Assembly: GCA_030523715.1 (NCBI GenBank)
Contig: JAUNHY010000007.1
Coordinates: 1-50,976, forward strand
Direction of reading: 5' to 3'
DNA length: 50,976 nucleotides
From: Candidatus Saccharimonadota bacterium
GTDB lineage: Bacteria > Patescibacteriota > Saccharimonadia > Saccharimonadales > Saccharimonadaceae
Both the position numbers and the translations under genes were made by a program. The notes beneath the pieces were generated by a model. It had not been told where the DNA came from. It ran no database searches and worked only from the letters and a program-made list of their open reading frames with translations. This document shows, piece by piece, positions 1 to 50,976 of the stretch (its first letter is position 1; each line of letters starts with the position of its first letter).

Positions 1-39
1 CCACCATTTTTGTTGCAATAAAAATGCCCAGGTAGGTTT

Positions 40-789
40 TTATCTACTAATCGTCATTGAGCTGTCGTTTTTGCTAGTCGTAATATTGATAGTAGTATCG
101 GTTACGGAAACCGTGTAGCCATAGTAGTAATCTTGATCGGAATTATAATAGGAGAAATCGTATTCGAATGGCTCCGTAATGTCGTAATACGTAATAAACT
201 GTTCAGTAATATCTTTGACATATTCTGCTTGGAGGCCATTTTCCTCGGCTTTCTTGACGCGGTTTTGGGAGATTTTAATATGCTTGACGGCCTGAAGCTT
301 GAGTAGCTCGTTGAATGTTGGGATATGGCCGTAATCATCCGGGATAGCGCCACTTTCGACATCGAAAGATGACCTGAGTGCATACTCGCTGCTGAAGACT
401 TTCTTCTCGTCTTTTTCATAATATTTTTCGACGCAATCGTCGTAGGCGGCTACCGTTGTTTTAGCGTCTTTGCCGCTAGTAGTAACTGTACAATAGCCTA
501 TATCATCGGCTAAAACCACGACATGAAAGCCGTTTCGTCCTGCGTAAGAAAAACCATTATATGAGTCGTCTGCGTCGACGGAGCTGACCGAAAAATTGTG
601 GTAGCCATATTTTTGGTTTACGTAGCTTAGTGCTATAGACGTGACGGAACTAATTTCGCTATTAGTGACATCTCTTGGTCTATTTTGGCTGAGGGCGAAA
701 AAGATTAAACCATAATACGCGATTGGGATTAAGATAATTACCCCAATAATGATGCCGATAACTTTAAGTGAAGAACTTTTCTTTTCCAT
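40..789 (-). CDS. Membrane-anchored protein of unknown function, 249 aa
   Basis: I do not recognise a family. A short basic N-terminus (MEKKSSSLK) is followed by one hydrophobic segment at about residues 10-32, then a polar, Tyr/Asp-rich region of about 210 residues, so the likely topology is N-in with an extracellular domain. The reading frame is open further upstream to 879, but that extension would overlap the divergent gene starting at 852, and MEKK directly before a membrane segment is a natural start, so I chose 789. The gene is divergent from the GtrII-like gene and ends close to the left edge of the window. Start confidence is moderate; function is unknown. Confidence 0.6.
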   Translation of the reverse strand: MEKKSSSLKVIGIIIGVIILIPIAYYGLIFFALSQNRPRDVTNSEISSVTSIALSYVNQKYGYHNFSVSSVDADDSYNGFSYAGRNGFHVVVLADDIGYCTVTTSGKDAKTTVAAYDDCVEKYYEKDEKKVFSSEYALRSSFDVESGAIPDDYGHIPTFNELLKLQAVKHIKISQNRVKKAEENGLQAEYVKDITEQFITYYDITEPFEYDFSYYNSDQDYYYGYTVSVTDTTINITTSKNDSSMTISR

Positions 790-851
790 AATATAAGTAT
801 TAGCATAATACGGCGATAAAGTCATGGAATAACTCGTAGTATAATTTTGAT

Positions 852-2339
852 ATGGGCGTTTATAAAAAAATAAAGCCATTTTTAAAACCTTTTCTGATTA
901 TTTTAGCGATTTATTGTGTCGCGATGATTGCGATTTGGCGCGCGAATGTTGCGTATATTGACGACAATGGGCGTCTAATAACTGGTAAAGGCTGGACTTC
1001 GGATTTCAATCGTTACTCTTCTTCGTTGCTGTCGTTTCTTTTGTTACAGATGCGCTTTAGTTTGGTAGATATTTCGCCGTGGTCGCAAATTGTAGCGATG
1101 ATTTTTCTAAGCATTGCGACATTAATTGTTGTTTGGCGTTTCGGCGATATAAAAAACAAGGTTCAGTTAATAGCTGGGGCGTTAATTGGTTTAACGCCTT
1201 TTACGCTGGTGTGTTGGTTATATAAATTCGATGCGCCATGTATGGCTTTGGCGCTACTTGCGAGCGTAATTCCATTTATTTTTACGAAGAAGAAAAACCT
1301 AATTAAATTTAGCGTTATTTCTTTGATTTGTCTTTTGGTAACTCTGACGTCTTACCAGGCTTTTTGTGGCGTATATATTGTATTGTTATTAGCTTTACTA
1401 CTGAAAGACATTGTTGAACAGAATAAAGTAGCTGACAACTTAAAGACATTGGGCTGTGGTTTGGGCACCATGATAGCTGCGGCACTGTTTTTTATTTTGA
1501 TTTTGCCGTCACCAGAAGGATATCGTTCTACGGAAATGTTAGCTCTGGCAGAGTTGATTCCAGGCCTATTCCGTAACGTGGGCGCTGTTTTTGCGCGAAT
1601 ATGGGAGGTATTCCCAATTAACTGGTTGACGGCTTTAATGTGTGTTATTGGTTCATATTTGGTTTCTTTATTTGTTTTTTCGAAGCGTAAAGGTGCGCGT
1701 AGGTTATTGGACGTATTGGCCGGTGCATCATTCTTTTGCCTAGCAATTCCGGCATCGTATGGGATTTATTTGCTTTTGGCCGAGGCGCCAACAAACGCAC
1801 GATCGCTCGTTGGTATAGGCTCGGTTTTTGCATTGATGGCGATATTCACGGTTAACAGAATCTCTAGCAAAAAAATACTTCCCAAAATTGCTTTGTGTGT
1901 GCCGGCTTGTGTTTTAGTGTATTTGTTTTTCATTTTTGCTTTTACTACTGGAAACGCACTGGCGGAACAAAGGAAATTTAGCGATTATATTAACGGCGAA
2001 TTGGCTTCCGATTTGACGGATATTTATGAATCTCGTGAAGAATTAGCGAATAAAAAAGTTCAGATTCAGGGCGGTATTGGCTATACTCCGTCCGTAGAGC
2101 ACGTGGCGGATTTGTATCCAATTACTTACGATTTGATTGACGATTTTCAGGTGGGTTTGTCGTATTTATCGTGGGGTTCGTGGGCGCTTAGGTATAATTA
2201 TGGACTCGAATATAACCATCTTGGCTCGCTTGAGTCGGCATGGAATTGCGACGAGATGGAGCAAAAGATGGACGGATATTATTATCGGATTTCGGAAAAA
2301 GACAACAATGTTTGCATAGAAATAAAGGAGGCAAAATGA
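852..2339 (+). CDS. GtrII-like glucosyltransferase, polytopic membrane protein
   Basis: A 495-residue protein with about ten hydrophobic segments and a charged C-terminal region of about 120 residues. Near residues 36-54 it has a YIDDNGR...GW stretch, like the IDD-GR-GW signature of the GtrII/Glucos_trans_II family, which moves glucosyl groups from a lipid carrier onto surface glycans. The start is fixed by a TATAAT at 840-845 ending exactly 6 bases before ATG, implying a leaderless mRNA. Its stop overlaps the next start (ATGA at 2336-2339), so it is co-transcribed and probably translationally coupled with the downstream MBL hydrolase. The acceptor cannot be read from the sequence. Another polytopic glycosyltransferase class is possible. 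Confidence 0.65.
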   Translation: MGVYKKIKPFLKPFLIILAIYCVAMIAIWRANVAYIDDNGRLITGKGWTSDFNRYSSSLLSFLLLQMRFSLVDISPWSQIVAMIFLSIATLIVVWRFGDIKNKVQLIAGALIGLTPFTLVCWLYKFDAPCMALALLASVIPFIFTKKKNLIKFSVISLICLLVTLTSYQAFCGVYIVLLLALLLKDIVEQNKVADNLKTLGCGLGTMIAAALFFILILPSPEGYRSTEMLALAELIPGLFRNVGAVFARIWEVFPINWLTALMCVIGSYLVSLFVFSKRKGARRLLDVLAGASFFCLAIPASYGIYLLLAEAPTNARSLVGIGSVFALMAIFTVNRISSKKILPKIALCVPACVLVYLFFIFAFTTGNALAEQRKFSDYINGELASDLTDIYESREELANKKVQIQGGIGYTPSVEHVADLYPITYDLIDDFQVGLSYLSWGSWALRYNYGLEYNHLGSLESAWNCDEMEQKMDGYYYRISEKDNNVCIEIKEAK

Positions 2340-2965
2340 AAATAACTAAACTCGAACATTCTGGCTTGGTGGTCGAAAATAATGGCGCATTCGTGATTTG
2401 TGATCCTGTAGAGATTGTAGAGACGTTACCTGCTTTAGAAAACGTAAAAGCGGTGGTTATTACGCATAAACATAGTGATCATTTTCAACCCGATGTGCTA
2501 GCGAAGATTCGCGCTAATAATCCGGACGCAAAAATATTTACAACAGAAGAAAATGTGGCAAATATCTCTGGCGCGACGGCGGTAGTGGATGGCGATATTG
2601 TGAACGTCGAAGGTTTTGATTTGCGTTTCTTTGGCGCAAATCATGCGGCAATTTTGCCAGGCGTTATTCCATGTCAGAATATTGGTGTTGTTATAAATGG
2701 TGCTATTGCAAATCCGGGCGATTCTTTTGATTTGCCGCCAGAAAAAGTCGATTTCTTATGTGTGCCGATTTCGGCACCGTGGTGCAAAGTGCCCGAATCG
2801 TTGGAATATTTAAAATCCGTGCGGCCAAAATATGCCATTGCGTTTCACGATGCGATTTTATCAGAGTTTGGCTCGATGATAAGCAATAATTGGCTTAAAT
2901 CTACCAGTGTGGATTTGGGGGTGGATTATAGGGTGCTAAAACCTGGCGAGTCGATGGTGATATAG
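2336..2965 (+). CDS. Metallo-beta-lactamase-fold hydrolase (UlaG/YhfI-like)
   Basis: A 209-residue single-domain protein. The MBL metal motif HxHxDH is present as HKHSDH at residues 44-49, with further candidate ligands in GANHAA, NPGDS and AFHDA. This is the layout of small cytoplasmic MBL-fold hydrolases whose substrates are mostly unknown. The start at 2336 is chosen because AAAGGAGG lies 5 bases upstream and the ATG overlaps the stop of the GtrII-like gene by 4 bases; an upstream in-frame extension exists but runs antisensically through the neighbour's coding end and has no ribosome site. No signal peptide is visible. Family is secure, substrate is not. Confidence 0.85.
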   Translation: MKITKLEHSGLVVENNGAFVICDPVEIVETLPALENVKAVVITHKHSDHFQPDVLAKIRANNPDAKIFTTEENVANISGATAVVDGDIVNVEGFDLRFFGANHAAILPGVIPCQNIGVVINGAIANPGDSFDLPPEKVDFLCVPISAPWCKVPESLEYLKSVRPKYAIAFHDAILSEFGSMISNNWLKSTSVDLGVDYRVLKPGESMVI

Positions 2966-2969
2966 AAAA

Positions 2970-2991
2970 AGCGGCCCCCGAAAGGGCCGCT
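2970..2991. terminator. Bidirectional Rho-independent terminator
   Basis: Perfect 8-bp stem AGCGGCCC / GGGCCGCT around a CCGAAA loop between two convergent genes. A five-T tract follows on the minus strand and a weaker TTTT run on the plus strand, so it mainly serves the gene at 3006-3677. Confidence 0.85.
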
Positions 2992-3005
2992 GATTTTCTG
3001 TCTAC

Positions 3006-3677
3006 TCATTTCATGGCTGCTTCGAGATGCTTTTTGCGGATATCGTCGGTGATGCGCGCAATCTCGTCGGGACCCTTAGCGAATCCAGGAACGGCCCAAG
3101 AGCCCCACAGCTCGCAAATGGTGCTGTGATTGGGTTTGGCGTCCAGGAAGGTAATCGCATGGAAGGTCGGCTGCCAGCCACAGAAGATAAAGTAGAGCCT
3201 TGCGCGCTCCCATTGCCCCGCCGACATGATGACGTGGAGCTGAGAGTATTGGTCGCCGCCGTCAGCGAATTTTTCGGCCGCCATACGGTCTTCGTCGTTG
3301 CCGCTGAATACGACCGGGATGGTCGTGATGGCTTCGGCATTGACGCCGTGGTCGATCAGCCATTTGGTGCCAGCCTCGGCCAGCGAGATGGTCTTGTGGC
3401 CTTCATGGACGCCGCCGAAGGTCATAAACTCAACGATGAGTCCCTGAGCTTCGAGCTCGGCTTTGACGGACATGGCCTTCTGGAGACGCTGGGCGTACTC
3501 GGGGCCAGGCGTGCCGTCGGCGTTCAGCGGATGCTGTGCCTTGATGGCGATGATGGCCTTCTTGCCACCGTGCTGCAGGCGAGCCAGGGTATTGATGCGA
3601 GCTTGCTCCTCGAGCACGGCCCACTGATAGACCTCGTCGGTCATCCATTCCTGACGCACTACTTTTGCTTCTTTCAT
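3006..3677 (-). CDS. DUF218/YdcF-like protein, 223 aa
   Basis: The best family hint is DUF218 (YdcF/SanA-like): a central EAGTKWLIDHGV segment, a following SGNDEDR stretch, then MSAGQWERAR-YFIFCGWQP, similar in order to the GA--GG, S--T-EN and T--H--RA--F---G blocks of that family. The match is partial and there is no N-terminal membrane anchor. The gene stands alone: a full -35/-10 promoter at 3749-3777, a hairpin-bearing 5' leader, a strong Shine-Dalgarno GAGGAGGGG before ATG, and a terminator at 2970-2991. It is visibly GC-richer than its neighbours (35 G/C in the 60 bases of 3541-3600, against 26 in 2701-2760), which suggests either strong codon selection or a different origin. Confidence 0.5.
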   Translation of the reverse strand: MKEAKVVRQEWMTDEVYQWAVLEEQARINTLARLQHGGKKAIIAIKAQHPLNADGTPGPEYAQRLQKAMSVKAELEAQGLIVEFMTFGGVHEGHKTISLAEAGTKWLIDHGVNAEAITTIPVVFSGNDEDRMAAEKFADGGDQYSQLHVIMSAGQWERARLYFIFCGWQPTFHAITFLDAKPNHSTICELWGSWAVPGFAKGPDEIARITDDIRKKHLEAAMK

Positions 3678-3717
3678 AATCTATCCCCTCCTCAGATTAT
3701 TGAGTAGATTTCTCAAG

Positions 3718-3747
3718 GTACTATGCTTATGTTTATAAGCATAGTAC
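3718..3747. promoter_or_regulatory. 13-bp perfect inverted repeat in the leader of the 3006-3677 gene
   Basis: GTACTATGCTTAT and its exact complement ATAAGCATAGTAC flank a GTTT loop. It begins at the predicted transcription start of the minus-strand promoter, so it could be a repressor operator or a 5' mRNA-stabilising hairpin. Which one cannot be told from sequence. Confidence 0.6.
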
Positions 3748-3748
3748 T

Positions 3749-3777
3749 ATTATAGCACACTTTACTTAAAAAGTCAA
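3749..3777 (-). promoter_or_regulatory. Sigma70-type promoter of the DUF218-like gene
   Basis: On the minus strand: -35 TTGACT (3777-3772), 17-bp spacer, extended -10 TGCTATAAT (hexamer 3754-3749). The core matches those at 14469, 24311 and 47484. It interlocks with the plus-strand promoter at 3761-3790. Confidence 0.85.
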
Positions 3778-3790
3778 TATGCTCTATAAT
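3761..3790 (+). promoter_or_regulatory. Promoter of the nucleotidyltransferase gene
   Basis: TATAAT at 3785-3790 with a TTTACT -35 at 3761-3766 (18-bp spacer). The minus-strand -35 (3772-3777) lies inside this spacer, so RNA polymerase probably cannot occupy both promoters at once. Confidence 0.65.
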
Positions 3791-3816
3791 GGGACCAGAC
3801 TCTAAAAAAGGAAAAC

Positions 3817-4725
3817 ATGCAGAAAACTACTCTTGTAATTATGGCGGCGGGCATCGGGTCAAGATTTGGCCAAGGTATTAAACAGCTAACGGCGGTAGGT
3901 CCGAGTGGTGAGATTATTGTGGATTATTCTGTACATGACGCAATAGAAGCTGGTTTTAATAAGATTATTTTTGTGATTCGCCACGATATTCTGAAAGATT
4001 TTGAAGACGTAATTGGTAAACGAATTCGAAAAGTTTGTGATGTGGAATATGCTTTTCAGGAGCTAGATGATATTCCGAGCGATTTTGATATTCCGGCTGA
4101 TCGCGTAAAACCTTGGGGTACGGGTCAAGCGGTATTGGCTTGCAAAGGTCTGATTCATGAGCCGTTTGCCGTGATTAATGCAGATGATTATTATGGTAAA
4201 GAAGCCTTTGTGAAGGTGCACGATTTTCTAGTTGAGCATGCTAATGACAAGGCGCAATACTGTATGCCTGGTTTTGTGCTTAAAAATACACTTTCTGAAG
4301 AAGGTGGTGTATCGCGTGGGATTTGCCAGGTAAATACGAGCGATCATCTTACGGAGATTATTGAAACGCATAACATTGTTGCGAAGACGGATGATGTGGC
4401 CATTTCGGAAGATGATGGGCGCGAGATTCCGATGGCGTCTTTGGCATCAATGAATATGTGGGGTGTTACGCCAGATTATTTGGATATTCTCGACAATGGT
4501 TTTTACGATTTTCTCGGTCAAATAAAAGACGGAGACATCAAGGCAGAATACTTATTGCCGATTATTATGGGTGATTTATTAAAGAAGCAAAAAGTCGAAA
4601 TTACCGTGTTGCCGACAAACGACAAATGGTTTGGTATTACCTATGCGGCCGATAAACCAAAAGTTATTTCTGAGTTTTATAAATTAGTTAACGAAGGTGT
4701 ATACGAGACGCCGTTAAACGGCTAA
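3817..4725 (+). CDS. NDP-sugar pyrophosphorylase-type nucleotidyltransferase
   Basis: A 302-residue protein with the N-terminal nucleotide-binding signature MAAGIGSRFG (residues 9-18), a PWGTGQAV segment, and an INADDYYG metal-binding aspartate motif, as in GT-A-fold sugar-1-phosphate nucleotidyltransferases. These enzymes make NDP-sugars for glycan synthesis. The C-terminal half is family-typical but does not reveal the sugar or nucleotide. A TATAAT lies at 3785-3790 and a weak A/G-rich ribosome site precedes ATG. The 3' end overlaps the convergent histidine phosphatase by 4 bases. The GtrII-like transferase nearby makes a role in surface glycans plausible. Confidence 0.8.
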   Translation: MQKTTLVIMAAGIGSRFGQGIKQLTAVGPSGEIIVDYSVHDAIEAGFNKIIFVIRHDILKDFEDVIGKRIRKVCDVEYAFQELDDIPSDFDIPADRVKPWGTGQAVLACKGLIHEPFAVINADDYYGKEAFVKVHDFLVEHANDKAQYCMPGFVLKNTLSEEGGVSRGICQVNTSDHLTEIIETHNIVAKTDDVAISEDDGREIPMASLASMNMWGVTPDYLDILDNGFYDFLGQIKDGDIKAEYLLPIIMGDLLKKQKVEITVLPTNDKWFGITYAADKPKVISEFYKLVNEGVYETPLNG

Positions 4726-5267
4726 ATTTCGTGTTCGTAGATTTCGCAGTTTTGCATATGCCAACTCCAGAAATCTAAATCATCATCGTAGCCTTCGATG
4801 GCAAAATGAAGGCATTTGAGCATAGTGCCATGGCCGACGATAAGAATTGTATCGTCGGTTTTATGTTTCGCCTTAATCATAGTAAGGAATTTGTCGGCGC
4901 GAGCGAGCACATCTTTGACCGGCTCGACGCCGTCGGCTCCTGTGTTTAGTTTTAGATCGCCAATATCCAGGCCGTTTTTGCGCAATTCCTTGCCGTGCTT
5001 ACCTTCATTGTCGCCAAAACTGCGTTCAAGTAGTAGCTCATCATATACGATTTCAACTTTGTGGCCTTCCGTGATAATTTCGGCGGTTTTACGGGCACGG
5101 GCAAGTGGCGAGGCATAGCAGTAATCGAAATGATACGCCTTGAGCTTGTCGCGTAATTCTTGGGCCTGCTGGATGCCAGTGAGATTGAGCGGGATATTCT
5201 TGCGTCCTTGTGCTATTCCCTGTTGGTTCCAGCTAGTTTGGCCGTGACGGACTAAGTACAATTTCAT
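4722..5267 (-). CDS. Histidine phosphatase family protein (phosphoglycerate mutase-like)
   Basis: A 181-residue protein with the phosphohistidine signature LVRHGQT at the N-terminus (His8), an SPLARARKTAE segment, an acidic EGKHGKE region, and the second catalytic histidine in LIVGHGTM. Members are broad phosphomonoesterases or cofactor-dependent mutases; at this length and lacking mutase-specific features it is more likely a phosphatase. It is the last gene of a minus-strand operon. Its ATG overlaps the stop of the upstream pyrophosphatase by 4 bases, and its own stop overlaps the convergent gene. Confidence 0.85.
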   Translation of the reverse strand: MKLYLVRHGQTSWNQQGIAQGRKNIPLNLTGIQQAQELRDKLKAYHFDYCYASPLARARKTAEIITEGHKVEIVYDELLLERSFGDNEGKHGKELRKNGLDIGDLKLNTGADGVEPVKDVLARADKFLTMIKAKHKTDDTILIVGHGTMLKCLHFAIEGYDDDLDFWSWHMQNCEIYEHEI

Positions 5268-5596
5268 CGGATAATCTCATGTTTAAAGAATCGTTCTTGA
5301 AATTCGGTAAGCGCATTTATGGCATCGTCGGAATAATTTTTGCCTTCCGGAACTAATATGAGTTTATCGTCATCATCGTCGGTGCGATGAATGATAGCAA
5401 TGCATTTGCCGGTAAACTCTTCTACTGGTTCAAATACTCCTAAAATATAGCAATCCAATTCCTCGCCGTCGCCGCTTGTGGTGTTTGGAATGTAACCGTA
5501 ATTAACTGGATAAATAAAACCATGCTTTGGATGTTTGCTGCCAAATGGCCGATCGATTTTTGCGGTTAGGGTTTGATTTAAATATTTTTGATTCAT
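5264..5596 (-). CDS. Inorganic pyrophosphatase family protein, short form
   Basis: A 110-residue protein with the core of soluble inorganic pyrophosphatases: an IDRPFGSKHP start, YPVNYGYIPNT, and GDGEELDCYILG, which holds the acidic metal-binding residues. It is shorter than the usual 170-residue family I enzyme and resembles the short single-domain homologues known in Firmicutes. Likely role: hydrolysis of pyrophosphate or a related phosphoanhydride. It overlaps both operon neighbours by 4 bases, next to a phosphatase, which suggests a phosphate-metabolism pair. Confidence 0.8.
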   Translation of the reverse strand: MNQKYLNQTLTAKIDRPFGSKHPKHGFIYPVNYGYIPNTTSGDGEELDCYILGVFEPVEEFTGKCIAIIHRTDDDDDKLILVPEGKNYSDDAINALTEFQERFFKHEIIR

Positions 5597-6297
5597 TTAT
5601 TCTCCACTGGTACTGCGTTTTCATAAATTGTATGCAGGAATTCGTCGGTAAAACGAGTGTCGCAGTAACGTTCAATAAAATTGCGTGGTTCGATGCCGTG
5701 TCGACGGAGATTCTGCCGATATACGGCAACGCACGAAATTATAATATCAAAGATTAGGAAGATTGCGAGTATCTTGAAGAAGATGTCGCCGATTTTGTGG
5801 GGGATTTTGCGATAAATCTTGAGTAAGAGCGGAAAAATTACATAGATAAAGAGTAGAAATAGTGCGCCCCAAACAAACATATATGGAACCGTGGTTTTGC
5901 CGCCGATATTTAGTGGCTTGTCGGAATAATCCCAGGAGCGCGTGCCGAATATTTTCTCCTGCGCAACGGCCATAATGTATTCAAGTACGCCGCCGATGAA
6001 GAATCCGTAGACAAAATAGTCGTACCACTTTTTGCTGCGCCAACGACATATCAGTAAGAAGATAAGCAAAGCGCCTGTGCCGTAGATTGGGCTGAGCGGT
6101 CCATAAACTAGCCCGGCGCGCGGTAACCAAATGAGCTTGCCGTTATCTAAATAAATACAGATGAGCATGAAGATTTGCTCGTAGAGTGTGCCAAAAATCG
6201 AGCCGACTGTAAAAATAAGAACCGCTAAATTGAAATAATCGCGACGGCGTTCTACTTCAAAGAGCCGTTTATTTTGCTTTACTTTTTCTTTGCTCAT
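5593..6297 (-). CDS. DUF1113 / CmpB-like membrane protein
   Basis: A 234-residue protein with about six membrane segments. The motifs GLVYGPLSPIYGTGA and GGVLEYI, followed by WDYSDKPLNIGGK, are characteristic of the PF06541 putative ABC-transporter permease family (DUF1113). Function is not established. I chose MSKEKVK at 6297; a longer in-frame start at 6345 would overlap the upstream gene by 77 bases. Neither start has a clear ribosome site. A related protein lies at the right edge of the window (50335-50976). It sits between the TM2 protein and the pyrophosphatase in one operon. Confidence 0.75.
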   Translation of the reverse strand: MSKEKVKQNKRLFEVERRRDYFNLAVLIFTVGSIFGTLYEQIFMLICIYLDNGKLIWLPRAGLVYGPLSPIYGTGALLIFLLICRWRSKKWYDYFVYGFFIGGVLEYIMAVAQEKIFGTRSWDYSDKPLNIGGKTTVPYMFVWGALFLLFIYVIFPLLLKIYRKIPHKIGDIFFKILAIFLIFDIIISCVAVYRQNLRRHGIEPRNFIERYCDTRFTDEFLHTIYENAVPVENK

Positions 6298-6913
6298 TTT
6301 TTGCGAATAGATAGTTAATAACTTCAATAATCGCAATAAGCTCATTTGCGATTAAGACGGCGACGCCGACGATGAATAATATCGACATGTAGCCATTGTA
6401 TTCTGCCGTATGGGTTAGTGAATTGGTCTGACTAACGGCGAGAAATGCGATGGAAATAATTAGCATAATAATATGCGTATTGGCGTATTTGACGCGCTCG
6501 ATGAAATAGTCATGGATGCCCGTCCATCCCAATAGTATGGCGTTGAGTATGAAGCGTCTTTGGCTAATCTTTTGATCTGGGTATTTGCGCGTGCGGAAAT
6601 ATGAAATAATATCATAAATCCACCAAGCGATGTTCGCTACTAGTATTATTGTGGCGATGGTGTTTAGTGTGTAATATAGCGTGGTGCTAGCCGCGTTCAT
6701 GCTGGGGACATAGAGGTTGTCGATTAATTCATAGCTGAATAGATTTATACGTAATTGAGCACGAATATTGGCGAAGTAGTTGATGGTTAAGAGGAAAGAA
6801 ATAAGGCGAATGGCACCGCGTTCATGCTCGCCAAGATAGAAATTCCGTAAACCAAAAAGCCCAAATAAAATAGTATAAATCCCGACTGCAAATTGGTTAG
6901 TTTTCGTTTTCAT
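6269..6913 (-). CDS. Membrane protein with two TM2-like repeats
   Basis: A 214-residue polytopic protein. The N-terminal segment ILFGLFGLRNFYLGE is a TM2-domain signature (hydrophobic, GLFG, aromatic-YLG), and a second, weaker copy appears as NAILLGWTGIHDYFIER at about residues 127-143, suggesting an internal duplication. TM2 proteins are small two-helix membrane proteins without a fixed biochemical role. It is the first gene of the operon down to 4722; a TATAAT on the minus strand lies about 21 bases upstream of ATG. It overlaps the DUF1113 start by 29 bases. Confidence 0.65.
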   Translation of the reverse strand: MKTKTNQFAVGIYTILFGLFGLRNFYLGEHERGAIRLISFLLTINYFANIRAQLRINLFSYELIDNLYVPSMNAASTTLYYTLNTIATIILVANIAWWIYDIISYFRTRKYPDQKISQRRFILNAILLGWTGIHDYFIERVKYANTHIIMLIISIAFLAVSQTNSLTHTAEYNGYMSILFIVGVAVLIANELIAIIEVINYLFAKNEQRKSKAK

Positions 6914-6978
6914 AATTGGCTTAAGTTTAAGTAAATTATATCATTTTAGGCCTTGATTATCGTATAATTAGCTTAGGT

Positions 6979-8226
6979 ATGAAGGTATTCAAATTCCTGG
7001 GGAGGATGATTTGGGTAATAATTGCAATTATTGCTGTTGCAGTGGTTACCTGTGTACTATTGGTTTCAATTTTTGGAACCAATATCAAAACCATCAAGGG
7101 CGAGGAGAATACGGAGCAAGTTGCTCCGCCTGAGCCTGAAATTACCGGCGCCGAGATGCGCGTGCTGTTTGCTGGGACGACCTTTTGGGGTCGTCGCACC
7201 AATACTGATGCGCGTGCCTCGGAGCTGGGGGTAAAATACCCTTTTTCGCAACTCGATACGCTTGATCGTAAGAATTATGATGCTTGGATTGGTGGCTTGG
7301 AATGCCCAGTGACTGATAATGGGCATAATAAGGCAGAAGAAGAAAATATTTTTAAGTTTAATTGCGACCCCGACTATCTACCTGAGGCGGCTAAGTATTT
7401 TACGGCTTTTTTGTTAGGTAATAATCATGCTGGCAACCAAGGTAAAGCTGGCCTAGAAACCACCCGTAATTATTTGAAACAGAATGGAATTCAGTATTTT
7501 GGCACGCCAAAACGTACCGCAAACGATACGCGTGATCCAGAATATGCAAATGATGATCCGGCCATAAATAACTGCGGAATCGTCGTCTTGCCTGTGCGGA
7601 TTAGCCTAGATAACGGAACGACTGATAAGTATCAGATTCCATTTGGGTTTTGTAGCGCACACGGCGTTTATGGTGTTCCTGGCGAAGACTATTTGCAAAA
7701 TATGAAGACTTTTGCGCAATACGTTCCAACGATAGCGATGCCGCATATGGGCGCTGAATATAAAACATCCCATGACACGATTCGTCAAAATTTATATCGT
7801 AAAATGATAGATTATGGCGTAGAATCTGTGATTGCAGATCATCCGCATTGGCTGCAAGATTCGGAAGCGTATAAGGATAAGTTGATTGTTTATTCGATGG
7901 GCAACTTTATGTTCGATCAGACTTTTAATAATGAGGTTGTGCGTTCGGCGGCAATCGAGGCAAATGCCGTAATAAACATTACGAATGCTCAATTAGAGGA
8001 CTGGAATGCGCTTGGCGAAAAATGCCTTGAGAGTAATGGTGGCTGCTTTGATGATATAGTAGGGGCTGGTTTGCCTAAACTGTCAATAACCTGGACTTAT
8101 GATTATCATGGTACAACATCGGCCGGTAACCGAATTACGCGCTTGGCGCCAGAAAATGAGCAGGTGGCGATTGGCCAACGTTTAAATTGGGGCGCAATTC
8201 CTGCCTCGTTAAAGATAAGTAAATAA
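6979..8226 (+). CDS. CapA-family protein, membrane-anchored (PGA_cap domain)
   Basis: A 415-residue protein with one N-terminal membrane segment (about residues 8-30) and an extracellular domain. The domain has the CapA/PGA_cap phosphoesterase blocks in order: LFAGTTFWG, an ECP motif (GGLECPV), LLGNNHAGNQG, MPHMGAEY, VIADHPHW and VYSMGNFMFDQ. CapA-family proteins act in poly-gamma-glutamate capsule handling and in other wall or envelope phosphoesterase roles. A TATAAT at 6963-6968 ends 10 bases before ATG, so the leader is at most a few bases. No capB or capC neighbour is seen, so a poly-glutamate role is not supported by context. Confidence 0.8.
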   Translation: MKVFKFLGRMIWVIIAIIAVAVVTCVLLVSIFGTNIKTIKGEENTEQVAPPEPEITGAEMRVLFAGTTFWGRRTNTDARASELGVKYPFSQLDTLDRKNYDAWIGGLECPVTDNGHNKAEEENIFKFNCDPDYLPEAAKYFTAFLLGNNHAGNQGKAGLETTRNYLKQNGIQYFGTPKRTANDTRDPEYANDDPAINNCGIVVLPVRISLDNGTTDKYQIPFGFCSAHGVYGVPGEDYLQNMKTFAQYVPTIAMPHMGAEYKTSHDTIRQNLYRKMIDYGVESVIADHPHWLQDSEAYKDKLIVYSMGNFMFDQTFNNEVVRSAAIEANAVINITNAQLEDWNALGEKCLESNGGCFDDIVGAGLPKLSITWTYDYHGTTSAGNRITRLAPENEQVAIGQRLNWGAIPASLKISK

Positions 8227-8943
8227 TTAGCGTGGACGCGTGGTGGCGACTTTGTGGGCGCGTTGTTCGATGCGGTCGTTGAGCGGTTGGAGTTTCTGAG
8301 TTTTGCCGGTTTTGTTTTCGAGGGCTTTTAGAATTAAAAAGTCTGTAACGCGAGGGTTCTTTGGCAAAATTGGCCCATGTAGATAAGTGCCAATACAGTT
8401 CTTGTATTTCACGCCTTCGGTCATATCTTCCCCATTATTTCCAGAGCCGGAAATAACAGTTCCGAAGGATTGAATATCCTCGCCGAGGTGCGTGAGACCG
8501 GAGTGGTTTTCGTATCCAACAACTTCGCCGAATTCTGGCGTGTTGATTGTGATATTTCCGATGAGGCGAGTTGGTCCGCCAATAGTTTTAATATCTAGGA
8601 TATGGGACCCCTCAATACGTTGCCCTTCACTGGTTTCGAAATAATTACCAAATAGCTGATAAAGTCCACAAATGACTAATGCTGGCGTGCCGTGTTCGAC
8701 ATAGTCTTTTAGTTGTGGTGCGATTTTTTGAAGATCTTTTTCAATTTTGCTTTGGCCGGAATCTTGGCCACCGCCGCCAAAGATAATGTCGATATCGTCC
8801 GGGATGTCGTCGCCTGGCTCATGGTGAATAATTTTAGTTTTGATGCCGCGCCATTCACAACGACGTTTGAGAGCTAGGATATTTCCATGATCGCCATAAA
8901 GGTTCATTTCTTTTGGATATAAATGAAGGATATTTATTGTCAT
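8227..8943 (-). CDS. gatD: Lipid II isoglutaminyl synthase, glutaminase subunit GatD
   Basis: A 238-residue class I glutamine amidotransferase domain of the CobB/CobQ type. The nucleophile is Cys92 in VICGLYQLFG and the histidine is His189 in GTYLHGPILPKNP, matching GatD spacing. GatD releases ammonia from glutamine for MurT, which amidates the D-Glu of the peptidoglycan stem in lipid II. Its ATG overlaps the MurT stop by 4 bases, as expected for an obligate complex. It is the last gene of a four-gene operon. Amidated stem peptides are typical of Actinobacteria and Firmicutes walls, which fits a Saccharibacteria cell that builds its own peptidoglycan. Confidence 0.93.
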   Translation of the reverse strand: MTINILHLYPKEMNLYGDHGNILALKRRCEWRGIKTKIIHHEPGDDIPDDIDIIFGGGGQDSGQSKIEKDLQKIAPQLKDYVEHGTPALVICGLYQLFGNYFETSEGQRIEGSHILDIKTIGGPTRLIGNITINTPEFGEVVGYENHSGLTHLGEDIQSFGTVISGSGNNGEDMTEGVKYKNCIGTYLHGPILPKNPRVTDFLILKALENKTGKTQKLQPLNDRIEQRAHKVATTRPR

Positions 8944-10175
8944 AGGATGCTCTTTCCTGAGATTATTTTGCGAATTTCTAGCATGGCTGTGTATGTAGCA
9001 AAGACACGTTTTGGTTTCTTGTTGGATTTCGTGAATTTATCCACTGCTACCTCAAGGTTCTCTTCAATTTTTGCTACGTGGATATTGTCATATTTTAGGC
9101 GCAAGGCCATATCACTGGCGCGGACGCCGGAAATCATCTTAACGTTTTTAAGCTTGCTAAAATCGACATTCCAAAGCCAAGAGATGTCGCGACCGTCGGC
9201 GATATTATCATTGATGGCGATCATATAATCGTGCTCGTCGTCGGCAAACGAGGCGATACTGAGTTGGAATGCGGAAGGATTTTTGACGAGTAGAATTTCG
9301 ACTTCGGCGTCATTAATATTGAAGACCTCCCCACGTCCGAAAGCGGATTCGACTTCGGCAAGATTGTCGGTCAATAGCTTTGGTTCAGCGTCTTTTAGGA
9401 TAGTTTTACATAATGCAAGTGCGCCGGCGGCGTTATAGGCATTATAGATACCTTTTAGGGTCAAATTAGTATTGTAATTCTGTCCGTCGATTTTGTAGGT
9501 AGCAGATTTTTCATGAAGTTTTTCGAGCGTGACTTTGGCTGGTTTTGTGGATACTTTTACTTCGGATTTTTCGATTAAATTATCGTCGGATGGGAATTTT
9601 TTGAGCATGGTTTCGGAAAGGCCAAAGTAGACAGGGTGCTCTGCTTTGATCTTACTAATGCGCGGATCTTCACGATTTAGTACGACTTCTTTTTTGGCGG
9701 CAGTAGCGACTTTCTGGAGTAAGTCGGCCGTATGGTCGATTTCGCCAAAACGATCAAGTTGATCACGCTGCACGTTTAATAATAGCGCGTAATTAATTGG
9801 TACAACCTCGCAGAATTTGACGGCATGTGCTTCGTCTAGCTCAAGTACAGCAATATCATAATCGAATTTGCCGTTAAGTTTTATATTTTTGAGAATGGCG
9901 GAAATGACGCCGCGAACAAAGTTACTGCCAGATTTATTCGTAAAAACTTTCAGGCCTTGTTTTTCGAGTAATTCAGTGACGATTTTAGTTGTAGTAGTCT
10001 TGCCATTGGTGCCGGATACCACGGCGACGCCATATGGCAGTTTTGAAAGAACATTTTTAACAAAATTTGGGTTAGTTCGTTCTATAACTAGACCTGGCAA
10101 GGCAGAACCGCCATTGCCGCGCAGGCGTGTGATTTTTTGGACACTTTTGCCGAGGAAGATACTTATTTTTTCCAT
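8940..10175 (-). CDS. murT: Lipid II isoglutaminyl synthase, ligase subunit MurT (no zinc ribbon)
   Basis: A 411-residue Mur-ligase-type protein. It has the ATP loop SGTNGKTTTT (54-63), RDQLDRFGE (138-145), LVKNPSAF (297-303), the catalytic ADGRDISW block (326-333) and the terminal ATYTAML of the DUF1727 domain. It activates the D-Glu carboxylate in lipid II for amidation with ammonia from GatD. Known MurT proteins carry a four-cysteine zinc ribbon in the middle domain; here that region (about 185-235) has no cysteine and no CxxC. The whole protein has only two cysteines (122 and 256). It overlaps the upstream permease gene by 13 bases and GatD by 4. Confidence 0.93.
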   Translation of the reverse strand: MEKISIFLGKSVQKITRLRGNGGSALPGLVIERTNPNFVKNVLSKLPYGVAVVSGTNGKTTTTKIVTELLEKQGLKVFTNKSGSNFVRGVISAILKNIKLNGKFDYDIAVLELDEAHAVKFCEVVPINYALLLNVQRDQLDRFGEIDHTADLLQKVATAAKKEVVLNREDPRISKIKAEHPVYFGLSETMLKKFPSDDNLIEKSEVKVSTKPAKVTLEKLHEKSATYKIDGQNYNTNLTLKGIYNAYNAAGALALCKTILKDAEPKLLTDNLAEVESAFGRGEVFNINDAEVEILLVKNPSAFQLSIASFADDEHDYMIAINDNIADGRDISWLWNVDFSKLKNVKMISGVRASDMALRLKYDNIHVAKIEENLEVAVDKFTKSNKKPKRVFATYTAMLEIRKIISGKSIL

Positions 10176-11416
10176 GTCGTGCGTGGGCTCCCGAATAATT
10201 TTTTAAAGCTTACTTTGGATGTGAAATCGATTGCGTTGCGACGGAATAAATAAGTGGCAAGTTTAGTCATTAATGCGCTGACTACGATTATGATTGCGAA
10301 TGCGACCCAAAATTCCCATTGCTGGAGCGTGCCGGATGCGCCGCGAATCATGACAGCCATCGGTGCGCTTGGCGGGAAGAAAGTTAGGAAATATGACATT
10401 GGCTGTGGCGGGGTGGTAAGACTGCCGATAAAGAATATTGGCAGGATTGTAAGGATGATAATGACGCTAGAGAAAGAGTTGGCGTCTTTGGCGGTTGGCG
10501 AGACGGCACCAATAGCAACACAGAATGAGGTGAATAGGAAATAGGAAGCGATTAAGTAAGCAGCATACTGAGTAAGACTAATAGCATCGAAAGTTAGTTC
10601 GAAATCGAAAGGAAGTGCATCATATTTAATGCCGAGCTTATATAGTACGATGATTGGAATTACTAAGACGGTCAGCTGTATGAGGCCAAGCACCATTAAT
10701 GAGACGATTTTGCCAACAATAAGATTAGTCGGGTTAATGCTGGTTAATACTAATTCGCTGATGCGGTTTTCTTTTTCTTCGGTCATGGCAGCGATGATGC
10801 GATTGCCGAGAACTACAATGAGAAGGTAAAAAAGAATTAACGCAAGGACCGGCGCGACAACATCGCTAACGATTTCCTGAAAATCTACCTCGTGGTCGTC
10901 CGCGTTGTCATAGGTGGTGGTATTCATTTCGACGGCGCCAGTGATAATAACGAAGTCGATTGGTGAGACATTTTCGGTAGCGCTAGTCGTTAGCAGCGTG
11001 CGAATTGGTGCAGAATAGTCGCTAAAGAGAGAGGTGCTTTCTGGCTTGGTATATATTTCGACGCTAGGATTTTCGGCGAAATTGGCCGGAATGTAGTAGA
11101 AGACATCGATTTGGTGGTTTTTAACATCGGTAATACCGGATTCTTTATCGTCGTACTTGATAAGTTCTTGCTCTTCTTCGTTAGCATTGACGAACTTGGT
11201 GATTTTAAGGTATTCTGCTTCGTCATAAAGACCGAGCGTCATCTCGGTAGTGTCGGTACCCCCTTCGAGACTCTCGCCGGCTTCATAGCCAGCGAGTGCG
11301 GCGATTCCAATATAGGCGCCAAGTAGTACTGGGACTAAAATTGCGGCAGCCCAAAAACTTGGTTTCTTGAGGTTGCGCATTACTTCAAAACGGATAACTT
11401 CCCAAGTCTTTTTCAT
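10163..11416 (-). CDS. ABC-2 type exporter permease (NatB-like)
   Basis: A 417-residue membrane protein: one N-terminal membrane segment (about 20-42), a large extracytoplasmic domain (about 45-180), then five to six C-terminal segments. The AAMTEEKENRISELVLTS motif before the membrane block is typical of ABC-2/NatB sodium or drug exporter permeases. It overlaps the ATPase gene by 4 bases upstream and murT by 13 bases downstream. The substrate is unknown. Being in one operon with MurT-GatD suggests an envelope-stress or peptidoglycan link, but that is inference. Confidence 0.88.
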   Translation of the reverse strand: MKKTWEVIRFEVMRNLKKPSFWAAAILVPVLLGAYIGIAALAGYEAGESLEGGTDTTEMTLGLYDEAEYLKITKFVNANEEEQELIKYDDKESGITDVKNHQIDVFYYIPANFAENPSVEIYTKPESTSLFSDYSAPIRTLLTTSATENVSPIDFVIITGAVEMNTTTYDNADDHEVDFQEIVSDVVAPVLALILFYLLIVVLGNRIIAAMTEEKENRISELVLTSINPTNLIVGKIVSLMVLGLIQLTVLVIPIIVLYKLGIKYDALPFDFELTFDAISLTQYAAYLIASYFLFTSFCVAIGAVSPTAKDANSFSSVIIILTILPIFFIGSLTTPPQPMSYFLTFFPPSAPMAVMIRGASGTLQQWEFWVAFAIIIVVSALMTKLATYLFRRNAIDFTSKVSFKKLFGSPRTTWKK

Positions 11417-12156
11417 TCTGCGTCCTCCTCTTTTTCGCCGTAAACTTCAACGAAAATTTCGTCGAGTGATTTGAAGCGATATTTTTTACGGACATCCGTA
11501 ACGGTGCCGTAAGCCTTGGCGACGCCGTCTTTAAGTAATAGGATGTGGTCGCAAAGTTTCTGAACTTCGTCCATGTAATGGGTGATAAGAATAATTGTGC
11601 TACCCTTTTGGTGTAGTTCTTCGATAATTTCCATAAGTAACTTACGGTTGACTGGATCAAAACCCTTGGTTGGCTCATCTAGAATTAAGAGTTCTGGGTC
11701 GTTCATGACGGTAATACCAAGCTGAACCTTTTGCTGCATGCCTTGTGAAAGCTTACTAATTTTCGTTTTGGCGTGCTCTTCTAGTCCGACGCGCTTTAGG
11801 TAATTTAGGCTCCATTCTTTTGGATTTTTTAATCCCTTTAGACGGCCGAAATATACCATTGTATCGATGACGCTTTCTTTTTTGTAAAGGCCACGTTCTT
11901 CTGGGAGATAGCCGACGCGGATATTGTCGCTTGGGGCAAATTTCTTACCATTTATGAGAAGTTTACCGGAAGTGGCTTCGTAAAGACCAAGGAGTGCGCG
12001 AATAGTGGTTGTTTTGCCGCAACCATTACTGCCAAGGAGACCAAAAGTTTCGCCTTGCTTTACCTCGAATGAAAGGTCTTTTATGACGGTTTTGTCTGCG
12101 AAGACCATTTTGAAGTGTTTTACTTCAATTATATTTGGCGCAGTTTTATTTATCAT
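11413..12156 (-). CDS. ABC transporter ATP-binding protein (NatA-like)
   Basis: A 247-residue ATPase with Walker A GSNGCGKTT (42-50), Q-loop region GYLPEERGLY, signature LSQGM (136-140), Walker B LLILDEP (156-162) and the switch histidine in ILITHYMDE. The YLPEERGLY block is shared with NatA-type exporters. It is the first gene of the operon ATPase-permease-murT-gatD. A TAAAAT lies 9 bases upstream of the ATG on the minus strand, compatible with a very short leader. It pairs with the permease at 10163-11416. Confidence 0.93.
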   Translation of the reverse strand: MINKTAPNIIEVKHFKMVFADKTVIKDLSFEVKQGETFGLLGSNGCGKTTTIRALLGLYEATSGKLLINGKKFAPSDNIRVGYLPEERGLYKKESVIDTMVYFGRLKGLKNPKEWSLNYLKRVGLEEHAKTKISKLSQGMQQKVQLGITVMNDPELLILDEPTKGFDPVNRKLLMEIIEELHQKGSTIILITHYMDEVQKLCDHILLLKDGVAKAYGTVTDVRKKYRFKSLDEIFVEVYGEKEEDAE

Positions 12157-12246
12157 ACTGCCAATATTTTACCATTTTACAGATAGATTGTAGAGAGTTT
12201 ATATAAAAAGATTAGGCTCGTGCTTTTTCGGTTTTTGGCTTTTGGC

Positions 12247-12252
12247 TATGAT
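12247..12252 (+). promoter_or_regulatory. Leaderless -10 element deciding the cutinase start
   Basis: TATGAT ends exactly 6 bases before the ATG at 12259, the spacing seen throughout the window. The alternative upstream start at 12220 would lie before this promoter and would bury the signal peptide. Confidence 0.7.
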
Positions 12253-12258
12253 GGGCGC

Positions 12259-13779
12259 ATGAAAAGATTTTTGAAGTTATTATTTAGCATTTTATTCTGT
12301 TTATTGGGCGCAAATTGTTGCTTCGCGGAACTAGTGCCGATTGATGGTAGCGACAATAGTATGGATAATGGCGCGGGGGCTGGCGAATTGACGGGCTGTG
12401 CGGACATAGAGTTCATTTTTGCCCGTGGCTCGGGTGCGGAATATATGAATAGCGACATGTGGTTTAAATATGAGTCAGAAATGTCGAAATTGGCGCGCAG
12501 ATATAATTATTCTTTTCGGATAACGGATGTTGACTATCCGGCGGTTTCAATTATTGATCCAATTACGAATGCGGTCGGTGCTTACATATCGGCGGGAAAG
12601 TATTATGAGTTTGGTCGAAGTGTGCGTGCGGGTGTAGATTCGTTGCGTGATTATTATAATGAAGTGGCGCGTCAGTGCCCAGATTCGTTATGGGTCTTGG
12701 CGGGGTATTCGCAGGGGTCGATGGTGGTGGCGCAAGCGGTTACTTCTTTTCGATACGATAAGGTTGTTTATATCGCCTTATTTACGGATCCGCAATTGTA
12801 TTTGCCGGAAGGTGCGGGTTTGTTTCCAGATGCATGCAGTGGCGACAATTTATCAGAATATCGAGTATATGTGCCGGTTTGCCGCACGCATAAAGGGCGG
12901 CTAGGTGCGCGTAATCCGTATCAATATGGGGGGTTGGCTGGAAAATATGGTTTATGGTGTGGTCGCGATGATTATATTTGCGGAAGTACAAACGTGCCGT
13001 GGCTAATTTCTGGACATACGAAGTATGTCGAAAGAATCCCGCAACTTACTAGTATTTTGAAGAAACAATTGGCGCGAAATGTGGCACCGGTGGCGGTTAC
13101 GCGTAGCGTGGAAACTGGCGATGTGGTGGCATTACTGTCGCTCGACGAATACTATGCGCATCCTGGAGAAGAAATAAGATTTGATGCGTCGCATAGTTTT
13201 AGCTTGGATGCGGAGATTGTGAACTATGAGTGGAGTTTAGACAATGAAGGGTGGTGGTCTGATTCGGCCGTGATTACTTATAGTTTTGATGTGGAAGGTT
13301 ATCATAAGTTGAAACTTCGCGTGACGGACTTTTTGGGCGAAAGTGCGGAGACGCAAGCGGATGTTTGGGTAGTCGTAGATGATGTAGTGTTCTATGAACT
13401 GCCAGCACCAACGGAAGTAACGGCGCGAAGAGAAGGCGCCGAGGTGGCATTGGAGTGGGATTCGCATCCGAACTCCGCGTATTATATGTTCATAAGGATA
13501 AATGGCTATGATTTGGGCTATGTCGACGCTAGTCAAAACCACGTTAGATTGACGGACTTAGAATTTAGTGAAGAATTAGTGGTTTCCGTGGCCTGGTCGA
13601 CTGGCAAAATGAATCTGAGTGAATTTACGGATTTAGAGATCAATGCGGATGATGACTCTAGTGGAGATACGGTGGATATAGAAGCGCCGAATACTGGTAT
13701 TACATTCGCAGATGGTATATTACCGAGTTTTGCGATTATAACCTGCCTGGGGCTAGTGCGACGGATAATGTGGGCATAA
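12259..13779 (+). CDS. Secreted cutinase-family esterase with PKD and FN3-like domains and a sorting-like tail
   Basis: A 506-residue exported protein. Residues 1-23 are a signal peptide. Residues 46-280 match the cutinase family: CADIEFIFARGSG, nucleophile Ser151 in GYSQGS, Asp237/238 between two cysteines (WCGRDDYIC), and His253 in SGHTKY. A PKD domain follows (about 290-380, with FDASHS, YEWSLD and VTDFLG), then a beta-rich FN3-like segment. The tail has PNTG (477-480), a hydrophobic stretch and RR near the end, like a sortase-type signal. Cutinase-like esterases of this type are typical of mycolic-acid Actinobacteria, which include known Saccharibacteria hosts, so transfer from a host and action on host lipids are plausible inferences. 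Confidence 0.85.
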   Translation: MKRFLKLLFSILFCLLGANCCFAELVPIDGSDNSMDNGAGAGELTGCADIEFIFARGSGAEYMNSDMWFKYESEMSKLARRYNYSFRITDVDYPAVSIIDPITNAVGAYISAGKYYEFGRSVRAGVDSLRDYYNEVARQCPDSLWVLAGYSQGSMVVAQAVTSFRYDKVVYIALFTDPQLYLPEGAGLFPDACSGDNLSEYRVYVPVCRTHKGRLGARNPYQYGGLAGKYGLWCGRDDYICGSTNVPWLISGHTKYVERIPQLTSILKKQLARNVAPVAVTRSVETGDVVALLSLDEYYAHPGEEIRFDASHSFSLDAEIVNYEWSLDNEGWWSDSAVITYSFDVEGYHKLKLRVTDFLGESAETQADVWVVVDDVVFYELPAPTEVTARREGAEVALEWDSHPNSAYYMFIRINGYDLGYVDASQNHVRLTDLEFSEELVVSVAWSTGKMNLSEFTDLEINADDDSSGDTVDIEAPNTGITFADGILPSFAIITCLGLVRRIMWA

Positions 13780-13781
13780 AA

Positions 13782-13811
13782 AATCTGCCGCATACGCGAC
13801 AGACTCTTTAA
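13782..13811 (-). terminator. Rho-independent terminator of the 87-aa gene
   Basis: On the minus strand, a stem AGTCTGTCGC / GCGGCAGATT with a GTAT loop, closed by wobble pairs, followed by a T-tract. It lies just downstream of the 13822 stop and also between convergent genes. Confidence 0.75.
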
Positions 13812-13821
13812 GCGAGGTCCG

Positions 13822-14085
13822 CTAGGCCTCGAATAATGTCCAGGCCAAGGACTTGGTGTCGAACTCGAGTGTGCACTCGCGACGACCAATGGCGCATTTA
13901 AAGATATGTTTGGCGGTGTCGCCAATAAACTTAATGCGCTCGGAGAGAGTTTCGGTAATTTCTACCTCGTCTTCTCCTCCCTTGCGGAAGTATAGCGGTT
14001 GGCATGGGATACGGCTGTAATTGAACAGCGCCATGACCTCTACTTTCTCGCCTTTTTGAGCTGGATTGTTAATATTGTTTTTCAT
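13822..14085 (-). CDS. Small protein of unknown function, 87 aa
   Basis: I do not recognise it. The protein is soluble, charged and has three cysteines (CQPLYF, FKCAIG, RRECTLEF), with a predicted beta-alpha-beta look but no motif. AAGGAGT lies 5 bases before ATG, a strong ribosome site. The gene stands alone with its own terminator. Upstream is a 380-base region with a full promoter at 14469-14497 and tandem stem-loops at 14358-14451, so its mRNA may have a long structured leader. A second candidate -10 (TATAAT, minus strand, 14235-14230) would give a leader of about 140 bases. Base composition is GC-richer than the flanking genes. Confidence 0.65.
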   Translation of the reverse strand: MKNNINNPAQKGEKVEVMALFNYSRIPCQPLYFRKGGEDEVEITETLSERIKFIGDTAKHIFKCAIGRRECTLEFDTKSLAWTLFEA

Positions 14086-14357
14086 AAATTACTCCTTGGA
14101 ATTTGTTAAATTTTTGGGAGTCATTTATGTGAGCCATGAATTTCGGCTCGGTGCCACCCATACAATGACGAATATGGATGACGGCGTATACTCCGACAAT
14201 CAGTGACCGAAGTGTGATGTCGTACTTTCATTATAGGTGGCCGATTTTGCTTATGGTAGTCTTGAAATGCAAGATTTTTTTCAGCGAAATAGTGTGTATA
14301 TCTCTGTTATGCCTGTGTAAAAGTCTGTGGAAAACTGTGTTTGAGAAGTGGATTAGA

Positions 14358-14451
14358 AACGGAAATGCATCGCTTGGTAGCGATGCATCTGCGTTTAAGT
14401 TTGTGGTTTAACGGAGATGAATCGCTTGGTAGCGACGCACCTGCGTCCTAG
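14358..14451 (-). ncRNA. Tandem stem-loop RNA element in the leader of the 87-aa gene
   Basis: Two imperfect copies (14358-14399 and 14410-14451, period 52, 7 differences in 42 positions as I count them). Each copy forms a hairpin: a 10-bp stem ATGCATCGCT / AGCGATGCAT around an ACCA loop, extended by an outer AACG/CGTT stem across an internal loop. The second copy keeps most pairs through G-U changes. It lies directly downstream of the promoter at 14469-14497. It could be a leader regulator, a protein-binding RNA or a separate short RNA; I know of no matching class. Confidence 0.55.
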
Positions 14452-14468
14452 ACAACCTCAATAATTAC

Positions 14469-14497
14469 ATTGTAGCATACTCTTGCTAAAAAGTCAA
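14469..14497 (-). promoter_or_regulatory. Sigma70-type promoter upstream of the structured leader
   Basis: Minus strand: TTGACT (14497-14492), 17-bp spacer, TACAAT (14474-14469) with TGC in front. It shares the TTGACTTTTT start and the A-GT-TGC end of the spacer with the promoters at 3749, 24311 and 47484. Confidence 0.8.
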
Positions 14498-14517
14498 TAG
14501 TATTTTGTAAAAATATG

Positions 14518-15534
14518 CTAAAATGGCTTAATTTCGGGCAGAAATACGTAAAAATCCATGTCGTAGGCCATATTTTTCTCAATGGCCTTGGCGGCGATTT
14601 TGCATTGTTTCGAGATGCGTTCCCCTCTATAGAGCGGGTTAATATAACGGATTTTGGCTGGATGATTGACGAAATATACTCCTTTTGGCTCGGTCTTTGA
14701 TCTTTGAAGTTTCTTTGCTTTGCGCCAGGTATCAAATGTTTTGCCGTATTTGGATTTTTCAATACTTTTAATAATTTCGGCTTCCGATTTTTCATAGAGA
14801 TCTTTTACGCTGATGTCGCCATCCTCGGACATTTTGCGAAGGATATCTGCAATAAGTTGCATCGAATAGCGCGTTCTTTCGTCACGATAAATCACAGATA
14901 GTTTGCTAGTCAACTTAACAAGCTCGCGAGCGTGCGTTTTTGTCCTGAAACCAAGCTCGGTTTCTCCTTCTGGGTTCTGCTGGACTTCGATGTCTCGATA
15001 TATGTTTCCAATTTGCTCGAGGGTTTTGAGTGGGTAGACAAAAGCTGGATTTGACAGTGAATATTCTAATCGGTCAGCCGATAATTGCGGCGTGTCGTTG
15101 TCGGCGATTGGATACAGATGATAATTGTCTACTTCGGGGACTTTTATTCCGTCGCGTTGCAATAATTTCATAATTTCTGGAGAATCTTCGATCATTTTTG
15201 TTGTTAGTTCCTCGGTGCTCTCCTGGGTCATATAATCGCCGTTCATAAAGTCGACGCAATGTTTAAAGGCTGGCGTGGCGATATCGTGGAAGAGGCCGGC
15301 GAGAGCTTGCTTTTTGTCGTGCGTGAAGTTCCAGACGATGAGCGCAACGCCAATAGAATGATCGAGGCTAGTATAGAAACCGCTATCTGGAAAAAGGTCG
15401 GTATAAATAGTGCCGCAAGTAATGCTAATGCCAGCTTGTTTTTGCATGGCTGGAGTTTGGATATATTCGTCAAGCCATTCTGGATAATTTGGGCAAAGGA
15501 TTTCGTAGTAATTGCGATATTTTGTTTTTACCAT
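14518..15534 (-). CDS. HD-domain phosphohydrolase, 338 aa
   Basis: The protein has the HD metal motifs: His59 in TSLDHSIG, His83-Asp84 in GLFHDIATP, a conserved AFKH histidine soon after, and an Asp in SADRLEYS. This is the layout of dNTPase or nucleotidase-type HD hydrolases. The ATG lies within the end of ung (7-base overlap) behind GGAGGAAATTAA, so it is translated as the last gene of the tdk-tmk-ung operon. The context suggests a role in nucleotide pools, possibly dNTP hydrolysis, but substrate residues cannot be read here. Confidence 0.78.
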   Translation of the reverse strand: MVKTKYRNYYEILCPNYPEWLDEYIQTPAMQKQAGISITCGTIYTDLFPDSGFYTSLDHSIGVALIVWNFTHDKKQALAGLFHDIATPAFKHCVDFMNGDYMTQESTEELTTKMIEDSPEIMKLLQRDGIKVPEVDNYHLYPIADNDTPQLSADRLEYSLSNPAFVYPLKTLEQIGNIYRDIEVQQNPEGETELGFRTKTHARELVKLTSKLSVIYRDERTRYSMQLIADILRKMSEDGDISVKDLYEKSEAEIIKSIEKSKYGKTFDTWRKAKKLQRSKTEPKGVYFVNHPAKIRYINPLYRGERISKQCKIAAKAIEKNMAYDMDFYVFLPEIKPF

Positions 15535-16175
15535 TTAATTTCCTCCATTCCCCACTCTTTTAATTTGTCGTTACATTTGCTAAAAGGTTTTGAGCCAAAA
15601 AAGCCGTTATATGCTGAAAGTGGCGAAGGGTGCGCTGATTCGATGATGTAATGTTTTGTTTGGTCAATCATAGCTTTTTTGCTGCGCGCGTCTCTGCCCC
15701 AAAGAATAAAAACAAGATGCGGCCGATTCTCATTTAGATATTTAATGATGTGTTCGGTAAAAATTTCCCAACCTTTGCCACGATGACTGCCGGCCATATG
15801 GGCTTCAACCGTGAGCGTGTTGTTGAGAAGCATGACGCCCTGTTTGGCCCAGCGGGTAAGATCGCCGTTGTTCGGGATTGGCGCACCGACGTCGTCGTGG
15901 ATTTCTTTGAAAATATTTTGAAGCGATGGCGGTATTTGGACACCTTGGTGGACGGAAAATGCGAGGCCGTTCGCTTGGCGCGGCCCATGATATGGGTCTT
16001 GGCCAATAATCACGACTTTAATGTCGTTTAGGTCGGTCGTAAATGCCGAAAAAACCTGTTGTTTAGGCGGATAAATGGTTTTGGTTTCGTAGGCAGTGTG
16101 TAGAAACTCGGAAAGCTCTTTGAAATATGGTTGATTGAACTCGGATTGGAGGATAGGCTTCCAGGATTCGTGCAT
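15528..16175 (-). CDS. ung: Uracil-DNA glycosylase, family 1
   Basis: A 215-residue family 1 UDG. The water-activating loop GQDPYH is at 58-63 (Asp60), the substrate-binding FSV and PPSL segments follow, and the DNA-intercalating HPSPLSA loop is at 182-188 (His182). It removes uracil from DNA to start base-excision repair. A GGAG ribosome site lies 8 bases upstream and the gene starts 1 base after the tmk stop. Its grouping with thymidine-nucleotide salvage genes makes sense, because low dTTP raises uracil incorporation. Confidence 0.96.
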   Translation of the reverse strand: MHESWKPILQSEFNQPYFKELSEFLHTAYETKTIYPPKQQVFSAFTTDLNDIKVVIIGQDPYHGPRQANGLAFSVHQGVQIPPSLQNIFKEIHDDVGAPIPNNGDLTRWAKQGVMLLNNTLTVEAHMAGSHRGKGWEIFTEHIIKYLNENRPHLVFILWGRDARSKKAMIDQTKHYIIESAHPSPLSAYNGFFGSKPFSKCNDKLKEWGMEEIKW

Positions 16176-16176
16176 T

Positions 16177-16791
16177 CTATATGCTCCAGAACTTTTTTAG
16201 ACGTTCGAAAACTTCATCGACAGTACCGGAAGTGTCTAAGGTTGGAACATTAAATTCTTTGGCGACTTTAAGATAGGCATCATTGAGTTTTTTGCCGTAT
16301 TTAGCGTCCTGAGATTTGAAGAATTCTTTTGTGCGCTTTCCCTGCGAGATCATGCGAGCCTGGCGCTCTTTGTCCGATAATGTAAGAATAACGATTTTGT
16401 CAGGTTTAAAATATGGCTCTGGCATAACCATTTTATGTAGGCGCGTAATTAGTGAGCGACTAACTCCGGTGCCGTAGCCTTCATAGATATATGTTGAATA
16501 CCAATAACGCGTAATAATAACGATGTCGTCATTTTTTAATGCGGGTTCGGCATATTTTTTGAATTGTTCGTAGCGATTGACGAGATATAAGAGAACGCGT
16601 GTGCGTTTATCGATATCATTGACGCTGCCGTAGTTGAGTTCGGCGATTTTGCGTACGAATTCATTGTCCGAAGCGGTGCCAGATTCGGCATAATGCACGA
16701 CATTTTTACCTTGTGCGCGGAAATAATCTGCGAGTTTGGTGGCTTGTGTGTCTTTTCCGGTAGCATCTTGGCCTTCAATAACAATAAACAT
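16177..16791 (-). CDS. tmk: Thymidylate kinase
   Basis: A 204-residue P-loop kinase: GQDATGKD (7-14), RYWYSTYIYEG for the DRY/base-binding block, and a lid segment with SQGKRTKEFF. It phosphorylates dTMP to dTDP. The order dT kinase then dTMP kinase in one operon gives a full salvage route from thymidine. The ATG shares one base with the tdk stop (TAATG) and has GGAGG 8 bases upstream. Slight divergence from standard Tmk leaves a small chance of another (d)NMP kinase. Confidence 0.85.
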   Translation of the reverse strand: MFIVIEGQDATGKDTQATKLADYFRAQGKNVVHYAESGTASDNEFVRKIAELNYGSVNDIDKRTRVLLYLVNRYEQFKKYAEPALKNDDIVIITRYWYSTYIYEGYGTGVSRSLITRLHKMVMPEPYFKPDKIVILTLSDKERQARMISQGKRTKEFFKSQDAKYGKKLNDAYLKVAKEFNVPTLDTSGTVDEVFERLKKFWSI

Positions 16792-17375
16792 TATTTTTCC
16801 TCCAGGTTTTTAAAATAACAATGTGCGCAGAGGGCGCGATATTCGATTTTGGTCGTACCATCAATTAAAACATCGGGGCCGTCGGTGACCATCTTGTCAT
16901 TTAACCAACGCGTATTGAGAGTCGCTTTACGGCCGCAGTCGCAGATGGTTTTGAGCTCTTCGACCTTGTGGGCGATTTGGAGCAAGCGCGTGGCGCCCTC
17001 GAAGCCACCGTCGGTCATGCGGAAGTTGAGACGGAGACCATAACACATGACAGGAATATCGAGTTTTACGACAACTTGAAGAAGTTGGTCGGCTTGTTTC
17101 GGAGTGAGGAATTGCGCTTCATCAACAAGTACACAAGCGACGTCGGCATAATCTTTTTTGATGCGATTTAATAAGTTCGTGCGACGATCGAAGCAAAAAT
17201 TCGTATCGCGTTCTGGGCCGATGCGAGTTAACAACTTTGTGCCATTTTTAGTATCAGTTGATGGCTTAATAACGCAGACTTTTTGGCCACGTTCTTCGTA
17301 ATTGAATGCCACTTGTAAGAGCTGCATTGTCTTGCCGCAGCCCATGGCGCCGTAGCGGAAATATAATTGTGCCAC
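16791..17375 (-). CDS. tdk: Thymidine kinase
   Basis: A 194-residue type II thymidine kinase. Walker A is GAMGCGKT (9-16), the DEAQFL block holds the catalytic acid, YGLRLNFR is the lasso-region motif, and the zinc-binding cysteines are kept (ICDCGRKA and LCAHC). It phosphorylates thymidine to dTMP. The start is GTG, with AAGGAGG upstream. It is first in the operon tdk-tmk-ung-HD. Dependence on scavenged thymidine would suit a host-dependent organism, but the rest of the pathway lies outside the window. Confidence 0.93.
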   Translation of the reverse strand: MAQLYFRYGAMGCGKTMQLLQVAFNYEERGQKVCVIKPSTDTKNGTKLLTRIGPERDTNFCFDRRTNLLNRIKKDYADVACVLVDEAQFLTPKQADQLLQVVVKLDIPVMCYGLRLNFRMTDGGFEGATRLLQIAHKVEELKTICDCGRKATLNTRWLNDKMVTDGPDVLIDGTTKIEYRALCAHCYFKNLEEK

Positions 17376-17435
17376 GAAAAACCTCCTCCTTAGAGATAGT
17401 TTAACATTATGAGAGTGTTTTAAGTGTTGTATTTT

Positions 17436-18227
17436 TTATTCACTAAAGAATGCAATATCGGAAAAAGTATCATTATAGAGATAAACAAAATAACTATAAT
17501 TTTTATATTCGCCGTAATACATATTATCGGAATTGCGATCTTTTTTCATATCTGAAAATACCGTCCTAATGTCTTCAAATGAAGTTTTATTGCATTCAAA
17601 GATATGATTATCGATATTGTATTTGTTCCCCGGCAAATAATGAATATGAACGTCTACTGGATAGTTAGAGATTTTCTCGCCCACTTTTGTTTTGTAGGAA
17701 TAATCCATAACGCTGACGCTGATGGCGGCCATCTTTTGCCCGCGATAGGTTGTTAATACGAAAACCTCCGCTTTGGTATCATGATTATTGTCGATTTGCT
17801 TGAGATAGTCGTCGATGTCGGTTATTGTCATATATTTAAAAGTGTTTGAATCTTGGTAATATACCGGATATTTTTCGGCTAAATTTTTAGCGCAGTCGGA
17901 AAAAGTGCCTGCTAATTTGAAATAACTGTCAGAGTAGCCAATCATAATCGAATCTGAACTGGTTGGAATTGTGTCTGAGCTGTTATCATTGTTGGCATTT
18001 GTGCTTGTATTAGGAAACAGGCTGTTGCTATTATTGTTGACCATGAAGCGCGCGGCGAAGGCTCCGCCGACAAATATTGCAACAAAAGCAATGATGGCGA
18101 TAATGATACCGGTATTAGATTGCTTAGCTTGTGGGGTTGGGCTCTGACCTGCTGGCTGGACTGGCGGTGTTGGTGTGACGGGCGCTGGATTTGGTTGAGG
18201 CATTGGTTGGTTGTTTTGGTCCTGCAT
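17436..18227 (-). CDS. Membrane protein with Pro/Gln-rich N-terminus, 263 aa
   Basis: No family is recognised. A cytoplasmic N-terminus of about 38 residues is rich in Pro and Gln, followed by one membrane segment (about 40-62), an Asn/Ser-rich linker and an extracellular domain of about 165 residues with a few cysteines. TATAAT on the minus strand (18239-18234) ends 6 bases before ATG, so the mRNA is probably leaderless and the start is well supported. It is divergent from the adenylate-kinase-like gene, with two separate leaderless -10 boxes in the 46-base gap. Confidence 0.7.
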   Translation of the reverse strand: MQDQNNQPMPQPNPAPVTPTPPVQPAGQSPTPQAKQSNTGIIIAIIAFVAIFVGGAFAARFMVNNNSNSLFPNTSTNANNDNSSDTIPTSSDSIMIGYSDSYFKLAGTFSDCAKNLAEKYPVYYQDSNTFKYMTITDIDDYLKQIDNNHDTKAEVFVLTTYRGQKMAAISVSVMDYSYKTKVGEKISNYPVDVHIHYLPGNKYNIDNHIFECNKTSFEDIRTVFSDMKKDRNSDNMYYGEYKNYSYFVYLYNDTFSDIAFFSE

Positions 18228-18273
18228 ATTTTGATTATAACAGCTTATGTTTAAGGTGTGCTATGATTGAAGT

Positions 18274-18969
18274 ATGATTACGCTTTTTGGTGCCACTGGT
18301 AGTGGTAAAAGTGTGCAAGGTGAGCTTCTGGCAAGGCGACACCATTGGACTTGGATTTCCTCGCGTGAGATTTTGTTGAATTCGGCTGACAAAGAGTTGA
18401 AATATGCGCTTGAACATGGGATGTTCGCGGATGACAAGAAGACGACTGCTTTGATGCAGGGCGTATTTGATCGTGCGCATGGTTCGCGCAAAAATGTGAT
18501 TTTAGATGGATTCCCTTCTAGTTATCGCGAAGTGCTCTGGATGATTGACCACGGTGAGATTAAGAATCTGACTGGTGCGATTGTGCTACGCGTGCCACGC
18601 GGCGAGCTGTGGAAGCGCTTAGTGCAGCGTAAACGCGTCGACGATACGCGCGCGGCAATTGAGCGGCGCTGGGATTTTTACGACAGACAAATCACCGGCA
18701 TGATTCGAACTTTGACTGCGAATGGTGTATTGGTACGTGAGGTGAATGGCTGTAATGAACCGAAAGATGTTACGGATCGCATCGATGAAGTTTTGGCAGA
18801 CTGGGGCCTAATTGCCGAAAAACAATACGATAAGATATCCCAGTCGACTGTTTCGCGCATGGCAGCAAATGTAACGCCAATGGATGGTGGCACGAAATCT
18901 AACTCAGCAAAAATCGATATCGCTTCAGAATTGCTAGATGCGTTGCTTAGCGCGGCTGCAAATAGTTAG
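18274..18969 (+). CDS. Adenylate-kinase-like nucleoside monophosphate kinase
   Basis: A 231-residue protein. Walker A is GATGSGKS (6-13), the NMP-binding DGFPSSYRE block begins at 78, and the lid-region RKRVDDTRAAIERRWDFYD matches the RxDD...RL..Y helix of adenylate kinases. The long zinc or insertion lid of standard Adk is missing, and a 50-residue polar tail follows (after about 180). So it may be a short-form adenylate kinase or a paralogue. TATGAT (18262-18267) ends exactly 6 bases before ATG, suggesting a leaderless mRNA. The 3' end overlaps convergent hisS by 4 bases. Confidence 0.75.
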   Translation: MITLFGATGSGKSVQGELLARRHHWTWISSREILLNSADKELKYALEHGMFADDKKTTALMQGVFDRAHGSRKNVILDGFPSSYREVLWMIDHGEIKNLTGAIVLRVPRGELWKRLVQRKRVDDTRAAIERRWDFYDRQITGMIRTLTANGVLVREVNGCNEPKDVTDRIDEVLADWGLIAEKQYDKISQSTVSRMAANVTPMDGGTKSNSAKIDIASELLDALLSAAANS

Positions 18970-20258
18970 AGTTGAAGTTCGCTAGTGCCGCCAGTCTTAA
19001 GATCTTTGGCGGTATATTTTTGGCTGATTACTTCATCATTACCGACAACTACGGCGTAGTCGGCAATTTTGCCGGCGCGATTGAACTTGTCGCCAAGTTT
19101 GCGGTCGGATAGGTCTACATCGACGCTCTTGCCTTTGGCGCGAAGCTCGGCAGCGAGTTCGAAAGCGTCTTCATATTCGTTTGGCGTGATTGGGAAAATA
19201 ATGTAATCTACTGGATTGGCGGAGCTCATATCGATGAGGTTATATTCGCGCAAAATAAAGAAAAGACGCGTGAGACCGATGGAGCCGCCAACGCCTGGGA
19301 ATTTTTGGTCGGTAAAGTTGCTGGCGAGGTTCTCGTAGCGGCCACCAGAGGCGATTGAGCCAATCTCGCGATAATCTTCAAGCATTGTCTCAAAGACGGT
19401 GCCAGTGTAATAATCGAGACCACGGATAATCATGAAGTCGATAATGTAATTACTGGTCTTCTCTGCCTCGAGTACGGTTGTGACTTCCTTGAGTTCACTG
19501 AGGCCTTCTGCGACTGCGGTAAGGTCGCCAAGAATCCCGCGAAGTCTCAGTTCGACCTCGTCGTAGCTACCTTTTGTAAACATGAAAGCGCAGACTTTAT
19601 CAACGAGCTCGTTACTAAGGCCAAGTTCGGCCAGCGCGGCGCGAGTTTTTTCGGCCGGAACTTTCTCGGCATGATCAATAATGCCGGAAATGTCGGAGGC
19701 CTTATCAGTAAGATTAAGTGCGGAAAGGAAGCCAGCAAGGACCTTGCGGTTGCTAATGCGGATAATCATTTTTGGCAGATTGAATGTTTTTAGAGCGGCA
19801 TAAATACAGGAAATAACTTTGGCGTCATAAGCGATTGGAAGCTTTTCGCGGCCGATAATATCGGCGTCGCATTGATAGAATTCACGGAAACGGCCACGCT
19901 GTGCGCGTTCGCCGCGAAAGTTACGATTTATTTGTGTTACTTGAAATGGAAAAGCAAGATCATTGTTATGCTCGACGACATAGCGTGCGAGTGGTACGGT
20001 ATGGTCAAAACGGAGAGCCTGATCGGCGGAATCGGCACTTTCGTCGGTCTTGGATACCATGTAAATTTGCTTTTCGGTATCGCCGCCGGCTTTGGCTAGA
20101 AGGATATCGGTACGCTCGATTATAGGTGTTTCAATATTTAGGAAACCGTAATGATGGTATACGTCGCTGATGTTATTTTTGAGCTGGTCAAAAACTGCCT
20201 GCTCGGTTGGTAGTAGTTCTTGCATGCCAGATAGTGGCGACGTATTTAATTTTTTCAT
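18966..20258 (-). CDS. hisS: Histidyl-tRNA synthetase
   Basis: A 430-residue class II synthetase. The N-terminus has the GMQELLP and ETPIIERTDIL blocks (motif 1), FRGERAQRGRFREFYQCDADI (motif 2), the HisA-type RGLDYYTGTVFE and ASGGRYENL blocks, and GVGGSIGLTRL (motif 3), followed by the anticodon-binding domain. It charges tRNA-His. The length is normal. TAAAAT on the minus strand ends 9 bases before ATG. The gene is convergent with the adenylate-kinase-like gene. Confidence 0.96.
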   Translation of the reverse strand: MKKLNTSPLSGMQELLPTEQAVFDQLKNNISDVYHHYGFLNIETPIIERTDILLAKAGGDTEKQIYMVSKTDESADSADQALRFDHTVPLARYVVEHNNDLAFPFQVTQINRNFRGERAQRGRFREFYQCDADIIGREKLPIAYDAKVISCIYAALKTFNLPKMIIRISNRKVLAGFLSALNLTDKASDISGIIDHAEKVPAEKTRAALAELGLSNELVDKVCAFMFTKGSYDEVELRLRGILGDLTAVAEGLSELKEVTTVLEAEKTSNYIIDFMIIRGLDYYTGTVFETMLEDYREIGSIASGGRYENLASNFTDQKFPGVGGSIGLTRLFFILREYNLIDMSSANPVDYIIFPITPNEYEDAFELAAELRAKGKSVDVDLSDRKLGDKFNRAGKIADYAVVVGNDEVISQKYTAKDLKTGGTSELQL

Positions 20259-20307
20259 AATACTTATATTTTAGCATAGGATACAGATTGTTTTAAGGGG
20301 TATGGGT

Positions 20308-20313
20308 TATAAT
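20308..20313 (+). promoter_or_regulatory. Leaderless -10 element deciding the MBL protein start
   Basis: TATAAT ends exactly 6 bases before ATG at 20320. The upstream in-frame ATG at 20302 lies before this hexamer and would not be on the transcript. Confidence 0.75.
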
Positions 20314-20319
20314 GAAATT

Positions 20320-21156
20320 ATGAAGAATAAGCTCATGGCAATTATTGGTGGAATATTAGCGATTTTACTTATTGTGGCTTTTGCATTGTGGCCAAAAGGT
20401 AAGTCTGAAATATCGGATGGTCTCAAAATTTATGCCTTCGAAGCCGGCAAGGCAGATGCTTTTTTAATTTATGATGACGAGAATGCGATATTGATCGATA
20501 CGGGCGAGAAAGAATTGGGCGATACCATTTTGGAGTATTTGGAATTGAATAACATTTCAAAGTTGGACTATTTGATAATTACCCATTTTGATAAGGACCA
20601 TGTTGGCAGTGCGGCGCAAATATTGGAGTCGATTACCGTTAATGATGTATTGCAAAGTAATTATCCGAAAGATAGTAAAGTATATGTAAACTACCTTGAA
20701 GCGTTAGAAAAGGCCGGCGTGAACGTAACTACTGTTGCAGAAGATTTAGATTTTGGTTTGGGCAATGTTCGCGTCGTAGTAGATGCGCTGGCGGAAGAAG
20801 AATACATTTCAGATGCCAGTAATAATTCTTCGCTAATTGTGAAGTTATATTATGGCGCGACGAGCTGGCTATTTATGGGCGATGCAGAAGATTTGCGCCT
20901 GTCGGAATATTTATCTAAAAATAGCGAAGAATTTACATTCTTGAAAGTGCCTTATCATGGGCACAATCAGGCACAAATCTCTAACTTGGTCGATACCGTG
21001 AAGCCAAAACTTGCGGTGATTACATCAAGCAACGAAGAGCCTGAGGACGACGAGGTAGTCTCGAAATTAACCCAAGTGGGTGCGGAAGTTTTCCTGACGC
21101 GTAAGGGTGCTGTACTCTTTACGACGGATGGTGAAAATATTGCGACCAGTCGTTAG
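20320..21156 (+). CDS. Membrane-anchored ComEC/Rec2-like metallo-beta-lactamase protein
   Basis: A 278-residue protein with an N-terminal membrane anchor (about 5-24) and an extracytoplasmic MBL domain. The metal motif is THFDKDHVG (88-96), with LIDTG (59-62), FMGDAE and VPYHGHN as the later metal and active-site blocks. This arrangement resembles the C-terminal MBL domain of ComEC, here free-standing. ComEC-type domains process incoming DNA, and stand-alone homologues occur widely with unproven function. DNA uptake would matter for a nucleotide scavenger, but no channel gene is in the window. Confidence 0.8.
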   Translation: MKNKLMAIIGGILAILLIVAFALWPKGKSEISDGLKIYAFEAGKADAFLIYDDENAILIDTGEKELGDTILEYLELNNISKLDYLIITHFDKDHVGSAAQILESITVNDVLQSNYPKDSKVYVNYLEALEKAGVNVTTVAEDLDFGLGNVRVVVDALAEEEYISDASNNSSLIVKLYYGATSWLFMGDAEDLRLSEYLSKNSEEFTFLKVPYHGHNQAQISNLVDTVKPKLAVITSSNEEPEDDEVVSKLTQVGAEVFLTRKGAVLFTTDGENIATSR

Positions 21157-21179
21157 CTGTGTTATACTATCAGGAGTGT

Positions 21180-21255
21180 GGCTCTGTAGCTCAGTTGGTA
21201 GAGCAGAGGCCTGAAGAGCCTTGTGTCGACGGTTCAAGTCCGCCCGGAGCCACCA
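21180..21255 (+). tRNA. tRNA-Phe (GAA)
   Basis: A 76-base cloverleaf: acceptor GGCTCTG pairs with CGGAGCC (one G-U), D-stem GCTC/GAGC, anticodon loop CTGAAGA with anticodon GAA, T-arm with GTTCAAG, and encoded CCA. Position 37 is G rather than the common A. A terminator follows. Confidence 0.96.
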
Positions 21256-21266
21256 TTTCGTATTAG

Positions 21267-21290
21267 AATTGCCTATCTGGGCAATTTTTT
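21267..21290 (+). terminator. Terminator after tRNA-Phe
   Basis: Stem AATTGCC / GGCAATT with loop TATCT followed by a T-tract. Confidence 0.8.
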
Positions 21291-21314
21291 GTTTTCGTTC
21301 ACCACTAAGTTGCA

Positions 21315-21346
21315 CTCAAAAGAAAAATCCGCCAACCTGGCGGATT
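21315..21346 (-). terminator. Terminator of the surface-protein operon
   Basis: 8-bp stem AATCCGCC / GGCGGATT, loop AACCT on the plus strand, with a T-rich tract on the minus-strand side. It ends the operon 23671-21379. Confidence 0.8.
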
Positions 21347-21378
21347 CTGATCTTGAACTATCCCTAGATTAACTGGTT

Positions 21379-21945
21379 TTATTGTTGGATATAAGGATTG
21401 TTTTGTGGCGGAGTTACGGTCGGCTGTTGAGGCATAGCTGGTTTAGATGATTTGCCTTTTAGAACTGCTACTAGAGCAATTATAATTGCGAATACTGATA
21501 CGCCAATGGCGGCAATTGCCATGATGCCGGATGTTGGTTTTTCGTTATTGTTCGTAGTGGCATCGTTAGCTTCTTCTAGGGCGCCCACTCTTTTTTCGAG
21601 TTTTTCGTTCTCTTCTTCAAGAGCCTTTACTCGCTGTTCGAGGCCGTCGTAATTATAATCTGTTGTCGTGGTTGTTTCTCCTGGGCACGTTCCGTCTGGA
21701 TCCGAGGCGATGGCGCCAGCCGAAGCGCAGTCCGAAGAGGATTTTGCATAAATAGTCTCCGTGCCTTCTGCCGTCTTGACGGTGACGCACTTTAAGGGAT
21801 GTGTGTCATCTTTAGTTGTAGACAAGTTAGGATATTTTTCTTCGATGCATTTACTAAAGCTAGTAGCAAAGGTTGACGTAGTCAGAACTACTAGTAAGAA
21901 GGCGGAAATGCCAAGTGCTTTTACGGATGTTTTTAATAGTGCCAT
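21379..21945 (-). CDS. Surface protein with YAK-DC domain, coiled coil and C-terminal anchor
   Basis: A 188-residue protein: signal peptide (1-24), an extracellular domain with four cysteines including IYAKSSSDC, a Thr-rich linker, a heptad-like coiled coil (LEQRVKALEEENEKLEKRV), a membrane segment (about 130-152) and a Pro/Gln/Asn-rich cytoplasmic tail. The start at 21945 is set by AGGAGT 8 bases upstream; the open frame further upstream only overlaps the preceding gene. The YP...C...IYAK...DC pattern recurs in the first gene of the operon (23360-23671). Function is unknown; the coiled coil suggests oligomerisation at the cell surface. Confidence 0.7.
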   Translation of the reverse strand: MALLKTSVKALGISAFLLVVLTTSTFATSFSKCIEEKYPNLSTTKDDTHPLKCVTVKTAEGTETIYAKSSSDCASAGAIASDPDGTCPGETTTTTDYNYDGLEQRVKALEEENEKLEKRVGALEEANDATTNNNEKPTSGIMAIAAIGVSVFAIIIALVAVLKGKSSKPAMPQQPTVTPPQNNPYIQQ

Positions 21946-21949
21946 ATTG

Positions 21950-23347
21950 TTACTCCTGTGTATTAATGTCTTGTTTTGGGGTCGTTTCTTCGGCTGGAGC
22001 TTCGGTTGTTGGCTCCGGTTGTGGTTCAACTTCTGGTTGAGCTGGTTCTTCGCTTGGCGAGACTTCCTCTGCTGGGGCTGCATCTTCGGCCGATGCTAAT
22101 TCTTCGGTCGGCGTCGACGCTTCGATATCTGCCGTCGTTTCTGCCGCGCCTGCCGGTTCGGCTGGAGCTTCTGCTTCCATGAATGCGGCGTTTGGTCCAG
22201 TCGGAATAGACATTTCGACATATTTGGAGTTCTTTTTCTTTTTCGAAGCGACTATGACTGCAACGATTAGAGTGATAGCTAGAGCTACTGAGGCGATACC
22301 AATAATTAGGTTAATACTTAGGCCATCCTCGTCGTCCGTCTGAGTCGTTTGGCTCGAAATAGGTCCGGAGCCAATGTCGTCATCATCTTCCTGCTCGGTT
22401 CCTCCCTCTTCCCCGATAGTCTCTTCTTCCTCATCCTCGTCTTCCGGTTCGCCTTCTGGGCGCGGTGCAACCGTGACGGTAATGTTGTATTTGATGTCGG
22501 TTTTGCCATCTTCATCGACGGTGCCTGTAAAGCTGATTTCGCCAGATTGAGTAGCTTTACCGCCGATATATAGGCCCCACTTGCCGTCAACGTTCGAGCT
22601 GCGGAAGGTGATGCCATTTTTAGTGGTGTCTACTTTCTTTAGCTTCCCGGTTGATTCGTATACGAGCGTGTTATTAAAACGCTTCCCCACTGTTGCGTCG
22701 TAAGATTTCGTGATTTCCTTGACTGGTTTAGCAACGTTTACGGACACGCTATAGGATATGGTGTATTTATTGCCATCCTCTGCTGTTCCAGAGAAACTGA
22801 TGGTGCCGCTGGCGGTTGGTGTTCCCTTAAGATGAAGGCCGTAGACGTTATTGTAGGTGCCACTATAGAGCGTGAGGCCTTTATTTTCAGTATTAATAGC
22901 CTCTCTGAATGTCTCTTCGGAATCGTAGACTAAATAATCTTCGATAGTTTGACCAATTTCGATGTCGTAAACTTTTACGATAGATTTCTTTTCTTTGGCT
23001 ACATTGATAGTGATTTCGTAGGCGACATCAATAGTACCATTGTCATCGACGACACCTTTGAAGGTGACAGGTGTAGGATCAATTGGGGTACCACCGAGAC
23101 AGAGGCCATATTTACCATTGATGGCGCCGGCGTATAGTTTAATACCATTGATAGTACCTCTTTGAATTTCGCCGAGTTGGCCTACGGAATCGTAAACTAA
23201 TGTGTCCATGATTCGGGTGCCGGCGGTTGCATCATAGGTTTTATTTACGGATACATTTTCTTTTGCAAAAACTGGCAAAACGGGTGCAATAATGGCAATT
23301 ATGAGAGTTAATATGTAATATTTGAGATTTCGAAATGCCTTACGCAT
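21950..23347 (-). CDS. Surface protein with three Ig-like repeats, membrane segment and acidic tail
   Basis: A 465-residue protein. A signal peptide (1-28) is followed by three repeats of about 85 residues, each with a KxYDA/E...G...LVYES opening, a YGLxLxGTP or similar strand, and an F-GT---DG---YxIxVxVA closing, resembling He_PIG-type putative Ig domains. An acidic linker with DDEDEEEE runs precedes a membrane segment (about 345-367) and KKKK. The last 90 residues are Ala/Glu/Pro-rich and presumably cytoplasmic. It is the middle gene of the operon, with GGGAGAA before ATG. A role in adhesion to a host cell is plausible but unproven. Confidence 0.72.
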   Translation of the reverse strand: MRKAFRNLKYYILTLIIAIIAPVLPVFAKENVSVNKTYDATAGTRIMDTLVYDSVGQLGEIQRGTINGIKLYAGAINGKYGLCLGGTPIDPTPVTFKGVVDDNGTIDVAYEITINVAKEKKSIVKVYDIEIGQTIEDYLVYDSEETFREAINTENKGLTLYSGTYNNVYGLHLKGTPTASGTISFSGTAEDGNKYTISYSVSVNVAKPVKEITKSYDATVGKRFNNTLVYESTGKLKKVDTTKNGITFRSSNVDGKWGLYIGGKATQSGEISFTGTVDEDGKTDIKYNITVTVAPRPEGEPEDEDEEEETIGEEGGTEQEDDDDIGSGPISSQTTQTDDEDGLSINLIIGIASVALAITLIVAVIVASKKKKNSKYVEMSIPTGPNAAFMEAEAPAEPAGAAETTADIEASTPTEELASAEDAAPAEEVSPSEEPAQPEVEPQPEPTTEAPAEETTPKQDINTQE

Positions 23348-23359
23348 GAGTTTCTCCCG

Positions 23360-23671
23360 TTACTCTTCTTCTTTGTTCTTTTTCTTATTTAGAATATTAA
23401 TAATAATGCCAACGATAATTAGGACTACCGCTATGCAGGCAATACTAACAGAAGCGTATAGTAACTCTGGGTTTGAAGAATCTTCAAATACGGTGGTATT
23501 CTTGTTATCTTTTATTTCTGTATATTTTGTTTTGGCTACTTCGCAATCTTCGTCTGTTTTTGCGTATATTTTATAGTCGCCCTTATCATCGATGTCTTTT
23601 AGACAATAGATTGGGTAGTCTGGGCCGCCTTTAGTGGCATAGTTGTCATTTGATTCTACGAAATCTCTCAT
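23360..23671 (-). CDS. Small surface protein with YAK-DC domain, 103 aa
   Basis: The start at 23671 is set by TATAAT on the minus strand (23683-23678), exactly 6 bases before ATG; the longer open frame to 23869 lies behind that promoter and inside a terminator. There is no classical signal peptide. An extracytoplasmic-type domain has YPIYCL and IYAKTDEDC, matching the pattern in the third gene of the operon, and is followed by one C-terminal membrane segment (about 72-94) and a KKKNKEEE tail, so a type III or tail-anchored topology is possible. First gene of the three-gene operon. Confidence 0.68.
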   Translation of the reverse strand: MRDFVESNDNYATKGGPDYPIYCLKDIDDKGDYKIYAKTDEDCEVAKTKYTEIKDNKNTTVFEDSSNPELLYASVSIACIAVVLIIVGIIINILNKKKNKEEE

Positions 23672-23677
23672 GCTTAT

Positions 23678-23683
23678 ATTATA
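23678..23683 (-). promoter_or_regulatory. Leaderless -10 element of the surface-protein operon
   Basis: TATAAT on the minus strand, 6 bases before the ATG at 23671. It lies 12 bases from the terminator of the next gene. Confidence 0.75.
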
Positions 23684-23694
23684 GCAAAAGAAAA

Positions 23695-23721
23695 GGCCCG
23701 GGGCGAATAATGCCTCGGGCC
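23695..23721 (-). terminator. Terminator of the Gly/Pro-rich gene
   Basis: 10-bp stem GGCCCGGGGC / GCCTCGGGCC (one G-T) with loop GAATAAT, followed on the minus strand by a T-rich tract. Confidence 0.8.
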
Positions 23722-23735
23722 GGGTTTGTGTGTTC

Positions 23736-24278
23736 TTACCATTTGCCGCGCATGTGGAACCAGGCGCGAATTCTGGCGAAGAGTCCATAGTGCGGAATCG
23801 GTTTTTCGGCAGGTGGCGTATAGCCAGTTTTGGTAACAGTTGGATTGCCGCGGTAAAGTCCGCGACCAAACCAACCTAAGCCGAACCAGCCAAGGCCTCC
23901 CCAGCCGAATCCGCGTCCCCATCCGAATGGGCCACCCCAACCGTAACCGCCCATCATTGGGCCGCGTCCGTAAGGGCGCATCATACCGCCGGGGCCCATG
24001 GGACCATGGAATCCACCCATGTAGCCACCGTGCATGCCGGGGCCCATAGGACCAGGACCCATAGGACCGCGTGGAGCGGGACCGCCGCGACCAAACCAGC
24101 CGCCGCCGCGTCCCCAGCCGGGTCCGCGACCGGGACCTCCGAAGAAGCCACCGCCGCCAGGACCGCCGCCGAAGCCGCCGGGACCACCAGGTCCACCGCC
24201 GGGGCCACCAGGACCGCCGCCGGGACCTCCACCGGGACCAAAGAACATCACATTTGGAAGTGCTACCGTTGCAGTCAT
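23736..24278 (-). CDS. Gly/Pro/Met/Trp-rich low-complexity protein, 180 aa
   Basis: After a short N-terminus (MTATVALPNVMFF) the protein is dominated by GPGG, GGPGG, GPMGPG and GWG repeats up to about residue 135, with many Arg, Trp, Phe and Tyr; the last 45 residues are more ordinary (ARIRAWFHMR). No signal peptide is clear. The Arg/aromatic/Gly mix is the type that drives phase separation or self-assembly, but that is inference. The gene has a full promoter at 24311-24339, an AAAGGGG ribosome site and its own terminator, implying strong expression. High GC reflects Gly/Pro codons. I see no family match. Confidence 0.65.
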   Translation of the reverse strand: MTATVALPNVMFFGPGGGPGGGPGGPGGGPGGPGGFGGGPGGGGFFGGPGRGPGWGRGGGWFGRGGPAPRGPMGPGPMGPGMHGGYMGGFHGPMGPGGMMRPYGRGPMMGGYGWGGPFGWGRGFGWGGLGWFGLGWFGRGLYRGNPTVTKTGYTPPAEKPIPHYGLFARIRAWFHMRGKW

Positions 24279-24310
24279 AAGATCACCCCTTTCGCAAACG
24301 ATATAATACT

Positions 24311-24339
24311 ATTATAGCACACTTGCGCAAAAAAGTCAA
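24311..24339 (-). promoter_or_regulatory. Sigma70-type promoter of the Gly/Pro-rich gene
   Basis: Minus strand: TTGACT (24339-24334), 17-bp spacer ending AGTGTGC, TATAAT (24316-24311). The -35 abuts the terminator stem at 24339-24362. Confidence 0.88.
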
Positions 24340-24362
24340 GATGCCTCGTTTCCGAGGCATCT
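24339..24362 (-). terminator. Terminator of the SIMPL gene
   Basis: Perfect 10-bp stem AGATGCCTCG / CGAGGCATCT, loop TTTC on the plus strand. The T-tract that follows on the minus strand is the T-run of the next gene's -35 region. Confidence 0.8.
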
Positions 24363-24380
24363 CTATTGATAGTTTTTATA

Positions 24381-25088
24381 CTAATCGCTGGTTTCCCATA
24401 CGACTTCAATGCTCTTATAGATCGGGATATCGTCTGGATGGAAGGTTTCATCGATGGTTTGCATTTGCTCTTCTACGCTTGGCCCTGCGGCTCCTCGGAA
24501 GCTGGCTTTTTCCATGCGTACGGCGCCAAAATCTAGGTCGTCTCGAGCATTTATATTGTCGATATTGACTCGAATACAGTCGCGAAGATGCTTATCGGCA
24601 GCGGCGGCTAGAGTTTCGGCTTTGAGCTGGGCATCATGATATGCGTCGCCGATTAAGCCGCGTTCATAAGATTTTGGATCTTTGAGCTGAAAAGAAATAT
24701 GGAAGCGTGGTGCGCCCTCGGTTTTGGATGTGAGTACGAGGAGTTTTGAAAGTCGCTCTTTATTATAGTCGAACTTTAGGTAGGCATATTGCGTAAAGAA
24801 AAAGCCGTCCGATACGCGTTTGGTGAGGTTTTTGCTGAGGTCTTCTTCGGTTTTCGCCTCGATGCGGTTAGTAGTAAATTCTTCACGAATATTGTAAGCA
24901 TTCGTTTTGAAATCGGTTGCAGCGAAGTCTGTGTTTTCTTCGATAAAGTTGAAATAATCCTTTACGAGCTGAACGCCTTTCTGAAGAACCTCGTCGTATG
25001 AATCGGCGTGTTCGTGAAAAGTAACGCTCGCAACAATTTGATCTGGTGCCACCATACGGTGAGCATCGCCCTTGACTATAATTTGCAT
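24381..25088 (-). CDS. SIMPL-domain (DUF541) protein, no signal peptide
   Basis: A 235-residue protein with the SIMPL/DUF541 layout: an N-terminal IIVKGDAHRMVAPDQIVASV strand pair, a middle Y-FDYNKERLSKLL helix, and the A--DA-LKAETLAAAADK helix typical of the family. Most SIMPL proteins are secreted or periplasmic; here there is no signal peptide or anchor. The role of the family is unclear. The ribosome site is CGGAG and the promoter is an extended -10 (TGCTATAAT, minus strand, 25121-25116) without a good -35. Confidence 0.78.
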   Translation of the reverse strand: MQIIVKGDAHRMVAPDQIVASVTFHEHADSYDEVLQKGVQLVKDYFNFIEENTDFAATDFKTNAYNIREEFTTNRIEAKTEEDLSKNLTKRVSDGFFFTQYAYLKFDYNKERLSKLLVLTSKTEGAPRFHISFQLKDPKSYERGLIGDAYHDAQLKAETLAAAADKHLRDCIRVNIDNINARDDLDFGAVRMEKASFRGAAGPSVEEQMQTIDETFHPDDIPIYKSIEVVWETSD

Positions 25089-25115
25089 ATAAAAACTCCG
25101 TTTTTGCTTATGCTT

Positions 25116-25124
25116 ATTATAGCA
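25116..25124 (-). promoter_or_regulatory. Extended -10 promoter of the SIMPL gene
   Basis: TGCTATAAT on the minus strand, with no recognisable -35 at 17 bp. Direct AAGCATA repeats flank it on both sides. Confidence 0.6.
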
Positions 25125-25195
25125 TGGAGCCTATGCTTGCTACGAATTAGAAATGTGATAAATTATGAGTTATACTGCAAAGGAGGGGGATGATA

Positions 25196-25303
25196 ATGAA
25201 ATGCAGTAGCTCATTTGGAGCGAAATTATATGATCTAATACTTCACGATGACGCAAAAATAAATACGAAAGGAGTTTTTTCTGATGGACAAGAAAGTTTT
25301 TGA
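25196..25303 (+). CDS. Candidate 35-aa small protein or leader peptide upstream of glyA
   Basis: An ORF of 35 codons begins at ATG 25196, 9 bases after a strong AGGAGG (25181-25186), with an alternative in-frame ATG at 25190. It ends at TGA 25303, overlapping the glyA start by 20 bases in another frame. A TATACT at 25171-25176 could be the -10. The peptide (starting MKCSSSFGAKLYD) has no recognised domain. The strong ribosome site and the overlap suggest translational coupling or a regulatory leader, but expression is not shown. Confidence 0.4.
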   Translation: MKCSSSFGAKLYDLILHDDAKINTKGVFSDGQESF

Positions 25304-26621
25304 ATTGATTGCAGCGGAAAAACAGCGTCAGAGTGAAGGTCTGGAGCTGATTCCGAGCGAAAACTATGTCTCTAGGGAGGTCCTAGAGGCGATGGGTTCG
25401 GAATTAACCAACAAATATTCAGAGGGTTATCCGAACTTTGAAGGGCTTGATGGTGATGATGACGAGGTGCTGGCTACAACTACGGCCGGACATCGTTATT
25501 ATGGTGGTCAGGACAATACGAACCAAATTGAACGTTTGGCGATTGCGCGTGCGCGCCGTCTTTTCCATGCGGATCACGCTAATGTGCAACCACATTCTGG
25601 TGCGCAAGCGAATAATGCAGTATATAACGCATGGTTGGAACCGGGCGACACGGTGTTGGGCATGAATCTTGGTCATGGCGGTCATCTTACGCATGGCTCT
25701 CCAGTAACACAGAGCGCAAAAATCTATAATTTTATCGCCTATGGCACTAATACCGAGACGGGCGATATAGATTATGACGAATTAGAGCGTCTGGCGCGTG
25801 AGCACCAGCCTAAGATTATTCTGGTTGGCTATTCGGCCTTTATGAAAGTGCCAGATTTTGAGCGCGTAGCAAAGGTCGGCAAAGAGATTCCGGGATGCCT
25901 TTTGATGGCAGATATGGCGCATGTGGCTGGCTTGATTGCTGGCGGTGTGCATCCGAACCCGCTCGATTATGGCTTCCATGTTATGACTACGACTACGCAT
26001 AAAACTTTGCGTGGCCCACGTGGCGGCTTAATTTTGAGTAAGGGTATTGTAGGAAATCCACTACGCCGTCCGGAGCATACTTTGGAAAACATTCCGACGC
26101 TCATCGACCGCTCAGTCTTCCCTGGTACTCAGGGCGGTCCGCTAGAGCACGTTATTGCTGCAAAGGCGGTATCGTTCTATGAAGCCTTGCAGCCGGAATT
26201 CCATGATTATGCCGCTAAGATTGTCGAGAATGCCAAGGCTTTGGCCGCTGCGTTAAAAGAACGCGGCTTTAAGCTGATTGGCGACGGGACCGAAAATCAC
26301 CTAATCCTTGTTAACGTGGTAGATTCCTATGGGATTGATGGCAAAAAGTTTGAGCGCGCTTTGGATAAGATTGGCCTGACGCTAAATGCGAACTCCATTC
26401 CGAACGATACGCGTAAGCCATTTGAGCCGTCTGGTGTACGTCTTGGCACGCCGGCAATTACGACGCGCGGGCTTGGCGTAGACGAGATGGTACAGATTGC
26501 CGAATGGATGAAAAAGGCCGCCGAAGTTTGCGCTGGTGAGCGCGACGAATCTGAGCTCGCGACGATGCGTGAAGAAGTGCGCGAACTTGCTCTGCGCTTC
26601 CCGCTTCCGAGTGAAAAATAA
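25284..26621 (+). CDS. glyA: Serine hydroxymethyltransferase with an active-site insertion
   Basis: A 445-residue PLP enzyme converting serine and tetrahydrofolate to glycine and methylene-tetrahydrofolate. Blocks seen: IPSENYVS, LTNKYSEGYP (41-50), RYYGG (71-75), NVQPHSGAQAN, MNLGHGGHLTHG, DMAHVAGL and the PLP lysine in TTTTHKTLRGPRGG (Lys240). Between EGYP and RYYGG, where most SHMTs have 2 residues, there are about 20 (51-70), acidic and Thr-rich. AAAGGAG lies 9 bases before ATG. A terminator follows at 26633-26660. It provides one-carbon units for thymidylate and purines; no folate gene is in the window. Confidence 0.96.
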   Translation: MDKKVFELIAAEKQRQSEGLELIPSENYVSREVLEAMGSELTNKYSEGYPNFEGLDGDDDEVLATTTAGHRYYGGQDNTNQIERLAIARARRLFHADHANVQPHSGAQANNAVYNAWLEPGDTVLGMNLGHGGHLTHGSPVTQSAKIYNFIAYGTNTETGDIDYDELERLAREHQPKIILVGYSAFMKVPDFERVAKVGKEIPGCLLMADMAHVAGLIAGGVHPNPLDYGFHVMTTTTHKTLRGPRGGLILSKGIVGNPLRRPEHTLENIPTLIDRSVFPGTQGGPLEHVIAAKAVSFYEALQPEFHDYAAKIVENAKALAAALKERGFKLIGDGTENHLILVNVVDSYGIDGKKFERALDKIGLTLNANSIPNDTRKPFEPSGVRLGTPAITTRGLGVDEMVQIAEWMKKAAEVCAGERDESELATMREEVRELALRFPLPSEK

Positions 26622-26632
26622 TTTCGCCCACC

Positions 26633-26660
26633 AAAAATCTCCCTAGAAAGGGAGATTTTT
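26633..26660. terminator. Bidirectional terminator between glyA and recR
   Basis: Perfect 12-bp stem AAAAATCTCCCT / AGGGAGATTTTT, loop AGAA, A- and T-tracts at both ends. It abuts the recR stop codon. Confidence 0.9.
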
Positions 26661-27265
26661 TATAGCTTTGTACGATTGTTTAGGGCGCTCGTAAGTGTTA
26701 TTTGGTCGGCATATTCGAGCGATACGCCCAGCGGTAAGCCGCGGGCTAGGCGTGTGATTTTTAGTTCCGGATATTTTTCGTGCAGGAGTTTATCTAATAA
26801 GACAGCGGTCGATTCGCCTTCGACGGACGGATTAGTGGCAATAATGACTTCTGTTACGGAATCTTCGTTTATGCGCCCAATGAGCTCTTTTATATGAAGC
26901 TTGTCGGCCGTAATGCCATCCATCGGCGAAATTGCGCCGCCGAGAACATGATAAGTGCCAGTAAAAGATTTTGTGCGTTCGATGGCGTAAATATCGAGTG
27001 GTTCCTCAACGACTAGGACGAGGCTTTTGTCGCGGGTCGGATCGTCATAGATTGGCGAAACTTCGTCGGTTGCGTCCATGATGGCGAAAGTTTTGGGGCA
27101 AATTTTAACGCCCGTGTGAAGGTTTTGAAGCGCATCAGCGATATTTTCGGAAATATTAGCGTCGGATTTAAGCAAAAAATAGGCGTAGCGTTCGGCTGTG
27201 CGGGAGCCGACGCCTGGTAGACGTCCGAGGGCGTCTATGACGTCATTTAATGCTGATGGCAGCAT
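26660..27265 (-). CDS. recR: Recombination protein RecR, zinc finger degenerate
   Basis: A 201-residue RecR: helix-hairpin-helix LGRLPGVGSRTAERYA (13-28), a degenerate zinc-finger region (54-77), and a Toprim domain with VVEEPLDIYAIE, ATNPSVEGE and the Walker-like tail LARGLPLGVSLEYAD. RecR works with RecF/RecO to load RecA. The usual four cysteines are reduced to one (Cys56 in KICPKTF); the matching later positions read VSPIYDDPTRD. It follows ybaB by 3 bases, the classic ybaB-recR pair. Confidence 0.95.
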   Translation of the reverse strand: MLPSALNDVIDALGRLPGVGSRTAERYAYFLLKSDANISENIADALQNLHTGVKICPKTFAIMDATDEVSPIYDDPTRDKSLVLVVEEPLDIYAIERTKSFTGTYHVLGGAISPMDGITADKLHIKELIGRINEDSVTEVIIATNPSVEGESTAVLLDKLLHEKYPELKITRLARGLPLGVSLEYADQITLTSALNNRTKL

Positions 27266-27268
27266 AAT

Positions 27269-27565
27269 CTATAGTCCGAGGTTGCCAAGGCCGCCCATGA
27301 GCGGTTTCATCTTGTCGGTAGCAATTTCTTGAGCTTTCGCGAAGCCGTCGCGGAAGGCATTTTCGGTCCAGCGCTCAAGTTCGTGGATATCGTCGAGATC
27401 AATTTTTTCTGGATCAAAGGTAACTTTCTTGACCTTGAGCTCGCCGGTAATTTGGATAACGACAGCGCCGTCGCCGGCTTCAACTTCTACGATTTCATTC
27501 TTGAGTTCTTTTTGGGCTTTACGAAGTTCGTTCAGCATTTTCATTTGGTCCATAGTGGCACCCAT
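27269..27565 (-). CDS. ybaB: YbaB/EbfC nucleoid-associated protein
   Basis: A 98-residue protein with the family features: an N-terminal coiled region (MDQMKMLNELRKAQKELKN), the GDGAVVIQITGELKVKKV core and the DAF-type helices ending in MKPLMGGLGNLGL. YbaB binds DNA as a dimer. The start is ambiguous: three or more in-frame ATG/GTG codons exist. I chose 27565 because AAGGGAG sits about 9 bases upstream, giving a start one base after the preceding stop. It is the usual partner of recR. Confidence 0.88.
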   Translation of the reverse strand: MGATMDQMKMLNELRKAQKELKNEIVEVEAGDGAVVIQITGELKVKKVTFDPEKIDLDDIHELERWTENAFRDGFAKAQEIATDKMKPLMGGLGNLGL

Positions 27566-27566
27566 A

Positions 27567-29039
27567 TTATTCATCTCCCTTTTGTTCCGTCTCTTTAACG
27601 GCAACTTTTTCGTATATATATAGTCTATCAGAATTGCGAGTCTTTGGCGATGTAATTATCTCTTTAAGTTCGAGTTTGTCATCTTGATATGGTCTGCCCA
27701 ATACGGCGACTGGCGCATCGATGCGTTCTGGAAGTGTCGTGAGCACGGTGTAGCTATTGTAATCTTCGAGTAGCTTATAGAAGTTATAGTTTTCATCGTC
27801 TGGATCAATAAGGATGATTGTGCCACCATCGAGGTGATTCTGGATGATGGTAATGTCGTTAGAGAAATTTTTCGCAACGCGTGGCGTATAGCGATATCCA
27901 TAAACAAAGTGCAATAGACCGGAGACGATGATTGTTACCACTACGATTACGACCGGCGTAGTACCGATAAAATGTGCGTATGGGTTTTCTGGAAATAGCG
28001 AATGCCATTTTTCGATAACGGATTCGAGGCCAGCCGTACTGAGTACAGCGATTGGAATAATGATCGAAATGGCAACATCTTGATTAAAGCCGGAGACGAC
28101 GATGGCAAAAATGGTGAGCAGGCTGATTACGGTGTTGCGCGAAGTAAAGAGACGTCCCATAGAAGCAAGGATGCCGAATATTACCAACACGATGGTGGCT
28201 AGGCCGAAGAGCGGCGCTAGGTAAATACTGTCGTAGGCAAGACTAAACGAGAAGAATGGTGCAAAAGCGACTGATATGTTCTCGATAAATGCACCGAAAC
28301 TGAAATTATCCATAAATAGTAGGTCTTTTATGACTTCATGATTAAGAAAACATCCGGCAGCTAATGGGAAGATAGCGAGCACGAAAACTAAAATGCTAAT
28401 GATGAGTTGATAGAGTTTGAGCTGTTTTAGAGCGAAGCGTAAATGTGGATGTGCAAGAGCGGCGATACCGATGCCGACAGATACATAGATGAGCTGTGGC
28501 GTATACATGGATAATGCCAAACAAAGAACAAAGCTAATCACGAGCATCGGATGAGTATGGTCATTCCCGACAATTTTTGAACCTAGCCAAAGAATGACCG
28601 CGAGCCAAAAGACGTACATTATAACTGGGGTTCCGTGCCCCGCCAAGAATAAGAAAGCAGTTGAAAGCGTTGTTAAGATGGAGCCGACAATAGCGACGTC
28701 CGACTTAAACCAACGGTTTAGTAATAGCACAATAAAGAAAGCGGCGAATACTCCAATAATTATTGATGGGAGTTTTATTGATAATAACGACAGCCCAAAT
28801 AGCGAGATGCTGATTTTCTGCAGAACTAAATATGGGAGATTAACGACATTGCCATTACTGATGAGGTTTGGACTAATGCGATCGGCGCTAATGACGGAAT
28901 CCATCTCGGCCTGACTAAGGCCACTTGGGGCTACGCTAGGCAAGAAGATAAGTAAAGCAAAAAAGACAATCATTAAGACTATGTAGCCAATGATGAAGCG
29001 ATAACGGTATAAAAAAGGTTTCGTAGAGCGCTTTTTCAC
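27567..29039 (-). CDS. GT39-like polytopic glycosyltransferase or related membrane protein
   Basis: A 490-residue protein with about ten to twelve membrane segments and a soluble C-terminal part of about 100 residues. The first extracytoplasmic loop (SGLSQAEMDSVISADRI) and the following PYLVLQKISISLFG region resemble the acidic loop 1 and helix layout of ArnT/PMT-type (GT39) enzymes, which use lipid-linked sugars. No decisive catalytic motif is visible. The start is GTG at 29039, with TAAAAT (29052-29047, minus strand) 7 bases upstream. It is followed by ybaB and recR with a 1-base gap, so they may be co-transcribed. Confidence 0.6.
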   Translation of the reverse strand: MKKRSTKPFLYRYRFIIGYIVLMIVFFALLIFLPSVAPSGLSQAEMDSVISADRISPNLISNGNVVNLPYLVLQKISISLFGLSLLSIKLPSIIIGVFAAFFIVLLLNRWFKSDVAIVGSILTTLSTAFLFLAGHGTPVIMYVFWLAVILWLGSKIVGNDHTHPMLVISFVLCLALSMYTPQLIYVSVGIGIAALAHPHLRFALKQLKLYQLIISILVFVLAIFPLAAGCFLNHEVIKDLLFMDNFSFGAFIENISVAFAPFFSFSLAYDSIYLAPLFGLATIVLVIFGILASMGRLFTSRNTVISLLTIFAIVVSGFNQDVAISIIIPIAVLSTAGLESVIEKWHSLFPENPYAHFIGTTPVVIVVVTIIVSGLLHFVYGYRYTPRVAKNFSNDITIIQNHLDGGTIILIDPDDENYNFYKLLEDYNSYTVLTTLPERIDAPVAVLGRPYQDDKLELKEIITSPKTRNSDRLYIYEKVAVKETEQKGDE

Positions 29040-29081
29040 TGCTCTGATTTTATCATGTTTACGGCAAGCTAAGCAAGCAAA

Positions 29082-30431
29082 CTACTCATGCTTATTGTCA
29101 AGTGACATAAAGCGAACGCGAGCTTTATCAAAGTAGAGCTCGATGCTGCCAGTGGCGCCACGGCGATGCTTGGCAAGGATAAGGTCAGTAATATTTTGGC
29201 GTTCAGTTTCTGGATTATAGTAATCTTCGCGATAGAGGAACATGACAATATCGGCATCCTGCTCAATGGAGCCAGATTCGCGGAGATCGGAGAGCATCGG
29301 AATTTGTGGGCTGCGTGATTCGACGGTACGAGAGAGCTGTGAGAGCGCGATGACCGGAACATTTAGTTCACGAGCGATTAATTTAAGACCACGAGAAATC
29401 TCGGATATTTCCTGGACGCGGTTGTCCATTGAGCGTTTGGAGGAACCGGACATGAGCTGGAGGTAGTCTACAATAATAAGACCAATGTCATGGTCATGGG
29501 CGGCGCGACGGGCTTTGGTGCGCATTTCCATGACGGTGAGGCCAGGCGTGTCGTCGATTAGAATTGGAAGCTCGGAAAGTTCTGCCATCGCTTCAGAGAT
29601 TTGCGAAAAATCATCACCGGAGAAATTGCCGGTTTCGAGTTTGAACGACTCAATGCCGGATGCGTCAGCAAGCATGCGGTTGATTAACTGTTGACGGCCC
29701 ATCTCGAGCGAGAAGACTAAGACGCTCTTGTTATTGATACGTGCGACGTTACTCGCGAAATTAAGTGCAAGTGCAGTTTTACCCATCGCTGGGCGGGCAG
29801 CAAGAATGATTAAGTCGGACTTATGAAATCCGGCCGTCATGCGGTCGAGATCTGGATAACCGGTTTTGTATCCGGCGATATTACCTTTATTTTCGTGAAG
29901 ATTTTCTAGTAAATCGAAGGTTTCAGACAATAAGTCAGAGATTGGAATAAGATCGTTATGAACATTCTGCTCAGATACCTCAAAGAGCGAACGTTCGGCG
30001 GAACCGAGCAGTTCGAAAGTCTCCGAGTCCTCATTAAAAGCATTTTCGGTAATGGTTGCTGCGGCAGCGATTAAGCGACGGCGGACAGCGGCTTCGTTGA
30101 CGCGTTCAGCGTAGTCTTTAGCATGGGCTGCAACCGGCGTGAAGTTGGCGAGTTCAGACAGATAGGCGGAACCGCCGGCTTTTTGGATGAGTTTCTTTTT
30201 CTTGAGTTCGTCGCTAACTGTGACTAGATCGACCGGACGATGACGTTCGTATAGATTCCACATCGCATTATAGATGTGGCGGTGGCGCTCGTCATAGAAG
30301 TCCTTTGGCTGAACAATTTCGGTTACATCTGGCAATGACTCTTCGGAGATTAAAATAGCGCCAAGTAATGATTTCTCGGCATCAAGATTTTGTGGCGGAA
30401 TGCGATCGGCCTTTGCTTTTGCGTCACTCAT
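29082..30431 (-). CDS. dnaB: Replicative DNA helicase DnaB
   Basis: A 449-residue DnaB. N-terminal domain PPQNLDAEKSLLGA (12-25), linker helix, then a RecA-type motor with Walker A ARPAMGKTA (212-220), IIVDYLQLM Walker B, and the SQLSRTVESR and SGSIEQDAD motifs. It unwinds DNA at the replication fork. Its ATG lies inside the end of dnaX (8-base overlap), so helicase and clamp-loader subunit are made together. The length is normal and no intein is present. Confidence 0.97.
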   Translation of the reverse strand: MSDAKAKADRIPPQNLDAEKSLLGAILISEESLPDVTEIVQPKDFYDERHRHIYNAMWNLYERHRPVDLVTVSDELKKKKLIQKAGGSAYLSELANFTPVAAHAKDYAERVNEAAVRRRLIAAAATITENAFNEDSETFELLGSAERSLFEVSEQNVHNDLIPISDLLSETFDLLENLHENKGNIAGYKTGYPDLDRMTAGFHKSDLIILAARPAMGKTALALNFASNVARINNKSVLVFSLEMGRQQLINRMLADASGIESFKLETGNFSGDDFSQISEAMAELSELPILIDDTPGLTVMEMRTKARRAAHDHDIGLIIVDYLQLMSGSSKRSMDNRVQEISEISRGLKLIARELNVPVIALSQLSRTVESRSPQIPMLSDLRESGSIEQDADIVMFLYREDYYNPETERQNITDLILAKHRRGATGSIELYFDKARVRFMSLDNKHE

Positions 30432-31818
30432 CGATTGTTACCTCCTCTCCGCCACCCATTAATTCTGCTATTGCGGCCATCTCGGCGTCTTTATTGAGCG
30501 TCTGATCTGTTACCTCTATTATATAATCTTTTGGCAAGACTTCGGCGATGTTTGCGGTGCGTTTGGTGATTTGGTCTTTGACAAATTTGCGCTTGGCATA
30601 GATAGTAAGCTTGCCGTCCTGGATCGTATAGTCGGAATCTTGCAGTAGCTTATAAATCATCGGGGCTTTTTCTTGGATATGTAGTAAAACTTGATTCCAG
30701 ATTTCGGCGGCGTCTGCGCTTGGCTCGATGTTTGGTATTGGTTCGGTCGCTTTTTCTACTTCTGGTTTTTTGTCGATAGCTTTATCTTTGTGTTGTGCGG
30801 GATTGGTTGGTTTGTTGTTTGATGTTTTTGGCGCAGTAGCTAAAACTGCGCGCGGTGCTGGCGCAGGGGCGACAGGAAAAGCAGGCGCTATGCCCTGTCC
30901 ACTAAGAGCAAGCAAGAGTTTTACGTTTGGGTAGGCAGAGCGCGAAACATCGGTAAGTTTATCGAGGAGCCCTAAATGAATCGGTTGGGGATTTGCGACG
31001 ATTTCGGAAATGAGATTATCGGCAATGACTTCGGCTTTAACTCCAGAATCGAGCAGAGTCTGGAGTTGTTCGCGAACGCGTGCACCGTCGCCAGCTGCGT
31101 AGCCATTTAAAATATTCGTAATAGCTTCGGTTTGTGGTAGCCCTAGGGCTTTAGTGATTAGTTCGGCGTCGATTTTCTTGTCGCTTAATGTTGAAACTTG
31201 ATCGAGGAGGCTAAGCGAGTCACGGAAAGAACCGCCACCACGTTTTACGACTAGTTTTAAAGCCTCATCGTCGATGTTGATTTTTTCCGCTTTAGCGATC
31301 TTCTTGAGATGCTCAAACATCGTGCTTGGGTCGGCGAGCTTAAAAGTAAAGGTTTGGCTACGCGAAGTAATGGTTATCGGGACTTTATATGCGTCGGTGG
31401 TCGCCATAATAAAGACAACATGTGCCGGTGGCTCTTCGAGTGTTTTAAGAAGCGCATTAAAGGCGGACTTCGACAGCATGTGTACTTCGTCGATGATATA
31501 GACTTTGTATTTTCCTTTAGTAGGCGCAATCATGGCACGTTCGCGGAGGTCGCGAATATTGTCGACGCCCGTGTTGCTGGCGGCGTCGATTTCGATAATG
31601 TCGAGATAGCTATCCTCGAGTTCGTATTTAAAACCGTTAATCTCGTGAGCGAGGATGCGGGCGACGGAAGTTTTACCAGTACCGCGCGGGCCAATAAAAA
31701 GATAGGCGTGGGAAATTTTACCGTTTTTAAGCGAATTGCTTAAAACATCGGTGATTTGCTCTTGTCCAACAACCTCACTTAGCGTCTTTGGACGATATCT
31801 TCGATACAGCGCCTTCAT
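30424..31818 (-). CDS. dnaX: DNA polymerase III tau/gamma subunit DnaX, cysteine-free
   Basis: A 464-residue DnaX: Walker A GPRGTGKT (43-50), EIDAASNTGVDNIR, Walker B IIDEVHMLS, sensor LLKTLEEPP and SRSQTF. It powers loading of the sliding clamp. Bacterial DnaX normally has a four-cysteine zinc module between Walker A and EIDAAS; here it is replaced by a short cysteine-free linker (about 58-72), and I find no cysteine anywhere in the protein. A Pro/Ala/Lys-rich linker (about 305-365) leads to a C-terminal domain. TAAGAT on the minus strand lies 7 bases upstream of ATG. Confidence 0.96.
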   Translation of the reverse strand: MKALYRRYRPKTLSEVVGQEQITDVLSNSLKNGKISHAYLFIGPRGTGKTSVARILAHEINGFKYELEDSYLDIIEIDAASNTGVDNIRDLRERAMIAPTKGKYKVYIIDEVHMLSKSAFNALLKTLEEPPAHVVFIMATTDAYKVPITITSRSQTFTFKLADPSTMFEHLKKIAKAEKINIDDEALKLVVKRGGGSFRDSLSLLDQVSTLSDKKIDAELITKALGLPQTEAITNILNGYAAGDGARVREQLQTLLDSGVKAEVIADNLISEIVANPQPIHLGLLDKLTDVSRSAYPNVKLLLALSGQGIAPAFPVAPAPAPRAVLATAPKTSNNKPTNPAQHKDKAIDKKPEVEKATEPIPNIEPSADAAEIWNQVLLHIQEKAPMIYKLLQDSDYTIQDGKLTIYAKRKFVKDQITKRTANIAEVLPKDYIIEVTDQTLNKDAEMAAIAELMGGGEEVTIDE

Positions 31819-31843
31819 TAGTTATATCTTATCATATCTCGAC

Positions 31844-31873
31844 AAAAACGCCCCCGTTCGTGGAGGCGTTTTT
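31844..31873. terminator. Bidirectional terminator downstream of the aquaporin gene
   Basis: Stem AAAAACGCC / GGCGTTTTT around CCCGTTCGTGGA, T-tracts on both sides. Confidence 0.85.
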
Positions 31874-31886
31874 ATTGACGGTGGAA

Positions 31887-32597
31887 TTATTTGCCCGATT
31901 TGATGCGGGTAACTTTTTTCTCGGTATCGATATTGAGTGCACCATAGGTGAAGGCTGCTAAGGCGGAGCCAAGGAATGGCGCTACTATGAATACCCAGAC
32001 TTGACTGAGGGCGGTGCCACCGAGTAAGACGGCTGGCGCTAAGCTACGAGCTGGGTTTACAGATGTGCCAGTAAGGCCGATGCCGATGATATGGACAAAG
32101 GTTAACGTTAAACCAATCACGATGCCGGCAATGTGGCCTTTATTTTTATCGGAAGTGACGCCGAGAATCGTATAGATGAATACAAAGGTTAGGATTACTT
32201 CGACGAGAAGAGCTCCCCAAACATTCAATTCTACGCCATAACCTTCGCCGAAGCCGTTAGTTCCGAGCGCGTCAGTGCCAATGCCGCCGGCGAGATTTAG
32301 TATTAGATAAAGTAGGCCAGCGCCGATGAATGCGCCAATGACTTGCGAAATAACGTATCCGCAAAACTCTTTTGCGGTAAGTTTGCCGCGGATTAACATG
32401 GCGAGTGATACGGCTGGATTGACGTGGCAGCCGGATATATCACCGATTGCATAGGCCGCTGCAACGATGGCAAGGCCAAAGGCCAAAGCCGTAGCGACGA
32501 GATTCCCACCCGAGATTACTGCGGTTCCGCAGCCAAAGAGCACCAAAATGGCAGTGCCGAGTACTTCGGCGAAGTATTTTTTGAGTTCTTTACTCAT
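31887..32597 (-). CDS. Aquaporin (MIP family)
   Basis: A 236-residue protein with six membrane segments and both NPA boxes: GCHVNPAVS (60-62) and SVNPARS near residue 182. The Arg after the second NPA is present. Loop features (short, with His before the first NPA) point to a water channel rather than a glycerol facilitator, but the selectivity filter was not modelled. It has a GAGAGG ribosome site, stands alone and is terminated at 31844-31873. Confidence 0.92.
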   Translation of the reverse strand: MSKELKKYFAEVLGTAILVLFGCGTAVISGGNLVATALAFGLAIVAAAYAIGDISGCHVNPAVSLAMLIRGKLTAKEFCGYVISQVIGAFIGAGLLYLILNLAGGIGTDALGTNGFGEGYGVELNVWGALLVEVILTFVFIYTILGVTSDKNKGHIAGIVIGLTLTFVHIIGIGLTGTSVNPARSLAPAVLLGGTALSQVWVFIVAPFLGSALAAFTYGALNIDTEKKVTRIKSGK

Positions 32598-32694
32598 TGA
32601 TTACCTCTCAAGTTATTATTAATTTTAGTGTAGCACCTTTTTCTCCTAAGCATAAGCTTGCGGGTATGATGCTGCTTATGATATAATTTATGGA

Positions 32695-33024
32695 ATGCCA
32701 AAAAAGAAAATAAACAAGAAAAATAAAGAGTTATTACGGGCGTTAAGGGCTCTAAATATCGCTTTTGTTAGTATTAGTTTTGCTTGGTTATTATTTTTCG
32801 TTATGCTTGCTATGAATGGAAGTTGGGATGACATTAATGTTTTAGCCCTGCTTGGCGCGCCGGTTTTTGCATTATTAGCCTTAGTTGTGGCGGGTATTCG
32901 AATTTATCGACATGAAGTTCAAAATACGGTCGCAATTGCACCGCTTGCTGCGCTTGGCTGCTCGGCCTTATTCTTCTGCTATGTGGCAGTGAACGAATCG
33001 TTAATGATGATGTCTAATATCTAA
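32695..33024 (+). CDS. Small membrane protein of unknown function, 109 aa
   Basis: A very basic N-terminus (KKKINKKNK) and three hydrophobic segments (about 20-42, 48-68, 78-98). No family is recognised. TATAAT at 32682-32687 ends 7 bases before ATG, matching the leaderless pattern. A terminator follows immediately at 33024-33056. Confidence 0.65.
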   Translation: MPKKKINKKNKELLRALRALNIAFVSISFAWLLFFVMLAMNGSWDDINVLALLGAPVFALLALVVAGIRIYRHEVQNTVAIAPLAALGCSALFFCYVAVNESLMMMSNI

Positions 33025-33056
33025 AAAACTCCGATGATGCGAATCGGAGTTTTTTT
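33024..33056. terminator. Bidirectional terminator
   Basis: Stem AAACTCCGAT / ATCGGAGTTT around GATGCGA with A- and T-tracts. It separates convergent genes at 32695 and 33067. Confidence 0.88.
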
Positions 33057-33066
33057 GATGCGAAGA

Positions 33067-33585
33067 TTATAGACTTGCTTCAACGGCGGCCCAGGTGGCG
33101 TCGTCGTTGTCGGCTGGAATGATGACCGTAACCTGATCGCCGACTTTGATGCGGAAATAAGTGACGGATGCGTAAAGAATCTTATATTCTTTGCCACTAA
33201 CTTCTACGAAATATTGATCGTCGTGGCTAGTGAGCGTACCAATAACAGTCTTGCGCTCAACTGGGCCAATTTGCTTATAGAGGAATTTGCCATTTTCGCC
33301 GATAGTAAGCTTAAGGATATCGCCTTCGACGAGCTTGGACTTACTGGCATAGTTGGCCGGAACTGGATAGTTCTTGCCGTCTGGGCCAATCATGATTTGG
33401 CCATCAAATACACCTTCGATAACCTTTCCATCTGGACTATCGATGATAGTGCTAGCTGGGGCGGTAATAATATCGCCATCGCCAAGCATTGACGTTAATA
33501 ATTCTTTTGCAGCAGAAAGGTTAGTTTCTGCTTCGGTGAGAAGACTTCGGAGTCTTTTTATTTGTTTTTCTGATATCTCAGACAT
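33067..33585 (-). CDS. Conserved-looking protein of unknown function, 172 aa
   Basis: An N-terminal helical region (about 1-40), then a compact beta-rich domain with VIEGVFDGQIMIGPDGKNYPV, ANYASKSKLVEGD and FLYKQIGPVERK, then a second beta part (GTLTSHDDQYFVEV...VGDQVTVIIP). The domain looks like an OB- or KOW-like barrel. I recall similar sequences from Saccharibacteria genomes but no assigned function. The start could also be 33594; 33585 has the better-spaced AGGA. A promoter-like TTGACA (33649-33644) with TATATC 16 bases away lies upstream on the minus strand. Confidence 0.7.
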   Translation of the reverse strand: MSEISEKQIKRLRSLLTEAETNLSAAKELLTSMLGDGDIITAPASTIIDSPDGKVIEGVFDGQIMIGPDGKNYPVPANYASKSKLVEGDILKLTIGENGKFLYKQIGPVERKTVIGTLTSHDDQYFVEVSGKEYKILYASVTYFRIKVGDQVTVIIPADNDDATWAAVEASL

Positions 33586-33621
33586 ACCTCGCATCCTGCC
33601 TGTGTTAGTTATTAATTATAT

Positions 33622-33649
33622 GATATATTTTCGCCCCGTGATTTGTCAA
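33622..33649 (-). promoter_or_regulatory. Probable promoter of the 33067-33585 gene
   Basis: Minus strand: TTGACA, 16-bp spacer, TATATC. A TATAAT also occurs further down at 33620-33615 but is not spaced correctly from this -35. Confidence 0.5.
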
Positions 33650-33736
33650 TAAAAGTAAGCAAAAAGTTTTCCACACAAAAATATGGGGTAGCCTGCAAAA
33701 CGTTGTATTTTTTACCATTGACTTTTTAAGAACGAT

Positions 33737-34816
33737 TTATTTATTAGTGCGATAAGCCACAAGCATCGCGAAACGGTCGCCAAAGAAGAATTCGATAACG
33801 CCGACGATAATCCAGATTAGGGCTAGGGAGTCGCCCGAAGATAGCTCGTAAAATGTGAAAATGATGGCAAAAACGACTGTGTTAATAATTGTGTCGCGGA
33901 GCGAAACATAAATGCGGAAATTATTGAGAAATGTGTAATGAATCGATGCGCCGATAGCTGCACCGGCGACTGCGCACACATAACGTCCAGTTAATGGTAA
34001 CATCGAGAGGGCTGCGATAAGAAGAAGACGAATGACCAGGCCTGGAATGACGGTGGCATAAGCGAACTGCCGATGCTGGTCGGACGGGACTTCGTGGTGT
34101 TTGGAATGCTTAGCGCTGATGAATAATAATTCCACGGATATAACGACGGTTATCGCGGTCACGATATAGGATAATGTCGATAGGATACCGCTACTTAGAA
34201 AAGCAATTACGCCAAATACGACGCCAACTATTTCGAATGGAATCGTCATATATATATGTTTTTGTAGCTCGGTGTCGTAAACCGATTCGAGTTTGGCGGG
34301 CTTATCGATATTTTCGCCTTTATTACGACGTTCTTGCCAAATAGCCTCGTCGACGTCATCATGAAGCGGTTTGGCGTCCGGATAAATTTTGTCTAAGTTT
34401 TTCTGATACGTTTCGTCCTTAAGCTGTTCTCTTATCTCGTCTGGGTCGAGTGATTTGGACTCTTGGAGCTTCTCTTGGATCTTTTGTTGATGTTCGGCTT
34501 GCTGCTTACGCTCTTTCTTTTCTGCCTCCTGGCGACGCTTATCGCGCTCCTTTTTCTCGGCGGCTTCGCGGGCTTTCATCTCCGATTCGAATTCCTGATC
34601 AATTTTAAAGCTAGGCCTTGAGTCGTGAGATTCTATAATAGTTGAATCATGATGAATATTCGTGCGTTCGATGGCTGGCGTATCGTCAGTTTCGGCGGCG
34701 GCAAACATTTCATCTGAGGCGGCCAAAAATGAAGCTTGGCGTTCCTCATTGAGCTGCGCTTCAGTTTTTTCTTCGATTTCTTCTGGTTCATCGCCGGATA
34801 AATAACCGCGTGACAT
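33737..34816 (-). CDS. Coiled-coil and multi-spanning membrane protein, 359 aa
   Basis: The first 185 residues are acidic then highly charged, with a strong Lys/Glu/Arg/Gln coiled coil (about 78-125, AAEKKERDKRRQEAEKKER). After residue 190 there are about five to six membrane segments. No enzyme motif is visible. The tight layout suggests a membrane protein with a long cytoplasmic coiled-coil arm. Function is unknown. TAAACT lies 9 bases upstream of ATG on the minus strand. Confidence 0.68.
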   Translation of the reverse strand: MSRGYLSGDEPEEIEEKTEAQLNEERQASFLAASDEMFAAAETDDTPAIERTNIHHDSTIIESHDSRPSFKIDQEFESEMKAREAAEKKERDKRRQEAEKKERKQQAEHQQKIQEKLQESKSLDPDEIREQLKDETYQKNLDKIYPDAKPLHDDVDEAIWQERRNKGENIDKPAKLESVYDTELQKHIYMTIPFEIVGVVFGVIAFLSSGILSTLSYIVTAITVVISVELLFISAKHSKHHEVPSDQHRQFAYATVIPGLVIRLLLIAALSMLPLTGRYVCAVAGAAIGASIHYTFLNNFRIYVSLRDTIINTVVFAIIFTFYELSSGDSLALIWIIVGVIEFFFGDRFAMLVAYRTNK

Positions 34817-34842
34817 ACTGCTTATAGTTTAGCATGAAAATA

Positions 34843-34861
34843 CCCCGCCGGAGAGGCGGGG
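34843..34861 (-). terminator. Terminator of the 34868-35368 gene
   Basis: Stem CCCCGCC / GGCGGGG, loop GGAGA, followed on the minus strand by TATTTTC. Confidence 0.75.
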
Positions 34862-34867
34862 CGGGAC

Positions 34868-35368
34868 TCAGAATACGAGATGGCCGTCGATGAACTCGAA
34901 GTTGAGATTCATGACCTTCAGCTTACTGAAGTTCTCTTCGAACCCGACCGGATCGGACTCGTAGAGGTTGTAGTAGGCGCGTTCGAAGTGCTTTCTCAGG
35001 AACGATTGACGTTTGGTTTCGATTCCCCAGACAAGATCGCTGTTACTGCCGACTGGGCAAATCCTGTGCTCGCCGCCGATGTCGCTGAATACGACAGCGC
35101 GAGAGCGGATATACATGTAGCGTAGTTCCATGCCGTTGTTGCGCAGGCAGTGCTCAACCAAGACGGCGGCATAGTACTCGTTGTTGCAGAACATCTTGAT
35201 GGGCTGATCGGAAACCAGTAGGTAGTAGGCTGTGTCGGCGAAGACGGCGCGAATCTTGGCTCCTGGGCGGAGTTCCGCTATGGCGTAGCCTCGAATCTGT
35301 TGGCGGACTTCGACGACGTCGGGATTATTGGCGAAACTTGAAACGATTTTAACTTCATCGAAATTCAT
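34868..35368 (-). CDS. Protein of unknown function, 166 aa, GC-rich
   Basis: No family is recognised. The protein is soluble, mixed alpha/beta, with three cysteines. It has a consensus promoter (TTGACA-17-TATAAT at 35422-35450), a TAGGAGG ribosome site and its own terminator. It is visibly GC-richer than neighbours: 36 G/C in the 60 bases of 35041-35100. It is one of a set of single unknown genes with this architecture (3006, 13822, 23736, 37195, 46568). Confidence 0.62.
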   Translation of the reverse strand: MNFDEVKIVSSFANNPDVVEVRQQIRGYAIAELRPGAKIRAVFADTAYYLLVSDQPIKMFCNNEYYAAVLVEHCLRNNGMELRYMYIRSRAVVFSDIGGEHRICPVGSNSDLVWGIETKRQSFLRKHFERAYYNLYESDPVGFEENFSKLKVMNLNFEFIDGHLVF

Positions 35369-35421
35369 ATTCTTTTCCTCCTAAAGATCAATCCGTCTTG
35401 AATACGAACCGTAATTATTAT

Positions 35422-35450
35422 ATTATATCAAATTTTACCGCTTTTGTCAA
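35422..35450 (-). promoter_or_regulatory. Consensus sigma70 promoter of the 34868-35368 gene
   Basis: Minus strand: TTGACA (35450-35445), 17-bp spacer, TATAAT (35427-35422). A perfect match to both hexamers. Confidence 0.88.
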
Positions 35451-35478
35451 GGCAGTATAAGGAGTTTGGCACAAAAAA

Positions 35479-35505
35479 AGCGGCCCCGCCGTTGGCGAGG
35501 TCGCT
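35479..35505 (-). terminator. Terminator of rplJ-rplL
   Basis: 12-bp stem AGCGGCCCCGCC / GGCGAGGTCGCT with one mismatch and one G-T, loop GTT, then a seven-T tract on the minus strand. Confidence 0.88.
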
Positions 35506-35542
35506 AATTGAAATAACATTCTGACTAATAATTTGATAGAAC

Positions 35543-35923
35543 TTAAGCGAGTTCGACGGTTGCGCCGGCTTCTTCGAGGCTCTTCTTGAGAGCTTCAGCT
35601 TCGTCCTTGGCAACTTTTTCTTTAACGGTAGCAGGAGCACCATCAACGATAGCCTTAGCTTCGCCAAGACCGAGACCGGTAGCTTCCTTAACAGCCTTGA
35701 TAACGGCAATCTTTTGTGCGCCAGCATCTTTAAGAACGACATTGTATTCGCTCTTCTCTTCAGCGGCAGCAGCGCCACCTTCGGCAGGTGCAGCAGCAAC
35801 GGCAGCTACAGCAGCAGCTGGCTCGATGCCATATTCGTCCTTAAGGACAGTTTTAAGCTCGTTAACTTCGAGGACGGTGAGCTTAACCAATTCCTCTGCT
35901 AGTTTCTTTACATCAGCAGCCAT
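35543..35923 (-). CDS. rplL: Ribosomal protein bL12 (L7/L12)
   Basis: A 126-residue L7/L12: N-terminal dimerisation helix with [13 protein letters not shown], Ala-rich hinge (about 38-55), and the factor-binding domain with [20 protein letters not shown] and the C-terminal [10 protein letters not shown]. It recruits translation GTPases. It follows rplJ by 36 bases, with AAAGGAG before ATG. Confidence 0.98.
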
Positions 35924-35959
35924 GTTAGACTCCTTTTAAAATTAGTGGTTGGTAATAAA

Positions 35960-36484
35960 TTAATTGGTTGCTTTGTCGGCAATGCCGTCGAGCAAAGCGT
36001 GCAAATTGCCAGAAAGACCGTTCGTAATGTCGTTGACTGGGCTGAGGAGCATGTCCACAACTTGGCCAATGAGCTGATCTTTGCTTGGAAGATTTGCAAG
36101 TGCTTTTACGTCAGCATCGCTGAGCGTTGCACCTTCGCCGCTAAAGGCGCCTTTGAGCTCGAGAGCTTCGTGGTCCTTGGCGAATTTTGCCAAAACCTGA
36201 GCTGGAGCAACTTCATCTTCGCTAGAAACGGCGTAAAGAAGTTGACCTTCAAGAGCAGTTGTATCGGTGTCTTTGTAAACCGCGATATTGCCCATGGCGA
36301 CACGGACGAGGCGGTTTTTGACGATTTTAATTTTGACGTTATTCTCGCGCGCAGCTTTGCGAAGTTCTTGCATTTCCGCGACCGTAAGGCCTTGATATTT
36401 TGCAAAAACAGTCATCTTAGCGTCGCTGAGAAGCTCGTTTAAGTCGGCAACCAATTGTTGTTTCTTATCTTTGCTAATTGCCAT
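35960..36484 (-). CDS. rplJ: Ribosomal protein uL10
   Basis: A 174-residue L10: MAISKDKKQQLVADL, TVFAKYQGLTVAEMQELRKAARENNV, VKNRLVRVA, and a C-terminal helix for L12 binding. It is autoregulated through the L10 leader upstream (36485-36632). AAGGAG precedes ATG. It is the first gene of the L10-L12 operon. Confidence 0.98.
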   Translation of the reverse strand: MAISKDKKQQLVADLNELLSDAKMTVFAKYQGLTVAEMQELRKAARENNVKIKIVKNRLVRVAMGNIAVYKDTDTTALEGQLLYAVSSEDEVAPAQVLAKFAKDHEALELKGAFSGEGATLSDADVKALANLPSKDQLIGQVVDMLLSPVNDITNGLSGNLHALLDGIADKATN

Positions 36485-36632
36485 AGATAGAAATCTCCTT
36501 TTGGTATTAATTTGTAGCCAGAATGTTAAAATCTTCCCTTTCGGGCAGAAAACGTCACCAATTTACAAGAAATATTTTCCTCGGCGGCATAATTAAGTAT
36601 TCGTATGAACACCGCCGCTGTCTTTGGTAACT
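36485..36632 (-). ncRNA. Ribosomal L10 leader
   Basis: On the minus strand the leader contains CCAAAGACAGCGGCGG, then GAATACTTAATTATGCCGCC and GAGG, the conserved stem and kink-turn layout of bacterial L10 leaders. It precedes rplJ. L10(L12) binding represses expression of the operon. Confidence 0.85.
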
Positions 36633-36638
36633 GCGAAT

Positions 36639-36667
36639 ATTATACCTGATTTGGCTAGATTTTTCAA
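36639..36667 (-). promoter_or_regulatory. Promoter of rplJ-rplL
   Basis: Minus strand: TTGAAA (36667-36662), 17-bp spacer, TATAAT (36644-36639). Confidence 0.85.
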
Positions 36668-36727
36668 GGATTTTTCTTATTTTGCCATTGAATCGTAAAG
36701 GGATACGGATGATGGTAAAATGAAGAT

Positions 36728-37156
36728 ATGATTAAAGTGATTGCGGGTGGAAAGAAGCATCCGAATTGGTTAGCGGATACTTGCGCCGAATATGAAAAGC
36801 GGCTCAGGAAGCCCTTTAATATGGAATGGCAGTTTGTGGATGAGGATAAATTGCCAGAACGGGTGGCGAAATTGGATCGAGATGCTTTTATGATTTTAAT
36901 GGATGAACATGGCGAGATGCTGGGTTCGCCAGAATTTACGCAAAAATTGAGGGCGCCGCTTGAAAATGGGCGCGAAGTTGTGGTCGTGATTGGTGGTGCG
37001 TATGGGCATTTTCCGCCAGAAATGATAGAGCGCGCAAACTTGGTTTGGGGTCTGTCGAAATTGGTCTTTCCGCACCAGATTTGCAGGTTAATATTGTCAG
37101 AGCAGATTTATCGGGCGCAAGAAATATATCTTGGGCATCAGTATCACCACGAATGA
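36728..37156 (+). CDS. rlmH: 23S rRNA (pseudouridine1915-N3)-methyltransferase RlmH
   Basis: A 142-residue SPOUT methyltransferase: MIKVIAGGKK start, LDEHG-type LMDEHGEM, VVVVIGGAYG for S-adenosylmethionine binding, LSKLVFPHQICR and the C-terminal YHHE. It methylates helix 69 of 23S rRNA. TAAAAT at 36716-36721 ends 6 bases before ATG, implying a leaderless mRNA. Confidence 0.95.
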   Translation: MIKVIAGGKKHPNWLADTCAEYEKRLRKPFNMEWQFVDEDKLPERVAKLDRDAFMILMDEHGEMLGSPEFTQKLRAPLENGREVVVVIGGAYGHFPPEMIERANLVWGLSKLVFPHQICRLILSEQIYRAQEIYLGHQYHHE

Positions 37157-37160
37157 AAAA

Positions 37161-37183
37161 GCCCCAGCCGCAAGGGCCGGGGC
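37161..37183. terminator. Bidirectional terminator between rlmH and the 37195 gene
   Basis: Stem GCCCCAGCC / GGCCGGGGC with one mismatch, followed on the minus strand by a five-T tract. Confidence 0.82.
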
Positions 37184-37194
37184 ACGAAGAAATG

Positions 37195-37485
37195 TTAGAT
37201 GTAGCTGCGAACCAGGTTTTTGAGCGCTTTGGCCGCCTCGACGGCGTTGCTGGTGATGTACTGGATGGGATGATGCTCGACGTCTTTGATGAGGCGCTTG
37301 GAGTGGGCGACGATTTTGCTCGGACTTTTGCTTTTGACGGCGTTCTCCATAGCGCGGGTGGCGTCGGACAGCTCGCCGGACATGAATTTTATCGGCATGG
37401 CGCGAAGCTCATTGACCAAGCGCTCGGCAGTGTCGACAAGGTTGGCGTTGCGATAATCTACGACTGCGCAATCATTTCCTAACAT
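37195..37485 (-). CDS. Small helical protein of unknown function, 96 aa
   Basis: The start at 37485 (MLGNDCAVV) is set by AAGGAG 8 bases upstream; an upstream frame to 37527 lies in the leader hairpins. The protein is largely helical and basic, with SKSPSKIVAHSKRL and EAAKALKNLVRSY. No motif is recognised. It has a consensus TTGACA-17-TATAAT promoter, a 75-base leader with two hairpins and its own terminator. GC content is high (33 of 60 in 37261-37320). Confidence 0.62.
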   Translation of the reverse strand: MLGNDCAVVDYRNANLVDTAERLVNELRAMPIKFMSGELSDATRAMENAVKSKSPSKIVAHSKRLIKDVEHHPIQYITSNAVEAAKALKNLVRSYI

Positions 37486-37560
37486 TTGACATTCTCCTTT
37501 CAAAGGTGCGGCGCCTTGGAGGCGCAAGAATAGTTATGCTGGTCCAATGAAACCAGCCTA
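37486..37560 (-). promoter_or_regulatory. 5' leader with two hairpins
   Basis: Minus-strand transcript: GCTGGT...ACCAGC and GCGCC...GGCGC hairpins precede the AAGGAG site. They may stabilise the mRNA or control access to the ribosome site. Confidence 0.45.
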
Positions 37561-37567
37561 TCTTTCT

Positions 37568-37596
37568 ATTATATCACAGATTTTGAAAAATGTCAA
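37568..37596 (-). promoter_or_regulatory. Consensus sigma70 promoter of the 37195-37485 gene
   Basis: Minus strand: TTGACA (37596-37591), 17-bp spacer, TATAAT (37573-37568). It overlaps the stop codon of the upstream gene. Confidence 0.88.
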
Positions 37597-38471
37597 TGCC
37601 TAGAGATAACGTCGGTGACGTAAATTATCTCATTGGCGCTGGCGCCGCCGACGACATAATTCGTCGTATCGCCACGGACTCTGCTGGAGGAAGCTTCGAA
37701 TTTTTCGATGGCGTTTTCGGCGCTTACTTTAACGAGATACCCCTTGAAAGTGACGTGGTCGCCGAGATAATAACTATCGATCTGCTTCGATATCTCTTCG
37801 TTAGCTGGTATTAATTCGTTCATAGATGAACTAGTGGTGATTTTAATGCGATCAAGTGAGTCGTTCGATTCGGCTTTGATATTACGATTATTGTAGGCCC
37901 AGGTTATCTCGCTATTATGCTCGGCTGCATAGCCCCAAGCTAAACCAATGGCGTACGGCATGACTTCGCTACGAATATCGTCTGGTGAAAATTTTTCTTT
38001 TGCAATAACGACGCCCTCGATAGTATATTTGGCAATAAATTCAAGCTCGACATGGGTATATTCTAAATTGAAGCTTTTCTCGCCGGTCGCGATTTCCTGC
38101 TCTGGCTCGGGGATATTGGCGATAGACCGATGTTTATATCCCTCGCGAGCCGCAATAAATACGATACCAGCGATAAGAAAACAGACGATGGCGCTGACGA
38201 AATAGAAAATACTTTTGGCCTTCTTTTTGACGTTTTTATTATGCTCGACTTTTTGAGTTAAAGCGGCGTCGTAAGCGCGGATAATTTCTAGTTCTTTGAA
38301 GTTATAGTTTTTGCCGTCGACGCGGCCAGCTTCTAAATCGGCTTTGAGTTGGGCAATTTGTTTGGACGCTTCATTTAGCCGAGTAAGCGCAAATTCGTAC
38401 TTCTTTTGGTCGAGGCGACCAAATTCTAGTTCGTGATCGAGTTTTTGCTTCTCTTTCTCGTAGTTGAACAT
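37593..38471 (-). CDS. Membrane protein with coiled-coil N-terminus, 292 aa
   Basis: A cytoplasmic charged N-terminus (about 1-85) contains two similar segments (LEFGRLDQKKYEFALTRL and LEAGRVDGKNYNFKELEI), then one membrane segment (about 95-116) and an extracellular domain of about 175 residues. No family is recognised. I chose MFNYEKEK at 38471; the frame is open to 38513, which lies in the divergent gene. A TATAAT on the minus strand (38489-38484) overlaps the -10 of the opposite gene. Confidence 0.62.
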   Translation of the reverse strand: MFNYEKEKQKLDHELEFGRLDQKKYEFALTRLNEASKQIAQLKADLEAGRVDGKNYNFKELEIIRAYDAALTQKVEHNKNVKKKAKSIFYFVSAIVCFLIAGIVFIAAREGYKHRSIANIPEPEQEIATGEKSFNLEYTHVELEFIAKYTIEGVVIAKEKFSPDDIRSEVMPYAIGLAWGYAAEHNSEITWAYNNRNIKAESNDSLDRIKITTSSSMNELIPANEEISKQIDSYYLGDHVTFKGYLVKVSAENAIEKFEASSSRVRGDTTNYVVGGASANEIIYVTDVISRH

Positions 38472-38483
38472 AATCTTAATAAA

Positions 38484-38493
38484 ATTATATAAT
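38484..38493. promoter_or_regulatory. Palindromic double -10 element
   Basis: ATTATATAAT contains TATAAT on both strands (plus 38488-38493, minus 38489-38484). It lies in the 29-base gap between divergent genes and could serve both. Confidence 0.6.
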
Positions 38494-38500
38494 ATTTCAT

Positions 38501-39550
38501 ATGGCAAATACATTAGACTATGTTGACAGATACGGACATCTTAAATTTGAGCGCAAGGCGTTTAATGATGTTGATAATCTAGTCTTTTCCCTGCTTTCAT
38601 ATTTAGACTTTTCGGAGTGCAATATTGGTAACGATGGCGCGACAGTCGAGCAGATGGGGCGCCATTTCTTGATGCATCATACTTATAAGCAGCAGCGTGC
38701 TAAGGGCATTGCGCAGGGCGATGCATATTTACTACTTGAAAAAGTGGTCGAGGCGGACCGTTATCGTAATATCGTCGTAACTGATTATATTTATAATACT
38801 AATCGACGTATGATGTTTTCGGCGATGGTTTTCCATATTACGCGTCGTTTAGATTATATCGCTTTCGAGGGTACGGACGAGCAAATTTCTGGTTGGCGTG
38901 AAGACTTCGAGTTAGCGCATACCTTTCCTGTTCCGTCGCAAATTGAGGCGATTAAGTACGTTAATGAGCATACGCATTTTTTTGGTCCGAAAGTTATTAT
39001 TGGCGGGCATTCCAAGGGCGGTAATCTTGCGTTGGTGGGTGCCATGAAGATGAAGCGGATAAAATGGCTGAAGGTCCAGAAAGTATATAACAATGATGGC
39101 CCAGGTCTAAGAAAGGCCGAATTTGAGTCCGATGAGTATGAGCGCGTAAAAACGAAGTACGCACATATTGTGCCGCACTGTTCAATCGTGGGTATGATGA
39201 TGCGAAATGATACTTATCGTGTAGTTCAGTCGGATAAAGAGAATATTCTTGGCCATTCGATTTTAACTTGGCAAGTTAGCGGAGATCATTTGGTGCGCGG
39301 GGCGCGTTCGGAACATAGTAAGGAGATAGAGCGTCGTTTATGGCATTGGCTCGACACGCATAATGACGAACAGCGTAAAAAAGTTACCGATGCGGTATTT
39401 GGCACGATAGAGGGATGCAATATTACGGATACGATGTCATTGGCGAAGTTAAAAAACATTGTGAACTTAATTAAGCGCGCAAATGAATTAGATAAAGAGA
39501 GTCGCGATTTAGTACTTGGTCTCCTAAAAGACGTTGCGACAAAAGCTTAA
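38501..39550 (+). CDS. DUF2974 alpha/beta-hydrolase-like protein
   Basis: A 349-residue protein. It has the N-terminal YVDRYGHLKFERKAFNDVDN block, FEGTDEQISGWREDF, the nucleophile elbow GGHSKGG (Ser171) and YNNDGPGL, which are the signatures of DUF2974 (Mbeg1-like) hydrolases. The catalytic triad is likely Ser171 plus Asp and His later (VSGDHLV). Substrates are unknown, and no signal peptide is seen. TATAAT ends 7 bases before ATG. A terminator follows at 39551-39577. Confidence 0.85.
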   Translation: MANTLDYVDRYGHLKFERKAFNDVDNLVFSLLSYLDFSECNIGNDGATVEQMGRHFLMHHTYKQQRAKGIAQGDAYLLLEKVVEADRYRNIVVTDYIYNTNRRMMFSAMVFHITRRLDYIAFEGTDEQISGWREDFELAHTFPVPSQIEAIKYVNEHTHFFGPKVIIGGHSKGGNLALVGAMKMKRIKWLKVQKVYNNDGPGLRKAEFESDEYERVKTKYAHIVPHCSIVGMMMRNDTYRVVQSDKENILGHSILTWQVSGDHLVRGARSEHSKEIERRLWHWLDTHNDEQRKKVTDAVFGTIEGCNITDTMSLAKLKNIVNLIKRANELDKESRDLVLGLLKDVATKA

Positions 39551-39577
39551 AAAATCTCCCCTTCGCGGGGAGATTTT
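39551..39577. terminator. Bidirectional terminator
   Basis: Perfect 11-bp stem AAAATCTCCCC / GGGGAGATTTT, loop TTCGC, between convergent genes. Confidence 0.9.
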
Positions 39578-39582
39578 ATTTT

Positions 39583-40728
39583 TTATCTTCGGAGTGTTTT
39601 AACTTTAAAGTAGCCAATTGTGATAATTGTTCCTAGACCAAGCAATGCAATTGTGTAAGCCGTAATTCCGTCAAGGGTGGCTGGGTTGGCTTCTTCGGTC
39701 TCAGCTTCGGTGCATTCGCGGACGATTGTACCGCCGTCTTCGATAAGCAAATCTTCGTCGCCGTCATATTCGCCGCAGATGGTGAGCGTTGAACCTTCGC
39801 CGACTATAATTGCCGTATCTTCGGTAGATAAGGTGATTCCGGCTGGAACAGTGATGTTGGTATTTAGCAGTACAAGTGATTCGCCAGCGTCAATAGTCAC
39901 ATCTTCTTCAAGAGTATTATCGTAGCCACAGACGGTAGTCGTGTGATAATCTACTTCTTCCCAGTTATCGTCCCAATCGAGATCTTCGTAGATAATACCT
40001 TTTGTGCAGGTAACTTCGCCACGATCTTGGCTTTCGTCGACAAATTTGTTGCCCAAGAAGCGATAGACGCTTTCAATTACGACGTCGCCATTAATATCGA
40101 AAGTACCATCACTACTAGTCATGAAAGCGGAGTCGGCATAGATATCTTCGACATAAAGCCCTTCGGAAAAGAAATAGCCACCAGAGATAATTACTTCGCC
40201 GACGCCGTAGTTGTTAATAATGATGTTGGAAATATCGAAATAGCCATCGTTGATATAGATGTTGCCGACAACGTCTGCTAGCCCATAATCTGGGTTTGGA
40301 TCAATCGTGGCGAAAAATGCGTAAACATTTGAGCCGCCGGAAAAATTTCCATTGTTGATGGTTAAATCTCCGTCAATGACTAAGACTGGATTTTCAATAT
40401 CCGACGTGACCTCGCCGTCGCCTGTTATCATAAGGTTAGACCAGATCTGAAGCGTTGAGTTGATGGTTACGGTGTGGTCGTTTAGGTTTAATATTGTTTC
40501 GCCATTGATGTTGACGGTTTTATTTAGTGTAATATCGTCTTCTAATACAATATCGCCGCTTAATGAAATCTTATCAGTATTACTGTCGGCTAATGCTGCG
40601 ACTAGCTCCGTATAATTTGTCGCCGTTGCGCCAGCGGCACTAACATTTGTGACTGGCGCAAGCGCGCCAAAAATACAAGTCATAATTGCCACTAGTGGCA
40701 AAAATAACTTCCTCGCAGTTTTTGTCAT
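39583..40728 (-). CDS. Secreted beta-helix-like surface protein with C-terminal anchor
   Basis: A 381-residue protein: signal peptide (1-31, ending VSAAG), a long run of short beta repeats with DITLNKTVNINGETILNL, LQIWSNLMITGDG, GDLTINNGNFSGGS and GNIYINDGYFD, typical of right-handed beta-helix adhesins or pectate-lyase-like folds, then a CGEYDG strand region and a C-terminal NPATLDG followed by a membrane segment and KVKTLRR. It is acidic and has few cysteines. AAAGGAG precedes ATG. A role in host attachment or glycan binding is a reasonable guess. Confidence 0.75.
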   Translation of the reverse strand: MTKTARKLFLPLVAIMTCIFGALAPVTNVSAAGATATNYTELVAALADSNTDKISLSGDIVLEDDITLNKTVNINGETILNLNDHTVTINSTLQIWSNLMITGDGEVTSDIENPVLVIDGDLTINNGNFSGGSNVYAFFATIDPNPDYGLADVVGNIYINDGYFDISNIIINNYGVGEVIISGGYFFSEGLYVEDIYADSAFMTSSDGTFDINGDVVIESVYRFLGNKFVDESQDRGEVTCTKGIIYEDLDWDDNWEEVDYHTTTVCGYDNTLEEDVTIDAGESLVLLNTNITVPAGITLSTEDTAIIVGEGSTLTICGEYDGDEDLLIEDGGTIVRECTEAETEEANPATLDGITAYTIALLGLGTIITIGYFKVKTLRR

Positions 40729-40773
40729 TTTTACACTCCTTTTATGCTTTTATTTTAGCATAAGGCGTTTTGG

Positions 40774-41328
40774 CTATTCAATATTTTTGCAGTTGTTCCA
40801 CTGCCAGCCGGCGGCGACCACGAAGATAATTCCGAAGAGAATCAGGAACAAATATGGAATGCTTGCGAAATTCTCCGGTAAAAGCGAAATAACGTTGGTA
40901 GCAATAAGGTTGGCACCTTCGATGGCTGTAAATATAATAACTGCTGGCTTCATCATCCAAACGGCAATCATGCCCGCAACGGCACCGGCGGCGATTGCGA
41001 TGGCCGGCAAAACCCAGCTTGTGACTGGTCCAAAATGTTGGATTACGAACCAGCCAACTACGATGCCGGCAGTAAGTGAGACGGCGAGCTTCTCAATAGA
41101 TAAGCCGACGAGCGATAGGATGGCGCCGGCGGCGATTTGTAGTACCATCTGCCAGAATGGATCGGCGATTAGGTTTGGCGCGAAGTTTTTAACAAGGCTG
41201 TAACCAATGACGAACCAGATAATTGACATAGCGATACGCTTGAGGCGATAACCGCCAAAAGCTAAAACAACGCCAATTAAGATTGCAATTAATGGCGCAA
41301 TTGGTACATTTGGGTCTAGATTTTCCAT
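40774..41328 (-). CDS. Multi-spanning membrane protein (DUF4203/TMEM198-like), 184 aa
   Basis: About six hydrophobic segments with Gly-rich helices (LIGVVLAFGGYRLKR, AAGAILSLVGL, GIVVGWFV), in the style of DUF4203 or TM198-like membrane proteins. This family link is tentative. TACAAT on the minus strand (41340-41335) ends exactly 6 bases before ATG and lies inside the 3' end of the upstream transporter gene, so the gene has its own leaderless promoter despite the 4-base gap. Confidence 0.6.
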   Translation of the reverse strand: MENLDPNVPIAPLIAILIGVVLAFGGYRLKRIAMSIIWFVIGYSLVKNFAPNLIADPFWQMVLQIAAGAILSLVGLSIEKLAVSLTAGIVVGWFVIQHFGPVTSWVLPAIAIAAGAVAGMIAVWMMKPAVIIFTAIEGANLIATNVISLLPENFASIPYLFLILFGIIFVVAAGWQWNNCKNIE

Positions 41329-41332
41329 AAGC

Positions 41333-42244
41333 TCATTGTAGCATAATGATGCCGATGACGGCGAGGATTGTGGCTACGAGGTGAGCTAGAACGATATGAC
41401 GTGATAGTTTTTCGCGGCCAAACTTCGGCACAATAATGGAGAGAATAATACCAAGCACAAAGACGATAATCATTTCGAGTGCATTCGATGTGACCGAGAC
41501 GAGTGCCGGAGTGCCAATAATGAGCGCATAGCGACCGGCGAACTCGGCAATCAGAAAGACGCCTTGGGCTGCCGAAAGAGACCAATATAGGCGTTTTTTG
41601 TCATGTTTATGGATGTATTGATAACGTTTGCGCCAATCTGGGTGGGCGAAGTAATAAATTAGGTCCATAATGCCGCGGCCGATGACGAACCAGGAAAATG
41701 TGGTTGTAAATTCGAAGCCTTCGCCAGCATGCGCAGTAATAACACCGGATGTAGCGGCAAGCACGACGTATGCTAGGAATCCACCGGCGGCACTAAGTTC
41801 AAGTTTACGACTGCGTTTGCGGCGGCGCGAGACAACAATAACAATTGGCGCCATGATGATGACGAAAAATGCAAGAATTTGAATTGGGGTTATGGCAACT
41901 TTAAAAATAAGGCTGTCAGCTATAAGATATATCACCGGTGTAAGCTGGAGGAATACGGATGCAGTAGTGGTCTCCTCGTCCTTTAGTGCGCGATAATAAG
42001 GGATAGAAGCCGTAGAGCTAAGTACGCCGGCTGCCAGTAGCCAGGCGATGCGACCGAGTTCCATCTCTTGGTAACCAAAAATGAAGAATAGTGCCGCCGC
42101 TGTAATTAAATAAGAAATGCCGTAGAAAATCTTGATGGATTCTTGTTTTTTACCCTTAAAAACAACGTCGGTAATGTAATTATCGAAAAATCCGCAAATT
42201 GCGTAACCGGCAGCATTAATAATTGCTAAAATTAGCCACAACAT
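41333..42244 (-). CDS. DMT-superfamily (EamA-like) transporter
   Basis: A 303-residue protein with ten membrane segments in two halves, the second repeating the first, as in EamA/DMT transporters. The TxxSVFLQLTPVIYLI and SVTSNALEMIIVF segments fit the conserved helix ends. The substrate could be a metabolite or amino acid and cannot be read. TATAAT on the minus strand lies 8 bases upstream of ATG. It is divergent from the GH97 gene. Confidence 0.8.
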   Translation of the reverse strand: MLWLILAIINAAGYAICGFFDNYITDVVFKGKKQESIKIFYGISYLITAAALFFIFGYQEMELGRIAWLLAAGVLSSTASIPYYRALKDEETTTASVFLQLTPVIYLIADSLIFKVAITPIQILAFFVIIMAPIVIVVSRRRKRSRKLELSAAGGFLAYVVLAATSGVITAHAGEGFEFTTTFSWFVIGRGIMDLIYYFAHPDWRKRYQYIHKHDKKRLYWSLSAAQGVFLIAEFAGRYALIIGTPALVSVTSNALEMIIVFVLGIILSIIVPKFGREKLSRHIVLAHLVATILAVIGIIMLQ

Positions 42245-42281
42245 TAATAAATATTATACATGAGCACTTTGAAAATTGTGT

Positions 42282-42287
42282 TACAAT
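42282..42287 (+). promoter_or_regulatory. Leaderless -10 element of the GH97 transcript
   Basis: TACAAT ends exactly 6 bases before the ATG at 42294, which begins a 7-codon ORF rather than the GH97 gene itself. Confidence 0.65.
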
Positions 42288-42293
42288 ATTCTT

Positions 42294-42317
42294 ATGGTAA
42301 TTGAGGGTAAATTGTGA
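42294..42317 (+). CDS. 7-codon leader ORF coupled to the GH97 gene
   Basis: ATG at 42294 reads MVIEGKL then TGA (42315-42317). The stop overlaps the GTG start of the GH97 gene in a GTGA junction. The leader supplies the GAGGG that may act as ribosome site for GTG. The architecture suggests leaderless initiation on the short ORF with coupled restart, but it could also be a simple 5' leader. Confidence 0.4.
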   Translation: MVIEGKL

Positions 42318-44281
42318 GTTTTTTCGGCGAACTATTTAAAAAGCCAAAAACTGACGCAGTTTTTGATGTGAAATCCCCTAATGGACGGGTGGTTGCAACG
42401 TTCATGCTTGATCATGGACAAATTTCTTATTTTGTTAAGCGCGACGAAAAGATTGTTTTGCGCAAGTCGCGTCTTGGCTTGATGCTTAAAGATGCTTCCC
42501 CGCTGGCGGATGGTTTATCTTTGGTGCGTGCCTACTCGCGTTCTTTTGATGATACTTGGCGTGCGCAGTGGGGTGAACAGCATGTGATTCGCAATAATTA
42601 CAACGAAACTGCAATTTACCTCGAAGAAGTCGAAAAACCAGCTCGCCTTTTGACGTTACGTTTTCGCGTATATGATGAGGGTGTGGCCTTCCGTTACGAA
42701 ATTCCGGCTCAGCCAGAGATGGAACGTCTAATTATTTCCGATGAGTTGACGGAATTTTCGGTTGATTCAAATAGCCGTTCCTGGAGTATTCCAGCCTACC
42801 AGCCGGATCGCTATGAGTATGATTATGTTGAGCATCCGGTGTATAGCTTGACCGAATCTGTTCATACGCCACTTACAATTCAGACGCCTACGAATAATTT
42901 CGTGGCGATCCATGAGGCCGCTCTCTATAACTATGGCGGTATGACTTTAAAAATAAATAATCAGTCGCTAAAAGCTGATATTACGCCGCTTTCGGATGGT
43001 ATGCGTGCTTATGTGGAGCTACCATTCTCGACGCCTTGGCGCATGATTATTATCGGCCAAGATGCGCTAGACCTTACGACGAGTCGCATGATGTTGAACT
43101 TGAACGATCCGCCACGCGAAGATTTCTCTTGGGTTGAGCCGAAGAAGTTCCTCGGTATTTGGTGGGCGATGTATGTTGGCGAATGGACTTGGGCTCCAGG
43201 CGAGCGCCATGGTGCTACTACTGAGCATGCAATGCAATATATCGATTCCTGTAAGAATCTTGGCGTGAATGGCCTTTTGATTGAGGGCTGGAATGACGGT
43301 TGGGAGGGTGACTGGCTCGAAAATGGCGTTTCGAACAAGTTTATGGAGGCGACGCCGGACTTTGACATGCAGATTGTGGCGGATTATGGACACGCTAATG
43401 GCGTTGAATTAATCGGCCATCACGAGACAGTTGGTTTTATTGATAATTATGAGCAGCAACTAGAAGATGCCTATCGTTATTACAAACGTTATGGTGTGCG
43501 CTACATTAAGTCTGGTTACGCTGGCTCCAAGATGACCATCAATGGCCGTCGCGAATATCATCATTCGCAGCTGGGTGTATTACACTATCAACGCGCGCTC
43601 GAGTTAGCCGCTAAGTATCAGATTATGTTGGATGTTCATGAGCCGATTAAGTCTACGGGTATTGAGCGCACTTGGCCGAATTTGATGACCCGCGAAGGCG
43701 CGCGCGGCCAGGAATACGAAGGTGGCGCCCTGAAACCATCACACGCCTGCTTCCTTCCATATACGCGTTTGCTAGCTGGTGGCATGGACTATACTCCGGG
43801 CATTCTCGATGTTACAAACTTCTCGAAGCGTATGGCTACGACAATTATCCGTCAGTTGGCTTATTATGTGACGATTTATTCTTCAATGCAGATGGCGTCC
43901 GATCGTCCACAATTTTACGAACATGAATATCCGGACCTATGGGAGTTTATCCGCGATGTTCCTTTGTCGTGGGAACGCATGGTACCGCTTCTTGGTGAGA
44001 TTGGCGAATATTATGTAGTTGCGCGCCAGGAGTGGGATGGCTCCGACTGGTATATTGGTGGCGTAACTAATGAAGAAGGTCGCAAGGTTGAGCTTTATAT
44101 TGACTTCCTTGAACCACAAACGAATTACGTCGCAAAGATTTATCGTGATTCCGAGGATGCGCATTATCGTGACCATCAGCTTGGTTATGAAATCGAAGAG
44201 AAGGTCCTTCGCCAGGGCGATCGTATAGAGATGTATATGGCGCCAGGTGGCGGCTTCGCCATTAAACTTCACAAGCAATAA
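42314..44281 (+). CDS. GH97 alpha-glucosidase, inverting SusB type, cytoplasmic
   Basis: A 655-residue GH97 enzyme: N-terminal beta-sandwich (GEQHVIRNNYNE block), catalytic barrel and C-terminal beta domain. The barrel has KSGYAG (399-404) in place of the KVDF nucleophile motif of retaining members, followed by HEPIKSTGIERTWPN (Glu443) and REGARGQEYEGG (Glu461, 467, 469). This is the inverting SusB pattern, with catalytic glutamates. It cleaves alpha-glucosidic links in malto-oligosaccharides. There is no signal peptide, unlike SusB. GTG start with GAGGG upstream. The family is best known from Bacteroidetes, so transfer is possible. Confidence 0.9.
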   Translation: MSFFGELFKKPKTDAVFDVKSPNGRVVATFMLDHGQISYFVKRDEKIVLRKSRLGLMLKDASPLADGLSLVRAYSRSFDDTWRAQWGEQHVIRNNYNETAIYLEEVEKPARLLTLRFRVYDEGVAFRYEIPAQPEMERLIISDELTEFSVDSNSRSWSIPAYQPDRYEYDYVEHPVYSLTESVHTPLTIQTPTNNFVAIHEAALYNYGGMTLKINNQSLKADITPLSDGMRAYVELPFSTPWRMIIIGQDALDLTTSRMMLNLNDPPREDFSWVEPKKFLGIWWAMYVGEWTWAPGERHGATTEHAMQYIDSCKNLGVNGLLIEGWNDGWEGDWLENGVSNKFMEATPDFDMQIVADYGHANGVELIGHHETVGFIDNYEQQLEDAYRYYKRYGVRYIKSGYAGSKMTINGRREYHHSQLGVLHYQRALELAAKYQIMLDVHEPIKSTGIERTWPNLMTREGARGQEYEGGALKPSHACFLPYTRLLAGGMDYTPGILDVTNFSKRMATTIIRQLAYYVTIYSSMQMASDRPQFYEHEYPDLWEFIRDVPLSWERMVPLLGEIGEYYVVARQEWDGSDWYIGGVTNEEGRKVELYIDFLEPQTNYVAKIYRDSEDAHYRDHQLGYEIEEKVLRQGDRIEMYMAPGGGFAIKLHKQ

Positions 44282-44283
44282 TC

Positions 44284-44312
44284 AACTAGGCAGATAATCT
44301 GCCTAGTTTTTT
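44284..44312 (+). terminator. Terminator of the GH97 gene
   Basis: Perfect 12-bp stem AACTAGGCAGAT / ATCTGCCTAGTT with a one-base centre, followed by a T-tract. Confidence 0.85.
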
Positions 44313-44328
44313 GTGCTAATTTTTCGAA

Positions 44329-44694
44329 TTATTTTTCGAGTTTGAGAGTGATGATTGTGTCGTAGCCAAAGCGGGCGCGAACTTCATAGCCGGCGGCGAT
44401 AAGTTTTTCTTTTTCGGTGGTAGTTAGAGTTTCGGCGCCGGAATTTTTAATTGAGATGCGGATATAATTATCATCGTCAGATTCAGAGATGGTGATTTTA
44501 TCGCCGGCTTTACAGTTTTTGAGGGCGCGCTTGATTTCGGCGGAAAGAAAACGTTCGAGTCGAACATGATCATCGTCGCAAATTGGTACAGTAAGATTCT
44601 GTATGTCTAGATTTACGGAGATTTTGCGGCGTTCGCAACGCTCGATTAAGTCCTGATAATGCGGGCTAATAATATCGATAAAGTGAGTTGCCAT
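44329..44694 (-). CDS. Degenerate GHKL (histidine-kinase ATPase-like) domain protein, 121 aa
   Basis: Residues 25-115 follow the HATPase_c order: DDDHVRLERFLSAEIKRAL (where kinases have D-xRL-xVL-NLL-NA), GDKITISESDDDNYIRISIKNSG (the strand before the G1 box) and a final LKLEK strand. The N-box asparagine is replaced and glycine boxes are missing, so ATP binding is doubtful. It may be a vestigial or regulatory domain. The start at 44694 is set by TATAAT (44706-44701, minus strand), 6 bases before ATG; the GTG at 44709 overlaps that promoter. Confidence 0.55.
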   Translation of the reverse strand: MATHFIDIISPHYQDLIERCERRKISVNLDIQNLTVPICDDDHVRLERFLSAEIKRALKNCKAGDKITISESDDDNYIRISIKNSGAETLTTTEKEKLIAAGYEVRARFGYDTIITLKLEK

Positions 44695-44700
44695 AAGCTT

Positions 44701-44706
44701 ATTATA
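44701..44706 (-). promoter_or_regulatory. Leaderless -10 element deciding the GHKL-like gene start
   Basis: TATAAT on the minus strand, exactly 6 bases before ATG at 44694, and overlapping the stop codon of the upstream gene. Confidence 0.75.
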
Positions 44707-45247
44707 CACCAGGCGAGTATTGCTTTAGTAACTTCCGGTGGCGGCGATAATTTGGGTCATGCGAGGCTACTTCTGCCCAAAAAGCTTCGGAATGATCCAT
44801 ATGGTTGATGTGAGCGAGCTCGTGTAGAATAACATAATCACGGAGTGGCTCCGGAACTTTCATGAGCCCGATATTCAGCGAGATGGTGCCAGTTGATGAG
44901 CGAGAACCCCAGCGTGTATTGGCGTGGGAAAGGCGTATGCCGGAATAATGATAGCCATACTTGGTAGCCCAAAACTCGAGGCGATAAGGTAGATATTCGC
45001 GCGCTTTCTTCATGAGAAGTTTTTTGGCGGCATCGCGCGCACGTTGGGTGGTTGGGTCTTTGACTGGCAATTTGGCGCGAATTTCGGCGCGCGAAGCATT
45101 TAGCCAGCGCTTAGCTAGAAAAACTGTGGTATGCTTCGGCGCGGAAATAGTTAATTTTCCGGAAGTCGCGACGGAAAATTTGGGGCGTACCGACCAAGCA
45201 TTTTTGCGAATTACTACTTCGCCAAATTCGGGGTCAACAAATGTCAT
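44702..45247 (-). CDS. YgjP-type metallopeptidase (DUF45, SprT-like)
   Basis: A 181-residue protein with HELAH (142-146), a third histidine in HMDHSEAFW (His152) and an upstream NTRWGSRSSTGTISLN block, which define the YgjP/DUF45 metal-dependent hydrolase family. Members are small predicted zinc peptidases of unknown substrate. The ATG overlaps the end of the P-loop kinase gene by 1 base, so the two are co-transcribed. Confidence 0.88.
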   Translation of the reverse strand: MTFVDPEFGEVVIRKNAWSVRPKFSVATSGKLTISAPKHTTVFLAKRWLNASRAEIRAKLPVKDPTTQRARDAAKKLLMKKAREYLPYRLEFWATKYGYHYSGIRLSHANTRWGSRSSTGTISLNIGLMKVPEPLRDYVILHELAHINHMDHSEAFWAEVASHDPNYRRHRKLLKQYSPGV

Positions 45248-45747
45248 TATTTTTTAGCGTTACGACGCTCGGAGAGACCGTTTAGCACATTTTTGCATTG
45301 AGTCTGGAAGGTGTGTTTGCCAGAAATAACCAATGGATCTTCGTCTTCGGAAGGGGCTTCGATTTTCTTGTAAGAATTGGCTAAGGTAATTTTGGCTTCT
45401 TCGATCTTGTGGTATTTATGGCGCATGCGATGCTTGATTTCGTTGAGATCCGTTTGGACCCAAACGAGAACCGGTAAGTAACCGGCTTTGGTTAGCATTT
45501 TGCGGAATTCATTGCGCTGTTTTTCGGTATCTAATCCACCTTCGATAACGAGGGTTTGTTTGCATTTTGAGATTTGTGCGATCAGATTAATAGCAACTTT
45601 GCGGGAAATATTACATTGCTCGCGAAGCTCTGATAGGTTTAGAAACGGGGCGTTAAAGCGGGCGCTAAACTGATCCGCGAAGGTAGTCTTGCCGCTCATT
45701 GGCGCACCGAAAACTAAGATTGCATAAGGTTTCGACTTCCCATTCAT
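45247..45747 (-). CDS. P-loop kinase-like ATPase, 166 aa
   Basis: Walker A GAPMSGKTT (14-22) and a core like small AAA/zeta-toxin or polynucleotide-kinase-type P-loop proteins, with VIEGGLD for Walker B and KHRMRHKYHKIEEA as a lid-like basic segment. The phosphate acceptor is unknown. TAAACT on the minus strand (45759-45754) ends 6 bases before ATG, so the pair kinase-YgjP peptidase is probably transcribed from a leaderless start. Confidence 0.72.
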   Translation of the reverse strand: MNGKSKPYAILVFGAPMSGKTTFADQFSARFNAPFLNLSELREQCNISRKVAINLIAQISKCKQTLVIEGGLDTEKQRNEFRKMLTKAGYLPVLVWVQTDLNEIKHRMRHKYHKIEEAKITLANSYKKIEAPSEDEDPLVISGKHTFQTQCKNVLNGLSERRNAKK

Positions 45748-45756
45748 AAGATTAGT

Positions 45757-46494
45757 TTATGATATAGCTTTGGTTTTTGCAATATTTCGCCTCTTGGCGC
45801 TCTCTTGATGGGTGGAGCTGTTGGCGATGAGTACCTGGGATGGGTAATAAAAGATCCAAACCAAAAAGGCTATGAGTGGTAGTGCTTCGGCGGCTGGAAT
45901 TATCCCATGGAGCATCATGTAACGTAACGCGACGCAAGTATCACACGCGATGAATAGGATGAAGCCATACCAGCCACAGCGGGCTTTAAAATCTTTCTGT
46001 TCGATACGATAGCGGCGTGAGGCCATGACGACATTTGAAATGAGTAATAAGCCGTAGAGTGTGCCTAGTGAATAGATTATTTCGTAGCCGCAAAATGCAC
46101 TATAGATAGTCAATAGAGAGATAATTAATGCAAAGGCACCGATAGTCTTTTTGTTCATTTTAGTAATGCGCAGGAAATGCATGAACTGCGCGAAACAAAA
46201 AACAAAGACGCCGATTGTGTAAAAATCTGTCCAGACAAGAATAGTATCGGCTAATAGTGTAAGAAACAGTGCGATGATGAGTTTATTGTCGTCGTGATAT
46301 TTTTTATATGCATAAATGACGCAAAGAAAAATTCCAGCATATTTGAGAAGTGCGGAACCCCAAAATCCTGGTGTAAGAACATCAAGCATAATAAAGGCGA
46401 TGTAGATAATGAGCCAAGTCGTGAGCCATGACTGATCGATCTTTGGGATGTGTTTGAAATCTCGCCACCAAGTATTTAATTGTTTCTTGAACAT
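45757..46494 (-). CDS. YhhN-like membrane protein (lysoplasmalogenase family)
   Basis: A 245-residue protein with about eight membrane segments. The LLADTILVW helix, FAQFMHFLRI, GFILFIACDTCVALRYM and FYYPSQVLIA segments follow the conserved order of YhhN proteins (GD at one helix, a following H, SD and Y--AQ). Members include lysoplasmalogenases, but most are uncharacterised. The key Asp residues at LLADT and ACDTC are present. Family assignment is by pattern only. Confidence 0.6.
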   Translation of the reverse strand: MFKKQLNTWWRDFKHIPKIDQSWLTTWLIIYIAFIMLDVLTPGFWGSALLKYAGIFLCVIYAYKKYHDDNKLIIALFLTLLADTILVWTDFYTIGVFVFCFAQFMHFLRITKMNKKTIGAFALIISLLTIYSAFCGYEIIYSLGTLYGLLLISNVVMASRRYRIEQKDFKARCGWYGFILFIACDTCVALRYMMLHGIIPAAEALPLIAFLVWIFYYPSQVLIANSSTHQESAKRRNIAKTKAIS

Positions 46495-46536
46495 AGTTAC
46501 TTATTTATTATAGCTTATTAGCTAAAATGAAAGAAA

Positions 46537-46562
46537 AACCCTGGGCTTATGTGCCCAGGGTT
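46537..46562 (-). terminator. Terminator of the 46568-47419 gene
   Basis: Perfect 10-bp stem AACCCTGGGC / GCCCAGGGTT, loop TTATGT, followed by a T-rich tract on the minus strand. Confidence 0.85.
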
Positions 46563-46567
46563 ATTTT

Positions 46568-47419
46568 TCATACACTTTGCCAGGTGATTGCGCCGTCGAG
46601 GCGCTGAATCCAGTGCGGTTGTGGCGCGTCGGTATCGCGCTCGTCGGGGAGTGTAATAATTGTGCGCCATTCCAGGTGCTCGTGCGAAAAGTTGTCGATG
46701 TCGATATATTGAGCGTCGATTTTTGGATCGTCGATAGATAGGAAACGGAGCACAGATGCGACGACGAAATTTAAATATCGGACATCGTTGAGGTCTCGGA
46801 GTTGCGGGTTTTCGGGTAAACCGACTGCGATGCTCTGGTTGAGCGTGATAGAACAAATTTTGCTTCCCTTTACGAAGACAAAGTCGATGCGTGGTTCGCC
46901 GCGATGTTGATTGGCGAAAAAACCGATATGTTCGCCATTCGGCAGCTGGCCAAGATCGGCATAAAAACTCGAGAAAGGAAGGATAATTTTGCTGGCATCG
47001 CATAGCATTGGGGTTGGATTGGTTAGGATTTTATCTAATAATTGTGCCGAGAATGTATAGGTTTGCGCGATGCGTTTCCAAGCCTCAATGGTGCGGAACG
47101 CGATTAGCCGATAAGTTATATATTCGGCTTGCTGCGGCGTCATGAGCCTGCTTCTTGCGAGCGCATTGCCGTATTGCTCGATACTCATGATATGTGGGTC
47201 GTGCTGGATTTCTGCGCAAATCTCCAGATATTCGCGCGGGTTGCGTAGATGTTCGCGTAGCGCGCTGCTCTGCTCAGCAATTTCCAATGCGATTGATTCT
47301 TTCGGGAGATTTGCGTAAGACTCGCAAACTGCCTGATCGACTTCGGCTTTAAGCTTTTGAGCCGGAGTCAGAACTGCTTTCCGTTTTTTGGGTTTGCTGC
47401 GAGATTTGGATACTGGCAT
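46568..47419 (-). CDS. Protein of unknown function, 283 aa, shared-promoter gene
   Basis: A basic N-terminus (SKSRSKPKKRKAV) is followed by a helical half (about 20-130) and a beta-rich half (about 140-280) with ILPFSSFYADLG, FVFVKGSK, then a helix with YLNFVVASVLRFLSIDDP and WRTIITLPDE. The LP..FY.DL...F...F..V...LNF...L plan faintly recalls AcrVA2-like proteins; this is a weak hint only. It stands alone with a full promoter (47484-47512), AAAGGAG and a terminator. Function is unknown. Confidence 0.6.
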   Translation of the reverse strand: MPVSKSRSKPKKRKAVLTPAQKLKAEVDQAVCESYANLPKESIALEIAEQSSALREHLRNPREYLEICAEIQHDPHIMSIEQYGNALARSRLMTPQQAEYITYRLIAFRTIEAWKRIAQTYTFSAQLLDKILTNPTPMLCDASKIILPFSSFYADLGQLPNGEHIGFFANQHRGEPRIDFVFVKGSKICSITLNQSIAVGLPENPQLRDLNDVRYLNFVVASVLRFLSIDDPKIDAQYIDIDNFSHEHLEWRTIITLPDERDTDAPQPHWIQRLDGAITWQSV

Positions 47420-47483
47420 CCAAATTCACTCCTTTTCTGTAGTGTATGGATAGGTACTTTAGAGAAAATGCTCCAATTTATAT

Positions 47484-47512
47484 ATTATAGCACACTTTGT
47501 CTAAAAAGTCAA
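47484..47512 (-). promoter_or_regulatory. Sigma70-type promoter of the 46568-47419 gene
   Basis: Minus strand: TTGACT (47512-47507), 17-bp spacer ending AGTGTGC, TATAAT (47489-47484). Core nearly identical to those at 3749 and 24311. Confidence 0.88.
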
Positions 47513-47533
47513 TTTGCTTTAGGCTTGGACAAA

Positions 47534-47567
47534 AAAATAAATCCTCGAATATTCGGGGATTTATTTT
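47534..47567 (-). terminator. Terminator after tRNA-Tyr
   Basis: A 17-bp nearly perfect stem AAAATAAATCCTCGAAT / ATTCGGGGATTTATTTT (one T-G), abutting the CCA end of the tRNA, with a T-tract on the minus strand. Confidence 0.85.
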
Positions 47568-47652
47568 GGTGCTGGGAGTAGGAGTCGAACCTACGAAGGC
47601 CGAAGCCGGCAGATTTACAGTCTGATGCGTTTGACCACTTCGCTATCCCAGC
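47567..47652 (-). tRNA. tRNA-Tyr (GTA)
   Basis: An 86-base class II tRNA: acceptor GCTGGGA/TCCCAGC, anticodon loop with CTGTAAA (GTA), a long variable arm with GCCGGC...TTCGGCC, T-arm GGTTCGACTCC and encoded CCA. Confidence 0.96.
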
Positions 47653-47662
47653 GACTGCATAT

Positions 47663-47691
47663 ATATTAGCATTTTTCCTTCTCCGATGCAA
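47663..47691 (-). promoter_or_regulatory. Promoter of tRNA-Tyr
   Basis: Minus strand: TTGCAT (47691-47686), 17-bp spacer, TAATAT (47668-47663), 10 bases before the tRNA. Confidence 0.7.
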
Positions 47692-47749
47692 GGAAAAGAT
47701 GGAGCTGCAAAACAGTCGCTCCGCTCTATTTTGGCTCCACTCGGTATAA

Positions 47750-47776
47750 AAAAGACGCAAATACATTTGCGCTTTT
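47750..47776 (-). terminator. Terminator after tRNA-Thr
   Basis: Short stem CGCAAA / TTTGCG on the minus strand followed by a six-T tract. Confidence 0.7.
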
Positions 47777-47788
47777 ATTATTCACTCG

Positions 47789-47864
47789 TGGAGCCGCAAA
47801 TCAGACTTGAACTGATGACCTGCCGCTTACAAGGCGGCTGCTCTACCAACTGAGCTATTGCGGC
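47789..47864 (-). tRNA. tRNA-Thr (TGT)
   Basis: A 76-base cloverleaf: acceptor GCCGCAA/TTGCGGC, anticodon loop CTTGTAA (TGT), D-stem GCTC/GAGC, T-arm GTTCAAGTC and encoded CCA. It starts 16 bases after the stop of the TPR gene, so the two may be co-transcribed. Confidence 0.96.
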
Positions 47865-47880
47865 ATGCAATAGATGTATT

Positions 47881-48717
47881 TTATATGATTTTGCGCTTTT
47901 TCGCAACCTTGCGGACTGGTTTGGCGGTGCCGGATGTGACGGGTGTTTTGCGGGCGATGCGATTTTGGTGTAGTGTTTTGAGACTCGGTTTGGCGCTTTT
48001 TGGTGCCGCGGTTTTGGCTTCTTTTGGTGCTTTAGGCTCTTTTGGTTTACGGGATAATAGAGTGCGGCGCGGTTTGGCAGCCTTTTCTTCCATGGCAGCC
48101 TTAGTAGCCTGAAGATCCTCAATGCGACGTTTGGTGATTTCAATATTTACGACATCCTCGTCGTGTTCGTAGAGCTCAAGGAGATGGCGCAAGATGACAG
48201 TGGTCGGGTTGAGGCTATAGGCGGTTTCGAGGGCATCGATAGCTTTAGTACGTTCGCCGAGCTTTTCAAGAGCCTTAGAATAGGCAATATAACGGGCTGG
48301 CTGGTCGCCTTCCATGTCGATGGCCTGACTGAAGGCCATAGCGGCCTTTTCGTATTTGCCGGTTTCGTAATAAATAAGGCCGACGTTATGCAGGCTAGAG
48401 GCGTTATTGTCTAGCGACTGGGCAATTTCGAAGCATTCGATAGCTTCTTTGTAGTGCTTTTCTTTTGCATAAAGAATGCCGAGGCGGTTATAGGCGGCAG
48501 CATTTTTCTCGTCGAACTTAAGAATAGTTAGAAGTGCCTTTTCGGCTTTAAGTGGCTTGCGCTCGCGCATGGCAGATTGAGCAAGACTCCAGAGCTTTTT
48601 GAGCTGAGGGTCTTTTTTAATGGTATCAATATCGTCTTCTTCTGGCTCGGTGCGGTAGTTTGGAATAAAAAATACCGTGAAAATGGCAAGTACTAAAATA
48701 ATGACTGCTGCAAGCAT
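47881..48717 (-). CDS. Membrane-anchored TPR protein with Lys-rich tail
   Basis: A 278-residue protein. One N-terminal membrane segment (1-19), then about four to five TPR units (about 45-200, e.g. AAAYNRLGILYAKEKHYKEA and SSLHNVGLIYYETGKYEKA), then a Lys/Pro/Ala-rich tail (about 210-278). TPRs mediate protein assembly; the basic tail might bind nucleic acid or the membrane. TATAAT on the minus strand (48729-48724) ends exactly 6 bases before ATG. It is followed by tRNA-Thr. Confidence 0.8.
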   Translation of the reverse strand: MLAAVIILVLAIFTVFFIPNYRTEPEEDDIDTIKKDPQLKKLWSLAQSAMRERKPLKAEKALLTILKFDEKNAAAYNRLGILYAKEKHYKEAIECFEIAQSLDNNASSLHNVGLIYYETGKYEKAAMAFSQAIDMEGDQPARYIAYSKALEKLGERTKAIDALETAYSLNPTTVILRHLLELYEHDEDVVNIEITKRRIEDLQATKAAMEEKAAKPRRTLLSRKPKEPKAPKEAKTAAPKSAKPSLKTLHQNRIARKTPVTSGTAKPVRKVAKKRKII

Positions 48718-48739
48718 AAATACATTATATCATATACGC

Positions 48740-49405
48740 TTAAAGCATATTGGCGACGAGCTGGAGCTTGATGTGACCGTTGGCCTTGAGGGCTTCCTGT
48801 GTTTTTAGGAGGTTATCTAGCTTGTTGAGGAAGGATGGATTACCGGTAAGAAAATAGGACTTATAAAGCAGTTGAATTGCGGCGTCTACGACGCTGATCG
48901 ATTTGGCGCGCGCATCATTTTTATCTTTGGCAATATCCGATGCGATTTTCGGTAATTGCTGCGGTGTGGCAGAAATGTAACGTTTGGCTAGTGCGAGAAT
49001 GTCTGGATCGATATCGGGCGCATCGGAGATTTTTGACACGTGCGGAAGATAATAGTAATGCGCGCGCGATAATACCGTTGGCAGTAAATTAGCCGTTGAG
49101 CGTACTAAAAATACAAAATGGACGAAGTCGTTTGGCTCTTCAAGGTTCTTTAAGAACGCGTTGATGCCATTCGTATTGATTGTTTCCGCATCTTCGAAGA
49201 CGATGGTTAAATCTGATTCTTGTTTGTTTTGGACATAACCCATCACTTCCCGAATCTCTTCGACCGAATAGTAGCCTTTATCATTTGGTTTGGCATGAAT
49301 GGCTTTCGGCAACAACTCGGTAAAATTCCCTTCTGGGATTTCAAAAATAGCAAAACCAGTTTTCTGAGCGATATTGTCTATATTATCGAGGTTATTTAAT
49401 TGCAT
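48740..49405 (-). CDS. DNA polymerase III delta'-like protein (HolB-like, no P-loop)
   Basis: A 221-residue protein matching the middle of clamp-loader ATPases: YYSVEEIREVMGYV, TIVFEDAETIN (Walker-B-like), INAFLKNLEEPNDF and FLVRSTANLLPTVLSRA. The N-terminal P-loop is absent and the size is small, as in delta' subunits that do not hydrolyse ATP. The gene start lies inside the end of the pseudouridine synthase gene (14-base overlap). It presumably works with DnaX (30424-31818). Confidence 0.8.
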   Translation of the reverse strand: MQLNNLDNIDNIAQKTGFAIFEIPEGNFTELLPKAIHAKPNDKGYYSVEEIREVMGYVQNKQESDLTIVFEDAETINTNGINAFLKNLEEPNDFVHFVFLVRSTANLLPTVLSRAHYYYLPHVSKISDAPDIDPDILALAKRYISATPQQLPKIASDIAKDKNDARAKSISVVDAAIQLLYKSYFLTGNPSFLNKLDNLLKTQEALKANGHIKLQLVANML

Positions 49406-50279
49406 TGCGGAAGTCTTCTGGCAATTCGGCCGTAAAAGTCATGCGTTTGGCGCCATCTTTGTCTGGAATGGATATTTCTAACACTGCAGCATGAAGATAC
49501 ATGCGGTCTGCTTTTGGGCCTTTAGGATTATAGATTGGGTCACCCAAAATTGGGCATTTGATGAAGTTCATATGGATGCGTAGTTGGTGAGTGCGACCAG
49601 TGCGTGGCTTAAGCTCTACGAGGCTATATTTTTCACCCGATTCGATAGTTTGATATTCGGTGATTGCTCCGCGGCCATTTTTATCTGGCATAAATGTCGT
49701 AGGTTTCTTGAGGTTGCGCGCGAGTGGGATGTTTATGATGGCATGAGCTTGCGCTGGAGTTCCTTGTATGACGGCATAATAAGTTTTATGCGATTTGCGC
49801 TCTTGGAATTGCTTTTGGAGCATAGCTTTGGCGCTATGATTTTTAGCGACGATAATTACGCCGCTAGTGTCGCGATCGAGGCGGTGTACGATTTCTCCCC
49901 AATCTTCGATGGCTGGCTCGGTGCTAAAATCGCCTTTTTTAATGCTAAGCATGCCGGCAGGTTTATTGAAGACGATTACATTTTCGTCTTCATAAATAAC
50001 TGGCGGCCTCTCGCCTTGTTCTTGTTCTGGTACGTTAAGTTCGATGTTCTGCGTTTCTTCAACCATGAAATTTGGCTTGTCGATTATTTCCCCGTCAACT
50101 TTTGCATAGCCGGCTTTAATAAATTTTTGAATGGTGGCACGGCTATAACGCGGATAATTGTTTAGCACGGCAACATCAAGGCGAATGAGGTCTTTATCTT
50201 CAGTATCAATAGCGGTATCAAAAGGAATATCCCCATTAATCATTCTCGATAATTCCGGTTTGCTAAACTTTTTCGCCAT
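49392..50279 (-). CDS. RluA-family pseudouridine synthase with S4 domain
   Basis: A 295-residue protein: S4 RNA-binding domain (about 33-82), then the RluA catalytic core with VFNKPAGMLS, HRLDRDTSGVII (catalytic Asp135), and the C-terminal LKPRTGRTHQLRIHM and GDPIYN blocks. It makes pseudouridines in rRNA; RluD-like in layout, but the exact site is unknown. TAAAAT lies 8 bases upstream of ATG. Confidence 0.92.
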   Translation of the reverse strand: MAKKFSKPELSRMINGDIPFDTAIDTEDKDLIRLDVAVLNNYPRYSRATIQKFIKAGYAKVDGEIIDKPNFMVEETQNIELNVPEQEQGERPPVIYEDENVIVFNKPAGMLSIKKGDFSTEPAIEDWGEIVHRLDRDTSGVIIVAKNHSAKAMLQKQFQERKSHKTYYAVIQGTPAQAHAIINIPLARNLKKPTTFMPDKNGRGAITEYQTIESGEKYSLVELKPRTGRTHQLRIHMNFIKCPILGDPIYNPKGPKADRMYLHAAVLEISIPDKDGAKRMTFTAELPEDFRNAIK

Positions 50280-50334
50280 ATATTGATATTTTACCAGATT
50301 ATGTTGTATTTTGCTATGGCGCGATATGAGCTAG

Positions 50335-50976
50335 TTATTTTTTCTTGCGGGCGTCGGAGTTTAGTTTACGGAGACGCTCTAGTGCCTCATTGTAGCGCGT
50401 TGAGACAAAATGCGGAAATGATTCAAGGGTACGGCGTTGCTGGAGTGCGAGAACATTTTTGAAGCGCTTGCGAGTACCCTCGATGCGAAGTTCAAAAGTG
50501 CGACGACCGCGGCGGATAAATTCGAGTGCGTGTAAATAATGGCGGTCGATAGCTTTTTGGTATTCACTGAGGACCTTGTTGAACTGAATAAGCCCAGCAT
50601 TTGTGATGTAAACATCGAATACGAAAAAGATTGCGATTACGATAGCGGTGATAATGATGGCGGTTTGGCTGAGCTGTGATGTGAGCCGAGCAACAAATAC
50701 GTGGACCCATGGCATAAGTACAGCGAAAGCGCCAAATACTACGAAGCCAAGTAAACATACGCGGCCGCGAATATTGAAACGGCGAGGGGTATAATCCCAC
50801 CAGCGCGCGTGGAAGAGTTTTTCAAGGACGAAAGAGGTAATATACTCGAGAACGCAGGCGATTAGGCCGCCGGCTAGAAAACGTAAGAAAATGTTTTCGA
50901 TGCCATTCGTAGATAAGATGAACAGCACGGCGCCGGCACCGTATATTGGGCAATACGGGCCGTTTAGGAAGCCGCG
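50335..50976 (-). CDS. DUF1113 / CmpB-like membrane protein, truncated at the window edge
   Basis: The frame stays open to the last base, and the last codons read GPYCPIYGAGAV, the family signature seen at 5593-6297, so the N-terminus lies outside the window. After GGLIACVLEYITS, W-DYTPRRFNIRGR and a last membrane segment there is a basic coiled-coil-like tail (about 80 residues) ending in DARKKK. An internal GTG at 50928 is not the real start. It is a paralogue of the DUF1113 protein at 5593-6297, with a longer tail. Confidence 0.75.
   Translation of the reverse strand, partial: RGFLNGPYCPIYGAGAVLFILSTNGIENIFLRFLAGGLIACVLEYITSFVLEKLFHARWWDYTPRRFNIRGRVCLLGFVVFGAFAVLMPWVHVFVARLTSQLSQTAIIITAIVIAIFFVFDVYITNAGLIQFNKVLSEYQKAIDRHYLHALEFIRRGRRTFELRIEGTRKRFKNVLALQQRRTLESFPHFVSTRYNEALERLRKLNSDARKKK

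Follow-up and report, generated by a model that had tools for sequence, protein, structure and literature searches.

A predicted cell-surface cutinase-family esterase of Saccharibacteria and the in-frame TGA codons carried by its sister genes

The gene at 12259..13779 on the forward strand of the window (the whole stretch of DNA analysed, 50,976 nucleotides from a Candidatus Saccharimonadota bacterium) encodes a cutinase-PKD-FN3-like protein of 506 aa with a predicted secretion signal. Its product is best explained as a cell-surface serine esterase that would act on debris or on adjacent cells, the bacterial host being the likeliest of these, a reading to which we assign a probability of roughly 0.55. 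The frame appears to start at the ATG at 12259 and closes with the TAA ending at 13779. Upstream, at 12220, lies an in-frame GTG, but as the signal peptide begins at 12259 it is the less likely start. The esterase gene has no companion on its own strand; upstream, on the opposite strand, are an ABC transporter pair and MurT/GatD-like genes. A match to the Pfam family Cutinase (PF01083) is found in 39 of the 45 genomes of the window's genus, and the conservation of the gene across the genus argues against a chance open reading frame.

The first 23 residues (12259..12327) read as a signal peptide, and residues 2-22 form an N-terminal hydrophobic helix in the predicted model, which fits this assignment. 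The cutinase domain (residues 46-277, 12394..13089) matches PF01083 over residues 47-259 with an E-value of 1.9e-14 and 54.4 bits against a cut-off of 25.9. The model, with a mean pLDDT of 78, places the cutinase fold over about residues 46-272, and this part lies mostly at 75-97 per block. The predicted catalytic residues are Ser151 in the GYSQG motif (12709..12711), Asp238 between Cys234 and Cys241 (12970..12972), and His253 (13015..13017); these three, together with Cys47, Cys140, Cys193, Cys208, Cys234, and Cys241, are unchanged in 36 of 36 aligned sequences. An earlier note on this DNA had read the Ser-Asp-His pattern and the cysteines around the Asp as cutinase-like, which is borne out by the Pfam score and the invariance of these residues, and the catalytic residues whose retention it had left to be checked are lost in no relative aligned. 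Downstream lie a PKD domain (residues 299-369, 13153..13365), matched above cut-off by both PF18911 (E 3.9e-7) and PF00801, and an FN3-like region at about residues 380-463 (13396..13647). Both modules had been proposed in the earlier note: the PKD domain stands on its Pfam matches, while the FN3-like part has no Pfam match and is described here as a predicted beta-sandwich, with strands over residues 387-461 and a Foldseek match list that includes a cohesin-FN3 module.

The fold, the Ser-Asp-His residues, the cysteine pair flanking the Asp, and secretion are common to the window protein and the PF01083/CE5 family, which includes fungal cutinases, acetylxylan esterases, and the mycobacterial Culp/Rv3802c enzymes. 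To these elements the family of the window protein adds the invariant Cys193/Cys208 and an LPEG motif. It further differs in its PKD and FN3-like modules and its sortase tail, along with a VWA domain in kin. Residues 476-506 (13684..13776) form the putative sorting signal, consisting of APNTG, a hydrophobic segment, and an RR tail, so that the layout of a sortase substrate (signal peptide, xPxTG motif, hydrophobic segment, and basic tail) can be read in the sequence. The motif differs from the canonical LPXTG in its first residue, which is Ala rather than Leu. Additionally, the genome encodes four sortases above cut-off. The earlier suggestion of an exported protein with an anchor tail agrees with these features, and attachment of the esterase to the wall through the predicted tail is plausible. 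In genus g2 (L013, L014, L017, L024, L028, and others), the chain stops straight after a P[KM][AT]PNTG[RK]-like conserved motif and has neither a hydrophobic segment nor a basic tail behind it; a sortase substrate would not normally carry its LPXTG-like motif at the extreme C-terminus. Elsewhere in the window, 39583-40728 encodes an exported-looking protein with a weak, below-cut-off match to PF20585 (a pectate-lyase-like adhesive domain), a C-terminal hydrophobic tail, and RR at its end.

Beyond the genus, PF01083 was matched in 52 of 199 genomes of the family and in 12 of 380 genomes of the phylum, ten of them above cut-off and nearly all from the same order or family. Most of the named relatives are metagenome bins from animal guts, in many cases those of ruminants; Nanosyncoccus alces is also among them. 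In close pairs, dN/dS is about 0.07-0.16 over most of the gene, which indicates purifying selection. The gene is nevertheless not essential, since six of the 45 genus genomes lack it, including one (G011) rated 100% complete. In one genome of the same class and a different family (G273), the cutinase is fused to a beta-propeller-like N-terminal part (L104); this sequence clusters with actinobacterial ones and is possibly a contaminant.

In the proposed mechanism, the esterase of an animal-gut Saccharibacterium would be exported by its signal peptide, a sortase would join its APNTG tail to the wall, and the PKD and FN3-like modules would hold the esterase domain outward. The cutinase domain (Ser151-His253-Asp238) would then cleave acyl or acetyl esters exposed on debris or on adjacent cells, of which the bacterial host is the most probable, and fatty acids would be released or the host surface loosened. 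Cultivated Saccharibacteria live as parasites, and host envelope esters fit that life. The enzyme may plausibly act on the host envelope; a role specific to mycolates is no more than conceivable. Two observations bear on host relevance: the same architecture is found in a few Actinobacteria, and the title of Rose et al. 2025, as given in PMC12592800, reports that mycolic-acid pathway mutants of Gordonia amarae resist a Saccharibacteria parasite. A full-text literature search returned no paper tying cutinases to the biology of Saccharibacteria; the papers that mention both are, judged by title, reviews or surveys devoted to other topics.

The main rival to host envelope esters as the substrate is acetylated polysaccharide or dietary lipid. 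The top structural matches to the model are acetylxylan esterases, with Z-scores of 20.4-20.5 (1bs9: 20.5), and the substrate may therefore be a polysaccharide. A carbohydrate-directed CE5 esterase, or an enzyme that scavenges dietary lipid or cutin in the gut of herbivores and is not aimed at a bacterial host, would also suit the many relatives from ruminant guts, and PKD and FN3-like modules are generally known from carbohydrate-active enzymes too. However, the Z-scores for acetylxylan esterases are close to those for Rv3802c of Mycobacterium tuberculosis (5w95, 19.6) and the fungal cutinases (17-19), a Saccharibacterium from groundwater (L232), a setting poorer in plant polymers, also has a member of the family, and the VWA domain of the kin together with the sorting tail suggests a surface role. 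We regard this reading as a tentative one, which deserves some weight. The VWA domain, typical of adhesive surface proteins, lies in many relatives between the cutinase and the PKD or FN3-like parts and carries the DxTGSM metal-site motif, as would be expected if the protein were foremost an adhesin whose VWA, PKD, and FN3-like parts bind a partner cell, with the esterase secondary. This appears unlikely, as the window copy and most of its genus have no VWA, whereas the catalytic residues are invariant across the family.

A mycolate-directed esterase, analogous to TDMH or phage lysin B and gained from a mycolate-bearing actinobacterial host, would account for the presence of Rv3802c and the mycobacteriophage D29 lysin B (3hc7, Z 17.3) among the structural matches, and most of the actinobacterial plasmid homologues lie in Mycobacteriales. 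Lysin B is an alpha/beta hydrolase with the same fold as the window domain; however, it is phage-borne and, unlike the window protein, not cell-anchored. The tree of 68 cutinase domains speaks against such a gain: it nests the window row deep in a group that spans Saccharibacteria and leaves the mycobacterial, rhodococcal, gordonial, and nocardial cutinases outside. Among the matches listed, the nearest sequences of the same build from beyond Saccharibacteria come from a few Actinobacteria, chiefly Micrococcaceae (Arthrobacter and Rothia), a family without mycolic acids. In addition, the gene is widespread in Saccharibacteria and a member of an old family of that group. We therefore consider this reading very improbable, and the recent gain from a mycolate-bearing host put forward in the earlier note is not supported by the placement of the window copy. 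Of the homologues that it had named for comparison, the mycobacterial and gordonial ones lie outside the group; nearest are mostly Micrococcaceae, along with a damaged copy from Corynebacterium phocae.

The actinobacterial copies were drawn from the matches listed in one genome scan and from plasmids, and within this set at least four Actinobacteria with related multi-domain builds are placed among Saccharibacteria rows. Arthrobacter sp. zg-Y1110, from marmot gut, carries a plasmid copy (L265:4872-7307) whose frame is open throughout. Among the matches listed, three of the four actinobacterial copies are damaged: that of Arthrobacter AFG7.2 (L230) is frameshifted and bears a transposase-like insertion, that of Rothia aeria (L231) is frameshifted, and that of C. 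phocae (L249) has an internal deletion; intact actinobacterial copies may be commoner than seen. The zg-Y1110, R. aeria, and AFG7.2 proteins share a cutinase-VWA-PKD-FN3-like build, and the zg-Y1110 protein ends in a LASTG sorting tail; the window copy differs from the Arthrobacter and Rothia proteins in having no VWA and is about 30-40% identical to them. A single Saccharibacteria clade is not rejected (AU test, p 0.115). Exchange between Saccharibacteria and Actinobacteria, in either direction, is likely on this sequence evidence. An origin from phages was also considered and set aside: the window cutinase domain has no phage match, two weak matches on viral contigs group with actinobacterial sequences, and the phage row in the tree forms a long branch outside the Saccharibacteria group.

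The sister genes of the genus carry a second feature. While the window copy has 11 TGG codons and no TGA, at least one internal TGA is present in 18 of the 39 gene-bearing genomes of the genus in the codon alignment, and a 19th has one near the C-terminus. Copies with in-frame TGA in genus g1 include L067, L041, L037, L040, L043, L066, L140, and L143, among others. Save for the TGA codons, the relatives' copies are open end to end. Alignment column 85, which corresponds to window Trp68 (TGG, 12460..12462), holds TGA in 15 rows and TGG in 10; TGA is found there in 14 of 37 genus-tree rows and in all ten genomes of one clade. Both TGA and TGG are likewise seen at columns 198, 294, 549, and 629, and the remaining TGAs fall in the variable signal peptide or just downstream, where there is no conserved Trp. 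In the ten-genome clade, TGA occupies four of the five conserved Trp columns followed by A and never those followed mainly by G, T, or C. Over 20 roughly independent TGA events, A follows in 15, as against 31% after TGG (binomial p 6e-5, which is approximate, given that the events were counted by hand and share ancestry). The cutinase matches listed from other genera of the family contain no in-frame stop. One copy of the genus (L135, in G212) is split by an in-frame TAG, the sole non-TGA internal stop seen there.

We consider it somewhat probable that the UGA is read through as Trp in a gene-specific, context-dependent manner, with A mostly following the codon, in the presence of RF2 and an ordinary tRNA-Trp(CCA). 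In the sister species, a full-length product would need UGA to be decoded as an amino acid; Trp, delivered by this tRNA, is the likeliest. Among four genomes that all carry the TGA (G152, G165, G201, and G203), dN/dS is 0.04-0.13 before the codon and 0.07-0.10 after it, and the low values on both sides argue that the full-length frame is under selection. Pseudogene decay is unlikely for the TGA copies: dN/dS is about 0.07 in close pairs, the relatives' stops lie mostly in Trp columns, and although 175 of the 231 single-base routes from the window gene to a stop give TAA or TAG, the relatives' stops are, apart from one TAG, all TGA. Internal restart past the stop is also unlikely, as the signal peptide and the RGSG would be lost and several copies have more TGAs downstream, and an assembly error is unlikely since the TGA is seen in independent projects (L183-L186).

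A genome-wide reassignment (code 4) was rejected. The RF2 gene prfB is matched in all 45 genus genomes, above cut-off in 42, and the valS matches listed for the genus contain no in-frame TGA. A tRNA-Trp(CCA) is present in 40 of the 45 genomes, and no tRNA-Trp(UCA) was found in the 45 with a pattern that covered CCA and UCA in one tRNA form only. In G208 (332 kb), the cutinase gene is the only one with an internal in-frame TGA among the genes compared (99 with homologues in G109 and 33 in the window, in overlapping sets), and a scan of this genome for genes running on through TGA gave no second clear case. In G144 (400 kb), it is again the only one, over 130 target frames with 429 TGG codons. 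By eye, no conserved RNA structure is evident near the UGA in the relatives' DNA.

Within Patescibacteriota, the family JAKLIH01, which differs from the group of the window, has been reported to read UGA as Trp, and a tRNA-Trp with a 4-bp anticodon stem has been linked to this decoding (PMC13092985); in the present genus, such a special tRNA was rejected, as the stem is a 5-bp CTGGT/ACCAG. Leaky UGA readthrough in E. coli inserts mainly Trp and can be strong in some contexts; in that study, it was favoured by G, not A, after the stop (PMC11126739). The relatives' copies thus resemble code 4 bacteria, 4-bp-stem tRNA-Trp systems, and leaky E. coli UGA in the apparent use of UGA as Trp. Contrary to those systems, the genus keeps RF2 alongside an ordinary tRNA-Trp, no UCA tRNA was found, and the cutinase gene alone is affected among the genes compared. 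No description of in-frame UGA as Trp was found for these bacteria in the literature. If it occurs, readthrough perhaps couples the level of the protein to Trp supply or to host contact.

If confirmed, the sister genes would be a rare bacterial case in which one gene, unlike the others compared, uses a stop as a Trp codon at conserved sites, and automatic annotation with the standard code truncates the esterase across nearly half of the genus. Little is understood of the means by which Saccharibacteria feed on their hosts or breach them, and a conserved, probably wall-anchored esterase offers a concrete and testable candidate.
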